From positions 1 through 52,896 of the forward strand of contig JALZUQ010000062.1 in the NCBI GenBank assembly GCA_023301465.1: a stretch of DNA of 52,896 bases, in the 5' to 3' direction. A model generated the notes under the pieces. The model had not been told where the DNA came from, made no database searches, and saw only the letters and a program-made list of their open reading frames with translations. Shown here piece after piece: positions 1-52,896 of the stretch. The translations under genes and the position numbers were made by a program. The stretch is from Oligoflexales bacterium (lineage in GTDB: Bacteria > Bdellovibrionota_B > Oligoflexia > Oligoflexales > JALZUQ01). Within the stretch, counting starts at the first letter, position 1, and each line of letters opens with the position of its first letter.

Positions 1-67
1 GTGACTTAATAAGTCTAGATGCTATTCAAACTTGGAATGTATTCGAAGGTATGATCTTTAATGAATA

Positions 68-144
68 TGGTGGGGCTAACAGAATTCGAATCTGTGACCT
101 CGTCGATGTCAACGACGCGCTCTAACCAACTGAGCTATAGCCCC
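68..144 (-). tRNA. tRNA-Val (anticodon GAC)
   Basis: The reverse strand folds as a full cloverleaf: 7-bp acceptor stem GGGGCTA/TAGCCCC, D stem GCTC/GAGC, anticodon stem CGTCG/CGACG around loop TTGACAT, and T stem ACAGA/TCTGT with loop TTCGAAT. The anticodon GAC reads valine GUC codons. The 3' CCA is encoded. It lies about 30 nt downstream of fusA on the same strand, so it may be read through from the str operon. No obvious promoter is visible in the short gap. Confidence 0.96.
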
Positions 145-173
145 CCTTAGGTGTATAATATACCCAAACATAA

Positions 174-2252
174 TCAAGAAAGTCCAGTAATCCTTGTGAG
201 AGTTGCTTGGTCTACTTGGTCATATTTTGCAAACTTCATGGAGTACGTGGCTTTACCCTGCGAGGAGCTACGAAGGCTTGTTGAATAACCAAACATCGAT
301 GCCAGCGGTGCTTGTGCACTGATACATTGCAGCCCAGATTTGAGCATAATGCCGCTTACTTTAGCTTTTCGTTGATTGAGGTCTGTCATAACACCAGAGA
401 CATAGTCTTCAGGAACTAGCACCTCGATATCCATAATTGGTTCTAATAATGAAGTTCCTACCTTTTGAATTGCTTTTCGTACACCATTAGCAGCTGCTAA
501 TCTAAAAGCAATATCATCACTAAACTCATCATCTGTCTCACCACCAAGTACCGTGACTTTTGTGTTGATGAGAGCAAAACCAGCAAGTGGCCCATACCCT
601 GATCCATCTTTTGCACCAGTTTCAATGCTTTGATGAAATTTTTTTGGAATCTGTTGCTCAGAAACTCTGACTTGAACTTTGTTTTCTATCTCTTCAGAAA
701 GCTCAACTTTCAGCCTTACTTCTGCAATCTGCTTTGACGCACCTTCACGCTCAAAACGTTCCGAAATTTCAGAAGTACCTTTGACTCTCTCTCTATAAGA
801 TACTTGTGGAGAACCAATATTTGCTTCGACTTTAAATTCTCTTTTAAGTCTATCCACCAAGATTGCTAGGTGAAGCTCTCCCATACCTGAAATAAGTTTT
901 TGACCTGTTTCCATATTCTCAGAAACTTTAAAAGTTGGGTCCTCTGCTTCGAGCCTTGCAAGAGCCTTATCAAGCTTTGTTGCGTCTGTGGTACTTTTTG
1001 GCTCTACCGCTTGAGAGATTACTGTTTCTGGGAAATCAAAACTTTCAAAACAAATAGCATTAGCACTATCACAAAGAGTATCCCCAGTTGCCACAAGTTT
1101 TGTACCTGCAACCGCAATAATATCTCCAGCAATTGCTTGTTGAATTTCTTCGCGTTGGTTTGCTTGCATGCGAAATATTTTTTGGATGCGTTCTTTTTTT
1201 CCTGTTCTAGCATTTAAAACAGAATCACCTACCTTCATGATTCCTGAATAAATTCTAGTAAAAGCAAGTTGCCCCACAAAAGGGTCTGTCGCTATCTTGA
1301 ATGAAATTGCAGAAAACGAATCGTCTTTTGTTCTTTTCCTAGATAGCTGCAACTCTGTTTTATGTGGATTAAACCCTTGGACATCTTCTAGATCCGCTGG
1401 TGAAGGAAGTAGTTTTAAAACAGCATCTAAAAGTGGTTGAACACCTTTGTTTTTAAAAGCAGAACCACAAAACACGGGAACTAAATCAAGTGCGATTGTT
1501 GCTTTTCTTGCTGCAGCCCAAAGTTCCTCAGAGCTCAACTCGACACCTTCTAAGTATTTTTCCATTAAAGACTCATCGTAATCCACAATGGCTTCAATGA
1601 GTTCTTCTCGTCGTTTTTTTACTTCATCTACAAGGTCAGCAGGAACCTCTTTTAATTCCGTCTCTGAGTCTTTTTCTGCATCTAGCGGCCAAGAATGGAA
1701 ATGCTGAGATATGAGGTCAATCATTCCTGTAAATTGATCTTCTTGCCCCACTGGAATTTGAAATGCGACGGCATTTGCTCCAAATTTTTCTTTGACGCTT
1801 TCTAGTGACGCCCAAAAATCCCCGCCTACTCGGTCGAGTTTATTAACAAAGCAAATACGTGGAACTTTAAATTTATCAGCTTGCCGCCAAACCGTTTCGG
1901 TTTGGGTTTCAACTCCGTGAACCCCGTCTAATACAGCAACCGCACCATCTAAAACTCTCAATGAACGTTCTACTTCTACGGTAAAGTCTACGTGACCGGG
2001 AGTATCAATAATATTGATACAATGGTTATCCCAGAAACAAGTAGTTGCAGCAGCGGTAATCGTAATACCACGCTCTTGTTCTTGAACCATCCAATCCATG
2101 GTTGCTGTTCCATCATGTACTTCGCCGATTTTATGAATCTTACCCGTATAATAAAGAATACGTTCTGTGGTCGTGGTTTTACCGGCATCAATATGGGCCA
2201 TTATCCCAATGTTTCTTAACTTAGAAATATCTACTGATTTTGATTTTGCCAT
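174..2252 (-). CDS. fusA: Elongation factor G
   Basis: Ribosomal translocase: GTP hydrolysis by this cytosolic factor drives tRNA-mRNA movement on the ribosome, and with RRF it helps recycle ribosomes. The GTPase motifs are clear: P-loop AHIDAGKTT at about residue 19, DTPGH, and NKLD. The later EF-G domains continue to a normal C-terminus. An in-frame start 14 codons upstream exists, but ATG at 2252 gives the usual N-terminus [20 protein letters not shown] and follows AGAGGA. The protein is then 692 aa, normal for EF-G. It is the last protein gene of the rpsL-rpsG-fusA cluster. Here tRNA-Val follows it, not the second tuf copy found in enterobacteria. Confidence 0.97.
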
Positions 2253-2350
2253 GGACCTGTATTCCTCTGAAACTAAAAAACCCGCTGCGGTCAAAAAGCC
2301 TTAAGCTTCTTTTCCTACTCGCGGGTAATAATAAATGATCTCGTTGGTGA

Positions 2351-2827
2351 CTACCAGCGAAAGTGAGCAAATGCCTTATTTGCTTCGGCCATTTTATGGA
2401 CGTCTTCTTTACGCTTGATTGCTCCACCACGGTTGTTGGCAGCATCTGTCAACTCAGCAGCTAAACGCTCACACATAGAATTTTTGTCAGTTCTTTTTCT
2501 TGCGAATTCAATCAACCAACGGATTGCCAATGCTTGACGTCTCTCTGGACGAACTTCGATTGGAACCTGATAGTTAGAACCACCAACACGACGGCTTTTT
2601 ACTTCTAGGACCGGTCTTGTATTCTCAAGTGCAGTTCTAAAAATTTCGATACCCTTTTTTTCAGTACTTTGCTTATCGATAATTGTAATTGCTTTATAGA
2701 ACTGAACTTCTGCAGCGGCTTTTTTGCCGTGCATCATCATACAGTTTACAAAACGACTTACAACTTCTTCGTTGTACTTTGGATCTGGTAAGATCACTCT
2801 TTTGGGGACTTCACGTCTTCTTGGCAT
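2351..2827 (-). CDS. rpsG: 30S ribosomal protein S7
   Basis: Small-subunit head protein that nucleates folding of the 3' domain of 16S rRNA and lines the E site. The N-terminus [19 protein letters not shown] and the central [19 protein letters not shown] segment are diagnostic of S7. At 158 aa it is the usual length. It lies between rpsL, 37 nt upstream, and fusA, about 100 nt downstream. In enterobacteria S7 represses its own operon by binding the rpsL-rpsG junction. Whether that applies here cannot be read from this short spacer. Confidence 0.97.
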
Positions 2828-2864
2828 TATTTATTCCTTATCGCTTCTTCGCTTGAAAATTTAT

Positions 2865-3242
2865 TTACTTAGAACTTGGCTTCTTCGCACCGTATTTACT
2901 ACGACCGCGACGACGCTTATCAACACCTAAACAATCCAGTGTTCCACGAACTACGTGATAACGAACACCCGGAAGATCCTTTACTTTACCACCACGAACT
3001 AAAACAACACTGTGTTCTTGTAAGTTGTGACCTTCACCACCAATGTAAGAGTTAACTTCCATGCCGTTAGACAAACGAACACGTGCTACTTTACGAAGTG
3101 CTGAGTTTGGTTTTTTTGGAGTTCTTGTCTCTACTCTGACGCAAACGCCACGCTTAGATGGGCAACTCGCAAGTGCGGGTGAATTGGATTTTTTCTTTTG
3201 GGTATGTCTACCCTTATTTATAATCTGATTAATCGTTGGCAT
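2865..3242 (-). CDS. rpsL: 30S ribosomal protein S12
   Basis: Decoding-centre protein of the small subunit, the classical streptomycin-resistance locus. The N-terminus [12 protein letters not shown], the [20 protein letters not shown] loop and the [13 protein letters not shown] segment match S12. The conserved lysines of those two loops (K43 and K88 regions in E. coli numbering) are present, so no resistance substitution is visible there. It is 125 aa, normal. The spacer from rpoC is only 75 nt with no clear terminator, so rpoBC and the str genes are probably co-transcribed. Confidence 0.97.
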
Positions 3243-3317
3243 TTGTCTTCCTATAACTCCAAATCGAACTCATTGATTACCAAAAATCGCTGGAAAATGC
3301 CAACGATCAAGGCCCTT

Positions 3318-6300
3318 TTATATGTTTATACTTTCAGCTTTTCCACCAAAATCGGGCGTATCCAGCACATGGGACTCTAACTCCCTGTAATGTATACAAC
3401 CTGTACCTGCTGGCACCAATCGACCCATGATTACGTTTTCTTTAAGTCCGCGTAAATGATCGACTTTTGAGTTAACTGCTGCTTCTGTAAGAACTTTTGT
3501 AGTCTCTTGGAATGACGCTGCAGAAATAAAGCTTTCTGTTGAGAGTGATGCTTTTGTAATACCAAGTAATACTGGCTCAAAAGTAGCACCTCTTAAGTCT
3601 CTGCTCTCAAGGCGTTTATTCTCTTCTAGAACCTCAAACTTATCTACTTGATCAGCAGGCAAGAACCTTGTGTCTCCACAATCAACGATTCTCACACGAC
3701 GAATCATTTGACGCACGATAACTTCAATATGTTTATCATCAATTTTTACACCCTGAAGCCTATAAACTTTTTGGATTTCATCGACGATATATTTTGCAAG
3801 TGCCTTCATTCCAAGCACAGCCAAAATATCGTGTGGGCTTGGAGATCCATCTACAAGGTAATCACCTTTACGGATATAATCACCTTCAGTGACAACAATG
3901 TGACTCCCTCTTGAAATCAAGAATTCACTTGCATCACCATCATCAGCAGTAATGATAACTTTACGTTTACCTTTTGAGTCAGCTCCAAAAGAAATCGTTC
4001 CTTCACGGTCTGCCATAACAGCAGCATCTTTTGGTTTACGTGCTTCAAAAAGCTCAGCAACACGTGGTAGACCACCGGTAATATCACGGGTTTTTGATGC
4101 TTCACGAGGAATCTTAGCAAGAACATCACCGGCTTTGATTGGCTCACCATTGTTCGCCTGAATCTGCGCTCCAGCTGGAAGTGTGTAACGTGCAGACTTC
4201 ACGCCACTGATATTGACACACTCACCTTTTGAGTCATGAATTTCAATACGTGGTTTTAGTTCTGTTGTTCTAAAATCCGTTACAACTTTACGTGTTAAGA
4301 AAGTCGTTTCGTCTACTTTTTCCTCGATAGACTGACCTTCTACTAGATCTTGATAAACCGTAGTTCCATCTACTTCTGCAATGATGGAAACCGCAAATGG
4401 GTCCCATTGTGAAATTGGCTGACCAGCTTCTAACTGCTGTCCATCCTCTTCTAACAATAAGATAGAACCATAAGTAATCGGGTATGTATCAAGGACTTTT
4501 TTCGTTGGCCCAATGATCTCGATTTCTGCATTACGGCTTAAAACTGTTTTTTTACCGTCTCTGTTTACAACCGTTGTAAGGTTTTTAAATTTTGCAACAC
4601 CCGTAAACTGAGAAACTAAACTACTCGTTTCAACTTTGTGAGTTACTGTTCCACCAAAGTGGAATGTACGCATCGTCAACTGAGTACCCGGCTCACCAAT
4701 TGACTGAGCAGCGATAACACCAATTGCTTCACCAACGTTTACAAGGTTGTTTGTTCCAAGGTCTTTTCCGTAACATTTTGCACAAATTCCACGACGAACT
4801 TCACAAGTAAGTGGGGAACGAACGGCGATAATCTCAAGACCAACCTCGTCAATCTTTTTAGCATATGCATCAGTGATCACTTCGCTACGACGAATAATGA
4901 CATCGTTTGTTGCAGGATCAATAATATCTTCTGCAGCAACACGTCCGTTTGCAACAACTCCAAGAGTTTCTTTGACTTCACCACCATCACGAAGCGCCGT
5001 AATGTTAATACTGTCTTTTGCATCACAATCATCAATGCCAACAATACTATCTTGGGCAACATCTACGAGACGTCTTGTCAGGTAACCAGAACTTGCAGTT
5101 TTCAATGCTGTATCGGCTAGACCCTTACGAGCACCGTGAGTTGAGGTAAAGTATTGAAGTACTGTTAGTCCTTCACGGAAGTTTGAGGTAATCGGTGTTT
5201 CAATAATTTCACCAGATGGCTTTGCCATCAAACCACGCATTGCGGCAAGCTGACGAATCTGCTGACTAGAACCCCTCGCACCAGAATCTGCCATCATATA
5301 AATTGAGTTCCAACTTGGTACGGTAACTTCTTCACCTTTGTGGTTGGTTGCTGTGGTGTTGGCAATGTTTGCCATCATCTCTCCTGAAATACTTTCAGTA
5401 ACCTTCGCCCAGACGTCAATTACTTTATTGTATCTCTCACCTTCGGTAAGAAGACCTTCAGAGTATTGCTCTTTAATAACTTTAACTTCTTCATATGCTT
5501 TATCCAAGATACCTTGCTTCGTATCCGGGATAACCATGTCACCCATGCAAATACTAATACCTGATTTTGTTGCATATCTATAACCAATCGAACGAAGAGC
5601 ATCCGCAAGAAGCACAGTACTCTTTGGACCACTGTATTTAAACGTATCGGAAACTAAGCTAGCTAAATCTTTTTTAGCTAATGTTCGGTTATATAAATCA
5701 AATGGAACTTCCGGAGGTACTACTTCTGTTAAGATAGCACGCCCTACTGTTGTTTCTACTTTTTCGCCGTTAATCACTACTGTGATTGGAGCTTGTAAGC
5801 CAACTGCATCATGATCGTATGCTGCACGGACTTCAGCAAGAGAACCAAACTTACGTCCAGCACCCGTATCTTCTACGTTTTCACGAGTTAAGTAGTAACA
5901 TCCCAAAACGATATCTTGAGAAGGAACAATCACCGGGCTACCAGAAGCAGGGCTTAAGATATTATTGGTAGACATCATCAAAACACGAGCTTCCATCTGT
6001 GCTTCCACAGAAAGAGGAACGTGAACGGCCATCTGATCACCGTCAAAATCGGCATTGAATGCAAAACATACTAACGGGTGAAGCCTAATCGCTTTACCTT
6101 CAATAAGCACCGGTTCGAAAGCTTGAATACCCAGACGGTGAAGAGTTGGTGCACGGTTTAACATGATCGGATGCTCTCTTGTTACAGCATCAAGGACGTC
6201 CCATACCTCTGGGCGTTCTTTTTCTACAAGTTTTTTTGCACTTTTAATTGTAGAGACAATTCCTTGCTCTTCTAGTTTGTTGTAAAGAAATGGCTTGAAC

Positions 6301-7439
6301 AGCTCAATTGCCATTTTCTTTGGAAGACCACATTGGTGTAGTTTAAGTTGTGGACCCACAACAATAACACTACGACCAGAGTAATCAACACGCTTACCAA
6401 GTAAGTTTTGTCTGAAACGACCTTGCTTACCTTTTAGCATATCAGAAAGTGATCTTAATGGACGCTTATTTGGCCCAGTAAAAATTTTACCTCGACGACC
6501 GTTATCAAAAAGAGCATCGACAGATTCTTGAAGCATACGCTTTTCGTTTCTGACGATAATGCTTGGAGCATTAAGCTCAACAAGTCTTAAAAGACGGTTA
6601 TTACGGTTAATCACACGGCGATAAAGATCATTTAAATCCGAAGTTGCAAACCTTCCACCATCAAGTGGAACAAGAGGTCTTAAATCAGGAGGTAAAACCG
6701 GGATAACATTTAACATCATCCAAGATGGTCTTGCGTCACTATTGTTGAACGCTTCAATAACTCTTAGTCGTTTTTGAATTTTTTTACGTGCAGCTTCAGA
6801 AGTTGCAGCCGCTAATGCTGGACGTAACTGATCCGCAAGATCAGCAACATCAATGTTTTGAAGGAGCTCTAAAACCGCTTCAGCACCAACACCAACTCTA
6901 AAAGCACCGTTTCCAAGCTCTTGCAGCATTCGATCATGATCTTCTTCTGAGATAACCTGACCTTGAGTTAATTTTGTAACGTCTTCGTTTCCTGCATCCA
7001 AAACAATATAAGCTTCAGAATAAAGAATACGCTCAATATCTTTGAGAGTAATATCAAGGATGGCACCAATACGCGAAGGCAGTGATTTTAAAAACCAAAT
7101 ATGAGCTACTGGAGCTGCAAGGTTGATGTGACCTAGTCTTTCACGGCGTACTTTTGAAGAAATAACTTCTACACCACATTTGTCACAAACAATCCCACGA
7201 TGCTTCATTCTTTTGTACTTACCGCAAATACATTCGTAGTCACGAACCGGTCCAAAAATCTTTGCACAAAATAAACCATCACGTTCTGGCTTGAAAGTTC
7301 GGTAGTTGATGGTTTCTGGTTTTTTAACCTCACCATAAGACCAACTCCTGATTCTTTCAGGCGAAGCGAGCGAAACCTTAACGGCACTAAAATTTAGTGG
7401 GTCAGATTGCTTATCAAAAAAATTCGTAAAATCTCTCAA
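3318..7439 (-). CDS. rpoC: RNA polymerase beta' subunit
   Basis: Catalytic subunit of RNA polymerase. The N-terminal zinc ribbon ([20 protein letters not shown]) is at about residues 70-90. The metal-binding NADFDGDQM motif, which holds the active-site magnesium, is near residue 463. The second zinc site is [13 protein letters not shown]. The protein is 1373 aa, close to the 1380-1410 typical of proteobacteria, with no sign of large lineage-specific insertions. It starts 33 nt after the rpoB stop, the normal rpoBC arrangement. Confidence 0.98.
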
Positions 7440-7472
7440 GATTAACCTCGTCTTCTAAAATCTAAAAGTTGT

Positions 7473-10400
7473 CTAAACCATATCCAATGCATCATCTAAG
7501 TCTTCATCACCCTGCTTGAGCATGCTGATATCCAACCCTAGACTCTGTAATTCTTTTACCAAAACGTTGAAACTCTCAGGAACACCCGGGTTCATCTTGT
7601 TTTGACCTTTAACAATTGACTCGTACATTCTTGTACGGCCCATGACATCATCTGACTTCACGGTTAGGAATTCTTGTAGACAGTGTGCTGCACCGTAAGC
7701 TTCAAGAGCCCAAACTTCCATCTCTCCAAGTCTCTGACCACCAAATTGTGCTTTACCACCAAGAGGTTGTTGAGTCACAAGTGAGTATGGCCCGATTGAA
7801 CGAGCGTGAATTTTTTCGTCTACCAAGTGATGAAGCTTAAGAATGTACATGACACCAACGGTGACATTATTATCAAACTTATTACCTGAACGACCATCAA
7901 ACAACGTTGACTGTCCATTTGCGTCACGGTCACTTAGTTGAAGGTATCTAGCAATATCTGATTCTTTGGCACCATCAAATACAGGGTTTGCAAAATGAAC
8001 ACCCTCTTTATACTTAGACATAAAACTATTTAGTTCATCGTCACTCGCCTTACGAACAAAGCTTTTGACATCTTCACGATCATCGAAGACTTCAACGATT
8101 GTGTTTTCTAATGCACTACGGTCGTTTTCTTCAAGAAGGTCAGTGATTTTTTCACCAAGTCCTTTTGCTGCCCAACCAAGATGAGTTTCTAGAATCTGAC
8201 CAACGTTCATACGTGACGGAACACCAAGAGGGTTCAAGACAACATCAACTGGACGTCCATCTGCAAGGAACGGCATATCTTCTTCTGGAAGAATTCTTGA
8301 AACAACACCTTTGTTACCGTGACGGCCGGCCATTTTATCACCGACTTGAATTTTACGTTTGATAGCAACATAAAGTTTCACCATCTTAATCACGCCTGGA
8401 GGAAGCTCATCGCCTTTTTTGACTTTTTTGATTTGCTCGTCCGTGATGTAACGAACCGTTGTGATTTTTTCTTTCATGTTTGCAACACATTTTTTGAATG
8501 TGTCAGCAGCTGACGCGTTATTTAAAACAATTCGGTCCCACTGTTTAAACTCAACTGAATTTAATGCGTCGTAAGTTACCTTGTCGTCTTTAAATGCCAT
8601 GTCACCTGACTCAGGATTAATAACATCATTTGTAACCGTTGCATCTTTTGCAATTTTTACAAGTTTACCTGCAGCAGAATCTTTAATAATACGAATTCTA
8701 TCTGCTTCATCTTTTTTAAGGTTCTCGATTTCTTGCTCTTCGATTTGCAAGCTTCGAACATCTTTTTCGGTACCTTCACGAGCAAAAACCTTTGCACCAA
8801 TAACCGTACCAACAACTCCCGGCGGAACACGAAGACTGGTATCTCTTACATCACCAGCTTTTTCACCAAAGATTGCTCTCAAAAGTTTTTCTTCTGGAGT
8901 TAACTGAGTTTCACCTTTTGGAGTGATTTTACCTACTAGCAAATCACCAGGCACTACTTCAGCACCTACTCGGATAATACCAGCATCATCTAGGTTATTG
9001 AGAGCCTCTTCACCAACATTTGGAATATCAGCTGTAATCTCTTCTGAACCTAGTTTCGTATCTCTAGAAATACACTCAAACTCTTGAATGTGAACACTTG
9101 TATAAATATCATCTTTTACAAGGCGTTCTGAAAGCAGGATGGAGTCCTCAAAGTTGTAACCACCCCACGGCATAAATGCCACAACTGGGTTTTGACCAAG
9201 AGCTAACTCACCCATTTCTGTTGCAAAACCATCGGCAATCACATCACCTTGTTTTACTTTTTCGCCTTTCACAACGATTGGCTTTTGGTTGATACATGTA
9301 TCAACATTTGATCTTTTGTATTTTTGTAGCTTGTAGATGTCTACGTCACTACCAACTTCTGTTAAGTTTGCCTCATCATCCGTATCCGCTTTGACAACAA
9401 TACGGTCTGCATCTACAGAAAAAACGACACCGTCACGCTTCACAACGATACCAGCACCAGAATCTCTTGCGACAATCTTCTCAACACCCGTTCCAACAAG
9501 TGGAGCACGAGTCTTTAAAAGTGGGACAGCTTGACGTTGCATGTTCGAGCCCATAAGCGCCCGGTTTGCATCATCGTTTTGTAGGAAAGGAATCAATGAT
9601 GCAGCTACAGAAACCAACTGGTTACTTGCAACATCTTTTAAGTCTGCTTCTTCACCACGAACTGTTTCTGCTTCACCTTTACGTCTTGCAGCAACAAGGT
9701 CATCATTTTTTGAGGTCTCTTTATCAAAAGAAGCTTGAGCAACAACATGGTCAGCGTGCTCTTCTGTCGCAGAGTAGTATTTTACTTTACCCGAATTAAT
9801 TTCTTGGTAAGGAGTTTCGATAAAGCCATAAGTATTTACTCTTGCAAATGAAGCAAGTGAAGAAATCAAACCAATATTTGGACCTTCAGGTGTTTCAATT
9901 GGACAGATTCTACCGTAGTGAGTTGGGTGAACGTCACGAACTTCAAAACCAGCTCTTTCACGAGAAAGACCGCCCGGCCCAAGTGCCGATAAACGTCTTT
10001 TGTGAGTTACTTCAGATAGTGGGTTTGTTTGATCCATAAACTGACTAAGCTGAGAACTTCCAAAGAATTCTTTAACAACTGCTGAAGCAGGCTTATTGTT
10101 AATAAAATCATGTGGAAGCAATGTATCAGCATCTTGTAATTGCAGTCTCTCACGAATTGCTCTTTCAATTCTTAATAAACCAATACGATATTGGTTCTCA
10201 AGCAATTCACCTACAGCACGCACACGTCTGTTGCCTAGGTTATCAATATCATCAATATCGCCCGTACCAGACTTTAGGTTCAAAATAGTTTTAACTGTTT
10301 TTAAGATATCGTCTTTTGTTAAAACACGCTTTTCTAGAGGTACATCAACGCCTAGTCTTTCGTTTAACTTCATACGACCAACCGTACTTAAGTCGTAACG

Positions 10401-11597
10401 GTCCGGGTTAAAAAACAAATTCTCAAACAATAGGTTTGCAGCTTCAATCGTCGGTGGATCACCGGGTCTTTGACGCTTATAGATCTCGAGAACAGCCTCT
10501 TCTTGAGATAATATTTTATCATTAAGCAGGGTATTTCTAAGTGAAACATCTACGTTAATTCCATCAATAAAAAGAATTGGGAATTTTTTGATTCCAGCTT
10601 CGAAAAGCTTTTCGATTTCTTCTTCAGTAAGTTCAGTGTTTGTTGGGATCACCAACTCGTCACCTTTAAAGATATCTTCAGCAACAATTTTACCAATTAA
10701 GTTTGCTGGTTCTAGCTCTAAGTATTCAATACCAGAACTTTGGATTTGCTTGATCACGCCCATTGAAATGCGGCGGCCTCTTTTTACGAGGACTTTTCCG
10801 GAAGAAGGATCAATTAAATCTGCTGTAGCACGCTGACCACGCAATAGATCAAAATCAAGTTTCTTACGGAATTTCCCATCATCTACGAAGATGGTTTCTT
10901 TTTTGTAGTAGTAGTCTAGAAGGTCTTGATCAGAATAACCAAGAGCTCTTAGAACAATCGTTGCATGCATTTTACGTCGGCGGTCGATACGGACATAAAG
11001 AATGTCTTTTGTATCGTATTCAAAATCTAGCCAAGACCCACGATAAGGAATCACACGTGCAGAAAATAGTAGTTTTCCAGATGTAGAATTTTTGCCTTTA
11101 TCATGATCGAAAAACACACCTGCAGAACGGTGTAATTGAGAAACAATCACACGCTCAGTACCATTTACAATAAAAGTACCGTTTTCAGTCATTAATGGGA
11201 GTTCGCCAAAGTAGACTTCTTGTTCTTTCACGTCGCGGATTGTCTTTACACCGGACTCTTTGTCATTATCCCAAATCACAAGTCTCACAACGACTTTAAG
11301 AGGAGCCGCAAAACTCATCCCACGCTGACGACAAGCATCAACATCGTACTTTGGGTCTTCAAATGAATAAGAAACAAATTCAACAGAAGCAGTATCTGCA
11401 AAATCATGAACCGGAAAGACCGAGTTAAATACTTGTTGTAGTCCAGTTTCCTCACGCTTATCTGGGTGTACGTCCATTTGCAAAAAACGTCTGTAACTAT
11501 TTTTTTGCACTTCAATCAAATACGGAATTTCGATTGCTTGAGGAATGGAAGTAAAAGTTTTACGAGGTCTCGCAAAACTTGAATTTAATGTGGTCAT
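7473..11597 (-). CDS. rpoB: RNA polymerase beta subunit
   Basis: Second-largest RNA polymerase subunit. The rifampicin-binding region [20 protein letters not shown] (about residue 517) is intact and carries the common T at the E. coli N518 position. Conserved blocks [32 protein letters not shown] and [20 protein letters not shown] are all present. The protein is 1374 aa, of proteobacterial size. The gap to rplL upstream is 209 nt and holds a hairpin. rpoC follows directly. Confidence 0.98.
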
Positions 11598-11642
11598 GAT
11601 GGCTCCGCCGCAAAAAACTTCAAAGCACGAAAAGCCCGCTCA

Positions 11643-11668
11643 GTAATGGCATTTGCGTTTACCATTAC
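11643..11668 (-). promoter_or_regulatory. Hairpin in the rplL-rpoB spacer
   Basis: A perfect 7-bp inverted repeat (GTAATGG ... CCATTAC) with a 12-nt loop lies in the 209-nt space between rplL and rpoB. No U-tract follows it, so it does not look like a classical terminator. In E. coli the same interval contains an RNase III processing site and an attenuator that set the L7/L12-to-beta ratio. By analogy this hairpin may be a processing or attenuation element. The hairpin is seen in the sequence; its role is inference. Confidence 0.4.
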
Positions 11669-11806
11669 CGCAGGACTAATCGTCATAAAATGTAAAGACA
11701 ATGAGATTTCAATACTTACGCTCGTTGATAATTACGGAATTGCAATATGTAGCAATCCACAGCACTTGACAAGTTATACCCAATAACTGCACAAGATGTA
11801 AACAAC

Positions 11807-12184
11807 TTACTTAAGCTCAACCTCAGCACCCGCTTTAACCAAAGCTTCTTTTACTTTTTCAGCTTCTTCTTTTGGGATATCTTCTTTTACGTTCTTAGGT
11901 GCACCTTCAACCAAGTCTTTTGCTTCTTTTAAGCCAAGACCAGTGATTGCACGAACTTCTTTAATTACGTTGATTTTCTTTGCACCAGCTGCTTTTAGAA
12001 CAACTGTAAATTCAGTTTGCTCTTCTACTGCTGCACCACCAGCTGCACCACCAGCTGCCATCATAGCAACAGGAGCCGCGGCACTGACGCCAAACTTGTC
12101 CTCTAATTCTGTTACTAACTCAGCTGCTTCGAGCAAAGTTAAGTTTTCTAAGAACTCAACAACTTGGTCTTTTGTTACTGCCAT
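11807..12184 (-). CDS. rplL: 50S ribosomal protein L7/L12
   Basis: Stalk protein that recruits translational GTPases such as EF-G and EF-Tu. The N-terminal dimerisation region is followed by an alanine/glycine-rich hinge at about residues 38-55, then the C-terminal domain with [21 protein letters not shown] and a final KAGAEVELK. At 125 aa it is normal. It sits directly after rplJ, its ribosomal anchor. Confidence 0.97.
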
Positions 12185-12233
12185 CTCTCGATTCTCCTTT
12201 AATAAACTCTAAAAATATTCTCAAACGTTACTG

Positions 12234-12764
12234 TTATGCAGACTTTTTATCCTTTATGGCACCAAGAACCTGAACAAGGTTTCTTGAAACACCAGAAAGT
12301 ACCGTGACCAACCCACGCGATGGAGATGCAATCGAGCCAACGATTTTTGCAAGCAACTCTTCACGACTTGGAAGATCAGAAATAGCCTTGAGCTCATCAA
12401 GACTAACAACACTCTTATCAATAACTCCACCAGTGACTTCAAAGGCATCGTTATCTTTTTCAAACTTCAAAACTGCTTTTGCAACTTGAGCGATATCGCC
12501 TTTTACAAAAACAACTCCTACTGGACCTTTTAGATGCTCAGAAAGATCACCAAACTCTTTGGCCTCATCTTCTAGAGCTTTTTTTGCAACACGGTTTTTG
12601 ATGACCTTAAAAGTCGAATCCATTTCACGAAGAGATCTTCTTAGATCCGTCAACTGTGTCATGGTTAAACCACTGTAGTTTGCGATAATCGCAGAATCTA
12701 CTTCACTGAACTTTTCAGCAAAGTCTTTTCTTAACTCATGTTTTTTTGCTTTTGAAATTGCCAT
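12234..12764 (-). CDS. rplJ: 50S ribosomal protein L10
   Basis: Base of the L7/L12 stalk; it binds 23S rRNA with L11 and carries the L12 dimers. The segment HELRKDFAEKFSEVDSAIIANYSGLT near the N-terminus and FKVIKNRVAKKAL are typical of L10, and the C-terminal helix for L12 binding is present. It is 176 aa, normal. The rplA stop is only 7 nt upstream, so the long L10-binding leader known from other bacteria cannot lie in that spacer. AGGT in the spacer is the only visible ribosome-binding signal. Confidence 0.96.
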   Translation of the reverse strand: MAISKAKKHELRKDFAEKFSEVDSAIIANYSGLTMTQLTDLRRSLREMDSTFKVIKNRVAKKALEDEAKEFGDLSEHLKGPVGVVFVKGDIAQVAKAVLKFEKDNDAFEVTGGVIDKSVVSLDELKAISDLPSREELLAKIVGSIASPSRGLVTVLSGVSRNLVQVLGAIKDKKSA

Positions 12765-12771
12765 TTGTTAC

Positions 12772-13467
12772 CTACCCGCGATACTTGGTTACATCAACTT
12801 TAATACCGGGACTCATCGTAGATGAAATCGTCATACGCTTTACGTATGTCCCTTTTGCCGAAGCAGGCTTCGCTTTGACGATTACTTCCATGACAGCATC
12901 TGCGTTTTCGCAAAGTTGCTCAGGAGTCATACTTAATTTACCAATTGCAGTGTGAACAATACCTGCTTTTTCAGCACGGTATTCAGCACGTCCAGCTTTT
13001 AGTTCTTTAATTGCTTTACCGACTTCGAATGTCACTGTTCCAAGCTTAGGGTTTGGCATTAATCCACGTGGACCAAGAACCTTACCGAGCTTACCAACAG
13101 ATGCCATCATGTCTGGAGTTGCAACAACTTGATCAAACTCAAACCAACCGCCGCTGATTTTTTCTGCTAAATCTGCACCACCCACTTCATCCGCTCCAGC
13201 TTCTTGAGCTTCTGCCATCTTTTCGCCTTTTGCGAAAACAATCACACGGACTTTCTTACCTAAGCCATGAGGCAAGCTAACAGCTCCTCTTAACGCTTGG
13301 TCAGCATGTCTTGGGTCGATACCTAAGTTGATAGACAAATCAACTGTTGGATCAAATTTTACATAATTAATGTCTTTCAGAAGTGCGAACGCACCCTGCA
13401 GGTCATGTTTTTTTTCAGCATCTACTTTCGCAGAAGCGTTTCGGAACTTTTTTCCCGACTTTGCCAT
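12772..13467 (-). CDS. rplA: 50S ribosomal protein L1
   Basis: Builds the L1 stalk at the E site of the large subunit and, in many bacteria, represses the rplKA operon. Conserved elements include [34 protein letters not shown] and the C-terminal [13 protein letters not shown]. At 231 aa it is normal. It follows rplK by 59 nt and is almost joined to rplJ, which suggests one transcript rplK-rplA-rplJ-rplL-rpoB-rpoC. Confidence 0.97.
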
Positions 13468-13526
13468 ACTTCATCTCCGTAGTCCAAACGGTAAGTCTAG
13501 CTTACCTCCTACTCAAAACGTTTTAT

Positions 13527-13952
13527 TTAGCCTTCTACTCTAAGCCCCATGCTTCGTGCAGAACCTTCAATAATCTTCATTGCTGCGTCTTCGTCGTAGC
13601 AATTTAAGTCTTTCATTTTTGTTTTAACGATTTCAAGAATTGCATCTTTAGAAATCGTCCCACATTCCGCCGTTCCCGGGGTTTGTGATCCTTTTGGAAT
13701 TTTTGCAGCTTTCTTTAAAAGATCTGATGCTGGCGGACTTTTTGTAATAAAAGTAAAACTCTTATCGACAAAAATCGTGATAACAGTTGGAAGAATAGAT
13801 CCTGCTTGCTTTTGAGTTCTTGAATTGAACTCTTTGCAAAACGCCATGATGTTCACACCACGCTGACCTAATGCTGGACCAATTGGAGGTGCAGGATTAG
13901 CTTTCCCAGCAGGGATTTGTAATTTCAGATAACCGGCTATCTTCTTTGCCAC
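13527..13952 (-). CDS. rplK: 50S ribosomal protein L11
   Basis: Part of the GTPase-associated centre of the large subunit, required for RelA activation and bound by thiopeptides. The N-terminal [20 protein letters not shown] motif with its conserved prolines and the [12 protein letters not shown]-terminus are diagnostic. It is 141 aa, normal. The 130-nt space to nusG contains an inverted repeat (GGGTTGA ... TCAACCC on the minus strand) and could carry a promoter or leader for the L11 operon. Confidence 0.97.
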
Positions 13953-13989
13953 TTTTTTATCCTTTCGATAAAAGCTTGAAAGGGTTGAG

Positions 13990-14026
13990 TAGTTAAATAA
14001 ACACTTTTAGTCAACCCATATTTGTC
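13990..14026 (-). promoter_or_regulatory. Inverted repeat in the rplK leader
   Basis: Upstream of rplK, between it and nusG, the minus strand carries GGGTTGA and its complement TCAACCC about 20 nt apart. The left arm overlaps a TTGACT word that could be a -35 element, but the best -10 at 17-nt spacing (TACTCA) is weak. It may be an L1-binding or attenuation structure for the L11 operon. The repeat is seen; the function is inferred. Confidence 0.3.
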
Positions 14027-14082
14027 AGTATTTTGTGATCACCCAATTTCATGGGGATTTTTTTATTTGAAGTGCTATAAAA

Positions 14083-14619
14083 TTAGTTCTTTTTGACTTG
14101 AGAGTAACTCAACTCCACTGAAGTCTCTCGACCAAATATCGCAACAAGAACCTTAAGTTTTTCTTTTTCAGGGCGAACTTCATCAATAATACCATCAAAA
14201 TTTGCAAAAGCACCTTCGGTAACTTTTACAGACTCACCTCTTTCATAAGCAATATGATGTGTTGCCTCTTGAGCAGGAGCCGTCTCTGGTGAAGTAAGTC
14301 TTAATGCCTCAGCATCCGAAATAGGACGAGGATTCTTTGACTTTCCGATGAAACCAGTAATTTTTGGGGTATCAACGACTAAGATTCTACTATGATCTGT
14401 AAGGGCCATTTGAACGAGCATGTAACCGGGGTAAGATGTTTTTTCAACGATCTTTCGTTTGCCACTTTTTAGAACTTTTTCGCTCGTTGATTTGGGGATA
14501 AAGATATCTCCAAACTTTTCTTCCATTTTATTTTGAGTAATACGCTGCTGAAGAGCTAGCTTTGCTTGCTCCTCAAAACCAGAATAAGTATTTACTACGT
14601 ACCATCTTAAATTAGACAT
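14083..14619 (-). CDS. nusG: Transcription termination/antitermination factor NusG
   Basis: Binds the RNA polymerase clamp to reduce pausing and links polymerase to Rho or to ribosomal S10. The N-terminal NGN domain opens with [21 protein letters not shown] and includes [14 protein letters not shown]. The C-terminal KOW domain has [20 protein letters not shown]. At 178 aa it is the standard length. It lies 40 nt after secE in the usual secE-nusG-rplK order. Confidence 0.97.
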
Positions 14620-14659
14620 TTTGTATTGTTACCATCTTATAAAATAATGTGTTTACGAC

Positions 14660-15046
14660 TTAAGTTAATATCAAGCTTAAAGACTTGCTCCAGACCATAT
14701 CAAAAACCCAGAGTACAAAAGAGAAAATAGCAACAACAACAACTACAATGGCTGTCATTCTTTTTGTATCATCAAAAGTTGGCCAAGCTACTTTTCTTAG
14801 CTCTCCAAGAGAAGCTAAAAAATACTCATGCCTTGATTGGCTAGCAGTTATATACCAATAAGTAATAACAGCAAAAAGTAGAGCTACACCGTATTGAGCA
14901 TACTCAATCCAGTCGTAATATCGTTCTTGCCATTCCATTTGGATACTCATAGTATAAGCAGCTTTGTAGCCTAAAAAACCAATAATCCCAGCAAATGCTA
15001 TATAAGCTACCTTAAGCCAAGTTGCATCATCTTTATTCATAAACAC
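14660..15046 (-). CDS. secE: Preprotein translocase subunit SecE
   Basis: Inner-membrane clamp of the SecYEG channel. The conserved C-terminal SecE core is visible: ELRKVAWPTFDDTKRMTAIVV followed by a hydrophobic span ending in IFSFVLWVFDMVWSKSLSLIL. Two further hydrophobic segments precede it (about residues 10-30 and 52-67). That gives three membrane spans, as in E. coli, where many bacteria have only one. It is 128 aa and lies between tRNA-Trp and nusG. Confidence 0.93.
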   Translation of the reverse strand: MFMNKDDATWLKVAYIAFAGIIGFLGYKAAYTMSIQMEWQERYYDWIEYAQYGVALLFAVITYWYITASQSRHEYFLASLGELRKVAWPTFDDTKRMTAIVVVVVAIFSFVLWVFDMVWSKSLSLILT

Positions 15047-15070
15047 TTACCCTTATTTTATTTCCTCAGC

Positions 15071-15147
15071 TGGCAGGCGAGGAGGGATTCGAACCCACAA
15101 CCCGCGGATTTGGAATCCGCTGCTCTACCAATTGGAGCTACTCGCCT
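15071..15147 (-). tRNA. tRNA-Trp (anticodon CCA)
   Basis: Full cloverleaf on the minus strand: acceptor AGGCGAG/CTCGCCT, D stem GCTC/GAGC, anticodon stem GCGGA/TCCGC with loop TTCCAAA, G discriminator and encoded CCA. The T stem (GTGGG/CCCTC) has a U-U mismatch at its second pair, an oddity in an otherwise normal tRNA. It sits immediately before secE, a widely conserved position for tRNA-Trp. Confidence 0.95.
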
Positions 15148-15163
15148 CTAACGAACCTGAGGC

Positions 15164-15215
15164 AAAAAAAATTTGCCGAGTACCCCCTTTAAACAAGGAG
15201 AGACCCGGCAAAAAT
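15164..15215 (-). terminator. Rho-independent terminator after tuf
   Basis: On the minus strand, 5 nt after the tuf stop, TTTGCCG pairs with CGGCAAA around a partly paired GC-rich interior and is followed by eight T residues. This is a strong intrinsic terminator. The T-run ends only about 16 nt before tRNA-Trp. The tRNA-Trp-secE-nusG transcript must therefore start within this interval or come from read-through. Confidence 0.85.
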
Positions 15216-15219
15216 TAAA

Positions 15220-16416
15220 TTACTCTATGATTTCTGTAACAACACCCGCACCTACAGTACGGCCACCTTCACGGATTGCAAAGCGTAACTCTTTGTCCAT
15301 CGCAATTGGTGTGATCAATTCAGCAGTAATGTTATCAACATTATCGCCCGGCATAACCATTTCAACACCATCTGGAAGATTCACAACACCAGTTACATCA
15401 GTTGTTCTAAAATAGAACTGAGGTCTGTAACCTTTGAAGAATGCAGTGTGACGTCCACCTTCTTCTTTTGTTAATACAACGATAGAAGCTTTGAATGTTT
15501 TGTGAGGAGTGATTGAACCCGGCTTTGAAAGTACTTGGCCACGAACAACGTCTTCACGTTTTGTACCACGAAGAAGGATACCAACGTTATCACCAGCTTC
15601 ACCGTGATCAAGAAGTTTACGGAACATCTCAACACCAGTACAAGTTGTCTTAACGGTGTCACGAATACCAACGATTTCTAGTTCTTCACCAACGTTGATT
15701 TTTCCAGCTTCGATACGGCCAGTAACAACTGTACCACGACCCGAAATTGAGAAAACGTCTTCAATAGGCATCAAGAAGTCTTGATCTACTGGACGATCCG
15801 GCTGAGGAATATAAGAATCCAAAGCTTCTAATAATTCTAAAACTGGCTTTGCATCAGCATCGTCTGCACTACCAGACTCTAATGCTTTAAGAGCAGAACC
15901 TTTAATGATTGGAGTATCATCTCCTGGAAAATCATACTTGCCAAGAAGTTCTCTTACTTCCATTTCTACTAGATCAAGAAGTTCTTCATCATCAACAAGA
16001 TCAACCTTGTTCATGAAAACAACGATCTTAGGAACACCGACTTGGCGAGCAAGAAGAATGTGTTCACGAGTCTGAGGCATTGGACCATCTGTTCCAGAAA
16101 CCACAAGAATCGCACCATCCATCTGAGCAGCACCAGTGATCATGTTTTTTACATAATCGGCGTGACCCGGACAGTCAACGTGAGCGTAGTGACGATTTGC
16201 AGATTCATACTCAACGTGTGCAGTAGAAATTGTGATTCCACGTGCTTTTTCTTCAGGAGCTTTATCAATTTCATCAAAAGCTGATGCTGCACCACCGTGC
16301 TTCATTGAAGCAACTTTTGTGATTGCTGCTGTCAATGTTGTTTTACCGTGGTCAACGTGTCCAATCGTACCAACATTAACGTGGGGTTTATTCCGTTCGA
16401 ACTTTTCTTTAGCCAT
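15220..16416 (-). CDS. tuf: Elongation factor Tu
   Basis: Delivers aminoacyl-tRNA to the ribosome as a GTP complex. The motifs are unambiguous: [15 protein letters not shown] (P-loop), the effector loop [29 protein letters not shown] and [12 protein letters not shown] at 16416 is preceded by a strong GGAGGA and gives the usual [20 protein letters not shown] start. An in-frame start nine codons upstream is unlikely. The protein is 398 aa. It follows a three-tRNA array, as in many bacteria (tRNA-Tyr-Gly-Thr-tuf). Confidence 0.98.
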
Positions 16417-16518
16417 TACTTTCCTCCAGCGGCAAAAAAACAAAAAACAAATGTATCAATAAAGTATTAACAACAACACCTATTGACTTCCAGAACTTAA
16501 AAACCAAAACAAAACGTC

Positions 16519-16593
<75 letters not shown>

Positions 16594-16728
16594 AGGCGAC
16601 ACCATTTTAAAAAACAGCTTAGCGAAACATCATCCATTAAAAATGGCGATTTGCCAAGCGTTGGTAATCACTAAGTATACACCAACTACCCGTCTCTTAG
16701 GGATAAATCAACCCAAAAAATCCAACAG

Positions 16729-16805
16729 TGGAGCGGGAGACGGGATTCGAACCCGCGACCCTTAGCTTGGAAGGCTAATGCTCTAGCCAGCTGAGCTACT
16801 CCCGC
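16729..16805 (-). tRNA. tRNA-Gly (anticodon TCC)
   Basis: Cloverleaf on the minus strand: acceptor GCGGGAG/CTCCCGC, D stem GCTC/GAGC, anticodon stem TTAGC/GCTAA with loop CTTCCAA, T arm GCGGG/CCCGT, encoded CCA. The anticodon TCC reads GGA and GGG. It is separated from tRNA-Tyr by only 11 nt. Confidence 0.96.
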
Positions 16806-16816
16806 AATAGCACCAT

Positions 16817-16902
16817 TGGTGGAGGGAGATGGATTCGAACCATCGAAGACCGAAGTCAACGGGTTTACAGCCCGCCCCTTTTGGCCGCTCAGGCATCCCT
16901 CC
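16817..16902 (-). tRNA. tRNA-Tyr (anticodon GTA)
   Basis: Class II tRNA with a long variable arm on the minus strand: acceptor GGAGGGA/TCCCTCC, anticodon stem CGGG/CCCG around TGTAAA, variable arm with a TTCG-type loop, T arm GATGG/CCATC, encoded CCA. It is the first gene of the tRNA-Tyr-Gly-Thr-tuf unit. Confidence 0.96.
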
Positions 16903-16929
16903 ATTATGGAAAATTCACCCGAATTAAAA

Positions 16930-16958
16930 CAACTACTTGGGTTTTTAAAGGCTGTCAA
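16930..16958 (-). promoter_or_regulatory. Likely promoter of the tRNA-tuf operon
   Basis: Upstream of tRNA-Tyr the minus strand has a consensus -35 TTGACA (16953-16958), a 17-nt spacer, and TAGTTG (16930-16935) as a weak -10. It is correctly placed about 30 nt before the tRNA-Tyr 5' end. The -35 match and the spacing are seen. Promoter activity is inferred. Confidence 0.55.
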
Positions 16959-17070
16959 TGCATGTTCCTAGAACTTGTAAATTAATTGAGCTACCGCCTT
17001 CTTCATAAACTACTATTGAGGAATCCTGAAACTCAAATACACCTAAAGTTACCCGGCGTTAATATCCAAT

Positions 17071-17754
17071 TTACTTGGAAAGGGTCGACATACAAAGATG
17101 ATGCAAACAAATTCCTGCCGCTACAGAAACATTTAAAGAGTCTAATTTATTGGCAGCAGGGATGTGCACCAACTGGTCACAAGCTTTTAATATATTTGGT
17201 GAAATGCCTTTGCCTTCAGAACCCATGATCAACACTACCGGGTTTAAATCTAACTTCTGAATAGGAATATTCTGATAATCTGATTCATCGCTCATATCAG
17301 TTCCAACGATCCAGTAGTTCTTCTTTTTGAGTGCTGTTAGAGTTCTACTTATATTTTTAACGCGAAAAATATCAACGTATGCAAAACCACCACGTGAAGA
17401 TTTTACAGCACCGCTAGAAAATATAGTCTGTCGATCAGCAGGTAAAATAATTCTGTCGATACCAAAAAAAGCACAACTCCTCGCAATAGCACCGAGATTT
17501 TGAGTGTCTTGCACATGGTCTAAAAGCAAAGTGTTTTTTGGTTCTTTAGACTTTAGCTCTTCTTCGTTTCTGGCTTGCAGCGAAATTTCTGCTTGCAGAA
17601 CTTCGCCCTCAACATACACCATTTGCTGCAATAGGTGCTTATGATCTTTGATAAAATCACCCGTTACTACGAGTTTTTTTATGCTTTTTTTGCGAGCTCT
17701 CAGAAACTCTACAATAACTTTAGGGTCCGACTCAGTGTAGTGAAATTCGTTCAT
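17071..17754 (-). CDS. SpoU/TrmH-family RNA ribose methyltransferase
   Basis: Predicted SAM-dependent 2'-O-methyltransferase of rRNA or tRNA with the knotted SPOUT fold. The three SpoU motifs are present: NLGAIARSCAFFGI (motif 1), LIMGSEGKGIS (motif 2) and LDSLNVSVAAGI (motif 3). The N-terminal region (about 1-70) is a reduced L30e-like substrate-binding domain. At 227 aa it is nearest to RlmB in layout, but the exact target nucleotide cannot be read from sequence. It overlaps the upstream response-regulator gene by 4 nt. Confidence 0.85.
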   Translation of the reverse strand: MNEFHYTESDPKVIVEFLRARKKSIKKLVVTGDFIKDHKHLLQQMVYVEGEVLQAEISLQARNEEELKSKEPKNTLLLDHVQDTQNLGAIARSCAFFGIDRIILPADRQTIFSSGAVKSSRGGFAYVDIFRVKNISRTLTALKKKNYWIVGTDMSDESDYQNIPIQKLDLNPVVLIMGSEGKGISPNILKACDQLVHIPAANKLDSLNVSVAAGICLHHLCMSTLSK

Positions 17755-19109
17755 GTGTTCTCTTTAGTTTGTTTCATCTCAATTCCATAAGACTTTATTT
17801 TTCGGTGTAAATTACTACGTTCAACTCCAATGGATTCTGCTGTTTTTGAAATATTCCAACCATGTTTTTGAAGAGAGTCCTCTATAAACGCTTTCTCAAA
17901 ATCGCTTCGAGCTTCTTTGAGGCTCTGAGCATCACCCAACCCTAAAGACACCGGTGAAGCCTCACCGTGGATGTTCTTTGGCAAATCCTGTACCTCTATA
18001 ACAGAGCCTTCTACTAATACACAAAGCCTTTCTATGAGGTTTTGTAGTTCTCGCACATTTCCCGGCCAATGAAAACTCGCCAGTTTCTTCATTGCAGCAA
18101 CTGAGATTGATTTTTTGGGCTCATCCAACTTTATTGAAATTTTTTCTAAGAAGAACTCTGCTAATAATTCAATATCACCTACTCTATCGCGAAGAGGGGG
18201 GATTTCAAATGGCACAACATTTAAACGATAATACAGATCCTCTCTAAACCTACCCGCCTCTATCTCTTGCTTTAAATCTTTATTACTTGCCGCAATCACG
18301 CGGACATTAACTTGCTTAGATGTTACATCACCTAGTTTTTCAAATTGTTGTTCTTGCAATATTCTAAGGATTTTTGCCTGAGTTTTGAGTGACATATCGG
18401 CAATTTCATCTAAAAAAAGTATGCCTTTATTTGCTTTTTCAAATTTACCAACCTTGTCTGAAATTGCATTTGTAAACGCACCTTTCACATGGCCAAATAA
18501 TTCACTTTCGATAAGTTCTTCAGGTATTGCAGCACAATTTACAGCAACAAATGATTCTTTTGAACGCTTGCTTAGATCATGAATTGTTTTTGCAACGACT
18601 TCTTTTCCGGTGCCATTCTCTCCAGACAACAATACCCAGGCATCTTTAGGTGCCACTAAATTGATTTGTCGTTTAATATCTTGGATTACCTTACTTTCCC
18701 CAATAAAATCAGCCCCACTTTGAGCTACAGCTGCAATTTGTTTTGTTTCTGATTTCATTGCTTGTCTGATTTTTGGCAACACCACCTCAATAGACAAAGG
18801 CTTTTCTAGAAAATCATAAGCACCAAGTTTCGTAGCTTTTACTGCTGTTTCTACATTACCGTGCCCACTCATGATGATCACAGGTGTTCTTGGGTTATAT
18901 TCTTTCAGTTTTTGTAGTGCGGTAATACCATCCATCTCTGGCATCCAGACATCTAAGAGGACGACATCAAATTCAATAGATTTGAACTTATCAATTCCTG
19001 CTTTAGCTCTCTCGGCAACCTCAACACCAAAGCCCTCATCTTGCAAAATACCTGACAAAGACTCTAAGATACCTTTTTCGTCATCGATGATTAAAATTTT
19101 TGATTTCAA
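17751..19109 (-). CDS. NtrX-like sigma-54-dependent response regulator
   Basis: Transcriptional activator of the NtrC class: a receiver domain with phosphoacceptor Asp53 (FDVVLLDVWMPEMDG), an AAA+ domain with Walker A GENGTGKE and LFLDEIADM, and a Fis-type helix-turn-helix at the C-terminus (GWNISKTAESIGVERSNLHR). The loop that contacts sigma-54 reads GAFTNA, where GAFTGA is canonical. Walker A has N in place of the common S. It is preceded by a NtrY-like kinase, probably its partner, and overlaps the methyltransferase gene by 4 nt. Its targets are unknown. Confidence 0.88.
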   Translation of the reverse strand: MKSKILIIDDEKGILESLSGILQDEGFGVEVAERAKAGIDKFKSIEFDVVLLDVWMPEMDGITALQKLKEYNPRTPVIIMSGHGNVETAVKATKLGAYDFLEKPLSIEVVLPKIRQAMKSETKQIAAVAQSGADFIGESKVIQDIKRQINLVAPKDAWVLLSGENGTGKEVVAKTIHDLSKRSKESFVAVNCAAIPEELIESELFGHVKGAFTNAISDKVGKFEKANKGILFLDEIADMSLKTQAKILRILQEQQFEKLGDVTSKQVNVRVIAASNKDLKQEIEAGRFREDLYYRLNVVPFEIPPLRDRVGDIELLAEFFLEKISIKLDEPKKSISVAAMKKLASFHWPGNVRELQNLIERLCVLVEGSVIEVQDLPKNIHGEASPVSLGLGDAQSLKEARSDFEKAFIEDSLQKHGWNISKTAESIGVERSNLHRKIKSYGIEMKQTKENT

Positions 19110-19192
19110 GTTTATTCCACTTTTTAAAAATATGTTTAAAAACAGCTACACACCATTGTATTGTAGCAAAGCTATAAATATCAGCCCACGAC

Positions 19193-21499
19193 TTAAGTAG
19201 CAGGCAAAATCATCACAACAGTCGTTCCTGATGGTCCAGATTTTTTGATACGAAAGTCCCCACCATGTTCTATCAGAACTTGTTTCACGATAGATAATCC
19301 TAGTCCAGTACCTTCTTTTTTTGTTGAAAAATAAGGCTCTAGAACTTGCTTTTGAATTTGATCAGGAATACCCGGCCCATTATCAGCGACTTCCATTGAT
19401 ATGATCTTTCGTTTCTCATCATACTGCAATTTAATATTTATATTAGCTTTATCATGACGATCATCAAAACTTTCTATAGCATTATTTATGACATTGATGA
19501 CAACACGCTTGATTTGAGGCTTATCAATCATCGCGAAACACTGCTCCATATCAGACAGAATGGCAATCTTTATCATCGGGTAACTATTTTGATACATCGC
19601 AACTACTTCGTTTAATACACCCATGAGATCATCACGATTAACATTAATACTCGGCATTCTTGAAAACTTAGAAAACTCGCTAATTAAATGGCTAATGACA
19701 TCCGCCTGATCAATAATAGCATCAACACATGATTGGAATACTGCTGCATCGTCATTATCAAAACGGCCTTTAAACTTTCGACCTAATCTCTCAGCGTTTA
19801 ATTTGATAGGCGTAATTGGGTTTTTAATTTCATGAGCGATACGTCTTGCAACTTCTTTCCAAGCAGCAATTTTTTGAGCCTTTACTTGCTCAGTCGCATC
19901 ATCAAACACAACCAAACACCCTCTGAAAACACCACTTTCATCTGATATTAAGTTAGAATACACCAACAAGGTTAGTTTTTTATCTTTAGTAACATCAAGG
20001 TCAATTTGCCCTGAAAACATTTCTGTTTCTTTGAGCTTTTTTTGAATAGGCTTCCAAAACTGAGAAAGCATTTGAACCGGAAACGCACTCTCAACGGACT
20101 GATTTAGCACCTCCACGGACTCCAAACCTAATAGTTTTTCGGCAGCTCTATTAAAAGTCGTGATATTATTATCCTCATCAACAGAAAACACCCCCGCAGA
20201 AATATTCTGTAAAAGTAACTGCACATAATTACTGTATCTTCCGAGCTCTTCATTGGTCTGCTTCAAACGTAGCGAGGAAACTTTTACCTCTTGCTCTTGT
20301 TTCAATAAATCCGTGGTCATCTTGTTAAAAGAATCTATCAAGAGACCAGTCTCATCTTTGGCTTCATGCTCTAGTTCAACTTTGTAATTACCTAACGCAA
20401 CCTCTTTTGTGGCAAGGGCGAGATTTTGTATCGGTGCGATAATACCGCGAGCAACGTAAAAACCAACCCAAATAGCCGAAAACATAATCAAAAAACACAT
20501 GCTAATTAATAAGATAATAAAGCTTAATTTAATATATTGAGCAGAAGGTTTTAAAGTCGCAAACTCGGCAAGAATGCTTTCAACACTACTCAAAAAACGC
20601 GATGAAAACTTTGTTTCGGCAATCAAATAACCGACAACATTTCCTACTTTGTCTTGGATTTCAGAAACACCTTGAACAACATCAACACCTTCATAGGATG
20701 CAACTGTGGATTTTAAACTCGGCGAACTAAATGAAGACTGATTCTCTTCAGTTTTTTTAGGGTTTATTAATCCATCCAAGACAAATAGCCTTGCGTATTG
20801 CTTATCATTTAAAACATAAGGAACTCTCCACGGCCTTTCATCATCAGAGGCATAGATCTGACGCTTTGATAGATCGTAGACACTTACGTAGTCTATATTA
20901 AAATTTTGCTTAAATTTCTTTACACCTACCACACGAAGAACTGCTTTGAAGTCTGGTGGGCCTATATCACTGAAGACCTGCTCTTTACTACTAATTCGAA
21001 CGACTCTATTTGTTGCTAATAAAGCGAGGGATTTTATACGTTTTTGGTCTTCACGGTACAAAGCACGGCCGATCTCTCTCGTTTGGTGCATGGTGTCTGT
21101 CACCTTAGAAGAAAACCAACTATCAAATGAATTGGTAATAAAATTGGTACTTATATAGTATAAAATTGCAGTAGGAGCAGTTGCAAATAGCACTAAGGTC
21201 AAGACTAGCTTTGCTCTTAACCTAGACCCAAAAACTCCTCGTCTTCTTTCTACAAGAAGTTTTGCTAAATTCCGAATAATTAAAAAAGATAAAAACGCTA
21301 AAATAATGACATTAAAGTTAATAATCCCAAAATAAATCAGTGAATAATAAAACTCGATGTTTTTGGCTAACTTCTCAGATAGGTGATAAACCTGAGTTTC
21401 TAAACTAGTCAGTACAAGCAGTAATCCAACCACAAGCATCATAATAATGGTTTCAATGACTCGCCTAAAGTCCTTTGATTTTTTCTGACTTCCACTCAT
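19193..21499 (-). CDS. NtrY-like transmembrane sensor histidine kinase
   Basis: Membrane sensor likely to phosphorylate the downstream NtrX-like regulator. Three hydrophobic spans occur in the first 120 residues, a long extracytoplasmic loop follows, and a fourth span lies near residues 325-345. Then come a HAMP linker (ARGIIAPIQNLALATKEVALG), a PAS domain (LLLQNISAGVFSVDEDN), HisKA with His556 in RRIAHEIKNPITPIK, and a HATPase domain with NVINNAIES, ADNGPGIP and EGTGLGLSIV. At 768 aa it matches NtrY architecture. The signal sensed is not evident. Confidence 0.88.
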   Translation of the reverse strand: MSGSQKKSKDFRRVIETIIMMLVVGLLLVLTSLETQVYHLSEKLAKNIEFYYSLIYFGIINFNVIILAFLSFLIIRNLAKLLVERRRGVFGSRLRAKLVLTLVLFATAPTAILYYISTNFITNSFDSWFSSKVTDTMHQTREIGRALYREDQKRIKSLALLATNRVVRISSKEQVFSDIGPPDFKAVLRVVGVKKFKQNFNIDYVSVYDLSKRQIYASDDERPWRVPYVLNDKQYARLFVLDGLINPKKTEENQSSFSSPSLKSTVASYEGVDVVQGVSEIQDKVGNVVGYLIAETKFSSRFLSSVESILAEFATLKPSAQYIKLSFIILLISMCFLIMFSAIWVGFYVARGIIAPIQNLALATKEVALGNYKVELEHEAKDETGLLIDSFNKMTTDLLKQEQEVKVSSLRLKQTNEELGRYSNYVQLLLQNISAGVFSVDEDNNITTFNRAAEKLLGLESVEVLNQSVESAFPVQMLSQFWKPIQKKLKETEMFSGQIDLDVTKDKKLTLLVYSNLISDESGVFRGCLVVFDDATEQVKAQKIAAWKEVARRIAHEIKNPITPIKLNAERLGRKFKGRFDNDDAAVFQSCVDAIIDQADVISHLISEFSKFSRMPSINVNRDDLMGVLNEVVAMYQNSYPMIKIAILSDMEQCFAMIDKPQIKRVVINVINNAIESFDDRHDKANINIKLQYDEKRKIISMEVADNGPGIPDQIQKQVLEPYFSTKKEGTGLGLSIVKQVLIEHGGDFRIKKSGPSGTTVVMILPAT

Positions 21500-21683
21500 G
21501 TGACAAAGCTTACTATTTTGAGTGACATTTGATGAGTACTAAATTTCATGAAAATGAGGTTCTTGCACATCATCACCTAAGCTCAATCGCTTTCTTGCTT
21601 TATGAGTAATAATCAGACCTTAGCATGTTAAAAGCTCATTAAAACCAAGCTAATTCTGGCTTTTTAACCTTATCTTTATTAAC

Positions 21684-22580
21684 ATGAAGATAGTTTCAAT
21701 GGGCTTGGATCAACTTATGCAACAAAATACGCACCACCTTGAAGACTTCGTAGTCTTCATGAAACAAAACGGAAAAAGCGAAGCTACAATTGAATCATAC
21801 GGAAGAGACACAAAGAAATTTTTGACTTTTTTAGAGAATCAATCCATCTCAGTAGAAAGTGTGGAAACGCTTCACTTAACAAACTATACCGAAAGCTTCA
21901 TGGAAGAATCCCATAATTCTATCAGAAGATCTATCTTTGGCATTAGGCAGTTCTTTAGGTTTTTAATGCAAAACCAACAAATTTCATTTAATCCTTTGGA
22001 TGATTTTATTCTCCCTGAAAGAGACGATGATAAGTTTGAACTCCCAAACCACTCTGATATCACAGCCATTAGAGAAATCATCTACGAACAAGACAGCCCA
22101 CTAAAAGCAGCAAGAGACCTAACACTACTAGAACTCCTTTCAACAGAAGGCCTTAAAGCCTCAGAAATTATCAGTTTGCAATGGAAACATGTGTTGTTTG
22201 ATGATAACCCAACTGGCTCACTTAAAATTACTGGAAAAAAAACCAGAAACATCAAACTTCACACTTCAACGACTACGGTATTTAGACAATACAAAAAAAT
22301 GCTTGAAGATCACATTTCAGACTATTGCTTCGTTGCCTTTAAAGGAAAGACTGTCCACACTATTTTGCCTCAAATGACAAGACACGGATTAAAGCACTTT
22401 GTAAATGAGACCAGTGAACAAGCAAATATCCAAGGAATCAGTACTGAGGCATTAAGGCAGTTTGCAATTCATCAAATGATTTTAGAGGGCTGGGAAGTCA
22501 CTCAAATCATGAGCCACCTCGGTTTAAAACGTCCCGGAAATATTTTAAAACATTTTAAGTCTCAAAATGAATCATCATGA
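21684..22580 (+). CDS. Tyrosine-recombinase homologue lacking catalytic residues
   Basis: Full-length XerC/XerD-like protein, 298 aa, with a recognisable N-terminal SAM-like DNA-binding domain (residues 15-100) and a C-terminal catalytic-domain fold. The active site is broken. Arg I of the GLR motif is Lys158 (GLKASEIISL). The first residue of the HxxR motif is Glu255 (TEALR), with Arg258 kept. His278 aligns with the second catalytic His. There is no tyrosine at all after residue 214, so the nucleophile is missing. The ORF is intact, so it may persist as a DNA-binding protein, not as a recombinase. It overlaps tadA by 14 nt. The start lacks a clear ribosome-binding site; Met6 is an alternative. 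Confidence 0.8.
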   Translation: MKIVSMGLDQLMQQNTHHLEDFVVFMKQNGKSEATIESYGRDTKKFLTFLENQSISVESVETLHLTNYTESFMEESHNSIRRSIFGIRQFFRFLMQNQQISFNPLDDFILPERDDDKFELPNHSDITAIREIIYEQDSPLKAARDLTLLELLSTEGLKASEIISLQWKHVLFDDNPTGSLKITGKKTRNIKLHTSTTTVFRQYKKMLEDHISDYCFVAFKGKTVHTILPQMTRHGLKHFVNETSEQANIQGISTEALRQFAIHQMILEGWEVTQIMSHLGLKRPGNILKHFKSQNESS

Positions 22581-23022
22581 TTTTATGCGGCTAGCTTATG
22601 AAGAAGCAAAGCTTGCTTACCAAGAGAACGAAGTTCCCATTGGATGCGTGATTGTAGACGACAAACAAACGATCATCGCAAAAGCACACAATCAAAAAGA
22701 AGCTTTTATACTCACAACTAGTCACGCAGAAATACTTGCAATAGAAACTGCCAGCAAAAAACTTAACAACTGGAGACTGCTAAACTGTAGTGCTTATATT
22801 ACCATTGAGCCCTGCATGATGTGTGTAGGAGCACTTATGCACGCTCGTGTTAAAAATATATATTATGGATGGCATGAGCCTAAATTTGGAGCTTTGCATT
22901 CTTGCCTTCAATTTCAAGACCTTGATTATGGAAATCATCGTTTTTATCATACCGAGAACCTAAAGCATGAAGCTTCGTCTCGTATTATGTCTGAATTCTT
23001 TAAGAGAAAAAGAAGTAAATAA
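22567..23022 (+). CDS. tadA: tRNA adenosine(34) deaminase
   Basis: Converts A34 of tRNA-Arg(ACG) to inosine. The zinc-binding deaminase motifs are clear: SHAEILAI with the catalytic Glu, and PCMMCVGAL. The C-terminal half has YYGWHEPKFGA typical of TadA. It is 151 aa, normal. It is translationally coupled to the recombinase homologue through a 14-nt overlap. Downstream, one copy of the 22-nt direct repeat and a small hairpin follow. Confidence 0.93.
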   Translation: MNHHDFMRLAYEEAKLAYQENEVPIGCVIVDDKQTIIAKAHNQKEAFILTTSHAEILAIETASKKLNNWRLLNCSAYITIEPCMMCVGALMHARVKNIYYGWHEPKFGALHSCLQFQDLDYGNHRFYHTENLKHEASSRIMSEFFKRKRSK

Positions 23023-23037
23023 GCTCTTGTTAATATG

Positions 23038-23060
23038 TTGTGATTATTCCATTAAAAAAC
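23038..23060 (+). repeat. 22-nt direct repeat, copy 1
   Basis: TTGTGATTATTCCATTAAAA and two further A residues, located 15 nt after the tadA stop. A second copy with one mismatch lies at 23946-23968 in the same orientation. The 0.9 kb between them contains the IS91-like remnant and one small exported-protein gene. It may mark an insertion or duplication boundary. Confidence 0.6.
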
Positions 23061-23082
23061 CCTGCTTCAGGATAGAAGCAGG
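23061..23082 (+). terminator. Hairpin after tadA
   Basis: CCTGCTTC and GAAGCAGG form a perfect 8-bp stem around AGGATA directly after the first direct repeat. A short, interrupted T-rich tract follows about 10 nt later. It could end the recombinase homologue-tadA transcript, but the U-tract is poor. Confidence 0.4.
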
Positions 23083-23104
23083 AGCAGATTTACTTTTTAA
23101 AGCT

Positions 23105-23386
23105 GATACACTGGCCATTCACCCAATGAATAATGAGCATATTTACTGGTGTTTCAATATCGTCATTTCCCGACTATTAGATAGTTGTTTAGTTGGTTGT
23201 GCATGGGAAATGCAGCCAGACAGTTCAGTTACCGAGGAAGACGTCCGCAGGACACCGTTTGCTACCGTGTCGTGCAAGAGTGGTGGGAGACCTTCAAGCG
23301 TGACCGTGAGTACGAGTCCCGGGAAATCCCTGAGTATCTTGAAAAAGAGGTAGAGGCTTTCTTAGGGTGAATGGCCAACAGGTATC
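23105..23386 (+). mobile_element. Mini-element with inverted ends and IS91-type fragment
   Basis: A 13-bp perfect inverted repeat (TGGCCATTCACCC at 23112-23124, its complement at 23365-23377) bounds about 270 bp. Outside each core a GATAC word is also mirrored, giving imperfect ends of about 20 bp. The interior is visibly richer in G+C than its surroundings and encodes part of a transposase. This fits an internally deleted insertion element or MITE. IS91 elements usually lack such terminal repeats, so the family of the ends is uncertain. No clear target-site duplication was recognised right at the borders. Confidence 0.6.
23212..23370 (+). pseudogene. IS91-family transposase N-terminal fragment
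   Basis: The frame reads RRPQDTVCYRVVQEWWETFK, then a charged stretch and IPEYLEKEVEAFLG before a TGA. The pattern (R-P-x-x-T-V-x-Y-x-V-V-x-E, spacer, P-x-x-x-x-x-E-x-x-x-F-L) is that of the N-terminus of IS91/IS801-type transposases, just ahead of their cysteine zinc-binding motif. The stop lies inside the right inverted repeat, so the zinc domain and the catalytic HUH domain are gone. It is therefore a remnant. The assignment is from memory of the family, not from a search. Confidence 0.6.
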
Positions 23387-23402
23387 GGAATCTAGATCAT
23401 AT

Positions 23403-23852
23403 TTATTTTAATTCCTTAGGCCATGGGCATTTCGAATACTGACGGCCTCTTGGGAGAATATACCAACTACAATACCCAATATTTCTCCAAAGAGTCAGCT
23501 TAGGCCACGAAAGGCTATTATACTCAAATTTAAAAGAACTAATAATTTTTTTATCTTTTATAACCTTAATAATGTGAGTCGATGATGTAGACAAACCCTT
23601 GACCCACGCTCCATTTCTAGATGAAATAGAAATTGGAGGCAAATCATCTACTTGGATACTTAAGTTTAAGCTACAGTTATCCCGATCGAACTTTCTTTGA
23701 GTCATGTTGGGTCCGCTGAGCTTTGTTATTTGTGTTGGTCGTATGCATAAATCTCCGTCTGATTTCTCACTTGCGAAAGAGATACTGTTTGCTAAAATAC
23801 AATAAAATAATAGACATATTTTCATTTTCAAAACCATATTTTGTAAAACCAC
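23403..23852 (-). CDS. Exported protein of unknown function
   Basis: 149 aa, not recognised. It begins with a charged start and a hydrophobic signal-peptide core (MKICLLFYCILANSISFAS), so export is likely. The true start may be Met9, which leaves a more typical signal peptide. The mature part has five cysteines (including one near DLC and one near DNC) and a short basic-aromatic C-terminus ending CPWPKELK. It lies between the IS-like remnant and the second direct repeat. It could be a lineage-specific or acquired gene; function cannot be stated. Confidence 0.6.
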   Translation of the reverse strand: MVLQNMVLKMKICLLFYCILANSISFASEKSDGDLCIRPTQITKLSGPNMTQRKFDRDNCSLNLSIQVDDLPPISISSRNGAWVKGLSTSSTHIIKVIKDKKIISSFKFEYNSLSWPKLTLWRNIGYCSWYILPRGRQYSKCPWPKELK

Positions 23853-23945
23853 AGATCAAATTTTAGCAAAAAAACTCTGTTTGTTCCCTAGAAAAATGAG
23901 TGAAAAGACTGCTGATTCTTTGGGTGCACGATCTGAGGTAGTGTA

Positions 23946-23968
23946 TTGTAATTATTCCATTAAAAAAA
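23946..23968 (+). repeat. 22-nt direct repeat, copy 2
   Basis: TTGTAATTATTCCATTAAAA followed by further A residues. It differs from copy 1 (23038-23060) by a single G to A change and has the same orientation. The flanking bases differ, so the repeat itself is the shared unit. Confidence 0.6.
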
Positions 23969-24054
23969 CATTCTTTCAAAAATGGTCTTACAACATACCA
24001 CTGGATAAAGATTAAAGTTACTATTAATCAAGATTTATGCTGTTATTTTAGGTT

Positions 24055-24744
24055 TTATTTATCTGGTCTTGAGCCTTTCATCGCCTCATTTGCCCACGTC
24101 AACAATTTTTTTCCAACTGGATTTTTTGTCCATTTCAAAAAAGCTACCTTACTATTTTCGGCATCTATTGGATTAATAAACTTACCCATTGTCCAACGTA
24201 TATAAACTGATTTAGATACTGTTTGAGCTAAATATATATTAAACTTTCCTTGTACAACGTCTCCAGCAAAATCAAACAAATAACGTGGTGATTTTAGATA
24301 AAATGAATTTAGCGTAGTTGAGAGATTGGCTGTACCCAACCCTTGAATAGAGTAACTAACAAGTAAATCAAATAGATAGTTGCCGCGATTTGACTTCCAT
24401 TTACAACGATATTTCCAGACATCTTGATCCAAGTGAGCTATTAAAAACTCTTGTGCTCTTTTATTCACTTTAGCAAAATGTCCCAAAGTTCGAAGAGCGT
24501 CAAAAACGACACTTTCATCTTCATTACTAAGTTGAATGCTTTTATCTGCCTTTGTTAAAATTTTTGTAAAAAAATCTAGAATTTCACTCATGAGCATTGG
24601 ATCATTATTTTTTAATCTTTGATGCATTTTCGATTTTATTTGATCATGATTGGTAAAAGTCGGTCCATTTTCAAACATAGAGCCTTTACCAAATACTGCT
24701 GAAATAGAAAAAAAACCTAAAAACAATATAATTATCTTATTCAT
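24055..24744 (-). CDS. Secreted protein of unknown function
   Basis: 229 aa, not recognised. A clear signal peptide (MNKIIILFLGFFSISAVFG) suggests export to the periplasm or beyond. The mature part is mostly helical in character with two segments (about 45-110 and 115-165) that could be HEAT-like alpha repeats, for example DESVVFDALRTLGHFAKVNK. No catalytic motif is seen. AAGGTG sits just before the start. It is isolated, with a 368-nt gap upstream and the direct repeat downstream. Confidence 0.65.
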   Translation of the reverse strand: MNKIIILFLGFFSISAVFGKGSMFENGPTFTNHDQIKSKMHQRLKNNDPMLMSEILDFFTKILTKADKSIQLSNEDESVVFDALRTLGHFAKVNKRAQEFLIAHLDQDVWKYRCKWKSNRGNYLFDLLVSYSIQGLGTANLSTTLNSFYLKSPRYLFDFAGDVVQGKFNIYLAQTVSKSVYIRWTMGKFINPIDAENSKVAFLKWTKNPVGKKLLTWANEAMKGSRPDK

Positions 24745-25112
24745 ATTAATTTCACCTTATTGTTTAAGCGTATATTGACAAATAATTTTAGTTTGTACAA
24801 GTGCCCGACTGAAGAGCATTTCAGAGCATATTTACTCAGCTTGAAATATTGGGTGTTTTGACAAAAGAATGCTCACGGCAGTGGATTTTAGAATCCCTCT
24901 TCTACTCTAAAAAAACAATTATTTGAGACACTTGTTCGTGACCCCCCATTTAACGACTACCTCCTAAGAAAGGAGGAATCTAGTAACGATCTACAGAAGA
25001 AAGTTTACCCACCAAGAGAAAATATCTATTAACGGTAAAAAATCTATATAAAGTTTAAGGTTATTGGCTTTGATTGAGAGCACTATTCAAGCTTACTTCT
25101 ATAAGGAAAATT
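24745..25112. other. 368-nt intergenic region, nothing assigned
   Basis: No ORF of note, tRNA or clear promoter was found. It contains a small perfect hairpin (CCTCCT/AGGAGG, 24960-24976) without a T-run, and a 13-nt word (24824-24836) that also occurs inside the inverted-repeat mini-element. It probably includes the promoter of the secreted protein gene. Degraded mobile DNA is possible but not supported. Confidence 0.4.
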
Positions 25113-25544
25113 CTAAATACTCTGCTTTAAAAGCTGACTTACTAATTTCCCATCTGCTTCAGAACCCAATTTAGCGAGTACCTGTTTCATCAATACACCA
25201 AAATTTTTTTCATCGGCATTAGCTGATATCACTTCATTAATTGCTGCTTGCGTCTCTTCTGGAGACGCTTTTTTAGGAAGGTAAGGAAACAAAATTTTCA
25301 TCTCTGCAAATATCTTGTCTTTATGCTCACCATCAGGGTACTCATTTGTAGATTTGGATAGTTTTTTATAATAGCTTTCCATCACTTTAATGCAGCCTTT
25401 GTCATCAAGATCTTTCGAAATATCTGTTTTTGCCTGCTCGTATTTCATCTCCGTCAAAACCATACGCAACACACTAAGCTTCTGCTTGTCTCCAGCTTTC
25501 ATACAAGCCTTGATCTCATCTTGAATTTGTTTATATAAACTCAT
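25113..25544 (-). CDS. GatB/YqeY-domain protein
   Basis: 143-aa YqeY-type protein, related to the C-terminal tail domain of the amidotransferase subunit GatB, which binds tRNA. The start MSLYKQIQDEIKACMKAGDK and VLRMVLTEMKY match the family, as does the C-terminal VLAKLGSEADGKLVSQLLKQ. Its biological role is not firmly known. It begins 12 nt after the topoisomerase VI A-subunit gene, so it is probably in the same transcript. In many bacteria yqeY neighbours replication or sigma-factor genes. Confidence 0.88.
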   Translation of the reverse strand: MSLYKQIQDEIKACMKAGDKQKLSVLRMVLTEMKYEQAKTDISKDLDDKGCIKVMESYYKKLSKSTNEYPDGEHKDKIFAEMKILFPYLPKKASPEETQAAINEVISANADEKNFGVLMKQVLAKLGSEADGKLVSQLLKQSI

Positions 25545-25556
25545 ATTTGCCTCTTA

Positions 25557-26729
25557 TTAGATATACTGACGTTTTTTAATTTTTTCTAAGATAATTTTTT
25601 CAGGCATGATTGGGTCTCTAGGAGCAACCATAGAAAAAGACTGTTGCTCACAACGTCTTTTTTCTTTGAGAAGCCACTTCAAAATATCTCGAAGCTTCTT
25701 GTTTTTTTTGTTTTGAAAAAACGGGTCGTTTTTAATGGCATCTCTCGCTTTTTTGAGAGCTCTTACTTCACTAACATCGGTTTCTTTTACAGGGTAATCT
25801 GCAAGATCAAGCCTTTCAACGTCTTCAGGAAGCACCCCCAAAAACTTTACATCAGGAGCACAGTAGTCTGCGTTTCTTATCAAAGATGAAGCAGATCCTG
25901 CTTTTAGTGTTCTGTATATATTTTGAAGAGTATAAGCATCAAGATCACCAAAAAAGTATAGTGGAATTTTCAGTTGGTCTTGAATGGTTTTCACCCAACC
26001 TCTTACGCCGTTAGAGGGGACACCTTGACTACCAATGACAATACACTTATTTCTTTTGGTCATCCCATTTAACACAAGTGTTTTTGCTGTACCTTCTGAT
26101 TCTACAATTAAACCAAAATCAATTTTGCCTTTTGTTTTTAACTTCAAGTTTTGAGGCCTGTTTTGAGGCATGTACGGCAAAGAACCTAGCTTTGACAAAT
26201 CAACCGTAGCTTTCTTTCCGTCAGGCAGCGTTTCCACAACAATGAGCTGTTGCGAATAAGTTTGTCCACCCCGGTCATTGGCAATACAGTTAAAATCTTC
26301 ACGGTAGCACTCCATCATTTCACAAATAAATGAGATAATTGCATTTGATTCATTCTCATCTTCAAAGGCCAAAGGTTTTAGTTTCTTGTTTTGTTTTAAC
26401 TCACCTTTCGCAATATAATAAAGCTCACGCTTGGTTTTTACAGCACCTGACTCTAGGTTGTGCAACATGATCTCCAGCATGAAAATTGCCCTAGACATCT
26501 TTTTGACAGAGCTCACATTCAGTTCAGTTTTTACTTTTTTATCGCCGGGTACCAGAAAACCCTTAGACGGGTTATAAATTGAATTATCCAATGAGCACTT
26601 AGTTGCTTGCAACATAGGTCGTCTTGCCCGTTCAAGATCTTTCAACATTTTTTCACAAATTTCTTTTGAAAAACGTATGACTTCTTTACTAGTTTTGGAG
26701 TTGCCTTTTGAGGCTGAACGAGTTGCCAT
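25557..26729 (-). CDS. top6A: DNA topoisomerase VI subunit A (Spo11-like)
   Basis: Cleavage subunit of a type IIB topoisomerase, which makes double-strand breaks with 2-base overhangs. The winged-helix (5Y-CAP) domain has the active-site motif KTKRELYYIAKGEL, where Tyr105 aligns with the catalytic tyrosine of archaeal Topo VI-A and Spo11. The TOPRIM domain keeps its acidic residues in LIVESEGTAKTL (Glu near 210-212) and FFGDLDAYTL (Asp262, Asp264). The GSQGVPSNGVRGWV segment matches the family. It is 390 aa, near the archaeal length. Its ATG follows the B-subunit stop with no gap. Catalytic residues look intact, so activity is expected. Confidence 0.88.
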   Translation of the reverse strand: MATRSASKGNSKTSKEVIRFSKEICEKMLKDLERARRPMLQATKCSLDNSIYNPSKGFLVPGDKKVKTELNVSSVKKMSRAIFMLEIMLHNLESGAVKTKRELYYIAKGELKQNKKLKPLAFEDENESNAIISFICEMMECYREDFNCIANDRGGQTYSQQLIVVETLPDGKKATVDLSKLGSLPYMPQNRPQNLKLKTKGKIDFGLIVESEGTAKTLVLNGMTKRNKCIVIGSQGVPSNGVRGWVKTIQDQLKIPLYFFGDLDAYTLQNIYRTLKAGSASSLIRNADYCAPDVKFLGVLPEDVERLDLADYPVKETDVSEVRALKKARDAIKNDPFFQNKKNKKLRDILKWLLKEKRRCEQQSFSMVAPRDPIMPEKIILEKIKKRQYI

Positions 26730-28694
26730 TTATTTTTTCCCTTTTTTCTTCTTCGCTACTTTTTTAGCGGTTTTTTTTGTTTTCTTTTTAGCGATCTTCT
26801 TGGTTGTTTTTTTCTTTGTTGCTTTCTTTGCTACTTTTTTTGCTTTCTTTTTCGTTTTTTTGTTTGTCTTCTTCGCGGTTTTTTTCTTTGATTTTTTCGG
26901 CTTAACATCTTCTTCATCATCATCATCAAATTGAGACATATCAGTTAGTTCAGCGACAATTTCTTTTGCTGTTTTTTTCTTTGAACCACTGCTTAAGTTC
27001 TCTTCATCGTCTTCTTGTTGGAGTTCTAGAGCGTTTTCAAAGACTGAAGGCATTTTTTCTAATTGCGACGACAAATGCTTTTCTAGTTTTAACGCAGCTT
27101 CGTCCAACTGGACTTTTGCTTTTTCTGAGTCTTTATCCAGGATTTTATATAAACCATCCGTTGCTTTCTTTCGCGTAGCAGCAGAAGCTTTGGTGATCCC
27201 ACACAAGCTTTCTACCAAAATAGGAGCAAATTGTTGTATGTGTTCAATCTTATCTTTAAGATCTCTAGCTTTGATTTCTCTTTTTAAATGCTTAGACAGT
27301 TTTTTACCTGCTTGCATAAGTCCACGGCGAATTTCTTCAACCAGCTCTTCAGCAGCATCAATCGTTTCTTTCGATGCGTTTTTAAACTTTATAAATGGAG
27401 ACACAACACTTACAGCAATAATATATGGGCCGTTGGGGATTGAACCCTTAGACTGCCTTAAAGAATAGGTTCTCCAATTTACTTTTTGGATAGACTTCAC
27501 AATGGCACAAGACGCTTTATCAAACTGTAGTGGAACTCTATTTGCAAATCTTAGCACTTGAGCAGAGCCATCGGAATCGGAACTACTTCCTTTTAGGCGT
27601 GCAATCGCCACTTCTATTTGAACTGGCTTAAAATCGCAGATCGTTGGCTTTCTCGTTTGAACCGAAATAAAATCAATTTCACCAAGTCTTCGAATACTCT
27701 TTGAAAGAGCTTCTTCACCAACAGCAACAACTGAATTTGTAGCCGGTGGTTTTAATGTATAGTCTTGAATACCTGCGTAGAGGTCTTTCATGAATTTTTC
27801 GTCTACTTTTGCAAGAGACATATCCATTTTTGACTTGGGTAGTTTTGCTTCTGAAAAAATACCTTTGATAGCTGGATCTGAAAGCCTTGAAAATCCTTTT
27901 TTGAGCCAGTTTCGAACTTTTTCTCTACCGTACAAACTTCCATGTGTAATGAACTCACCAAGCTTCATCGTATGAGGGTGAGGCATCACAGCACCCGGCA
28001 CTTTTGGAACATCGTCACTGACACGCTCTATGACTTTTTCATCTTGGTCTAAGAGCTGATAAACTAAACGCATATGAGGGTTCAGTAAGATATTTCCTCT
28101 TATAAAGTTAAGAATTCCCGCTTCACCGTTTAGCTGAATTCGACCATCAATTAAAAACTCTACTTGAGTACCTTGCTGATACTTCCAATCAATAGACTTC
28201 TTTGATTTCATGCGACCCATGTTGTTTTTAAGATCGATTTCTATATTTACCGAAACAGCTTTTCGCATGCTCTTTGTCTTTGAAATAACTTTTGCACCCG
28301 TAGCGGTAGTTTGTTGTGCCCAAGTTGTCGCTGCAGAGATACCAATACCCTGCTGACCACGAGAACACCTTCCACGACCAAACTTTGAAGACGCAAGGTA
28401 TTCACCAAACACCTTGGATAAGTCCTCAGGCTTAATGCCCGGACCATTATCACGGACCTGAATATAAATACGCTCAGTATTCTTCAGAGAACCTTTGCCA
28501 CGTCTTTCTATCTTTAAATAAATTTCAGGCAGCACGCCTGCTTCTTCACAAGCATCTAAAGAATTATCAATAGATTCTTTAAGAGTGGTCAACACCGCTT
28601 TTGTCGGTGAAGAAAAACCTACCTGTTGTAAATTCTTAGCAAAATACTCTGCAGTGCTACTTTTGGTAATACGAGAACGACTCGAGGCTGCCAT
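26730..28694 (-). CDS. top6B: DNA topoisomerase VI subunit B with lysine-rich tail
   Basis: ATPase subunit of topoisomerase VI. The GHKL fold is intact: TLKESIDNSLDACEEAG (N box), VRDNGPGI (G1), SKFGRGRCSRGQQGIGISAA (G2 and lid). Further on are the H2TH region and a transducer domain with LRFANRVPLQFD, near the conserved switch-lysine region. After about residue 480 there is a helical extension, an acidic patch (DDDDEED) and then a tail, residues 598-654, in which 35 of 57 residues are lysine with interspersed A, T and V. It resembles bacterial histone-H1-like proteins. The tail should bind DNA or other polyanions. It is the first gene of the top6B-top6A-yqeY unit. Confidence 0.9.
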   Translation of the reverse strand: MAASSRSRITKSSTAEYFAKNLQQVGFSSPTKAVLTTLKESIDNSLDACEEAGVLPEIYLKIERRGKGSLKNTERIYIQVRDNGPGIKPEDLSKVFGEYLASSKFGRGRCSRGQQGIGISAATTWAQQTTATGAKVISKTKSMRKAVSVNIEIDLKNNMGRMKSKKSIDWKYQQGTQVEFLIDGRIQLNGEAGILNFIRGNILLNPHMRLVYQLLDQDEKVIERVSDDVPKVPGAVMPHPHTMKLGEFITHGSLYGREKVRNWLKKGFSRLSDPAIKGIFSEAKLPKSKMDMSLAKVDEKFMKDLYAGIQDYTLKPPATNSVVAVGEEALSKSIRRLGEIDFISVQTRKPTICDFKPVQIEVAIARLKGSSSDSDGSAQVLRFANRVPLQFDKASCAIVKSIQKVNWRTYSLRQSKGSIPNGPYIIAVSVVSPFIKFKNASKETIDAAEELVEEIRRGLMQAGKKLSKHLKREIKARDLKDKIEHIQQFAPILVESLCGITKASAATRKKATDGLYKILDKDSEKAKVQLDEAALKLEKHLSSQLEKMPSVFENALELQQEDDEENLSSGSKKKTAKEIVAELTDMSQFDDDDEEDVKPKKSKKKTAKKTNKKTKKKAKKVAKKATKKKTTKKIAKKKTKKTAKKVAKKKKGKK

Positions 28695-29022
28695 AGAATT
28701 CCTTTTTTTGAAAAAACTATCTGTGAATATAACAAACTTTTCTTTCTGTGAAAAAAATTATTTAAAAAATTACCAAAGCGTCATTTGCTGCTTGGTTTTT
28801 GCAAGTGCTTTTCGTAAAAAACTTTTTAAAAAAATGTTTCTGTAGGCTTGACTTTCGAAGTGGGTTGGGGCATTGTGAAGTTCACGTGGAGAAATCTGAC
28901 CTGCAGCACCTGTGAAAAGCACAGGCATTTATCCACAGAAACCTGTGCATAAACCCAAATAATTCGCATCACACCAAATCCTAAGTACTTAGAATGATTA
29001 TATTTTCACCTGATTCTTTTTT
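28695..29022 (-). promoter_or_regulatory. Intergenic region with DnaA-box-like words
   Basis: A 328-nt spacer between rnhB and top6B. It holds a consensus DnaA box TTATCCACA (28929-28937) and, 6 nt on, an inverted second box (TGTGCATAA, 28944-28952, which is TTATGCACA on the other strand). Two further TGTGGA words lie just inside the rnhB end (29036-29054). A CCTGTG/CACAGG hairpin sits next to the first box, and an A+T-rich tract lies toward top6B. It could be a DnaA-regulated promoter or a DnaA-titration site. An origin is less likely, since dnaA and dnaN are not here. The words are seen; the function is inferred. Confidence 0.4.
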
Positions 29023-29688
29023 TTAAAGATGGCTTGTGGACACATTGTGGATAGCAAGTAATTTTTTTACAGGTGCAAAAGTTTTACGATGAATATGACA
29101 CGGACCTAACTGATCTAACTTTTCTTTATGCAGCTTTGTTCCATAACCAACATGCTTTGAAAACTCATAACCGGGATAGCGAATATCCATTTGTTTCATT
29201 AGTTGATCTCTATGCTCTTTTGCTAAAATAGAGGCAACCGCAATACACAGAGACTTTGAGTCACCTTTAACAACAGTTTCTTGAGCAATAGAAAGCTTGG
29301 GGATTTTTTGATTCCCATCTACAAGCACTAGAGGCTTAAGACATTCAGAGCTCACTTTGTTTACTGCAAGATACATCGCCTTTAAAGAAGCCCACAGAAT
29401 ATTTAATCGGTCTACTTCTTGAGCATCTACTTCTGCAATATACGACTGTTTTAAAAAAGAACTCATGTTCTCTAGTGCTAACTGCCGCTTTTTTGGGGAA
29501 AGTTTTTTTGAGTCTATAAAAAGACTCTTAATAGGGTCAGAAAGTTTTGTGAACTTTTTATAGTCAATGACTGCTGCCGCAGCAACTACCGGTCCTGCAA
29601 GGCAACCACGACCAACTTCATCAACACCGACTAGATCATTTTCTGAGCTAGCCAGCATTTTTAAATCAAATTCGTATAAATTACTCAC
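29023..29688 (-). CDS. rnhB: Ribonuclease HII
   Basis: Cuts RNA in RNA-DNA hybrids and single ribonucleotides embedded in DNA. Motifs are clear: [21 protein letters not shown] with the first catalytic Asp-Glu pair, [19 protein letters not shown] and [12 protein letters not shown]. At 221 aa it is normal. The start overlaps the trxA stop by 4 nt. The last codons overlap TGTGGA words discussed for the adjacent intergenic region. Confidence 0.95.
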
Positions 29689-30020
29689 GCATTGCTTGCT
29701 GTTGAGGAAATAAATTCAATAATTTTATCTTTAGGGTATGCACCGTTTAAAACACCAACAACTTCTCCACCTTGGAATAAAGCCAAGTGCGGGATAGAAC
29801 GTACGCCGTACTCTGCAGGTGTATTTGCGTTTTCTTCTACGTTCATTTTTGCGATAACAACTTTATCGCCCATCTCTCCTGCCAACTCGTCAAGTGTTGG
29901 AGCAATGGCTCTACAAGGCCCACACCAAGAAGCCCAGAAGTCTAATAAAACTGGTTTATCAGACTTGAGTACCATCGCTTCAAAATCTTTATCACTCACT
30001 TCAATTGCTTTTCCTGCCAT
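29685..30020 (-). CDS. trxA: Thioredoxin
   Basis: Small dithiol oxidoreductase of the cytoplasm. It has the full [13 protein letters not shown] active site and the cis-proline loop (RSIPHLALF). The residue after the cis-proline is His, where Thr is usual, a mild variation that can affect substrate choice. It is 111 aa without a signal peptide. AGGAGAAAG is well placed before the ATG. It is followed by rnhB with a 4-nt overlap. Confidence 0.95.
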
Positions 30021-30033
30021 ATCTTTCTCCTTA

Positions 30034-30309
30034 CTAATGACTAAGAGCTCTTACAGCACTTAGTTGTTGAAATAGTTTACTTTCGATGGTTTTCAAAGAT
30101 ACGTACTCAGAAGTTTTCTCATAGAGGTCTGGTACGTGTGCTTTTGCGACTTTTAATAAAAGTTCTCCATCTGATTCTTTCTCAAACCAAGACCTTACTG
30201 TTTGTATGTCTCGGTAAGGCATTACATGATCTTTTCGGTATTCTCCTAAGAATTCTATGAATTCTCTAAAGCACTCACTGCGACTTCTGTTGTTTGAGTC
30301 TGTACTCAA
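30034..30309 (-). CDS. Small protein of unknown function
   Basis: 91 aa, not recognised. It is highly charged, predicted mainly helical, with the segment [20 protein letters not shown] and a C-terminal [19 protein letters not shown]. No signal peptide or membrane span. It overlaps the 3' end of the receiver-like gene by 35 nt and lies 13 nt before trxA, so it is likely part of a four-gene transcript ending in rnhB. Confidence 0.6.
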
Positions 30310-30787
30310 TTTGATGCACCCTCTCTTGCAACTGCTTTAGCTCTTCTTGATACCGAGACAACTCCTGCAAATGCTCATGCATGCGAATCAAATTGGCCGC
30401 CCTTAGGGGAAGATCTTCGTATTGCTCAGAAGTGAAAATATCAAAGTAATAGTTTTGTTGATATGCATATTCGAAGAGATCTTTGATTTCAGTCATTTCG
30501 AATCCGGGTGCTAAAATAAGTGCAGGCACCCAAACCAACCTGCTTGTTCTAATTTTAGTCACAAAACTTTTTAGCCATTTTGTTGTTGCACTTTGTTCTA
30601 CCAGACCAATTCTAACTACCATCAGGTCTGTTTCTTCCACACTCATATCGCTTAACTGATCAACTTGCCTCAGTTCAAAGTCCGATAATATCTGTAGCTG
30701 GTTCTCAAGGTGCATTCTATCGGCAGACACCAATTTAGGGTGTGCGTCAAAATAACCAATCACAAGTTTTTTATGGTTTAGTAACAT
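30275..30787 (-). CDS. Receiver-like protein with coiled-coil tail
   Basis: 170 aa from ATG 30787; the longer open frame upstream carries a hydrophobic leader that looks non-coding. The alternating beta/alpha pattern (KKLVIGYFDAHPKLVS, DLMVVRIGLV, RLVWVPALILAPG) resembles a CheY-type receiver domain. The phosphorylation Asp is not obvious, because DLMVVRIGL lacks Asp at the usual place. Residues 128-168 form a charged heptad-like helix (LQELSRYQEELKQLQERVHQ). Probably a pseudo-receiver that works by protein contact. It is transcribed away from the GHMP kinase gene. Confidence 0.55.
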   Translation of the reverse strand: MLLNHKKLVIGYFDAHPKLVSADRMHLENQLQILSDFELRQVDQLSDMSVEETDLMVVRIGLVEQSATTKWLKSFVTKIRTSRLVWVPALILAPGFEMTEIKDLFEYAYQQNYYFDIFTSEQYEDLPLRAANLIRMHEHLQELSRYQEELKQLQERVHQIEYRLKQQKSQ

Positions 30788-30794
30788 GTTAATT

Positions 30795-30822
30795 ATTATA
30801 AGTGTTTCAAACCTTAGGTAAA
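30795..30822 (-). promoter_or_regulatory. Promoter predicting a leaderless transcript
   Basis: On the minus strand a perfect -10 TATAAT (30795-30800) lies 16 nt from TTTACC (30817-30822) as -35. The -10 ends only 7 nt before the ATG at 30787, so transcription would begin at or next to the start codon. No Shine-Dalgarno sequence precedes that ATG, which agrees with leaderless translation. Confidence 0.5.
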
Positions 30823-30851
30823 GGTAAATCCCCAATATGAGAGAATCCAAC

Positions 30852-31880
30852 ATGAAAGAGACTATTACTACTGCACCTACAAGAGTTGACTTGGCGGGTG
30901 GCACATTAGATTTATGGCCGATTCACCATGTCATTCCAGACTGCAAAACGATTAATCTAGCCATTGATACCTTTAATAAGATCAAAATCCACACAGACGA
31001 AGAGAAGTTCTCTATTGTCAGTGAGGATTTAAAGTTATCCACATCTTTTCCAGACTACCCTTCCATCAATGTAGATGGTGACCTCAATTTGCTTTGGCGG
31101 GTCGTGAAACACTTTTGGAGTGATCGTTTACCCAAACTACATATTACATCTCACGCACTTTCACCTGCAGGTGCTGGGCTGGGTGGTTCATCAAGCCTGG
31201 CACTCAATCTTGCTTTTCATTTATCTAAACTAAAAAAACATCTAGGACATGAGACCGACGAACCGGACATGTACCAACTCGTCAAAACCATCAAAGACAT
31301 TGAAGTCACGCAAATTCACGCACCAACTGGTGAACAAGATTATTGGGCACCCGTACATGGCGGCTTAAATATCATTACTTACCCACCGGGAAAAACCCAC
31401 ATTCAAAATTGCAGCGATGAATTTGCAAAAGAGTTAGAAAGCATGATGCTGACAGTATACTCGGGACAGTCGAGAGCATCAGCCATGAATAACTGGATTT
31501 TATATAAAAGCGTTTTTGAAAAAAACATGGAAGTCATTGATCAGTTTACAAAGATAGCCGAAGTCACCTCAAAGGCCGCAGACGCCATTGAGAGCAAAGA
31601 CTTAGACACATTCATTCAACACACAAGAAAAGAGTGGCAATACAGATGCCAGCTCTTTCCCGGTATTCAAACAGAAATCACCAAAAAACTGACCTTTGAC
31701 GCAAAGGAATTAGGTTCAATATATTCAAGGATTTGCGGTGCTGGAGGCGGTGGAGTTATGGCTCTTTTCTTCCCTCCTCACAAAAAGCAAAAAGCACTTG
31801 GGAGACTGGAAGCAAAAGGATATAAGGTGCTGAATTCAAAAGCTGCTTTTGGCGGGATTCAGTGGAGTGAAAACTCTTAA
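30852..31880 (+). CDS. GHMP-family sugar kinase
   Basis: ATP-dependent small-molecule kinase of the GHMP superfamily. Motif 1 is APTRVDLAGGTLDLWP near the N-terminus. Motif 2, the phosphate loop, is SPAGAGLGGSSSLALNLAF. Motif 3 is GAGGGGVMALFF at the C-terminus. Length is 342 aa from the ATG at 30852, which has GAGAGA before it; an upstream in-frame ATG at 30837 is less well placed. Relatives act on heptose-7-phosphate, fucose or galactose. The substrate here cannot be fixed. It just precedes map and may be co-transcribed with it. Confidence 0.82.
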   Translation: MKETITTAPTRVDLAGGTLDLWPIHHVIPDCKTINLAIDTFNKIKIHTDEEKFSIVSEDLKLSTSFPDYPSINVDGDLNLLWRVVKHFWSDRLPKLHITSHALSPAGAGLGGSSSLALNLAFHLSKLKKHLGHETDEPDMYQLVKTIKDIEVTQIHAPTGEQDYWAPVHGGLNIITYPPGKTHIQNCSDEFAKELESMMLTVYSGQSRASAMNNWILYKSVFEKNMEVIDQFTKIAEVTSKAADAIESKDLDTFIQHTRKEWQYRCQLFPGIQTEITKKLTFDAKELGSIYSRICGAGGGGVMALFFPPHKKQKALGRLEAKGYKVLNSKAAFGGIQWSENS

Positions 31881-31923
31881 AGTGAATTTTTTAACAAGGT
31901 TATTTAAAAGAAAAGAAGACGAT

Positions 31924-32691
31924 ATGATTCATCTCAAAAGTGAACAAGAAATTAAAGACATGAAAGCATCTTGCCAGCTAGCCGCAAGTGTTCTGGACTT
32001 TATTGAGCCACATGTCAAAGAAGGTGTCTCTACTCTTAATTTGGATAAACTTTGTCATGACTATATTATCAAGCATGACGCTATTCCTGCACCCTTAAAC
32101 TATAAAGGTTTTCCCAAATCTATTTGTACATCTGTAAACGATGTTGTTTGCCACGGAATCCCTAGTGAAAGCGATATTTTAAAAGACGGTGATATTATTA
32201 ACATTGATATCACCACGATTTTCAAAGGATACCACGGAGATACTTCACGTACTTTTTTTGTGGGTGAACCATCAGAAAGTGCTAAGAAGCTAGTCGAACG
32301 CACTAAAGAAGCTATGGAACGTGGGATTAATGCCGTAAAAATTGGTGGCCGTATTGGCGATATTGGAGCTGCCATTCAAAGTTACGCAGAATCTTTTGGT
32401 TACGGCGTAGTGAAGGATTTTGTAGGACATGGAATTGGAAAAAACTTTCACGAACAACCTCAAATCCCTCACTACGGAAAAGCAGGTTCAGGTGCTAGGT
32501 TTAAACCAGGTATGGTTTTCACGATTGAACCAATGATAAATGAAGGTGACTGGCGTACAGATATTTTAGATGACGATTGGACTGCTATTACCATCGACAA
32601 AAGCTTGAGTGCTCAGTTTGAACACACGATTGCGATTCATGAAAATGGTGAAGTTGAAGTTTTAACGGTAAACCCAAACAAGTCTAATTAA
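31924..32691 (+). CDS. map: Methionine aminopeptidase, type I
   Basis: Removes the N-terminal Met from nascent proteins. The metal ligands are present: DITTIFKGYHGDTSRTF (two Asp), GHGIGKNFHEQP (His), TIEPMIN (Glu) and QFEHTIAI (Glu region). The ATG at 31924 gives MIHLKSEQEIKDMKASCQLA, a normal Map N-terminus of 255 aa. The longer frame upstream overlaps the kinase gene and is unlikely. Its 3' end overlaps the convergent lipoprotein gene by 8 nt. Confidence 0.95.
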   Translation: MIHLKSEQEIKDMKASCQLAASVLDFIEPHVKEGVSTLNLDKLCHDYIIKHDAIPAPLNYKGFPKSICTSVNDVVCHGIPSESDILKDGDIINIDITTIFKGYHGDTSRTFFVGEPSESAKKLVERTKEAMERGINAVKIGGRIGDIGAAIQSYAESFGYGVVKDFVGHGIGKNFHEQPQIPHYGKAGSGARFKPGMVFTIEPMINEGDWRTDILDDDWTAITIDKSLSAQFEHTIAIHENGEVEVLTVNPNKSN

Positions 32692-33379
32692 CAATCCACT
32701 CAACCCTTGGATCCAGAGTTTCAATACTTTTCTTAACATCAGGATAATGAATATCCTTATGTGTGTATCCAATAGTGATATGTGGAAAAAAGAACTCAGG
32801 ATCCCAACAATTTTTATCACCACCTTGCTTTAAATACCTAGTAAATACTTCTTTTCTAATTCGAAGTAAGTTCTCAGACTGAACAATCACATAGTATGTA
32901 TGATCAAGGTTTTTCTTAGAGTTAAAATTTTTTCCAGCAGAACCAACACCATGAAACTTTAAATCTAATTTTTGGATCTGATGCTTGATGGCAATTTTTT
33001 CTATCTCTGATATGTGTAGGATTTTTATTTTTCTTTTATGACTCCACATACAGTTTTGATACTCAACTGGAGTGATGGTTGTAATATGAGCCTCTCCTGC
33101 TGCTTCCCAACTTGTTAAATATTTTAGTTTATTTTTACCGTAGAGTTGATTTTCGATTTTTTTTCTTAGTTCCAGAACTGGTTCATATGCAACATTCATT
33201 GCTAATGCTGCCTGCCAGTCTTTGTCACCATAGACTCGAGACTTAAAACCAACTGGATGAAAATGAGATTTCGAGATGCTAATTTTTGATTTCGTACGAC
33301 CATTGTTTTGATGGTTGACTGGAACTGAAACACAAGACACAAAACAAACTAAAATTGGAATCCACAAAAATTTATTCAT
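32684..33379 (-). CDS. Lipoprotein with 2H phosphoesterase motifs
   Basis: 231 aa with an N-terminal signal and a lipobox-like cysteine (WIPILVCFVSC), so an envelope lipoprotein is likely. Two HxT motifs spaced about 105 residues apart, GEAHITTITPVEY and FFPHITIGYTHKD, match the active site of the 2H (LigT/CPDase-like) phosphoesterase superfamily. Those enzymes act on 2',3'-cyclic phosphates or RNA ends. Export of such an enzyme is unusual and suggests digestion or processing of RNA or cyclic nucleotides outside the cytoplasm. No overall family was recognised, so the motif assignment is moderate. Confidence 0.65.
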   Translation of the reverse strand: MNKFLWIPILVCFVSCVSVPVNHQNNGRTKSKISISKSHFHPVGFKSRVYGDKDWQAALAMNVAYEPVLELRKKIENQLYGKNKLKYLTSWEAAGEAHITTITPVEYQNCMWSHKRKIKILHISEIEKIAIKHQIQKLDLKFHGVGSAGKNFNSKKNLDHTYYVIVQSENLLRIRKEVFTRYLKQGGDKNCWDPEFFFPHITIGYTHKDIHYPDVKKSIETLDPRVEWIVN

Positions 33380-33399
33380 TCTGGAAAGAACCCTTCCTA

Positions 33400-33434
33400 A
33401 AAAAAAAGACCCGCTAGATGCAGCGAGTCTTTTA
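33400..33434 (-). terminator. Rho-independent terminator of the HiPIP gene
   Basis: On the minus strand, after the HiPIP stop, AAAAGACTCGCT and AGCGGGTCTTTT form a stem with one G-U pair around GCATCT, followed by a run of T residues. This is a strong intrinsic terminator. It insulates HiPIP from the downstream 2H lipoprotein gene. Confidence 0.85.
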
Positions 33435-33455
33435 TCATTAAAAAATATACTATTA

Positions 33456-33800
33456 TTATTTTACTGGTTTTTTGATTTCAGTTTTTTTTGCAGCCTTAGG
33501 GTTCATCGCCCAAACAGAACAGTAGCCTTCAGACTTCACGTATTGAGCAGGGAAAATCGCACATTTCCCAACTTTCTTTCCAGCGTGAGTCATCTCTTCT
33601 CTATACTGAATACAGTTGGCACAATTTTTACCTTTTGTTGTTGATGCTTCAACATACTTTAGTCCCTTTGCAACAGCACTTTTTGGGTCTACTAGTTTTA
33701 CAACAGCGTCTTTTGCGTAGGCTAATGCTGCAGCACCTAAAACAGGTAAGCTTGCAAGTGTTGTCATGGTGTTTTGTAAAAATGATCTTCTGTTATTCAT
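33456..33800 (-). CDS. High-potential iron-sulfur protein (HiPIP)
   Basis: Small periplasmic [4Fe-4S] electron carrier. The four ligand cysteines occur in the HiPIP pattern: NCANCIQY, GKCAIFPAQYV, GYCSVWAM. The N-terminus NNRRSFLQ followed by a hydrophobic stretch is a Tat signal, as expected for a protein exported after cofactor insertion. Mature size is about 85 residues, with a lysine-rich C-terminal tail. It has its own promoter and terminator, so it is monocistronic. Partner oxidoreductases are not in the window. Confidence 0.88.
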   Translation of the reverse strand: MNNRRSFLQNTMTTLASLPVLGAAALAYAKDAVVKLVDPKSAVAKGLKYVEASTTKGKNCANCIQYREEMTHAGKKVGKCAIFPAQYVKSEGYCSVWAMNPKAAKKTEIKKPVK

Positions 33801-33840
33801 AGAATGCTCCTAGGTTTTTCTTTTTTTATGTCCACTACTA

Positions 33841-33869
33841 ATTATACAATATTTCATTCGGATTCAAGG
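33841..33869 (-). promoter_or_regulatory. HiPIP promoter
   Basis: On the minus strand, -10 TATAAT (33841-33846) with CCTTGA (33864-33869) 17 nt upstream, or TTGAAT at 15 nt. A short leader of about 35 nt then leads to AGGAG 6 nt before the ATG. A perfect -10 and a strong ribosome-binding site suggest high expression. Confidence 0.6.
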
Positions 33870-33986
33870 CTAAACTATTGATTTTACTAGACTTTTGATC
33901 TTGATTCTCATTATCAATTTCAACTGAAATCCATTCACAACAACTCAAAAACTTGGCACTGATAACCCTTTCAAAAGGCCTAGTTT

Positions 33987-34041
33987 TTCACAAGACTGTG
34001 AATACACGAGAAATACCAGTTACATAAGGCAATCATTGCCT
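33987..34041. promoter_or_regulatory. Two palindromes in the HiPIP/lipoprotein divergent region
   Basis: TTCACA-AGAC-TGTGAA (33987-34002) and AGGCAAT-C-ATTGCCT (34027-34041) are perfect inverted repeats inside the 309-nt gap between two divergently transcribed genes. Both are operator-like in size and lie 50-125 nt from the lipoprotein start. No regulator is known. Nothing else was assigned in this gap besides the HiPIP promoter. Confidence 0.35.
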
Positions 34042-34109
34042 ATGGCCTAGCTTCTGTTCAAAGCAGACTACCGGTAGAATATAGTAAACAAATATCCTTG
34101 GAGAAATTG

Positions 34110-35405
34110 ATGACATTGAAAACTCTTTCATATTTCATTCTCATTTTGGCTTTTACGACTGTCAGTTGTAAGCCTAGAAAAGAAAATTCAACACTCCTAG
34201 ATATGAGAGATAGAGATGCACCAAGGTTTAATAAAGCTGACATAAAAAAACGAAGTAGCGAGACCGACACCGAAGCAGCCATGTTTGCACTCAGAGACTT
34301 CGGCAAGAAACTTCTAGATTACTACACACCTATAGTCTCTGGCGATCTTGAAAAAATGAATATCAAGGAACTTGGAAAACTCAATCAATATAAAATCACT
34401 CTTGATGGCTTTCATGAAGTAAGTTGGTTCGATCATGATCTCAGCTGGGGACAAAACATTGATGGAGCAGCAGAGCAAGTTGAAGAGGTTGTAACATTCT
34501 TAAGAGAGTTTCATAAGAACCTTTATGGATCAAAATTCCCACCTTTTACTGAAGTTCAATTACGACCTATCAATAATCTTTTTACATTTAAAGATATTCT
34601 TGAACAAGATGGGTTCAAACTCAAAATAAATATGTATGGTGGAGATCACCCAAATACTAGTGATGAAATCAGACAAGCTTGGAATAATTGTATTCATTTG
34701 GGAGCTTTATGTGACAGCAAGTCTGCAAAATTAAAATGGCACATTCTAAACCCTGTTGGGAATATTGTTAGCCAGTTCAGACAAACTATAAAAAGAGGGA
34801 CCGAAGCAGCTATTACTGAAGTTGGTCAATTCATTAAAACACTTAATAAAATCTCAACACCGGAGAATGCCAAATTCTTATCAGAACAAAAAGAAAAATT
34901 CATTCAATTAATCAAAAAATTTACACACGACAAATACGAGACATTAGACAAAAAAAATCTGCAAGATATCGTTGAAAAAATAGTATCTGATCTTGAGAGC
35001 ATCAAAGATTTACAGAACTTAGCATCAAAATGGAATGAAACCCAATCTTCATCTGAATTCACCGAAGAAATCATTGCTTATTATGCAGAATCAGCTTTCA
35101 CAAAAGGGCGAGTTCGTGCTCAGAGAAGATCGGTCCATGCTTGGTCTTTAATTTATTTTGAGTGGGCTGATGACATTACAGTTCGAGTAGGAAAACCAAA
35201 TGATGTGATTTTATCTGACCCAGCAGCAATCCAAGAGATCACACCAAGCAATATCGATGCTGAATCTGATAGAATTTTAGCTTTATTAACCATAAAATTA
35301 AATGAAACAGAATATATTGATGTTGGCAATTTGAATTTAAAATTAGGGAATTTATTTGGAGCTCAGTCTATTGCAGTAGATAGAGTGATTAAAGCATACA
35401 AATGA
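34110..35405 (+). CDS. Large lipoprotein of unknown function
   Basis: 431 aa, not recognised. The signal peptide ends in a lipobox (LAFTTVSC), so lipid attachment is expected. ATG at 34110 is chosen because GGAG lies 6 nt before it; a TTG four codons earlier is less likely. The mature part is charged and mostly helical, with an acidic N-terminal stretch and a Lys/Glu-rich middle (about 250-320). No enzyme motif is seen. Its stop is 1 nt from the convergent dinB stop. Confidence 0.7.
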   Translation: MTLKTLSYFILILAFTTVSCKPRKENSTLLDMRDRDAPRFNKADIKKRSSETDTEAAMFALRDFGKKLLDYYTPIVSGDLEKMNIKELGKLNQYKITLDGFHEVSWFDHDLSWGQNIDGAAEQVEEVVTFLREFHKNLYGSKFPPFTEVQLRPINNLFTFKDILEQDGFKLKINMYGGDHPNTSDEIRQAWNNCIHLGALCDSKSAKLKWHILNPVGNIVSQFRQTIKRGTEAAITEVGQFIKTLNKISTPENAKFLSEQKEKFIQLIKKFTHDKYETLDKKNLQDIVEKIVSDLESIKDLQNLASKWNETQSSSEFTEEIIAYYAESAFTKGRVRAQRRSVHAWSLIYFEWADDITVRVGKPNDVILSDPAAIQEITPSNIDAESDRILALLTIKLNETEYIDVGNLNLKLGNLFGAQSIAVDRVIKAYK

Positions 35406-35406
35406 C

Positions 35407-36438
35407 TCAAGACTCGAAATTTGAAAAAGAGACACCAACTAACCTAACATTGGATTTACCTGCATCTGTTTTTAAGAGTAAATCGTAAAGAGACGTTAAG
35501 AACTTTTCAGCCGTATCATGAGCCTCTGAAAAACTATGGCTTCGTGTAATTTGTTTATCGTAATGATATTTCATTTTCAATGTAACTGTGCGAGCTTTTA
35601 AGTTTTTTTTGTGAAGTGACACCACCACTTTTTGATTAATGTCTTGGAGTAAATTCTTTAAATGATCTACAGTGTGAACCCCATTTCCTATGGTTCGCTC
35701 TCTTCCTATTGATTTTCGAACGCCCCTTCTAGCACCAACAATACTGCGGTCAACTCCTCTCACCTTCTTAAAAAGCCACTTACCGTACCTTGTACCGAAT
35801 TCTTCTATTAACTCGTAAATTTTTTTTGAGCGAACATCTCGACAAGTGACATAACCCTTTTCTTTTAACTTTACTTCGCTTGCCTTTCCTATTCCCGGAA
35901 TTTTTCGAAGCGATAGAGGCTCCATGAAGGATAGTATTTCATGGGGTTGAACTACAGTAATACCCGAAGGTTTTTTAAAGTCAGATGCTATTTTTGCTAC
36001 CATTTTATTTGCAGACACCCCTGCTGAGCATGTGAGATGTAATTCACTTGCAACTAATTGACTGATTTTAACCGCAATTTGAGTTGCTCTCATATCGTGA
36101 TCTGTAACATCAAGGTACGCTTCATCTAATGAAACAGACTCAATTTTTTCTGGACCTACATAACGCTGAAAAATTTCATGGAGTTTTTGAGAAGCTTCTT
36201 TATAAGCATGACTTCTCGGTTTTACAAAAACAATTTTTGGGTATTTTTCTTTGGCTTTAAAGCAAGGCATCCCGGAGTGGATACCATATGGACGAGCCAA
36301 GTAGTTTGCAGTTAAAACAACACCCCTTGGACCGCCAACGACTATGGGTACCTTGGCTAATCTAGGGTTATCCCTCATTTCTACAGCTGCGTAGAACATA
36401 TCCATATCAATATGAATAATTTTTTGAAGCTTCTCCAT
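35407..36438 (-). CDS. dinB: DNA polymerase IV
   Basis: Y-family translesion polymerase. Motifs are IHIDMDMFYAAVEMRDNP (first catalytic Asp), ESVSLDEAYLDVTD (catalytic Asp-Glu) and the helix-hairpin-helix RKIPGIGKASEVKLKEKG. The little-finger region is present. Length is 343 aa from Met3 of the open frame, near the usual 350. No beta-clamp motif is obvious at the C-terminus, which ends VSFSNFES. It is about 60 nt downstream of ald. Confidence 0.92.
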   Translation of the reverse strand: MEKLQKIIHIDMDMFYAAVEMRDNPRLAKVPIVVGGPRGVVLTANYLARPYGIHSGMPCFKAKEKYPKIVFVKPRSHAYKEASQKLHEIFQRYVGPEKIESVSLDEAYLDVTDHDMRATQIAVKISQLVASELHLTCSAGVSANKMVAKIASDFKKPSGITVVQPHEILSFMEPLSLRKIPGIGKASEVKLKEKGYVTCRDVRSKKIYELIEEFGTRYGKWLFKKVRGVDRSIVGARRGVRKSIGRERTIGNGVHTVDHLKNLLQDINQKVVVSLHKKNLKARTVTLKMKYHYDKQITRSHSFSEAHDTAEKFLTSLYDLLLKTDAGKSNVRLVGVSFSNFES

Positions 36439-36497
36439 ACACATACCATACTTTATTATGGCTAATATGCATAGAGAGCTTTTACGATAAAATAAAC

Positions 36498-37619
36498 TTA
36501 GGAGTTAAGTGCAGACTCAGGACTCACGAATTCTAATCCATTAATAGCTTCTGCTACTGCTTTATAAGTAATCTTTCCTTCATAGGAATTCAAACCTTTC
36601 ATCAAAGCAGGATCGTCATTTAACGCCTTTTTAAGACCCTTATTCGCCAAATGTAACGCGTACTTTGCTGTAACATTTGTAAGAGCGTAGGTTGAAGTTT
36701 TAGGAACATCACCCGGAATATTCGTAACACCATAATGAACTACGCCTTCATCAAAGTAAGTCGGTTCATCGTGAGTCGTTGGTTTAATGGTTTCAATACA
36801 ACCGCCTTGATCAATGGCAACATCTACTACTACTGAACCCGGCTCCATTGTTTTAATCATCTGACGATTAATAAGATTTGGTGCCTTTGCTCCAGGAATT
36901 AAAACTGCACCAACCACTAGATCTGAGTGAGCTACTGTTTCTGCAATATTTTCTGGGTTTGACATAAGAGTTGTTATGTCGGTTCCAAAAATATCATCTA
37001 GGTATGCAAGACGCTGTTGGTCAATATCTAAGATTGTTACGCGAGCACCAAGACCAATCGCCATTTTTGCAGCGTTAATTCCAACAACTCCGCCACCGAT
37101 AATAGAAACATGGCCACGCTTTACACCGGGCACTCCACCCAACAAGAGACCTTTACCACCACTATGTTTTTGGAGGCATTGTGCACCTACTTGCACAGAC
37201 ATTCTCCCGGCGACTTCACTCATGGGAGTTAACAACGGAAGAGAACCATTTGCGAGTTCAATGGTCTCATATGCAACCGCACTAACTTTTCTTTCGACTA
37301 GTTTTTTTGCTAGTGCTGGCACAGCTGCTAAATGCAAATATGTATAAAGAATTTGACCATTTTGCATACGTTCGTATTCAGCTTCAATGGGTTCTTTTAC
37401 TTTGACAATCATTTCTGAGCTTTTCCAAATCTCCTCAGCAGAGTCTATGATCTTTGCACCGGCTTGTTTGAATCTTTCATCTGTAATACCAGCACCTAGG
37501 CCAGCACCTTTTTGAATAATTACTTCGTGCCCTGCATCTATCAAGTTTTGAGCTCCACCCGGAACCATAGCAATACGATTTTCACGATTTTTTATTTCTT
37601 TTGGGACACCAATGATCAA
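36498..37619 (-). CDS. ald: Alanine dehydrogenase
   Basis: NAD-dependent conversion of L-alanine to pyruvate and ammonia, usually catabolic. The start [22 protein letters not shown], the substrate lysine in [11 protein letters not shown], the histidine in TYLHLAA and the Rossmann motif [20 protein letters not shown] are typical. It is 373 aa, normal. In an amino-acid-rich diet such as predation or scavenging it would feed alanine into pyruvate. It follows the PhnP-like gene by 28 nt. Confidence 0.94.
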
Positions 37620-37647
37620 GATACACCTCTTGCTTTTTATGAGGCCT

Positions 37648-38448
37648 TCAACTTACTCCAGTTCGCTGGTTAAAATCAAGTCTTAGACCATCATAAGCGA
37701 GTTTTATTCCTTCCGGCAAAGCTTTGCTGTCAGTTTCATGATCATAATCATGGGACAAATGAGTCAAAATACCACGCGTGGATTGAAACTTAGTACATAA
37801 CTCCATAGATTCACTCATAGAACTATGTGAATGATGGAGAATTTTTCGAGCAGCACTCAAAACAACGGTATGTTTTGGGGTTTTTACAACCTCCATCACA
37901 TCTTGCGGTACATGCTTGAAATCAGTAAAATATAAAAACTCTTCAAATTCAAAACCAAGGGTTGTTGCTGAGCCATGGGGCAACCTATGGACTTTGACAT
38001 TTAAACCACAAATATTTGCACTCTTTTCAAGGTAGTGAAACTCAACCTTAGGAGTCATCCCTTGATAACCAGTATCTTGAAAGGCATATGCAAACCTACT
38101 TCTTAAGTCTTTTGCATCTTCTTCATCAATATAACAGTCAATGGGGGTTTTATGCCTAAAGACCAGCTGCCTTAAATCGTCAAAACCATGAGCATGATCG
38201 GCATGTGTATGTGTGAATAATACCGCGTCTAATTTGTCGATTCCCGCGTTTAATGCCTGAGCCCTAAAATCAGGACCGCAATCAATTAATATTTTTTTGT
38301 CTTCATTTGTGATGATAAGGACAGAGCTTCTTAATCGCTTATCTTTTAGGTTTGTGCTTTTACAAACAAGGCACGAACAACCAATAGAGGGGACTCCCGT
38401 CGAAGTTCCGCTTCCCAAAATAATCACCGATTTAATACTTGATTTCAT
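37648..38448 (-). CDS. PhnP-like metallo-beta-lactamase-fold hydrolase
   Basis: 266 aa. The zinc-binding motif [14 protein letters not shown] is complete, with later His (RLPHGS) and Asp (YFTDFKHV) ligands. The N-terminal [20 protein letters not shown] contains the paired cysteines seen in PhnP and related hydrolases. PhnP acts on cyclic phosphate esters. Without phn genes nearby, a broader phosphodiesterase role is more likely. ATG 38448 is 1-2 nt from the recQ stop; a GTG at 38451 overlaps it. Confidence 0.82.
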
Positions 38449-38450
38449 CA

Positions 38451-39887
38451 CTAAAGAAAATAGTTACGTATATAGTTATTTTGTTCTTCATCGGTCTCTA
38501 TCTCTAATAGGTCTATTAGTTTTTGAAACTTAGACAATTCTGATGTTCGTTTAGAGGTGTATTCAACCCAGAATGAATCACCCATAGAAAGAGAATCTGC
38601 AAATGATAAACTTGATTTTCCATCTATAATACTCGTAAACAACTGAACTAAATTTTCACGAACCAGAAGATCGATACATGGTTCAATTAGCTTAGTCTTC
38701 ACACCAAGTGACTTACTACAGCTTTCGACAAACTCTTCGAGTATTAGTTCTGAGGTATTATGATCCATCATGTTTAAATCTATTGTTTTATAAACATCAG
38801 CAACTAGTTCGGGGTTTGGATAAGAACGATCGAGCATATAGCGTGCCATATGAATATCTCTCGAGGTATAGAACACAAAAGATTTTGCAGATTTTCCATC
38901 ACGCCCTGCTCTTCCGCTTTCTTGAAGATATTGTTCGATATTCATTGGCAATCCAGCATGGATCACCTGACGCACATCATCTACGTGAATACCAAGACTA
39001 AATGCTTTTGTGGTTACAAGCACAGAACATTGCCCTGTGTTAAAAGCAGATTCAATTGCAGATTTTTGTTGAGAGTTTAATTGCCCATGATAAACATAAC
39101 TATCTTTATGCTTAGCTTGAATAGAACGATGAATAGAGTTTGCTAGCTTTATTGTTGAAGCATAAACAATTGTTTGACCAGAATCTGAAATAGATTCTAA
39201 TACAGAGTGCTGTTGATCAATAACAGATGAATACCGATTAAAAACCATTTTAATATTTTTTCTAATGGGTTCAATCTTAATCGAAGGGACATCAAAACCA
39301 AAAATTTGCTTTTTGATTTTTGCTTCATCAGCCCCAGAAACAGTAGCAGACAATGCTAAAATCGGCGGAATAGAGTGAAAAATGTTTTTTATATGGTTAC
39401 CAATTTTTCGGTAATCTGGCCGAAACCCAAAGCCCCAATCACTTACACAATGAGCCTCATCAATCACAATTAATTTTGTATCTACTCTTTGAAGAAATGC
39501 CGTGAGAGTTTTACTTTTTAAGCTTTCAGGGGTTGTAAAAAGGACTTTTGTTCCCCCTGCCTCTATTTCTTGAAGAGCATTTTTCTTCTCTTCAAAGCTC
39601 ACTTGATGATGAAAAGCAGCTGATTTTAATCCTAAAGAATGACAAGAGTGCTGTTGGCTTCGTACAAGAGAGATCAAAGGAGAAATCACCAAAGTAAATC
39701 CATGGCGGGATGCAAAGCTTTGATAGCAGAGACTTTTACCACTACCAGTTGGAGCAACCAGTAAACAAGAAGTACCGTTTTCTAAGTACTCAAGTGATTG
39801 TTGTTGAAATGGTTTTAAATCAAACTGTATGCCAGCTTTAAAAGAAAATGATTCTTTAGAATAACTATAAATTTCATTGGATGGCAT
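38451..39887 (-). CDS. RecQ-family helicase, short form
   Basis: 478-aa ATP-dependent DNA helicase. Motifs: Q region near LKPFQQQSLEYL, Walker A APTGSGKSLCYQ, DEAH box VIDEAHCVSDWGFGFRPDY, motif V/VI with SGRAGRDGKSAKSFVFY. The C-terminal third is short. The RQC zinc cysteines and the HRDC domain of full RecQ are not recognisable, and the protein ends in NYIRNYFL. It may be a reduced helicase for a special task. ATG 39887 overlaps the preceding gene and has AGGTG before it. Confidence 0.85.
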   Translation of the reverse strand: MPSNEIYSYSKESFSFKAGIQFDLKPFQQQSLEYLENGTSCLLVAPTGSGKSLCYQSFASRHGFTLVISPLISLVRSQQHSCHSLGLKSAAFHHQVSFEEKKNALQEIEAGGTKVLFTTPESLKSKTLTAFLQRVDTKLIVIDEAHCVSDWGFGFRPDYRKIGNHIKNIFHSIPPILALSATVSGADEAKIKKQIFGFDVPSIKIEPIRKNIKMVFNRYSSVIDQQHSVLESISDSGQTIVYASTIKLANSIHRSIQAKHKDSYVYHGQLNSQQKSAIESAFNTGQCSVLVTTKAFSLGIHVDDVRQVIHAGLPMNIEQYLQESGRAGRDGKSAKSFVFYTSRDIHMARYMLDRSYPNPELVADVYKTIDLNMMDHNTSELILEEFVESCSKSLGVKTKLIEPCIDLLVRENLVQLFTSIIDGKSSLSFADSLSMGDSFWVEYTSKRTSELSKFQKLIDLLEIETDEEQNNYIRNYFL

Positions 39888-40740
39888 AAACAGCACCTAC
39901 AGTCACAAACCAGCCAAGAGAGTCGTCTAATCGGTTTGCTTGAAGTGCTAATTCCGGTTGCCAATCTTTCATATTATAGAGAGCACTTAACCTGAGACCA
40001 AACTCAAAGTTAAATCCATCATCGACTTCAATATCAAACTCTTGCCCAGAGTCTTGAGCTGGTTGATCACTTAGCTTAGAAATTGAATATCCACCACCGA
40101 CATTTCCTTCTATTCTTAAAGACACTGGGTAGTTTCGAGGAGTCTGATAAGAAGCCCCCACCAATAAGCTAAAAGATAACAGTGAATGTTCTCTAGGGCA
40201 ATCTAGACAAGCAGTCGTTGCAAACCTTGGGTTTGCATCTTGATCCTTTGTTCCATAATAAGTATTTAGTCTTCCAGTCCAAGCAAAGCCATGTATCCCT
40301 TGGGCATAATCAAAGTGTAATCCAAGCAATCCAGTTTTCATGGTACCGGTTGTTGAGTACTCACCTAAGCCAAGCCCAAACCCAAACTTCATTTTTCGAT
40401 TTTCACGAAATCTGGGGTAATCAAGAAGTTCATACTGAGCATCTGTTAGCACTCTAATCCGGTGGGAGTGTCTTATTCTAGAAAACTTCTTATCTACTTT
40501 TACTTCTTTTTTATCTCTTTTTGCAGAGTCTACCACTCCAGTCGCAACAAGTTCACCGGCAGCCGTAAAAAATCCGACTTTGTCACCGATCGTCAAACGA
40601 GAAGAATCTACAAAACAAGATTTTTGCGATTTATTACATTTTAGATAATAGCCAAGACTTCGAGATTGGGATGAACCCTCAAAGGAAAAAAAAGTTACAA
40701 ATGAAATGAACAAACCGAATTGAATGAGAGACTTTTTCAC
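39874..40740 (-). CDS. Exported beta-barrel-like envelope protein
   Basis: 288 aa from GTG 40740, which has AAGGTGG before it and gives a proper signal peptide (KKSLIQFGLFISFVTFFSF). Residues 40-110 look like a small beta domain with two nearby cysteines. Residues 115-288 alternate aromatic/glycine strands (FGFGLGLGEY, LLGLHFDYAQ, RIEGNVGGGYSI, LRLSALYNM) and end in a strand-like AVYAIQ, as in outer-membrane beta-barrels. No named family was recognised. It lies 13 nt after the MglA-like gene. Confidence 0.65.
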   Translation of the reverse strand: MKKSLIQFGLFISFVTFFSFEGSSQSRSLGYYLKCNKSQKSCFVDSSRLTIGDKVGFFTAAGELVATGVVDSAKRDKKEVKVDKKFSRIRHSHRIRVLTDAQYELLDYPRFRENRKMKFGFGLGLGEYSTTGTMKTGLLGLHFDYAQGIHGFAWTGRLNTYYGTKDQDANPRFATTACLDCPREHSLLSFSLLVGASYQTPRNYPVSLRIEGNVGGGYSISKLSDQPAQDSGQEFDIEVDDGFNFEFGLRLSALYNMKDWQPELALQANRLDDSLGWFVTVGAVYAIQ

Positions 40741-40753
40741 AACAACAACCACC

Positions 40754-41341
40754 TTAAGAAGTATGAATGATTTTTTTGATGACCATCTTTGAGATTTCAT
40801 CTAAAACACCGGGAGTTCCATCATCGAGTTTTGCACAAGTCTGATAAGAAGCAAATTGCTGGTGATTAAGATGTCGGTCCATATCCTTAACTGCAAGTGC
40901 AGTTTTTTCGTCTTTATGATTATATTGAAAAACTGTCGATAAACTATCAAGTGAGAGCTTTGCTTGTGCAATTCTTTCACTTGCTTCTTCATAAGCAACA
41001 AGATTTCGATCCATAGACTTTAAGCGTGAATCAAAAGTAAACAATACCCCATCAACACCACTAAACATCACCTTTTCAACGGTTTCATACATTCTGGTTG
41101 ATTGACTAGGAATAAATAAGTGAAGTTTAAGGTGAAAATCTTTTATGTAGCCAACACTAATAGGTAAGAACTTAAATGAAAACTCATCTGAGCTTTCCCC
41201 TAGTTCCAGCATACCTTCTTGAACATCCTCAGAAGTTTGGCGTAAAAAGGATCTAAAAGTTTCTGTTTTGCCAGAACCGGTTGGTCCAAAACACAAAAAC
41301 TTTGTGTGTATTTCTTTTGAATCAAAATTAACATAAGCCAT
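40754..41341 (-). CDS. Divergent MglA-like small GTPase
   Basis: 195 aa. The layout matches MglA, the polarity and gliding GTPase: MAYVNFDSKEIHTKFLCFGP, then P-loop GPTGSGKTET (MglA has GPxxCGKTT), FKFLPISVGYI, KLHLFIPSQ in the switch region, GVDGVLFTFDSR, and VFQYNHKDEK at the base-recognition site. There the canonical NKxD has His in place of Lys, and the second P-loop Thr is Glu. Nucleotide binding or specificity may therefore be altered. No MglB-like gene is adjacent. It sits between dnaX and an envelope-protein gene. Confidence 0.7.
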   Translation of the reverse strand: MAYVNFDSKEIHTKFLCFGPTGSGKTETFRSFLRQTSEDVQEGMLELGESSDEFSFKFLPISVGYIKDFHLKLHLFIPSQSTRMYETVEKVMFSGVDGVLFTFDSRLKSMDRNLVAYEEASERIAQAKLSLDSLSTVFQYNHKDEKTALAVKDMDRHLNHQQFASYQTCAKLDDGTPGVLDEISKMVIKKIIHTS

Positions 41342-41373
41342 ATCGTTATGTTAAACGATCATTGCTTTTAAGT

Positions 41374-43038
41374 CTAGGGTTCTGATATGTCGATTCGGTC
41401 TATATTTAAGCCAAATTCATTTAGTAGTTTTTGAGTGAGAGGGTGATCTCTTGCTTCTTTTTTAAGTGCTTCATCTTGGGCGTTTTTTTCGAAATGACGT
41501 ACATCGACTAAATTGTGTTGATCATTCGCATCTTGACCAACTTTTAACTCTTGTGAGTCAACAGGAGTAGGGATTACCTCAGGTGATGATTCTCTTAGCA
41601 CCACATTCAAACGGCCACTAAAACCAAAAAGACTCTTCATCTGTACAAGCATTCTTTTTTGACTGTCTGGCTGAAGCAATCCGCTTGCAGCCATGGTCTT
41701 TTCTGGCACGGCCAATTCGATTAGATTTTCATCATATTTCAGCGGATAAAGATCTTCGAGCTGCCTTCCTTGAAGAGGTTTCTGCTTCTTCCATAGCTCT
41801 ACCATCCCACGCCATGTTTCAGGAAAAGCTTGTGTTTCAGGTTTTTTCTCAACAATAGGTTCTTTTAAACCAGTAATACTCAACTTAGATTTAATTGCTT
41901 CCGTAGGTTTTTGAACTTTATTTTTTTCAAGATTCAGCTTTGGAGGTACTGGTTTTTGAACTTCAGAAATTTTAGGAGCACTTCTCAAGGGCGACTTAAC
42001 TTGTTCCACTGCAACCTGACCTTGCGGCCTCGCCATCCACTCAAGAATATTATTTTCAAACACTAGAGAGTCCACAACTGAACCATCTAATGATCGGTGT
42101 AAACCAACAAAATGATTAAAAAGAGAAAACCATCTAGGTTCACTACTACCATCTATTTTCACTTTTTGGTTTATATACTTAAGTATTTGTTGTGTTGTCT
42201 TTTTAAAGTCAACACCGTTTTTATGTAACTTCGAGACAATATCAATCACAGATTCAGAGTTCTTCGATAAAACCACAGCACAAAGATCTTGAATCACCTG
42301 CGTTCCTGTAACAGCAAAAAACTTTTGAATCTTGTCTACTGTCATATCACCATTACAAAGTACATACGCTTGATCTAAGTTCGTTTGTGCATCTCTCATT
42401 GAACCTTCAGACGAATCGACAATGAGGTTCAAAGCTTCTTCTTCATACTGCATTTGTTCTTGCTTACAAATAGACTCCAAACTACTCAAAATAAGCTGGC
42501 GATCTACCTTACGAAGAGAGTAGCTTTGACATCTTGAAATAATAGTATTGGGAACTTTATGTAGTTCTGTTGTCGCAAAAATAAAAACAACTTGTGCCGG
42601 AGGTTCTTCAAGAGTTTTTAAAAGAGCGTTGAAAGCACTTGTAGAAAGCATGTGAACTTCATCAATCATATAAACTTTATACTTTGATGCCTGCGGAGCA
42701 TAGTAAACTGTTTCTTGAATTTCACGGATATCATCGACACCGGTATTGGAAGCACCATCAACTTCCATCACGTCTACATGAGATCCATTTGCAATGGATG
42801 TACAACTTCCACACTCACCACATGGAGTATCCGTTGGTCCTTGCTCACAATTAAGTGCTGTTGCAAATAGCCTTGCGAGAGTTGTTTTTCCAACACCTCG
42901 AATCCCTGTTAAAATAATGGCATGAGGAATTCTACTTAACTTGACCGACGCCATTAACGCATCACGCACATGGTCTTGGCCTTTGACTTCATCAAAAGTT
43001 TTTGGACGGTATTTACGGGCTATAGGTAAGTAACTCAA
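41374..43038 (-). CDS. dnaX: DNA polymerase III subunits tau/gamma
   Basis: Clamp-loader ATPase. Starting at TTG 43038 gives LSYLPIARKYRPKTFDEVKG, the usual DnaX N-terminus, with GGGGA in front. An ATG at 43068 lies inside the SRP RNA gene. Motifs: Walker A GIRGVGKTTLAR, a four-cysteine zinc site (NCEQGPTDTPCGECGSC), MIDEVHMLS and SRC. The tau-type C-terminal region follows a proline/lysine-rich linker. At 41921-41927 an A7 run in the coding strand, with a TAA one codon later in the -1 frame, could yield a gamma-like short product. Confidence 0.94.
   Translation of the reverse strand: MSYLPIARKYRPKTFDEVKGQDHVRDALMASVKLSRIPHAIILTGIRGVGKTTLARLFATALNCEQGPTDTPCGECGSCTSIANGSHVDVMEVDGASNTGVDDIREIQETVYYAPQASKYKVYMIDEVHMLSTSAFNALLKTLEEPPAQVVFIFATTELHKVPNTIISRCQSYSLRKVDRQLILSSLESICKQEQMQYEEEALNLIVDSSEGSMRDAQTNLDQAYVLCNGDMTVDKIQKFFAVTGTQVIQDLCAVVLSKNSESVIDIVSKLHKNGVDFKKTTQQILKYINQKVKIDGSSEPRWFSLFNHFVGLHRSLDGSVVDSLVFENNILEWMARPQGQVAVEQVKSPLRSAPKISEVQKPVPPKLNLEKNKVQKPTEAIKSKLSITGLKEPIVEKKPETQAFPETWRGMVELWKKQKPLQGRQLEDLYPLKYDENLIELAVPEKTMAASGLLQPDSQKRMLVQMKSLFGFSGRLNVVLRESSPEVIPTPVDSQELKVGQDANDQHNLVDVRHFEKNAQDEALKKEARDHPLTQKLLNEFGLNIDRIDISEP
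41918..41928 (-). promoter_or_regulatory. Candidate programmed frameshift site in dnaX
   Basis: The coding strand reads GAA AAA AAT AAA. A slip of one base back on the seven A residues would read AAA then TAA, a stop, two codons after the shift. The short product would end just after clamp-loader domain III, as gamma does in E. coli. No stimulatory hairpin was recognised. Transcript slippage on the A-run could give the same product. Confidence 0.5.
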
Positions 43039-43068
43039 AGGCTTCCCCAGAAAAGAAATAAAGCCCAT

Positions 43069-43173
<105 letters not shown>

Positions 43174-43190
43174 ATGAGCTCTAAAGATGA

Positions 43191-43219
43191 TTTATCCCAT
43201 AAAACGTACCGAGAGACAA
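43191..43219 (-). promoter_or_regulatory. Candidate SRP RNA promoter
   Basis: On the minus strand TTGTCT (43214-43219) and GATAAA (43191-43196) are separated by 17 nt. They are placed so that transcription would begin close to the start of the SRP RNA. The match is moderate at both boxes. Confidence 0.45.
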
Positions 43220-43408
43220 TCGTGTGTTTTCTTACTCACGAAAGAGACAAAAGAATGGCTCTCTTGTGTTCTAGGAGACACATAGGATTTAGGTGATTAA
43301 AAATTAACTTCAGTAATTACAGTCGATTAACAACTGATCAAACTGGTGCTGTAGTTGCATTTACATGGCCCAGAGTATGTTGAATGAATTTATAAAATGG
43401 AGAAAAAA

Positions 43409-43837
43409 ATGAAACATAAAATCGCTGCACTATTAATGATCAGTTTTTTAATGATTAGCTGCGGAGTATCAGTTAGCTCTGAAACTGTACGCGAAGGTAA
43501 CTACGCAACTTATGAAATCTACAAACTAGACACCTCAATCAGTTTGGAAACAGAGCACGGTGAAATTGTTGATTATGGATGTATTTCATTAGATAGTGAC
43601 AGTGCAAGTATCACGTCTATTTTCACAGATGACCCATATGACGACAAACTTACTTTTGAATATTCCTTAGTAGACGGAGAACTAGAGTATGGTTTTACAA
43701 TAAATGACTATGATCGCGAAATGCGAACAACCTCAAAATACACATTCATTGATAGCTATGGGAGCCGTGAAGTAACAAAAGAAATGAACGGTGAAATATT
43801 TATCGCAGTTGTTTCAGGAAATACATGCCTATACTAA
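43409..43837 (+). CDS. Small lipoprotein of unknown function
   Basis: 142 aa, not recognised. The signal peptide ends with a lipobox (SFLMISC), so lipid anchoring is likely. ATG 43409 has GGAG at the right distance; the upstream ATG at 43397 overlaps that ribosome-binding site. The mature domain is acidic and beta-rich (many S, D, T, Y), with cysteines near YGCISL and a C-terminal GNTCLY that could form a disulphide. Its stop overlaps the convergent gene by 4 nt. Confidence 0.65.
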   Translation: MKHKIAALLMISFLMISCGVSVSSETVREGNYATYEIYKLDTSISLETEHGEIVDYGCISLDSDSASITSIFTDDPYDDKLTFEYSLVDGELEYGFTINDYDREMRTTSKYTFIDSYGSREVTKEMNGEIFIAVVSGNTCLY

Positions 43838-45012
43838 TGGCGGATTTTCAATACGATAAATGGTTTGTTTGTTTTTATTACATCGGTCCACTCATTAAAG
43901 CCACGATTTACAAAAGTAAACGTGGCTTTTTTGATTTGGCTTTTATCTACTTTCTTGTGCACTAATCCAATAAATTCGTTATAAACCAGCCTACCAACTG
44001 CAAAGTCTTTCTTATTCTTATTAAACACTGAAACTTTAATTCGAATATTTTTATCTTTTGGAGCAGACTGTAAAAAATTCTCAAGAGCTCTCATCGAAAC
44101 ATTTGATTTTGTGCCAATAGTATCTATCTCATTTAAGAAAATTGGAAAATCAGAGAAAGAGCCTTCAAAAACTTTTTCTACTGTTTGGAGTTGAGAAAAA
44201 TCTGTTACGCCTTTGTATGCTTTTTCACTTATCACTTTTTCAACCCACTCTTTAGGTGCAACACCCGAAATTTTGAGTTTACCATCAACACCCTCTACAC
44301 TAACGACCGAGTCGGGAATATCATCTTTGAGTGAAAGTTGTTTTTCTTTTGGTTTAGCTTGATCCACTGGAGAAACTAAAGAGGGTTTAGTCTTCTCTGA
44401 ATTCTGAGGACCCTTCAATTGATAAACAGGGACCCAATTCACCACTAAATTCCTACCCGTCAAAACCTTAAAACGAACCGTCAACCATTTTGTGTTAATG
44501 TTTGTTGTTTTCACTCCTGAAACCTTGTACACATCTTTTTCTTGAATACTACCAGTAACCAAAACACCCTGTTTACGCACTTTATTCAACAACTCTGCGA
44601 GGATAAATTCCGTACGGTTTTGCTTGACGTTAATGATCTTTTGATGCTGCATCAGCATAACGCCACCAAAAACAACAAGCATTATAAATGGAATATTCAA
44701 AAAAGATGAGATTTTACTCTTTGAAAAGTATGAGGTTAACGTACTATTTTTTGGTAGAAATAAACCTAAAGAAGAACCTAAGACCCACCCGGGTATATTA
44801 TTAAATCTTTCTACCCAACTTTTATGATAAGACTCTCGAACTTTTTCTGAACTAAGGTCCATATCAGAAATCATTTTTTCTAAATTCTCGATCTCTAATG
44901 AAAGCTCTTCAATAACACCAGCATAATCAGAAAACAATAAACGACGCACCTCTCTCAGGTCTTGTTCATCCTGAGAGTGCGTACTTGTTTGTAGTTTTCT
45001 CGCTTCTGACAC
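43834..45012 (-). CDS. Inner-membrane protein with OmpA-like C-terminal domain
   Basis: 392 aa. GTG 45012 follows AGAGGA and shares one base with the stop of the preceding gene. The N-terminal region (LREVRRLLFSDYAGVIEELS) plus a coiled coil resembles the RELL segment of a class of OmpA-family proteins. One membrane span is at about 110-127 (FLNIPFIMLVVFGGVMLM). The C-terminal 90 residues (NIRIKVSVFNKNKKDFAVGR, then KKATFTFVNRGF) look like a degenerate OmpA-type domain. A role in linking the inner membrane to the envelope is inference. Confidence 0.55.
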   Translation of the reverse strand: MSEARKLQTSTHSQDEQDLREVRRLLFSDYAGVIEELSLEIENLEKMISDMDLSSEKVRESYHKSWVERFNNIPGWVLGSSLGLFLPKNSTLTSYFSKSKISSFLNIPFIMLVVFGGVMLMQHQKIINVKQNRTEFILAELLNKVRKQGVLVTGSIQEKDVYKVSGVKTTNINTKWLTVRFKVLTGRNLVVNWVPVYQLKGPQNSEKTKPSLVSPVDQAKPKEKQLSLKDDIPDSVVSVEGVDGKLKISGVAPKEWVEKVISEKAYKGVTDFSQLQTVEKVFEGSFSDFPIFLNEIDTIGTKSNVSMRALENFLQSAPKDKNIRIKVSVFNKNKKDFAVGRLVYNEFIGLVHKKVDKSQIKKATFTFVNRGFNEWTDVIKTNKPFIVLKIRH

Positions 45013-45377
45013 TATTTTTCCTCTGAGTTTTTTTCTAGTTCTTCTAGCTTCAATTCTAATTCAAGAATTTTTCGCTGTATTGTTTGATGAATTTCAGTTA
45101 ATTCATTTCTGATGACAGACTTCACATCAATATTTGGCAAAGACAAACGCTCTTCGATTTCTTCAATACGACCGAGTAAAGTACTTGATAAAGATTTCTT
45201 AAGATTGATGAGTTCTTCTACCACCGTTTCGAGCCTCTCTAACATTGTGCCTTCGATCATGTTGATACGTTTTTCTAACTTGCGAACAGCAGGACCTACA
45301 AACAACTCTCGCAGCCGCTGCATATCACTCGTCTCTTCGCCGTCTCCGGCACCATACAGTGTTTTTTTGTCGATCAT
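45012..45377 (-). CDS. Coiled-coil protein, partner of the OmpA-like protein
   Basis: 121 aa with no signal peptide or membrane span. Residues 25-45 (MQRLRELFVGPAVRKLEKRI) again resemble the RELL-like N-terminus of the next gene. The rest is a continuous charged heptad pattern, hence a coiled coil, ending in a Glu/Lys-rich tail. The stop and the next GTG start share one base (TAGTG), so the two are translationally coupled and probably interact. The specific function is unknown. Confidence 0.6.
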   Translation of the reverse strand: MIDKKTLYGAGDGEETSDMQRLRELFVGPAVRKLEKRINMIEGTMLERLETVVEELINLKKSLSSTLLGRIEEIEERLSLPNIDVKSVIRNELTEIHQTIQRKILELELKLEELEKNSEEK

Positions 45378-45508
45378 ACTTTGCCTAAACTACAGTGTTT
45401 CTTAGAGAGATAATCGGTATTTAAGGTTAGACCTGAATGAGTTTCTACCATGCGAGACATAGCTCATTATATAACGCGATGGAATAATTGGACAAAAATG
45501 GGATTTTA

Positions 45509-46099
45509 ATGCATAGTTCAAACATGCATTTCATTGATCTCAACATCTTAAAATTCTTTAATCAAGACTTGTTTAGCCCTTTTGCTACTAGAGTTTTTAC
45601 CTTTGCAAGTTCGCCTTACCCGTATGTTATTTTTGCATTATTACTTTTCTTTGTGTCTTTTAAAAACCTTCCTTGGAAAAAAGCCATTAGCATCATCATT
45701 ATTAGTGCGTTAATTGTTGGGTTTTGTGATGTAGTATGTACTTACTATTTCAAAAGAACTTTTTATGCTGTTAGGCCATGTGCCATTTATGATTGGGTTA
45801 TGAAACCACCATCATGCAACGGCAGGCATTCGTTCCCTTCAAATCACTCTATTAATATCGCTAGTTTAGTGGGCTGTTTTCTTTTAGTCTGCAAGAGCAT
45901 CTTCTCTAGAAAACATTTTTTTAATATTAGCATTGTATCTATTTTAGCGGCGTTTACAGTAGGAGCATCTAGAGTTTACTTTGCACAACATCGCCCATCT
46001 GAAGCACTCATGGGTTTGATTCTAGGTTTTTATATTAGCTGGTTTGTCTTGGAAAATTTTACTTTTTACAAAAAAAATACCCCTGCCCATGCCAAGTAA
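45509..46099 (+). CDS. PAP2-family membrane phosphatase
   Basis: 196 aa with about five hydrophobic spans. The PAP2 motifs are present: KRTFYAVRP (motif 1), FPSNHS (motif 2, catalytic His) and SRVYFAQHRPSE (motif 3, with Glu where Asp is usual). Such enzymes dephosphorylate undecaprenyl pyrophosphate, phosphatidate or lipid A. The HSFPSNH context and its neighbour uppP make undecaprenyl pyrophosphate or lipid A plausible substrates. A TTG at 45488 with a weak GGA is an alternative start. Confidence 0.82.
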   Translation: MHSSNMHFIDLNILKFFNQDLFSPFATRVFTFASSPYPYVIFALLLFFVSFKNLPWKKAISIIIISALIVGFCDVVCTYYFKRTFYAVRPCAIYDWVMKPPSCNGRHSFPSNHSINIASLVGCFLLVCKSIFSRKHFFNISIVSILAAFTVGASRVYFAQHRPSEALMGLILGFYISWFVLENFTFYKKNTPAHAK

Positions 46100-46117
46100 A
46101 TATATTTTTTATCAGGC

Positions 46118-46900
46118 TTACGGATTCATCACAGCGTAAATTAAGAACAATGCTAAAATAATTCTATAAACCGCAAAAACTTCAAACCCAAGACGTTTCA
46201 CAAACCAAAGAAAGTAGTGAATCGCAATAAGGCCTACGACCCCAGACACTAAAAAACCGGCAACAAAATCCCATTGCGACATTAAACTTAAAATATCTCT
46301 AGACTTTAAAACAGAGGCACCAAGCATTACTGGCGTACCAAGTAAAAAAGAAAATTTTGCTGCAGCATTACGGTTTAATCCAACTAACCGACCACCAATA
46401 ATGGTGATACCACTTCTAGAAACTCCGGGAATCAACGCTATAACCTGAAAAAAACCAACACACAGTATTCGCGAAAAACTTAAACTTGAGATTTCTTGCT
46501 TTGAACTAACCTTCCTATCAACAACCACTAGAATGACTCCAACCACAATCAACGCAATAGCCATTACCATAAAGTTTCCATGGAGAAGATCTTCAATTTT
46601 ATCATCAAACAACAAACCAATTACAGCAGCTGGAAGCGTCGCAACAGCAAGCCTAAAAAGCATTGAGTCAAATATTTTCTTTTTTATGATTTGATCTTTA
46701 AACTCAGCTAGGTAGTTTAACCAATCTTTATAAAAATAACTGACAATCGCAAGTGAAGTCCCAAGGTGTAGACCCACGTTAAAACCCATTGAAAGCTTTT
46801 TGTTTGAAATAAACTCAGAGTAAATCAACAAGTGAGCCGAAGAAGATATAGGCAAAAACTCAGCAATTCCCTGAATAATTCCTAATATAATGGAGTCCAT
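46118..46900 (-). CDS. uppP: Undecaprenyl-diphosphate phosphatase
   Basis: Regenerates undecaprenyl phosphate, the lipid carrier for peptidoglycan and other wall polymers. It has the BacA/UppP signatures GIIQGIAEFLPISSSAHLLI at the N-terminus and LIPGVSRSGITIIGGRL in the middle, plus seven or eight hydrophobic spans. It is 260 aa, near the usual length. It starts 20 nt after egtD, so it may share that transcript. The PAP2 gene converges on it with 18 nt between the stops. Confidence 0.94.
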   Translation of the reverse strand: MDSIILGIIQGIAEFLPISSSAHLLIYSEFISNKKLSMGFNVGLHLGTSLAIVSYFYKDWLNYLAEFKDQIIKKKIFDSMLFRLAVATLPAAVIGLLFDDKIEDLLHGNFMVMAIALIVVGVILVVVDRKVSSKQEISSLSFSRILCVGFFQVIALIPGVSRSGITIIGGRLVGLNRNAAAKFSFLLGTPVMLGASVLKSRDILSLMSQWDFVAGFLVSGVVGLIAIHYFLWFVKRLGFEVFAVYRIILALFLIYAVMNP

Positions 46901-46920
46901 GATCTACTCTCTCAATAAAA

Positions 46921-47925
46921 TTAAATCTTTTTATGTACTTTTAAGAAAAAATCTGCAAAATATTTTTTTGAGTCATAGTAAACATTTTGCAGAGAAAAAC
47001 CTGCATGATTCGCCATTTCTTTCATTTCACTGCAAAGGTATTTGTAGGATGACTCAACATGAATGGCTTCAAAGGCTTTAAATTCAAACTTACGGTTCAA
47101 GGCATCTACTTGAACAGACTGTTTTTCTAAGCTCACTAAAAAACTCTCCATAGCACCTAATTTAACATTATATGTGCCATAGTGCTGAAACTTAGAAGTA
47201 TCAATATTAGCACCAAGTTCGCGATTAATGCGTGATAATAAATTAATATTAAAATCTTTTGTATAGCCTTCTCTGTCATTATACGCCCAAAGCATCTTAT
47301 CAATATCTTTTTTAAGGTCTGCACCAATAAGAACATAATCCCCATCTTGCAGAACATTCCAAAGGGTTTTCAAAAAAACCTCAGCTTGCGGCCTTCTAAA
47401 ATTACCGATGTTTGACCCCAAAAAAAGAACTAAACGCTGACATGTTGGTTGAGCACGCAACCATTTTAGGGATTGAAAGTATTCGCCTTGCAAGCACTGA
47501 ATATCTAAATCAGGAAAAAACTTACTGAAGCGTTCCGACAGGTCTTCTAAGGCTTGTTTTGAAATATCTATGGGGTAGTAAGTCGTGTCAATGTTACTAT
47601 CTAATACCGCTTCTATTAAATGTTTTGTTTTATATCCATCGCCAGCACCTAATTCAATTACTTGCAGTTTCTGATTTTTATCAAAACCAGAAATCATCGA
47701 CTTTCCATGGGTTTTAATAATTTCGAGCTCACACTCAGTGAGGTAGTAGTCTTTTGCAGACATTATTTTTTGGAAAATCTGACTACCCTTAGCGTCATAG
47801 AAATGGATAGGTGGAATATATTTAGGATGAGAAGTAAAACCCATTAGAACATCTAACGCTAATTGTTCAGTTCTACTGGTTGCCGGTGAGTTTTCTTTTG
47901 TGAGTTCTATTATCTCAGTTGTCAT
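46921..47925 (-). CDS. egtD: L-histidine N-alpha-methyltransferase (EgtD)
   Basis: Trimethylates histidine to hercynine using SAM, the first step of ergothioneine synthesis. The N-terminal PIHFYDAKGSQIFQKIMSAKDYYLTECE, the SAM motif QVIELGAGDGYKTKHLIEAV, and LFLGSNIGNFRRPQAEVFL are characteristic. Length is 334 aa, near the usual 320-330. Its ATG lies inside the last codons of egtB (11-nt overlap) and has no Shine-Dalgarno sequence, so it is translationally coupled. Confidence 0.92.
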   Translation of the reverse strand: MTTEIIELTKENSPATSRTEQLALDVLMGFTSHPKYIPPIHFYDAKGSQIFQKIMSAKDYYLTECELEIIKTHGKSMISGFDKNQKLQVIELGAGDGYKTKHLIEAVLDSNIDTTYYPIDISKQALEDLSERFSKFFPDLDIQCLQGEYFQSLKWLRAQPTCQRLVLFLGSNIGNFRRPQAEVFLKTLWNVLQDGDYVLIGADLKKDIDKMLWAYNDREGYTKDFNINLLSRINRELGANIDTSKFQHYGTYNVKLGAMESFLVSLEKQSVQVDALNRKFEFKAFEAIHVESSYKYLCSEMKEMANHAGFSLQNVYYDSKKYFADFFLKVHKKI

Positions 47926-49126
47926 AAGCTAGTCGCACCCCTGAATACATCCATCTTTCATGTGGGTAATAAAAATTACGATACGACGCCCTAAGATGAT
48001 CCAATGGCGTTGCGTAACTTCCCCCTCTCAAAACTTTCTGTGAACACATGAATTTCGAGTTATACTCCATGGTAGCATCATTTGCCGGTTTGTACCTAGG
48101 ATAGCTAGCAAAATCTGAGCTAGTCCATTGCCACAACGGGTCACGGGCATGTTTAATTTTTGAGAAAACTGGCATTTCACAAGAGTCTATATCTGAGCTT
48201 TGGAGCTTATTGAAAAGCAGCTCTAACTCCGACTCTAGCGGTAGTCTGGCTTGTTTCCACTTTGCAAACGCTGATGCTTCGTAATAATTTACATGACTAA
48301 CTGGACGCTTTAAATTGAGTGGATGCCAACCCTTCCACAAACAAAATTCCTCCCAATTCCCATTTTGATTTTTTCTCCAATACAAAGGGGCGTTGATTTT
48401 ATTAAGACGCACCCATGAAAATCCATCACTTAACCAATGAGCGAAGTTTTGATAACCACCCGACTCCATAAATTCTAAATAATCAGAGTTTGTAACAAGA
48501 GCTCTATCTACATGTGCATCGTATAAATAGACTTTGTGTTGAGGCGACTCATTGTCATAAGAAAAATATGCATTCGCACCAATTTCATATAAACCTTCTT
48601 GAATTCTAAAGTGTTCATTGTCTGTGGAGTTATTTTCGAATACATAAGATGTTTTTATTTGTTCCGCGTTTCTTTGAAGGCTTCTAATAGACTTTAAGTC
48701 TTGTAACATCAGTTCTTGATGTTGTTTTTCATGGTGAATTCCCAGTAAAACAAGCTCTCCAATATCTGCTGAAACGCCTGCTGTGAGTGCGTCGCACATT
48801 TTTTCTTCTATGGTATGTCGGTACTCAAGCACACCATCAAAGGCAGGCTTCATAATAAGACTGCGTTTTCCTCTGGGAACTCTTTCACCAAATGCTTCAT
48901 AGTAAGAGTTAAAAGCATGATTAATATCATCATCTACGCTGTAACTTGGGTCCAAAGCCGTCAATATTATTTGATCAAAAAACCAAGTTGTATGACCTAA
49001 GTGCCATTTGATAGGGCTAACCCATTCTTCAGGCTGAACAGTCATTTCTTCTCTTGAAAAAAACTCTGTCATATCAGATGTAAATTTACGAGTGCGTTTA
49101 AAAGAGTCTAGTAAACTTTGATTCAT
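47915..49126 (-). CDS. egtB: Hercynine sulfoxide synthase (EgtB-type)
   Basis: Non-heme iron enzyme that forms the C-S bond between hercynine and a cysteine donor with oxygen. The DinB-like N-terminal domain has the iron ligands: WHLGHTTWFFDQ (His45) and GIHHEKQHQELML (His132 and His136). The C-terminal FGE-sulfatase domain has LWQWTSSDF, VLRGGSYATPLDHLRASYRN and SGVRLAY. It is 403 aa. No egtA or egtC is near, so the donor may be free cysteine and not gamma-glutamylcysteine. ATG 49126 shares a base with the upstream stop. Confidence 0.9.
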   Translation of the reverse strand: MNQSLLDSFKRTRKFTSDMTEFFSREEMTVQPEEWVSPIKWHLGHTTWFFDQIILTALDPSYSVDDDINHAFNSYYEAFGERVPRGKRSLIMKPAFDGVLEYRHTIEEKMCDALTAGVSADIGELVLLGIHHEKQHQELMLQDLKSIRSLQRNAEQIKTSYVFENNSTDNEHFRIQEGLYEIGANAYFSYDNESPQHKVYLYDAHVDRALVTNSDYLEFMESGGYQNFAHWLSDGFSWVRLNKINAPLYWRKNQNGNWEEFCLWKGWHPLNLKRPVSHVNYYEASAFAKWKQARLPLESELELLFNKLQSSDIDSCEMPVFSKIKHARDPLWQWTSSDFASYPRYKPANDATMEYNSKFMCSQKVLRGGSYATPLDHLRASYRNFYYPHERWMYSGVRLAYDN

Positions 49127-50493
49127 TAACACCTCTCAAAATGAGCCGTGAAATGTCTTAAAAATTCAGGCTGATAGGTAATATTGTGCTTAGGAATCTC
49201 TTTTCGGTTTTGCCAAACTTCTTCAATCACCTCGATGAGATAATCAAAATGAGATTGAGTATAAACTCTTCTTGGGAAAGCAAGTCTCACAAGCTCTAAC
49301 CTTGCAGGTATCTCTTTTCCATCTTCGTTTTTACCAAACATAACAGAACCAAGCTCGACACCACGGACTCCACCCTGCAAATAAAGTTCGTTTACAAGCC
49401 CAATTCCTGGAAAATCTTCAGGATTTAAATGTTCACAAAAGGCTTTTGCATCCAAAAAGATAGCATGCCCACCTGCAGGTTTTACAATTGGTATATTCTT
49501 AGCCGTTAGTTTTTCTTCAAGGTATTTTACTGTGGCGTGTCTATAGTTTTGATAATCAAACTCAAGTGCTTCCTTAAGTCCAACAGAAATCACTTCTAAG
49601 TCCCTACCTGCCAGACCACCGTAGGTTGGAAAACCCTCTTGCATGATCAAAGCGTTTTTAAAATGAACGGCCCACTCAGGATCACGACAAACGAAAAAGC
49701 CGCCAATATTTGATAAACCATCTTTTTTGCAACTCATAGTCGCACCATCTGCAAGATCAAACATTTCTCTTGAAATCTCTAACATGCTCTTATCGGCATA
49801 AGCGGGTTCACGGGTTTTAATAAAATATGCATTTTCTGCAAAGCGACAAGCATCAATGATCATCGGAATATTATGCTTAGACAAAACTTTTTTAATGTCT
49901 TTCATATTTTGCATCGAAACTGGTTGACCACCACCAGAGTTATTTGTGACGGTAATCATGCAAAACGGAATGTTTTCTACACCTTCTTGCTCGATTACTT
50001 GCTCAAGCTTTTTCACATCCATATCACCTTTGAAATTACAAATATAGTCCGGTTGATACGCATGCTCATAAAGAAGATCCAAAGCCTTAGCACCTGAAGA
50101 TTCAATATTTGCACGAGTTGTATCAAAGTGAGAGTTATTTGGAATGACCGAAGTAGCTTTCACTTGAGTCTTAACTAGTAAAGACTCAGCCGCTCTCCCT
50201 TGATGTGTTGGAAAAATATGCGGCATACCTGTAATTTCACTTATGGTACTTTCAAATTTTTTCCACGACTTCGACCCTGCGTAACTTTCGTCACCCAACA
50301 TTAATGCAGCCCATTGTTGAGCCGACATTGCACCGGTTCCAGAGTCTGTCAGTAAATCAATGCAGCAATGTTCAGCGTCTATTAAGAAAACATTATTATG
50401 AGACTCTTTAAGATATTTAGATCTTTCACTCGCAGTGGTTAAGTGAATTTGCTCTGTCATTTTAATTCTAAACGGTTCAATAATGGTCTTCAT
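49126..50493 (-). CDS. Tryptophanase/tyrosine phenol-lyase-family PLP beta-lyase
   Basis: 455 aa with high overall similarity to the tryptophanase/TPL family: EPFRIKM, DLLTDSGTGAMSAQQWAALM, PTHQGRAAE, and the PLP lysine in MSCKKDGLSNIGGF. Two selectivity positions are tryptophanase-like, not TPL-like. Asp stands in HFDTTRANIE, where TPL has Thr124. Leu stands in GGVRGVELGS, where TPL has Arg381 and E. coli tryptophanase has Ile. It is the first gene of an operon with egtB and egtD. A role as the C-S lyase (EgtE function) is possible; plain tryptophanase activity, making indole, is the alternative. ATG 50493 follows GGGAG. Confidence 0.85.
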   Translation of the reverse strand: MKTIIEPFRIKMTEQIHLTTASERSKYLKESHNNVFLIDAEHCCIDLLTDSGTGAMSAQQWAALMLGDESYAGSKSWKKFESTISEITGMPHIFPTHQGRAAESLLVKTQVKATSVIPNNSHFDTTRANIESSGAKALDLLYEHAYQPDYICNFKGDMDVKKLEQVIEQEGVENIPFCMITVTNNSGGGQPVSMQNMKDIKKVLSKHNIPMIIDACRFAENAYFIKTREPAYADKSMLEISREMFDLADGATMSCKKDGLSNIGGFFVCRDPEWAVHFKNALIMQEGFPTYGGLAGRDLEVISVGLKEALEFDYQNYRHATVKYLEEKLTAKNIPIVKPAGGHAIFLDAKAFCEHLNPEDFPGIGLVNELYLQGGVRGVELGSVMFGKNEDGKEIPARLELVRLAFPRRVYTQSHFDYLIEVIEEVWQNRKEIPKHNITYQPEFLRHFTAHFERC

Positions 50494-50646
50494 AGTACTC
50501 CCTACTTTGCCGTTTTTAGGCATCAATTTTTTATGCGTATAGATCACCCATAATTACAGGCACATACTATAAAGAAATAAGGACTTGGTCTATGGCTTGA
50601 ATGGTATTTTATGAATCATATTGGGAACATGCCGTTAATATTGCTT

Positions 50647-51429
50647 TTATGCCTCTTGCTGCTGCTCAACCCATTCACAGAGGTCGCGGTATTGATCAAC
50701 GGTGATATTTTCAGCTCGTTTTTGCAGGTCCCAACCCAGTACTTCTAGGCCGTCACGGTATGGAGCCAAGCTATTTCGAATGGTTTTTCTTCTTTTACTA
50801 AAAGCGTTGTGGGTAATTTCTTTTAGGTTTTTTAGAAAACGCTCAGAAGGAAATGAATCAAAAGGGTCCATCCAAAAAATTTGAGAGTCTACTTTTGGAA
50901 CAGGCTTAAACTGAAGCCTTGATACATCACAAACTTTTTGAACTTTTCCATGCAGCTGAGTAATAACCGACAGCCTTCCATAGTCCTTGGTGTTTACGGA
51001 TGCTACTAATCTCTTGGCAAATTCTTTTTGAACCATAAACCCACAACCTGAAAAAAGATGAAAGTTTTGAAAAACCTTCAACAGTATTTGAGTTGATATA
51101 TTATAAGGAATATTTCCAGTCACAACGGCTTTACCTGAAAAATCCCCTACTATTGACTGGAGGTCCGTCTTTAAAAAATCTTGATGCAAGATTGGATCAG
51201 AACCAAGCTCATCATCAGCTTTGATATACGAAACCACATCTTCATCAATTTCAATCATTTGAATTGGAGATATGTTTTTTAAGAGGCGACTTAAAACCCC
51301 TTTTCCAGGGCCAATTTCAATAATTAACTCTGGAGATTTCTCAGAGATTTTGTCTAGTAGGGGGTGCATAGGTGAACTATCTTTTAAAAACACCTGACCA
51401 TATTTCTTTTTTTGTCTAAATGAACTCAA
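50647..51429 (-). CDS. rsmA: 16S rRNA dimethyladenosine transferase
   Basis: Dimethylates A1518 and A1519 in helix 45 of 16S rRNA (KsgA). The N-terminal KKYGQVFLKDSSPMHPLL, the SAM motif LIIEIGPGKGVLSRLL, the catalytic-type motif VTGNIPYNISTQ and the C-terminal AFSKRRKTIRNSL match the family. It is 260 aa, normal. It overlaps tsaD by 4 nt; rsmA and tsaD are both broadly conserved ribosome and tRNA maintenance genes. Confidence 0.95.
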   Translation of the reverse strand: MSSFRQKKKYGQVFLKDSSPMHPLLDKISEKSPELIIEIGPGKGVLSRLLKNISPIQMIEIDEDVVSYIKADDELGSDPILHQDFLKTDLQSIVGDFSGKAVVTGNIPYNISTQILLKVFQNFHLFSGCGFMVQKEFAKRLVASVNTKDYGRLSVITQLHGKVQKVCDVSRLQFKPVPKVDSQIFWMDPFDSFPSERFLKNLKEITHNAFSKRRKTIRNSLAPYRDGLEVLGWDLQKRAENITVDQYRDLCEWVEQQQEA

Positions 51430-52457
51430 ATCTTAAAATGCTTTCTTGTAAAATCATAGCGAGTGTATATTTCCCAGTTTTCTTTTCTTAGGTCTTTTAA
51501 CTCTCCACTTTGATAACCGTCATGGGCAAAGCTAGCAATCATTGCTGCATTATCTGAACAGTATTTTTTTTGTGGGAACCAAGTCTTCAATGATTGGAAC
51601 CTCTCAGTAAAGTGTTCTCTCAAATAAGAGTTTGCTGCAACACCACCCGTCACAACAACTTGTCTAGCCTTTGGGAATTCTCTCAGGCACCTTGCAGTAA
51701 CATCTCCTAATTGGGTAATGGCACAAGACTGAAAGCTCGCACAAATATCGGAAATATCTGATTCAGATAAGTTCTTCTGACTTTGAAGATAATACTTCAT
51801 GTGGGTTTTAATTCCAGAATAACTAAAACAAAAAGGTTTCCCTTTGATGTTTACTTTTGGAAGTTTTAATGCGTTTTTGTCACCAGCTTTTGAAAGTTTA
51901 TCTATGATTGGACCGCCGGGATAAGAAAAACCAAGTAGCTTAGAGACCTTGTCAAAAGACTCTCCACAAGCATCATCAATCGTATAACCAAGAAGTTGTA
52001 CACTCCTATCTTCAATGTAATAGATGTTTGTGTGCCCACCTGAAACGACTAATGCAATCGTTGGCTCTACCAGCTCAAACTCTTGTTGGTCAAGCCTTGC
52101 AGAATAAATATGGCTTTCCACATGGTCGACACACACAAGAGGTTTGTCCAAGTGCATGGCCAAGCCCTTCATAAACGAAGACCCAATCATCAAGGAGCCC
52201 ATTAAGCCTGGACCACGTGTGACCGCTAAAAGGTCCACCTCATTTAAGTCGGAGACACCGGACTTTTCAGTTGCTTGGTGAACGACGTCCCATATCGCTT
52301 CGAGGTGTGCTCTTGAAGCAAGTTCCGGTACAATCCCACCGTGTTTTTTATGCATGTCAATCTGAGAGTTCACTACGGATGAATGAACTTGGTAACCATC
52401 TTTTAAAAAAGCTGCGGCGGTATCGTCGCAGCTCGACTCAATTGCAAATACTAACAT
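51426..52457 (-). CDS. tsaD: tRNA N6-threonylcarbamoyladenosine transferase subunit TsaD
   Basis: Catalytic subunit for the universal t6A37 tRNA modification (Kae1/Qri7 family, with TsaB and TsaE). The start AIESSCDDTAAAF, the metal motif CVDHVESHIYSA (two His), ALVVSGGHTNIYY and the VVTGGVAANSYLREHF segment are all present. It is 343 aa, normal. The start is 1 nt after the stop of the CpoB-like gene. Confidence 0.95.
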   Translation of the reverse strand: MLVFAIESSCDDTAAAFLKDGYQVHSSVVNSQIDMHKKHGGIVPELASRAHLEAIWDVVHQATEKSGVSDLNEVDLLAVTRGPGLMGSLMIGSSFMKGLAMHLDKPLVCVDHVESHIYSARLDQQEFELVEPTIALVVSGGHTNIYYIEDRSVQLLGYTIDDACGESFDKVSKLLGFSYPGGPIIDKLSKAGDKNALKLPKVNIKGKPFCFSYSGIKTHMKYYLQSQKNLSESDISDICASFQSCAITQLGDVTARCLREFPKARQVVVTGGVAANSYLREHFTERFQSLKTWFPQKKYCSDNAAMIASFAHDGYQSGELKDLRKENWEIYTRYDFTRKHFKI

Positions 52458-52896
52458 TTATAAGTTTTTATTTAATCCTTTAAGCATATCTACAGCCACC
52501 TTGGCTTCTTTTGTCTTAGCATGCTTATCAACGATTTCATCTAAATAAATTTTAGCCGTATCTTTATCTCCAAGCTGCAAAAAGCAATCAGCAAGCTTAA
52601 GCTTAGCAGTTGCTCCTCGTTTCTCATTTGTACTTACTTCAAGGTAATCACTGAAGTTTATTGCTGCTTTTCTAAAAGACTTTGTCATGTAATAGCTATC
52701 TGCCAAATAGTATATCACCATTGTTTTACGAGCACCCTGAAGACTGCCCATTATTTTTTGAGCAGATCCGATCACACCTGAAAAGTCCTTTTTACTGTAT
52801 GCTGTTTTTAAAGAATCATAATCATTTACAGCAACAGACTTCGTTGTGGATGTTCCAGGGCTCGAACTTGAACTTGAACTTGAACTTGAACTTGAA
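52458..52896 (-). CDS. CpoB/YbgF-like TPR protein, 5' end outside window
   Basis: Partial. The reading frame is open to the window edge and begins there with a serine-only linker, then PGTSTTKSVAVNDYDSLKTA and three tetratricopeptide-like repeats (for example ARKTMVIYYLADSYYMTKSF and LKLADCFLQLGDKDTAKIYL). The pattern, with a last repeat ending in LDEIVDKHAKT, is that of the C-terminal domain of CpoB/YbgF, the periplasmic Tol-Pal accessory protein. A GTG at 52775 is an internal codon, not the start. The upstream coiled coil and signal peptide of CpoB would lie outside the window. Confidence 0.75.
   Translation of the reverse strand, partial: SSSSSSSSSSSSPGTSTTKSVAVNDYDSLKTAYSKKDFSGVIGSAQKIMGSLQGARKTMVIYYLADSYYMTKSFRKAAINFSDYLEVSTNEKRGATAKLKLADCFLQLGDKDTAKIYLDEIVDKHAKTKEAKVAVDMLKGLNKNL
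52864..52896 (-). repeat. Hexanucleotide tandem repeat encoding a serine linker
   Basis: At least 5.5 tandem copies of GAACTT on the plus strand (AAGTTC on the coding strand) reach the window edge. In the gene frame they read TCA AGT, serine-serine. Because the unit is 6 bp, copy-number change would lengthen or shorten the linker without a frameshift. Confidence 0.85.

Follow-up and report, generated by a model that had tools for sequence, protein, structure and literature searches.

Background

EgtE, the lyase of the last step of ergothioneine biosynthesis, yields ergothioneine, pyruvate and ammonia (PMC4493562), and three-enzyme routes that do without EgtA and EgtC are established (PMC13209761; PMC11993508). 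According to a review, ergothioneine can also form in a host without a dedicated lyase, through inherent or abiotic activity (PMC11993508). The EgtB of Chloracidobacterium thermophilum (CthEgtB) prefers cysteine over gamma-glutamylcysteine as substrate (PMC10903977). Many bacteria carry egtB and egtD with no recognisable egtE nearby, so the enzyme that frees ergothioneine is often unassigned. The locus described here places a tryptophanase-family gene directly before egtB and egtD. Among the papers searched, none joins ergothioneine, tnaA and egtE, and the single one with tryptophanase alongside ergothioneine, EgtB and EgtD names it within a reference title only.

Tryptophanase is a PLP enzyme of fold type I. 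So is mycobacterial EgtE (PMC10805701), and the initial annotation of the locus, which had assigned EgtE to a different PLP fold group, was wrong on this point; the two enzymes differ in family.

Organisation of the locus

The window, that is, the whole stretch of 52,896 nucleotides that was analysed, belongs to an Oligoflexales draft genome (G000; 66 contigs, 96% complete), the one genome for its genus. The gene order on the minus strand is TPR protein, tsaD, rsmA, 153 nt, lyase, egtB, egtD, 20 nt, uppP, with the following features.

50647..52457, minus strand: rsmA and tsaD, 5' of the lyase; part of the order-wide conserved core TPR-tsaD-rsmA
50494..50646, minus strand: 153 nt separating rsmA from the lyase; neither an Rfam match nor a sigma-70-like promoter (consensus scan)
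49126..50493, minus strand: tryptophanase-family (beta-eliminating, PLP) lyase, 455 aa; catalytic Lys257 in SCKKD
49126..49128, minus strand: TAATG junction with a 1-nt overlap; the last base of the lyase TAA is the first of the egtB ATG (49126)
47915..49126, minus strand: egtB, ergothioneine sulfoxide synthase, 403 aa; nearest solved structures are those of C. thermophilum EgtB
47915..47925, minus strand: 11-nt overlap of the egtB 3' end and the egtD start; egtB stop to 47915, egtD ATG from 47925
46921..47925, minus strand: egtD, histidine N-alpha-methyltransferase, 334 aa, from profiles and solved relatives
46118..46900, minus strand: uppP/bacA-type undecaprenyl-diphosphatase, 20 nt 3' of egtD

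Lyase, egtB and egtD are real genes, far beyond chance, and the initial description of three coupled minus-strand genes with overlaps of 1 and 11 nt agrees with the ORFs, strands and coordinates in every respect. The lyase starts with an ATG at 50493, and a GGGAG motif lies just 5' of it. Because tight spacing is common in the window (of 36 co-directional pairs of neighbouring ORFs, 13 overlap or abut), the overlaps are weak evidence for a functional link. A tnaC-like leader in the 153-nt gap was considered and rejected: the gap can encode the 9-residue peptide MIHKIPFKP, whose Pro-stop end faintly recalls TnaC, but the peptide has no Trp codon and is probably due to chance.

The TPR-tsaD-rsmA block is conserved and the region 3' of rsmA differs between genomes of the order; thus lyase-egtB-egtD occupies a variable spot. 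The GC content of the operon (0.36-0.39) matches that of its flanks, giving no sign of a recent foreign origin as a compositional island.

Downstream, uppP is possibly co-transcribed with egtD. The same gene is faced by a PAP2 gene on the plus strand with 18 nt between them (45488-46900), and the pair likely encodes undecaprenyl-diphosphate phosphatases of two unrelated families. Elsewhere in the window (25557-28694, minus strand) are adjoining genes that encode Topo VI A (PF21180/PF04406) and Topo VI B (PF09239), the two subunits of a type IIB DNA topoisomerase. Topo VI is mainly archaeal and plant, and is uncommon in bacteria.

Identity of EgtB and EgtD

Profile searches support the identification of egtB and egtD (TIGR03440, PF10017). 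EgtB passes TIGR03440 with 427.4 bits (cut-off 360, a curated whole-protein score) and falls below the cut-offs for SenA (294 bits, cut-off 420) and OvoA (103 bits, cut-off 400), both of which were rejected. EgtD matches PF10017 with 316 bits and lies slightly below the cut-off of TIGR03438 (286.8 bits, cut-off 290.9), and its solved relatives are EgtD.

EgtB scores 286 bits against the C. thermophilum structures 8qf6/6qki/6o6l and 103 bits against 4x8b. It is likely of the cysteine type, nearer to CthEgtB than to mycobacterial EgtB, and probably consumes cysteine as donor. This agrees with the cysteine-using route proposed at the outset.

Some EgtDs of the class form a subgroup (46921-47925 in the window; L101-L104 and L127) in which GSNIGN and GAMxS(F/Y)L replace GSTIGN and RIEMHL. 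In this subgroup a Ser aligns with the Met of the canonical EM(H/W)L motif, and the Glu and Ser of ExS are kept.

Family and active site of the lyase

Membership of the third gene in the tryptophanase family was upheld by the tryptophanase subfamily model NF009709 (642.9 bits, cut-off 285), with 232 bits against PF01212. The lyase scores below the equivalog models TIGR02617 (463.5 of 825.8 bits) and NF053783 (534.6 of 750 bits), which are narrow, and below the tyrosine phenol-lyase model TIGR02618 (507.8 bits, cut-off 720.7). The EgtE model TIGR04343 gives no match to it at E 0.001. It is the only tryptophanase in the host genome, and structures of close homologues have been solved.

Residues were compared in an alignment of the window lyase with E. 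coli TnaA and one tyrosine phenol-lyase. All tested tryptophan indole-lyase (TIL) residues are kept (Y74, R103, D137, R230, K270, Y307, V394, R419 and H463, E. coli numbering), and the position of E. coli I396 is Leu. Asp, Leu and His, not Thr, Arg and Phe, at E. coli positions 137, 396 and 463 reject the lyase as a tyrosine phenol-lyase. The lyase departs from the rest of its clade at 27 positions, mostly by mild changes, with none in the catalytic motifs.

E. coli D137 and H463 are D124 and H447 in the window lyase, and correspond to Asp133 and His458 of P. vulgaris TIL. In the P. vulgaris enzyme these two residues matter for L-Trp and not for S-ethyl-cysteine; on the latter substrate the H458A variant has a doubled kcat and a 10-fold higher kcat/Km (PMC11301627). 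A thiol-only enzyme would be free to lose D124 and H447, and thus their retention suggests that tryptophan remains the selected substrate.

TIL releases ethanethiol from S-ethyl-cysteine (PMC11301627), and E. coli tryptophanase has served as a C-S lyase in work on hops, setting thiols free from their cysteine conjugates (PMC11203769). The elimination of thiols from S-alkyl-cysteines by TIL bears out the view that beta-elimination of the tryptophanase type fits C-S cleavage. Because both enzymes cleave thiol conjugates, a side activity of the lyase on hercynylcysteine sulfoxide is chemically reasonable and plausible.

Distribution and phylogeny of the lyase

Lyases were sought in the genome_contigs collection (~85,000 species) with an alignment query, as a single-protein scan gave no matches. 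The closest lyases, the best 80 among the matches listed, are 55-67% identical to the window lyase. In none of these 80 loci does egtB or egtD lie within 6 kb of the lyase, as far as the contigs reach, and the loci share no conserved neighbours, save for local synteny inside single lineages. EgtB is present anywhere in 6 of 44 genomes from the hosts of the best 80 lyases listed. The viral and plasmid lyase copies that were fetched are not linked to egtB or egtD. On a Streptomyces plasmid (L011), a tryptophan dimethylallyltransferase gene lies directly before the tryptophanase, an apparent indole-prenylating pair.

Within the class (58 genomes), EgtB is found in 11 genomes, the lyase in 5 and both in 3 (G000, G011 and G022), counting the G011 lyase, a 56-residue fragment at a contig end. 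The two co-occur more often than expected when the window genome is counted (Fisher p 0.04) but not without it (p 0.14), a weak signal. The order-mate G022 carries a tyrosine-phenol-lyase-like copy (L005, G022:C60) and a tryptophanase-like copy (L003, G022:C85), the first of which adjoins a gene of glyoxalase/dioxygenase (VOC) appearance.

In the tree, the window lyase falls in a supported clade of nine (SH-aLRT 99) with alphaproteobacteria including Methylocystis, Calditrichota, a Chitinivibrionales MAG and a Rickettsiales MAG. Its branch is the longest of the clade (0.75), which would fit a changed function.

egtBD operons in other genomes

Eight other genomes of the order have egtB followed by egtD, with the egtD of G011 cut by the contig end. 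A tryptophanase is next to egtB in 0 of these 8 loci, and no other PLP lyase was recognised beside them in sequences read by eye rather than profiled. Six plasmid egtB loci, from Exiguobacterium, Hydrocarboniclastica, Hymenobacter, Persicobacter, Pseudomonas and Tistrella, are likewise bare egtB-egtD pairs within 4 kb. As the order-mates and six unrelated plasmids have bare egtBD, this gene pair does not normally require a linked lyase. The search for lyase-egtB-egtD in other genomes, suggested in the initial annotation, returned 0 of the best 80 lyase loci listed and 0 of the 8 egtB loci of the order, and across these loci the arrangement is found in the window genome only.

Candidates for the last step in the host genome

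No EgtE (TIGR04343) over the cut-off of 400 is found in the host genome. EgtC, reported as absent from the operon, has no match over its cut-off of 219 in the genome either, the best being 27 bits in a 612-aa frame. Possible competitors for the EgtE role are four full-length class V proteins (the scan covers class V), which are SufS-like, IscS/NifS-like, SerC-like and SufS/EgtE-like. The last of these (382 aa, G000:C8:84438-85583) is the best match to TIGR04343 in the genome.

Role of the lyase

The locus is, on balance, probably a true egtBD operon that was joined by an ordinary tryptophan indole-lyase at the variable spot 3' of tsaD-rsmA. Layout, families, residues and distribution are observed, and we infer the activities, a common transcript and the course of events as follows. 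A conventional tryptophan indole-lyase gene would have become the first, translationally coupled gene of an egtBD operon. EgtD would convert histidine to hercynine, and the cysteine-type EgtB would form hercynylcysteine sulfoxide from hercynine, cysteine and O2. The lyase would be a PLP-dependent beta-eliminating enzyme with L-tryptophan as its main selected substrate, giving indole, pyruvate and ammonia. Final C-S cleavage would proceed as in other bacteria with bare egtBD, through PLP enzymes that are unlinked or promiscuous, and the lyase may add to it by a side activity.

That the lyase is the physiological EgtE, converting hercynylcysteine sulfoxide to ergothioneine sulfenic acid (then reduced), pyruvate and ammonia in a compact three-enzyme pathway, is possible but doubtful. 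This reading would account for the translational coupling to egtBD in a genome without EgtE or EgtC over cut-off, the chemistry is right (PMC11301627; PMC11203769), the product set would be that of EgtE (PMC4493562), and there is precedent in the routes free of EgtA and EgtC (PMC13209761; PMC11993508). However, the lyase retains an Asp and a His needed only for tryptophan, the arrangement does not recur in the best 80 lyase loci listed, most lyase genomes are without EgtB, and bare egtBD operons manage without a linked lyase; no literature test of the tryptophanase family on a bulky cationic sulfoxide was found. The initial proposal that the lyase is EgtE therefore stands in part: general chemistry, adjacency and the lack of an EgtE over cut-off agree with it, while the TIL pocket, the unrelated contexts and the lack of recurrence do not. 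Similarly, the lyase is not inclined to adjoin egtB in relatives, as that proposal would lead one to expect, but no canonical egtE is found elsewhere in the genome. Beyond adjacency and general chemistry nothing makes the lyase EgtE; both its active site and its distribution favour an ordinary indole-lyase. Nevertheless, pure coincidence is an uncomfortable explanation, given that a cysteine-type beta-lyase offers precisely the chemistry that is lacking.

An improbable alternative is that the lyase acts mainly on cysteine or other cysteine S-conjugates, as a cysteine desulfhydrase or in detoxification, and is tied to the operon via cysteine metabolism. The broad beta-elimination capacity of the family would allow this, and EgtB here probably uses up cysteine, but destroying the substrate of EgtB would counteract the pathway, the tryptophan-specific residues are kept, and other genes of cysteine metabolism show no linkage to it in the genome. 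The SufS/EgtE-like protein at G000:C8:84438-85583 is equally unlikely to be the true EgtE: although it counts among the four full-length class V proteins and no other protein of the genome matches TIGR04343 better, its 61 bits are far under the cut-off of 400, its gene adjoins an AMP-ligase-like gene, and it does not track EgtB, since the genomes that hold its class homologues (G019, G020, G023 and G028) have no full-length EgtB.

The favoured reading, an ordinary indole-lyase gained by an egtBD operon, would be a caution against reading pathway steps off a single gene neighbourhood. Were the lyase EgtE after all, we would tentatively see a promiscuous indole-lyase recruited into an egtBD operon as terminal C-S lyase, replacing EgtE/Egt2 from another PLP family. 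Like recruitment could then account for the missing lyase in some bare-egtBD bacteria. The family name would in that case conceal the final step, and one enzyme would serve both indole and ergothioneine chemistry.

Comparison with known systems

The Methylobacterium-type EgtB/EgtD/EgtE route with cysteine as donor (PMC13209761) resembles the window operon in that EgtB is near the cysteine-preferring CthEgtB and no EgtC is found over cut-off; it differs in that the PLP gene of the window is a tryptophanase, not an EgtE (TIGR04343). Compared with the five-gene mycobacterial pathway, the window genome is without an EgtC over cut-off. The lyase is like TnaA in its family score (NF009709/PF01212), its tested catalytic and tryptophan-specific residues and its length of 455 aa, whereas it scores under the equivalog cut-offs, has no adjoining tnaC or tnaB, and is coupled to egtBD. 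Another related system is the two-gene egtB-egtD operon of many bacteria, with which the window operon shares gene order, tight spacing and EgtB family, and from which it is set apart by the tryptophanase-family gene before egtB.
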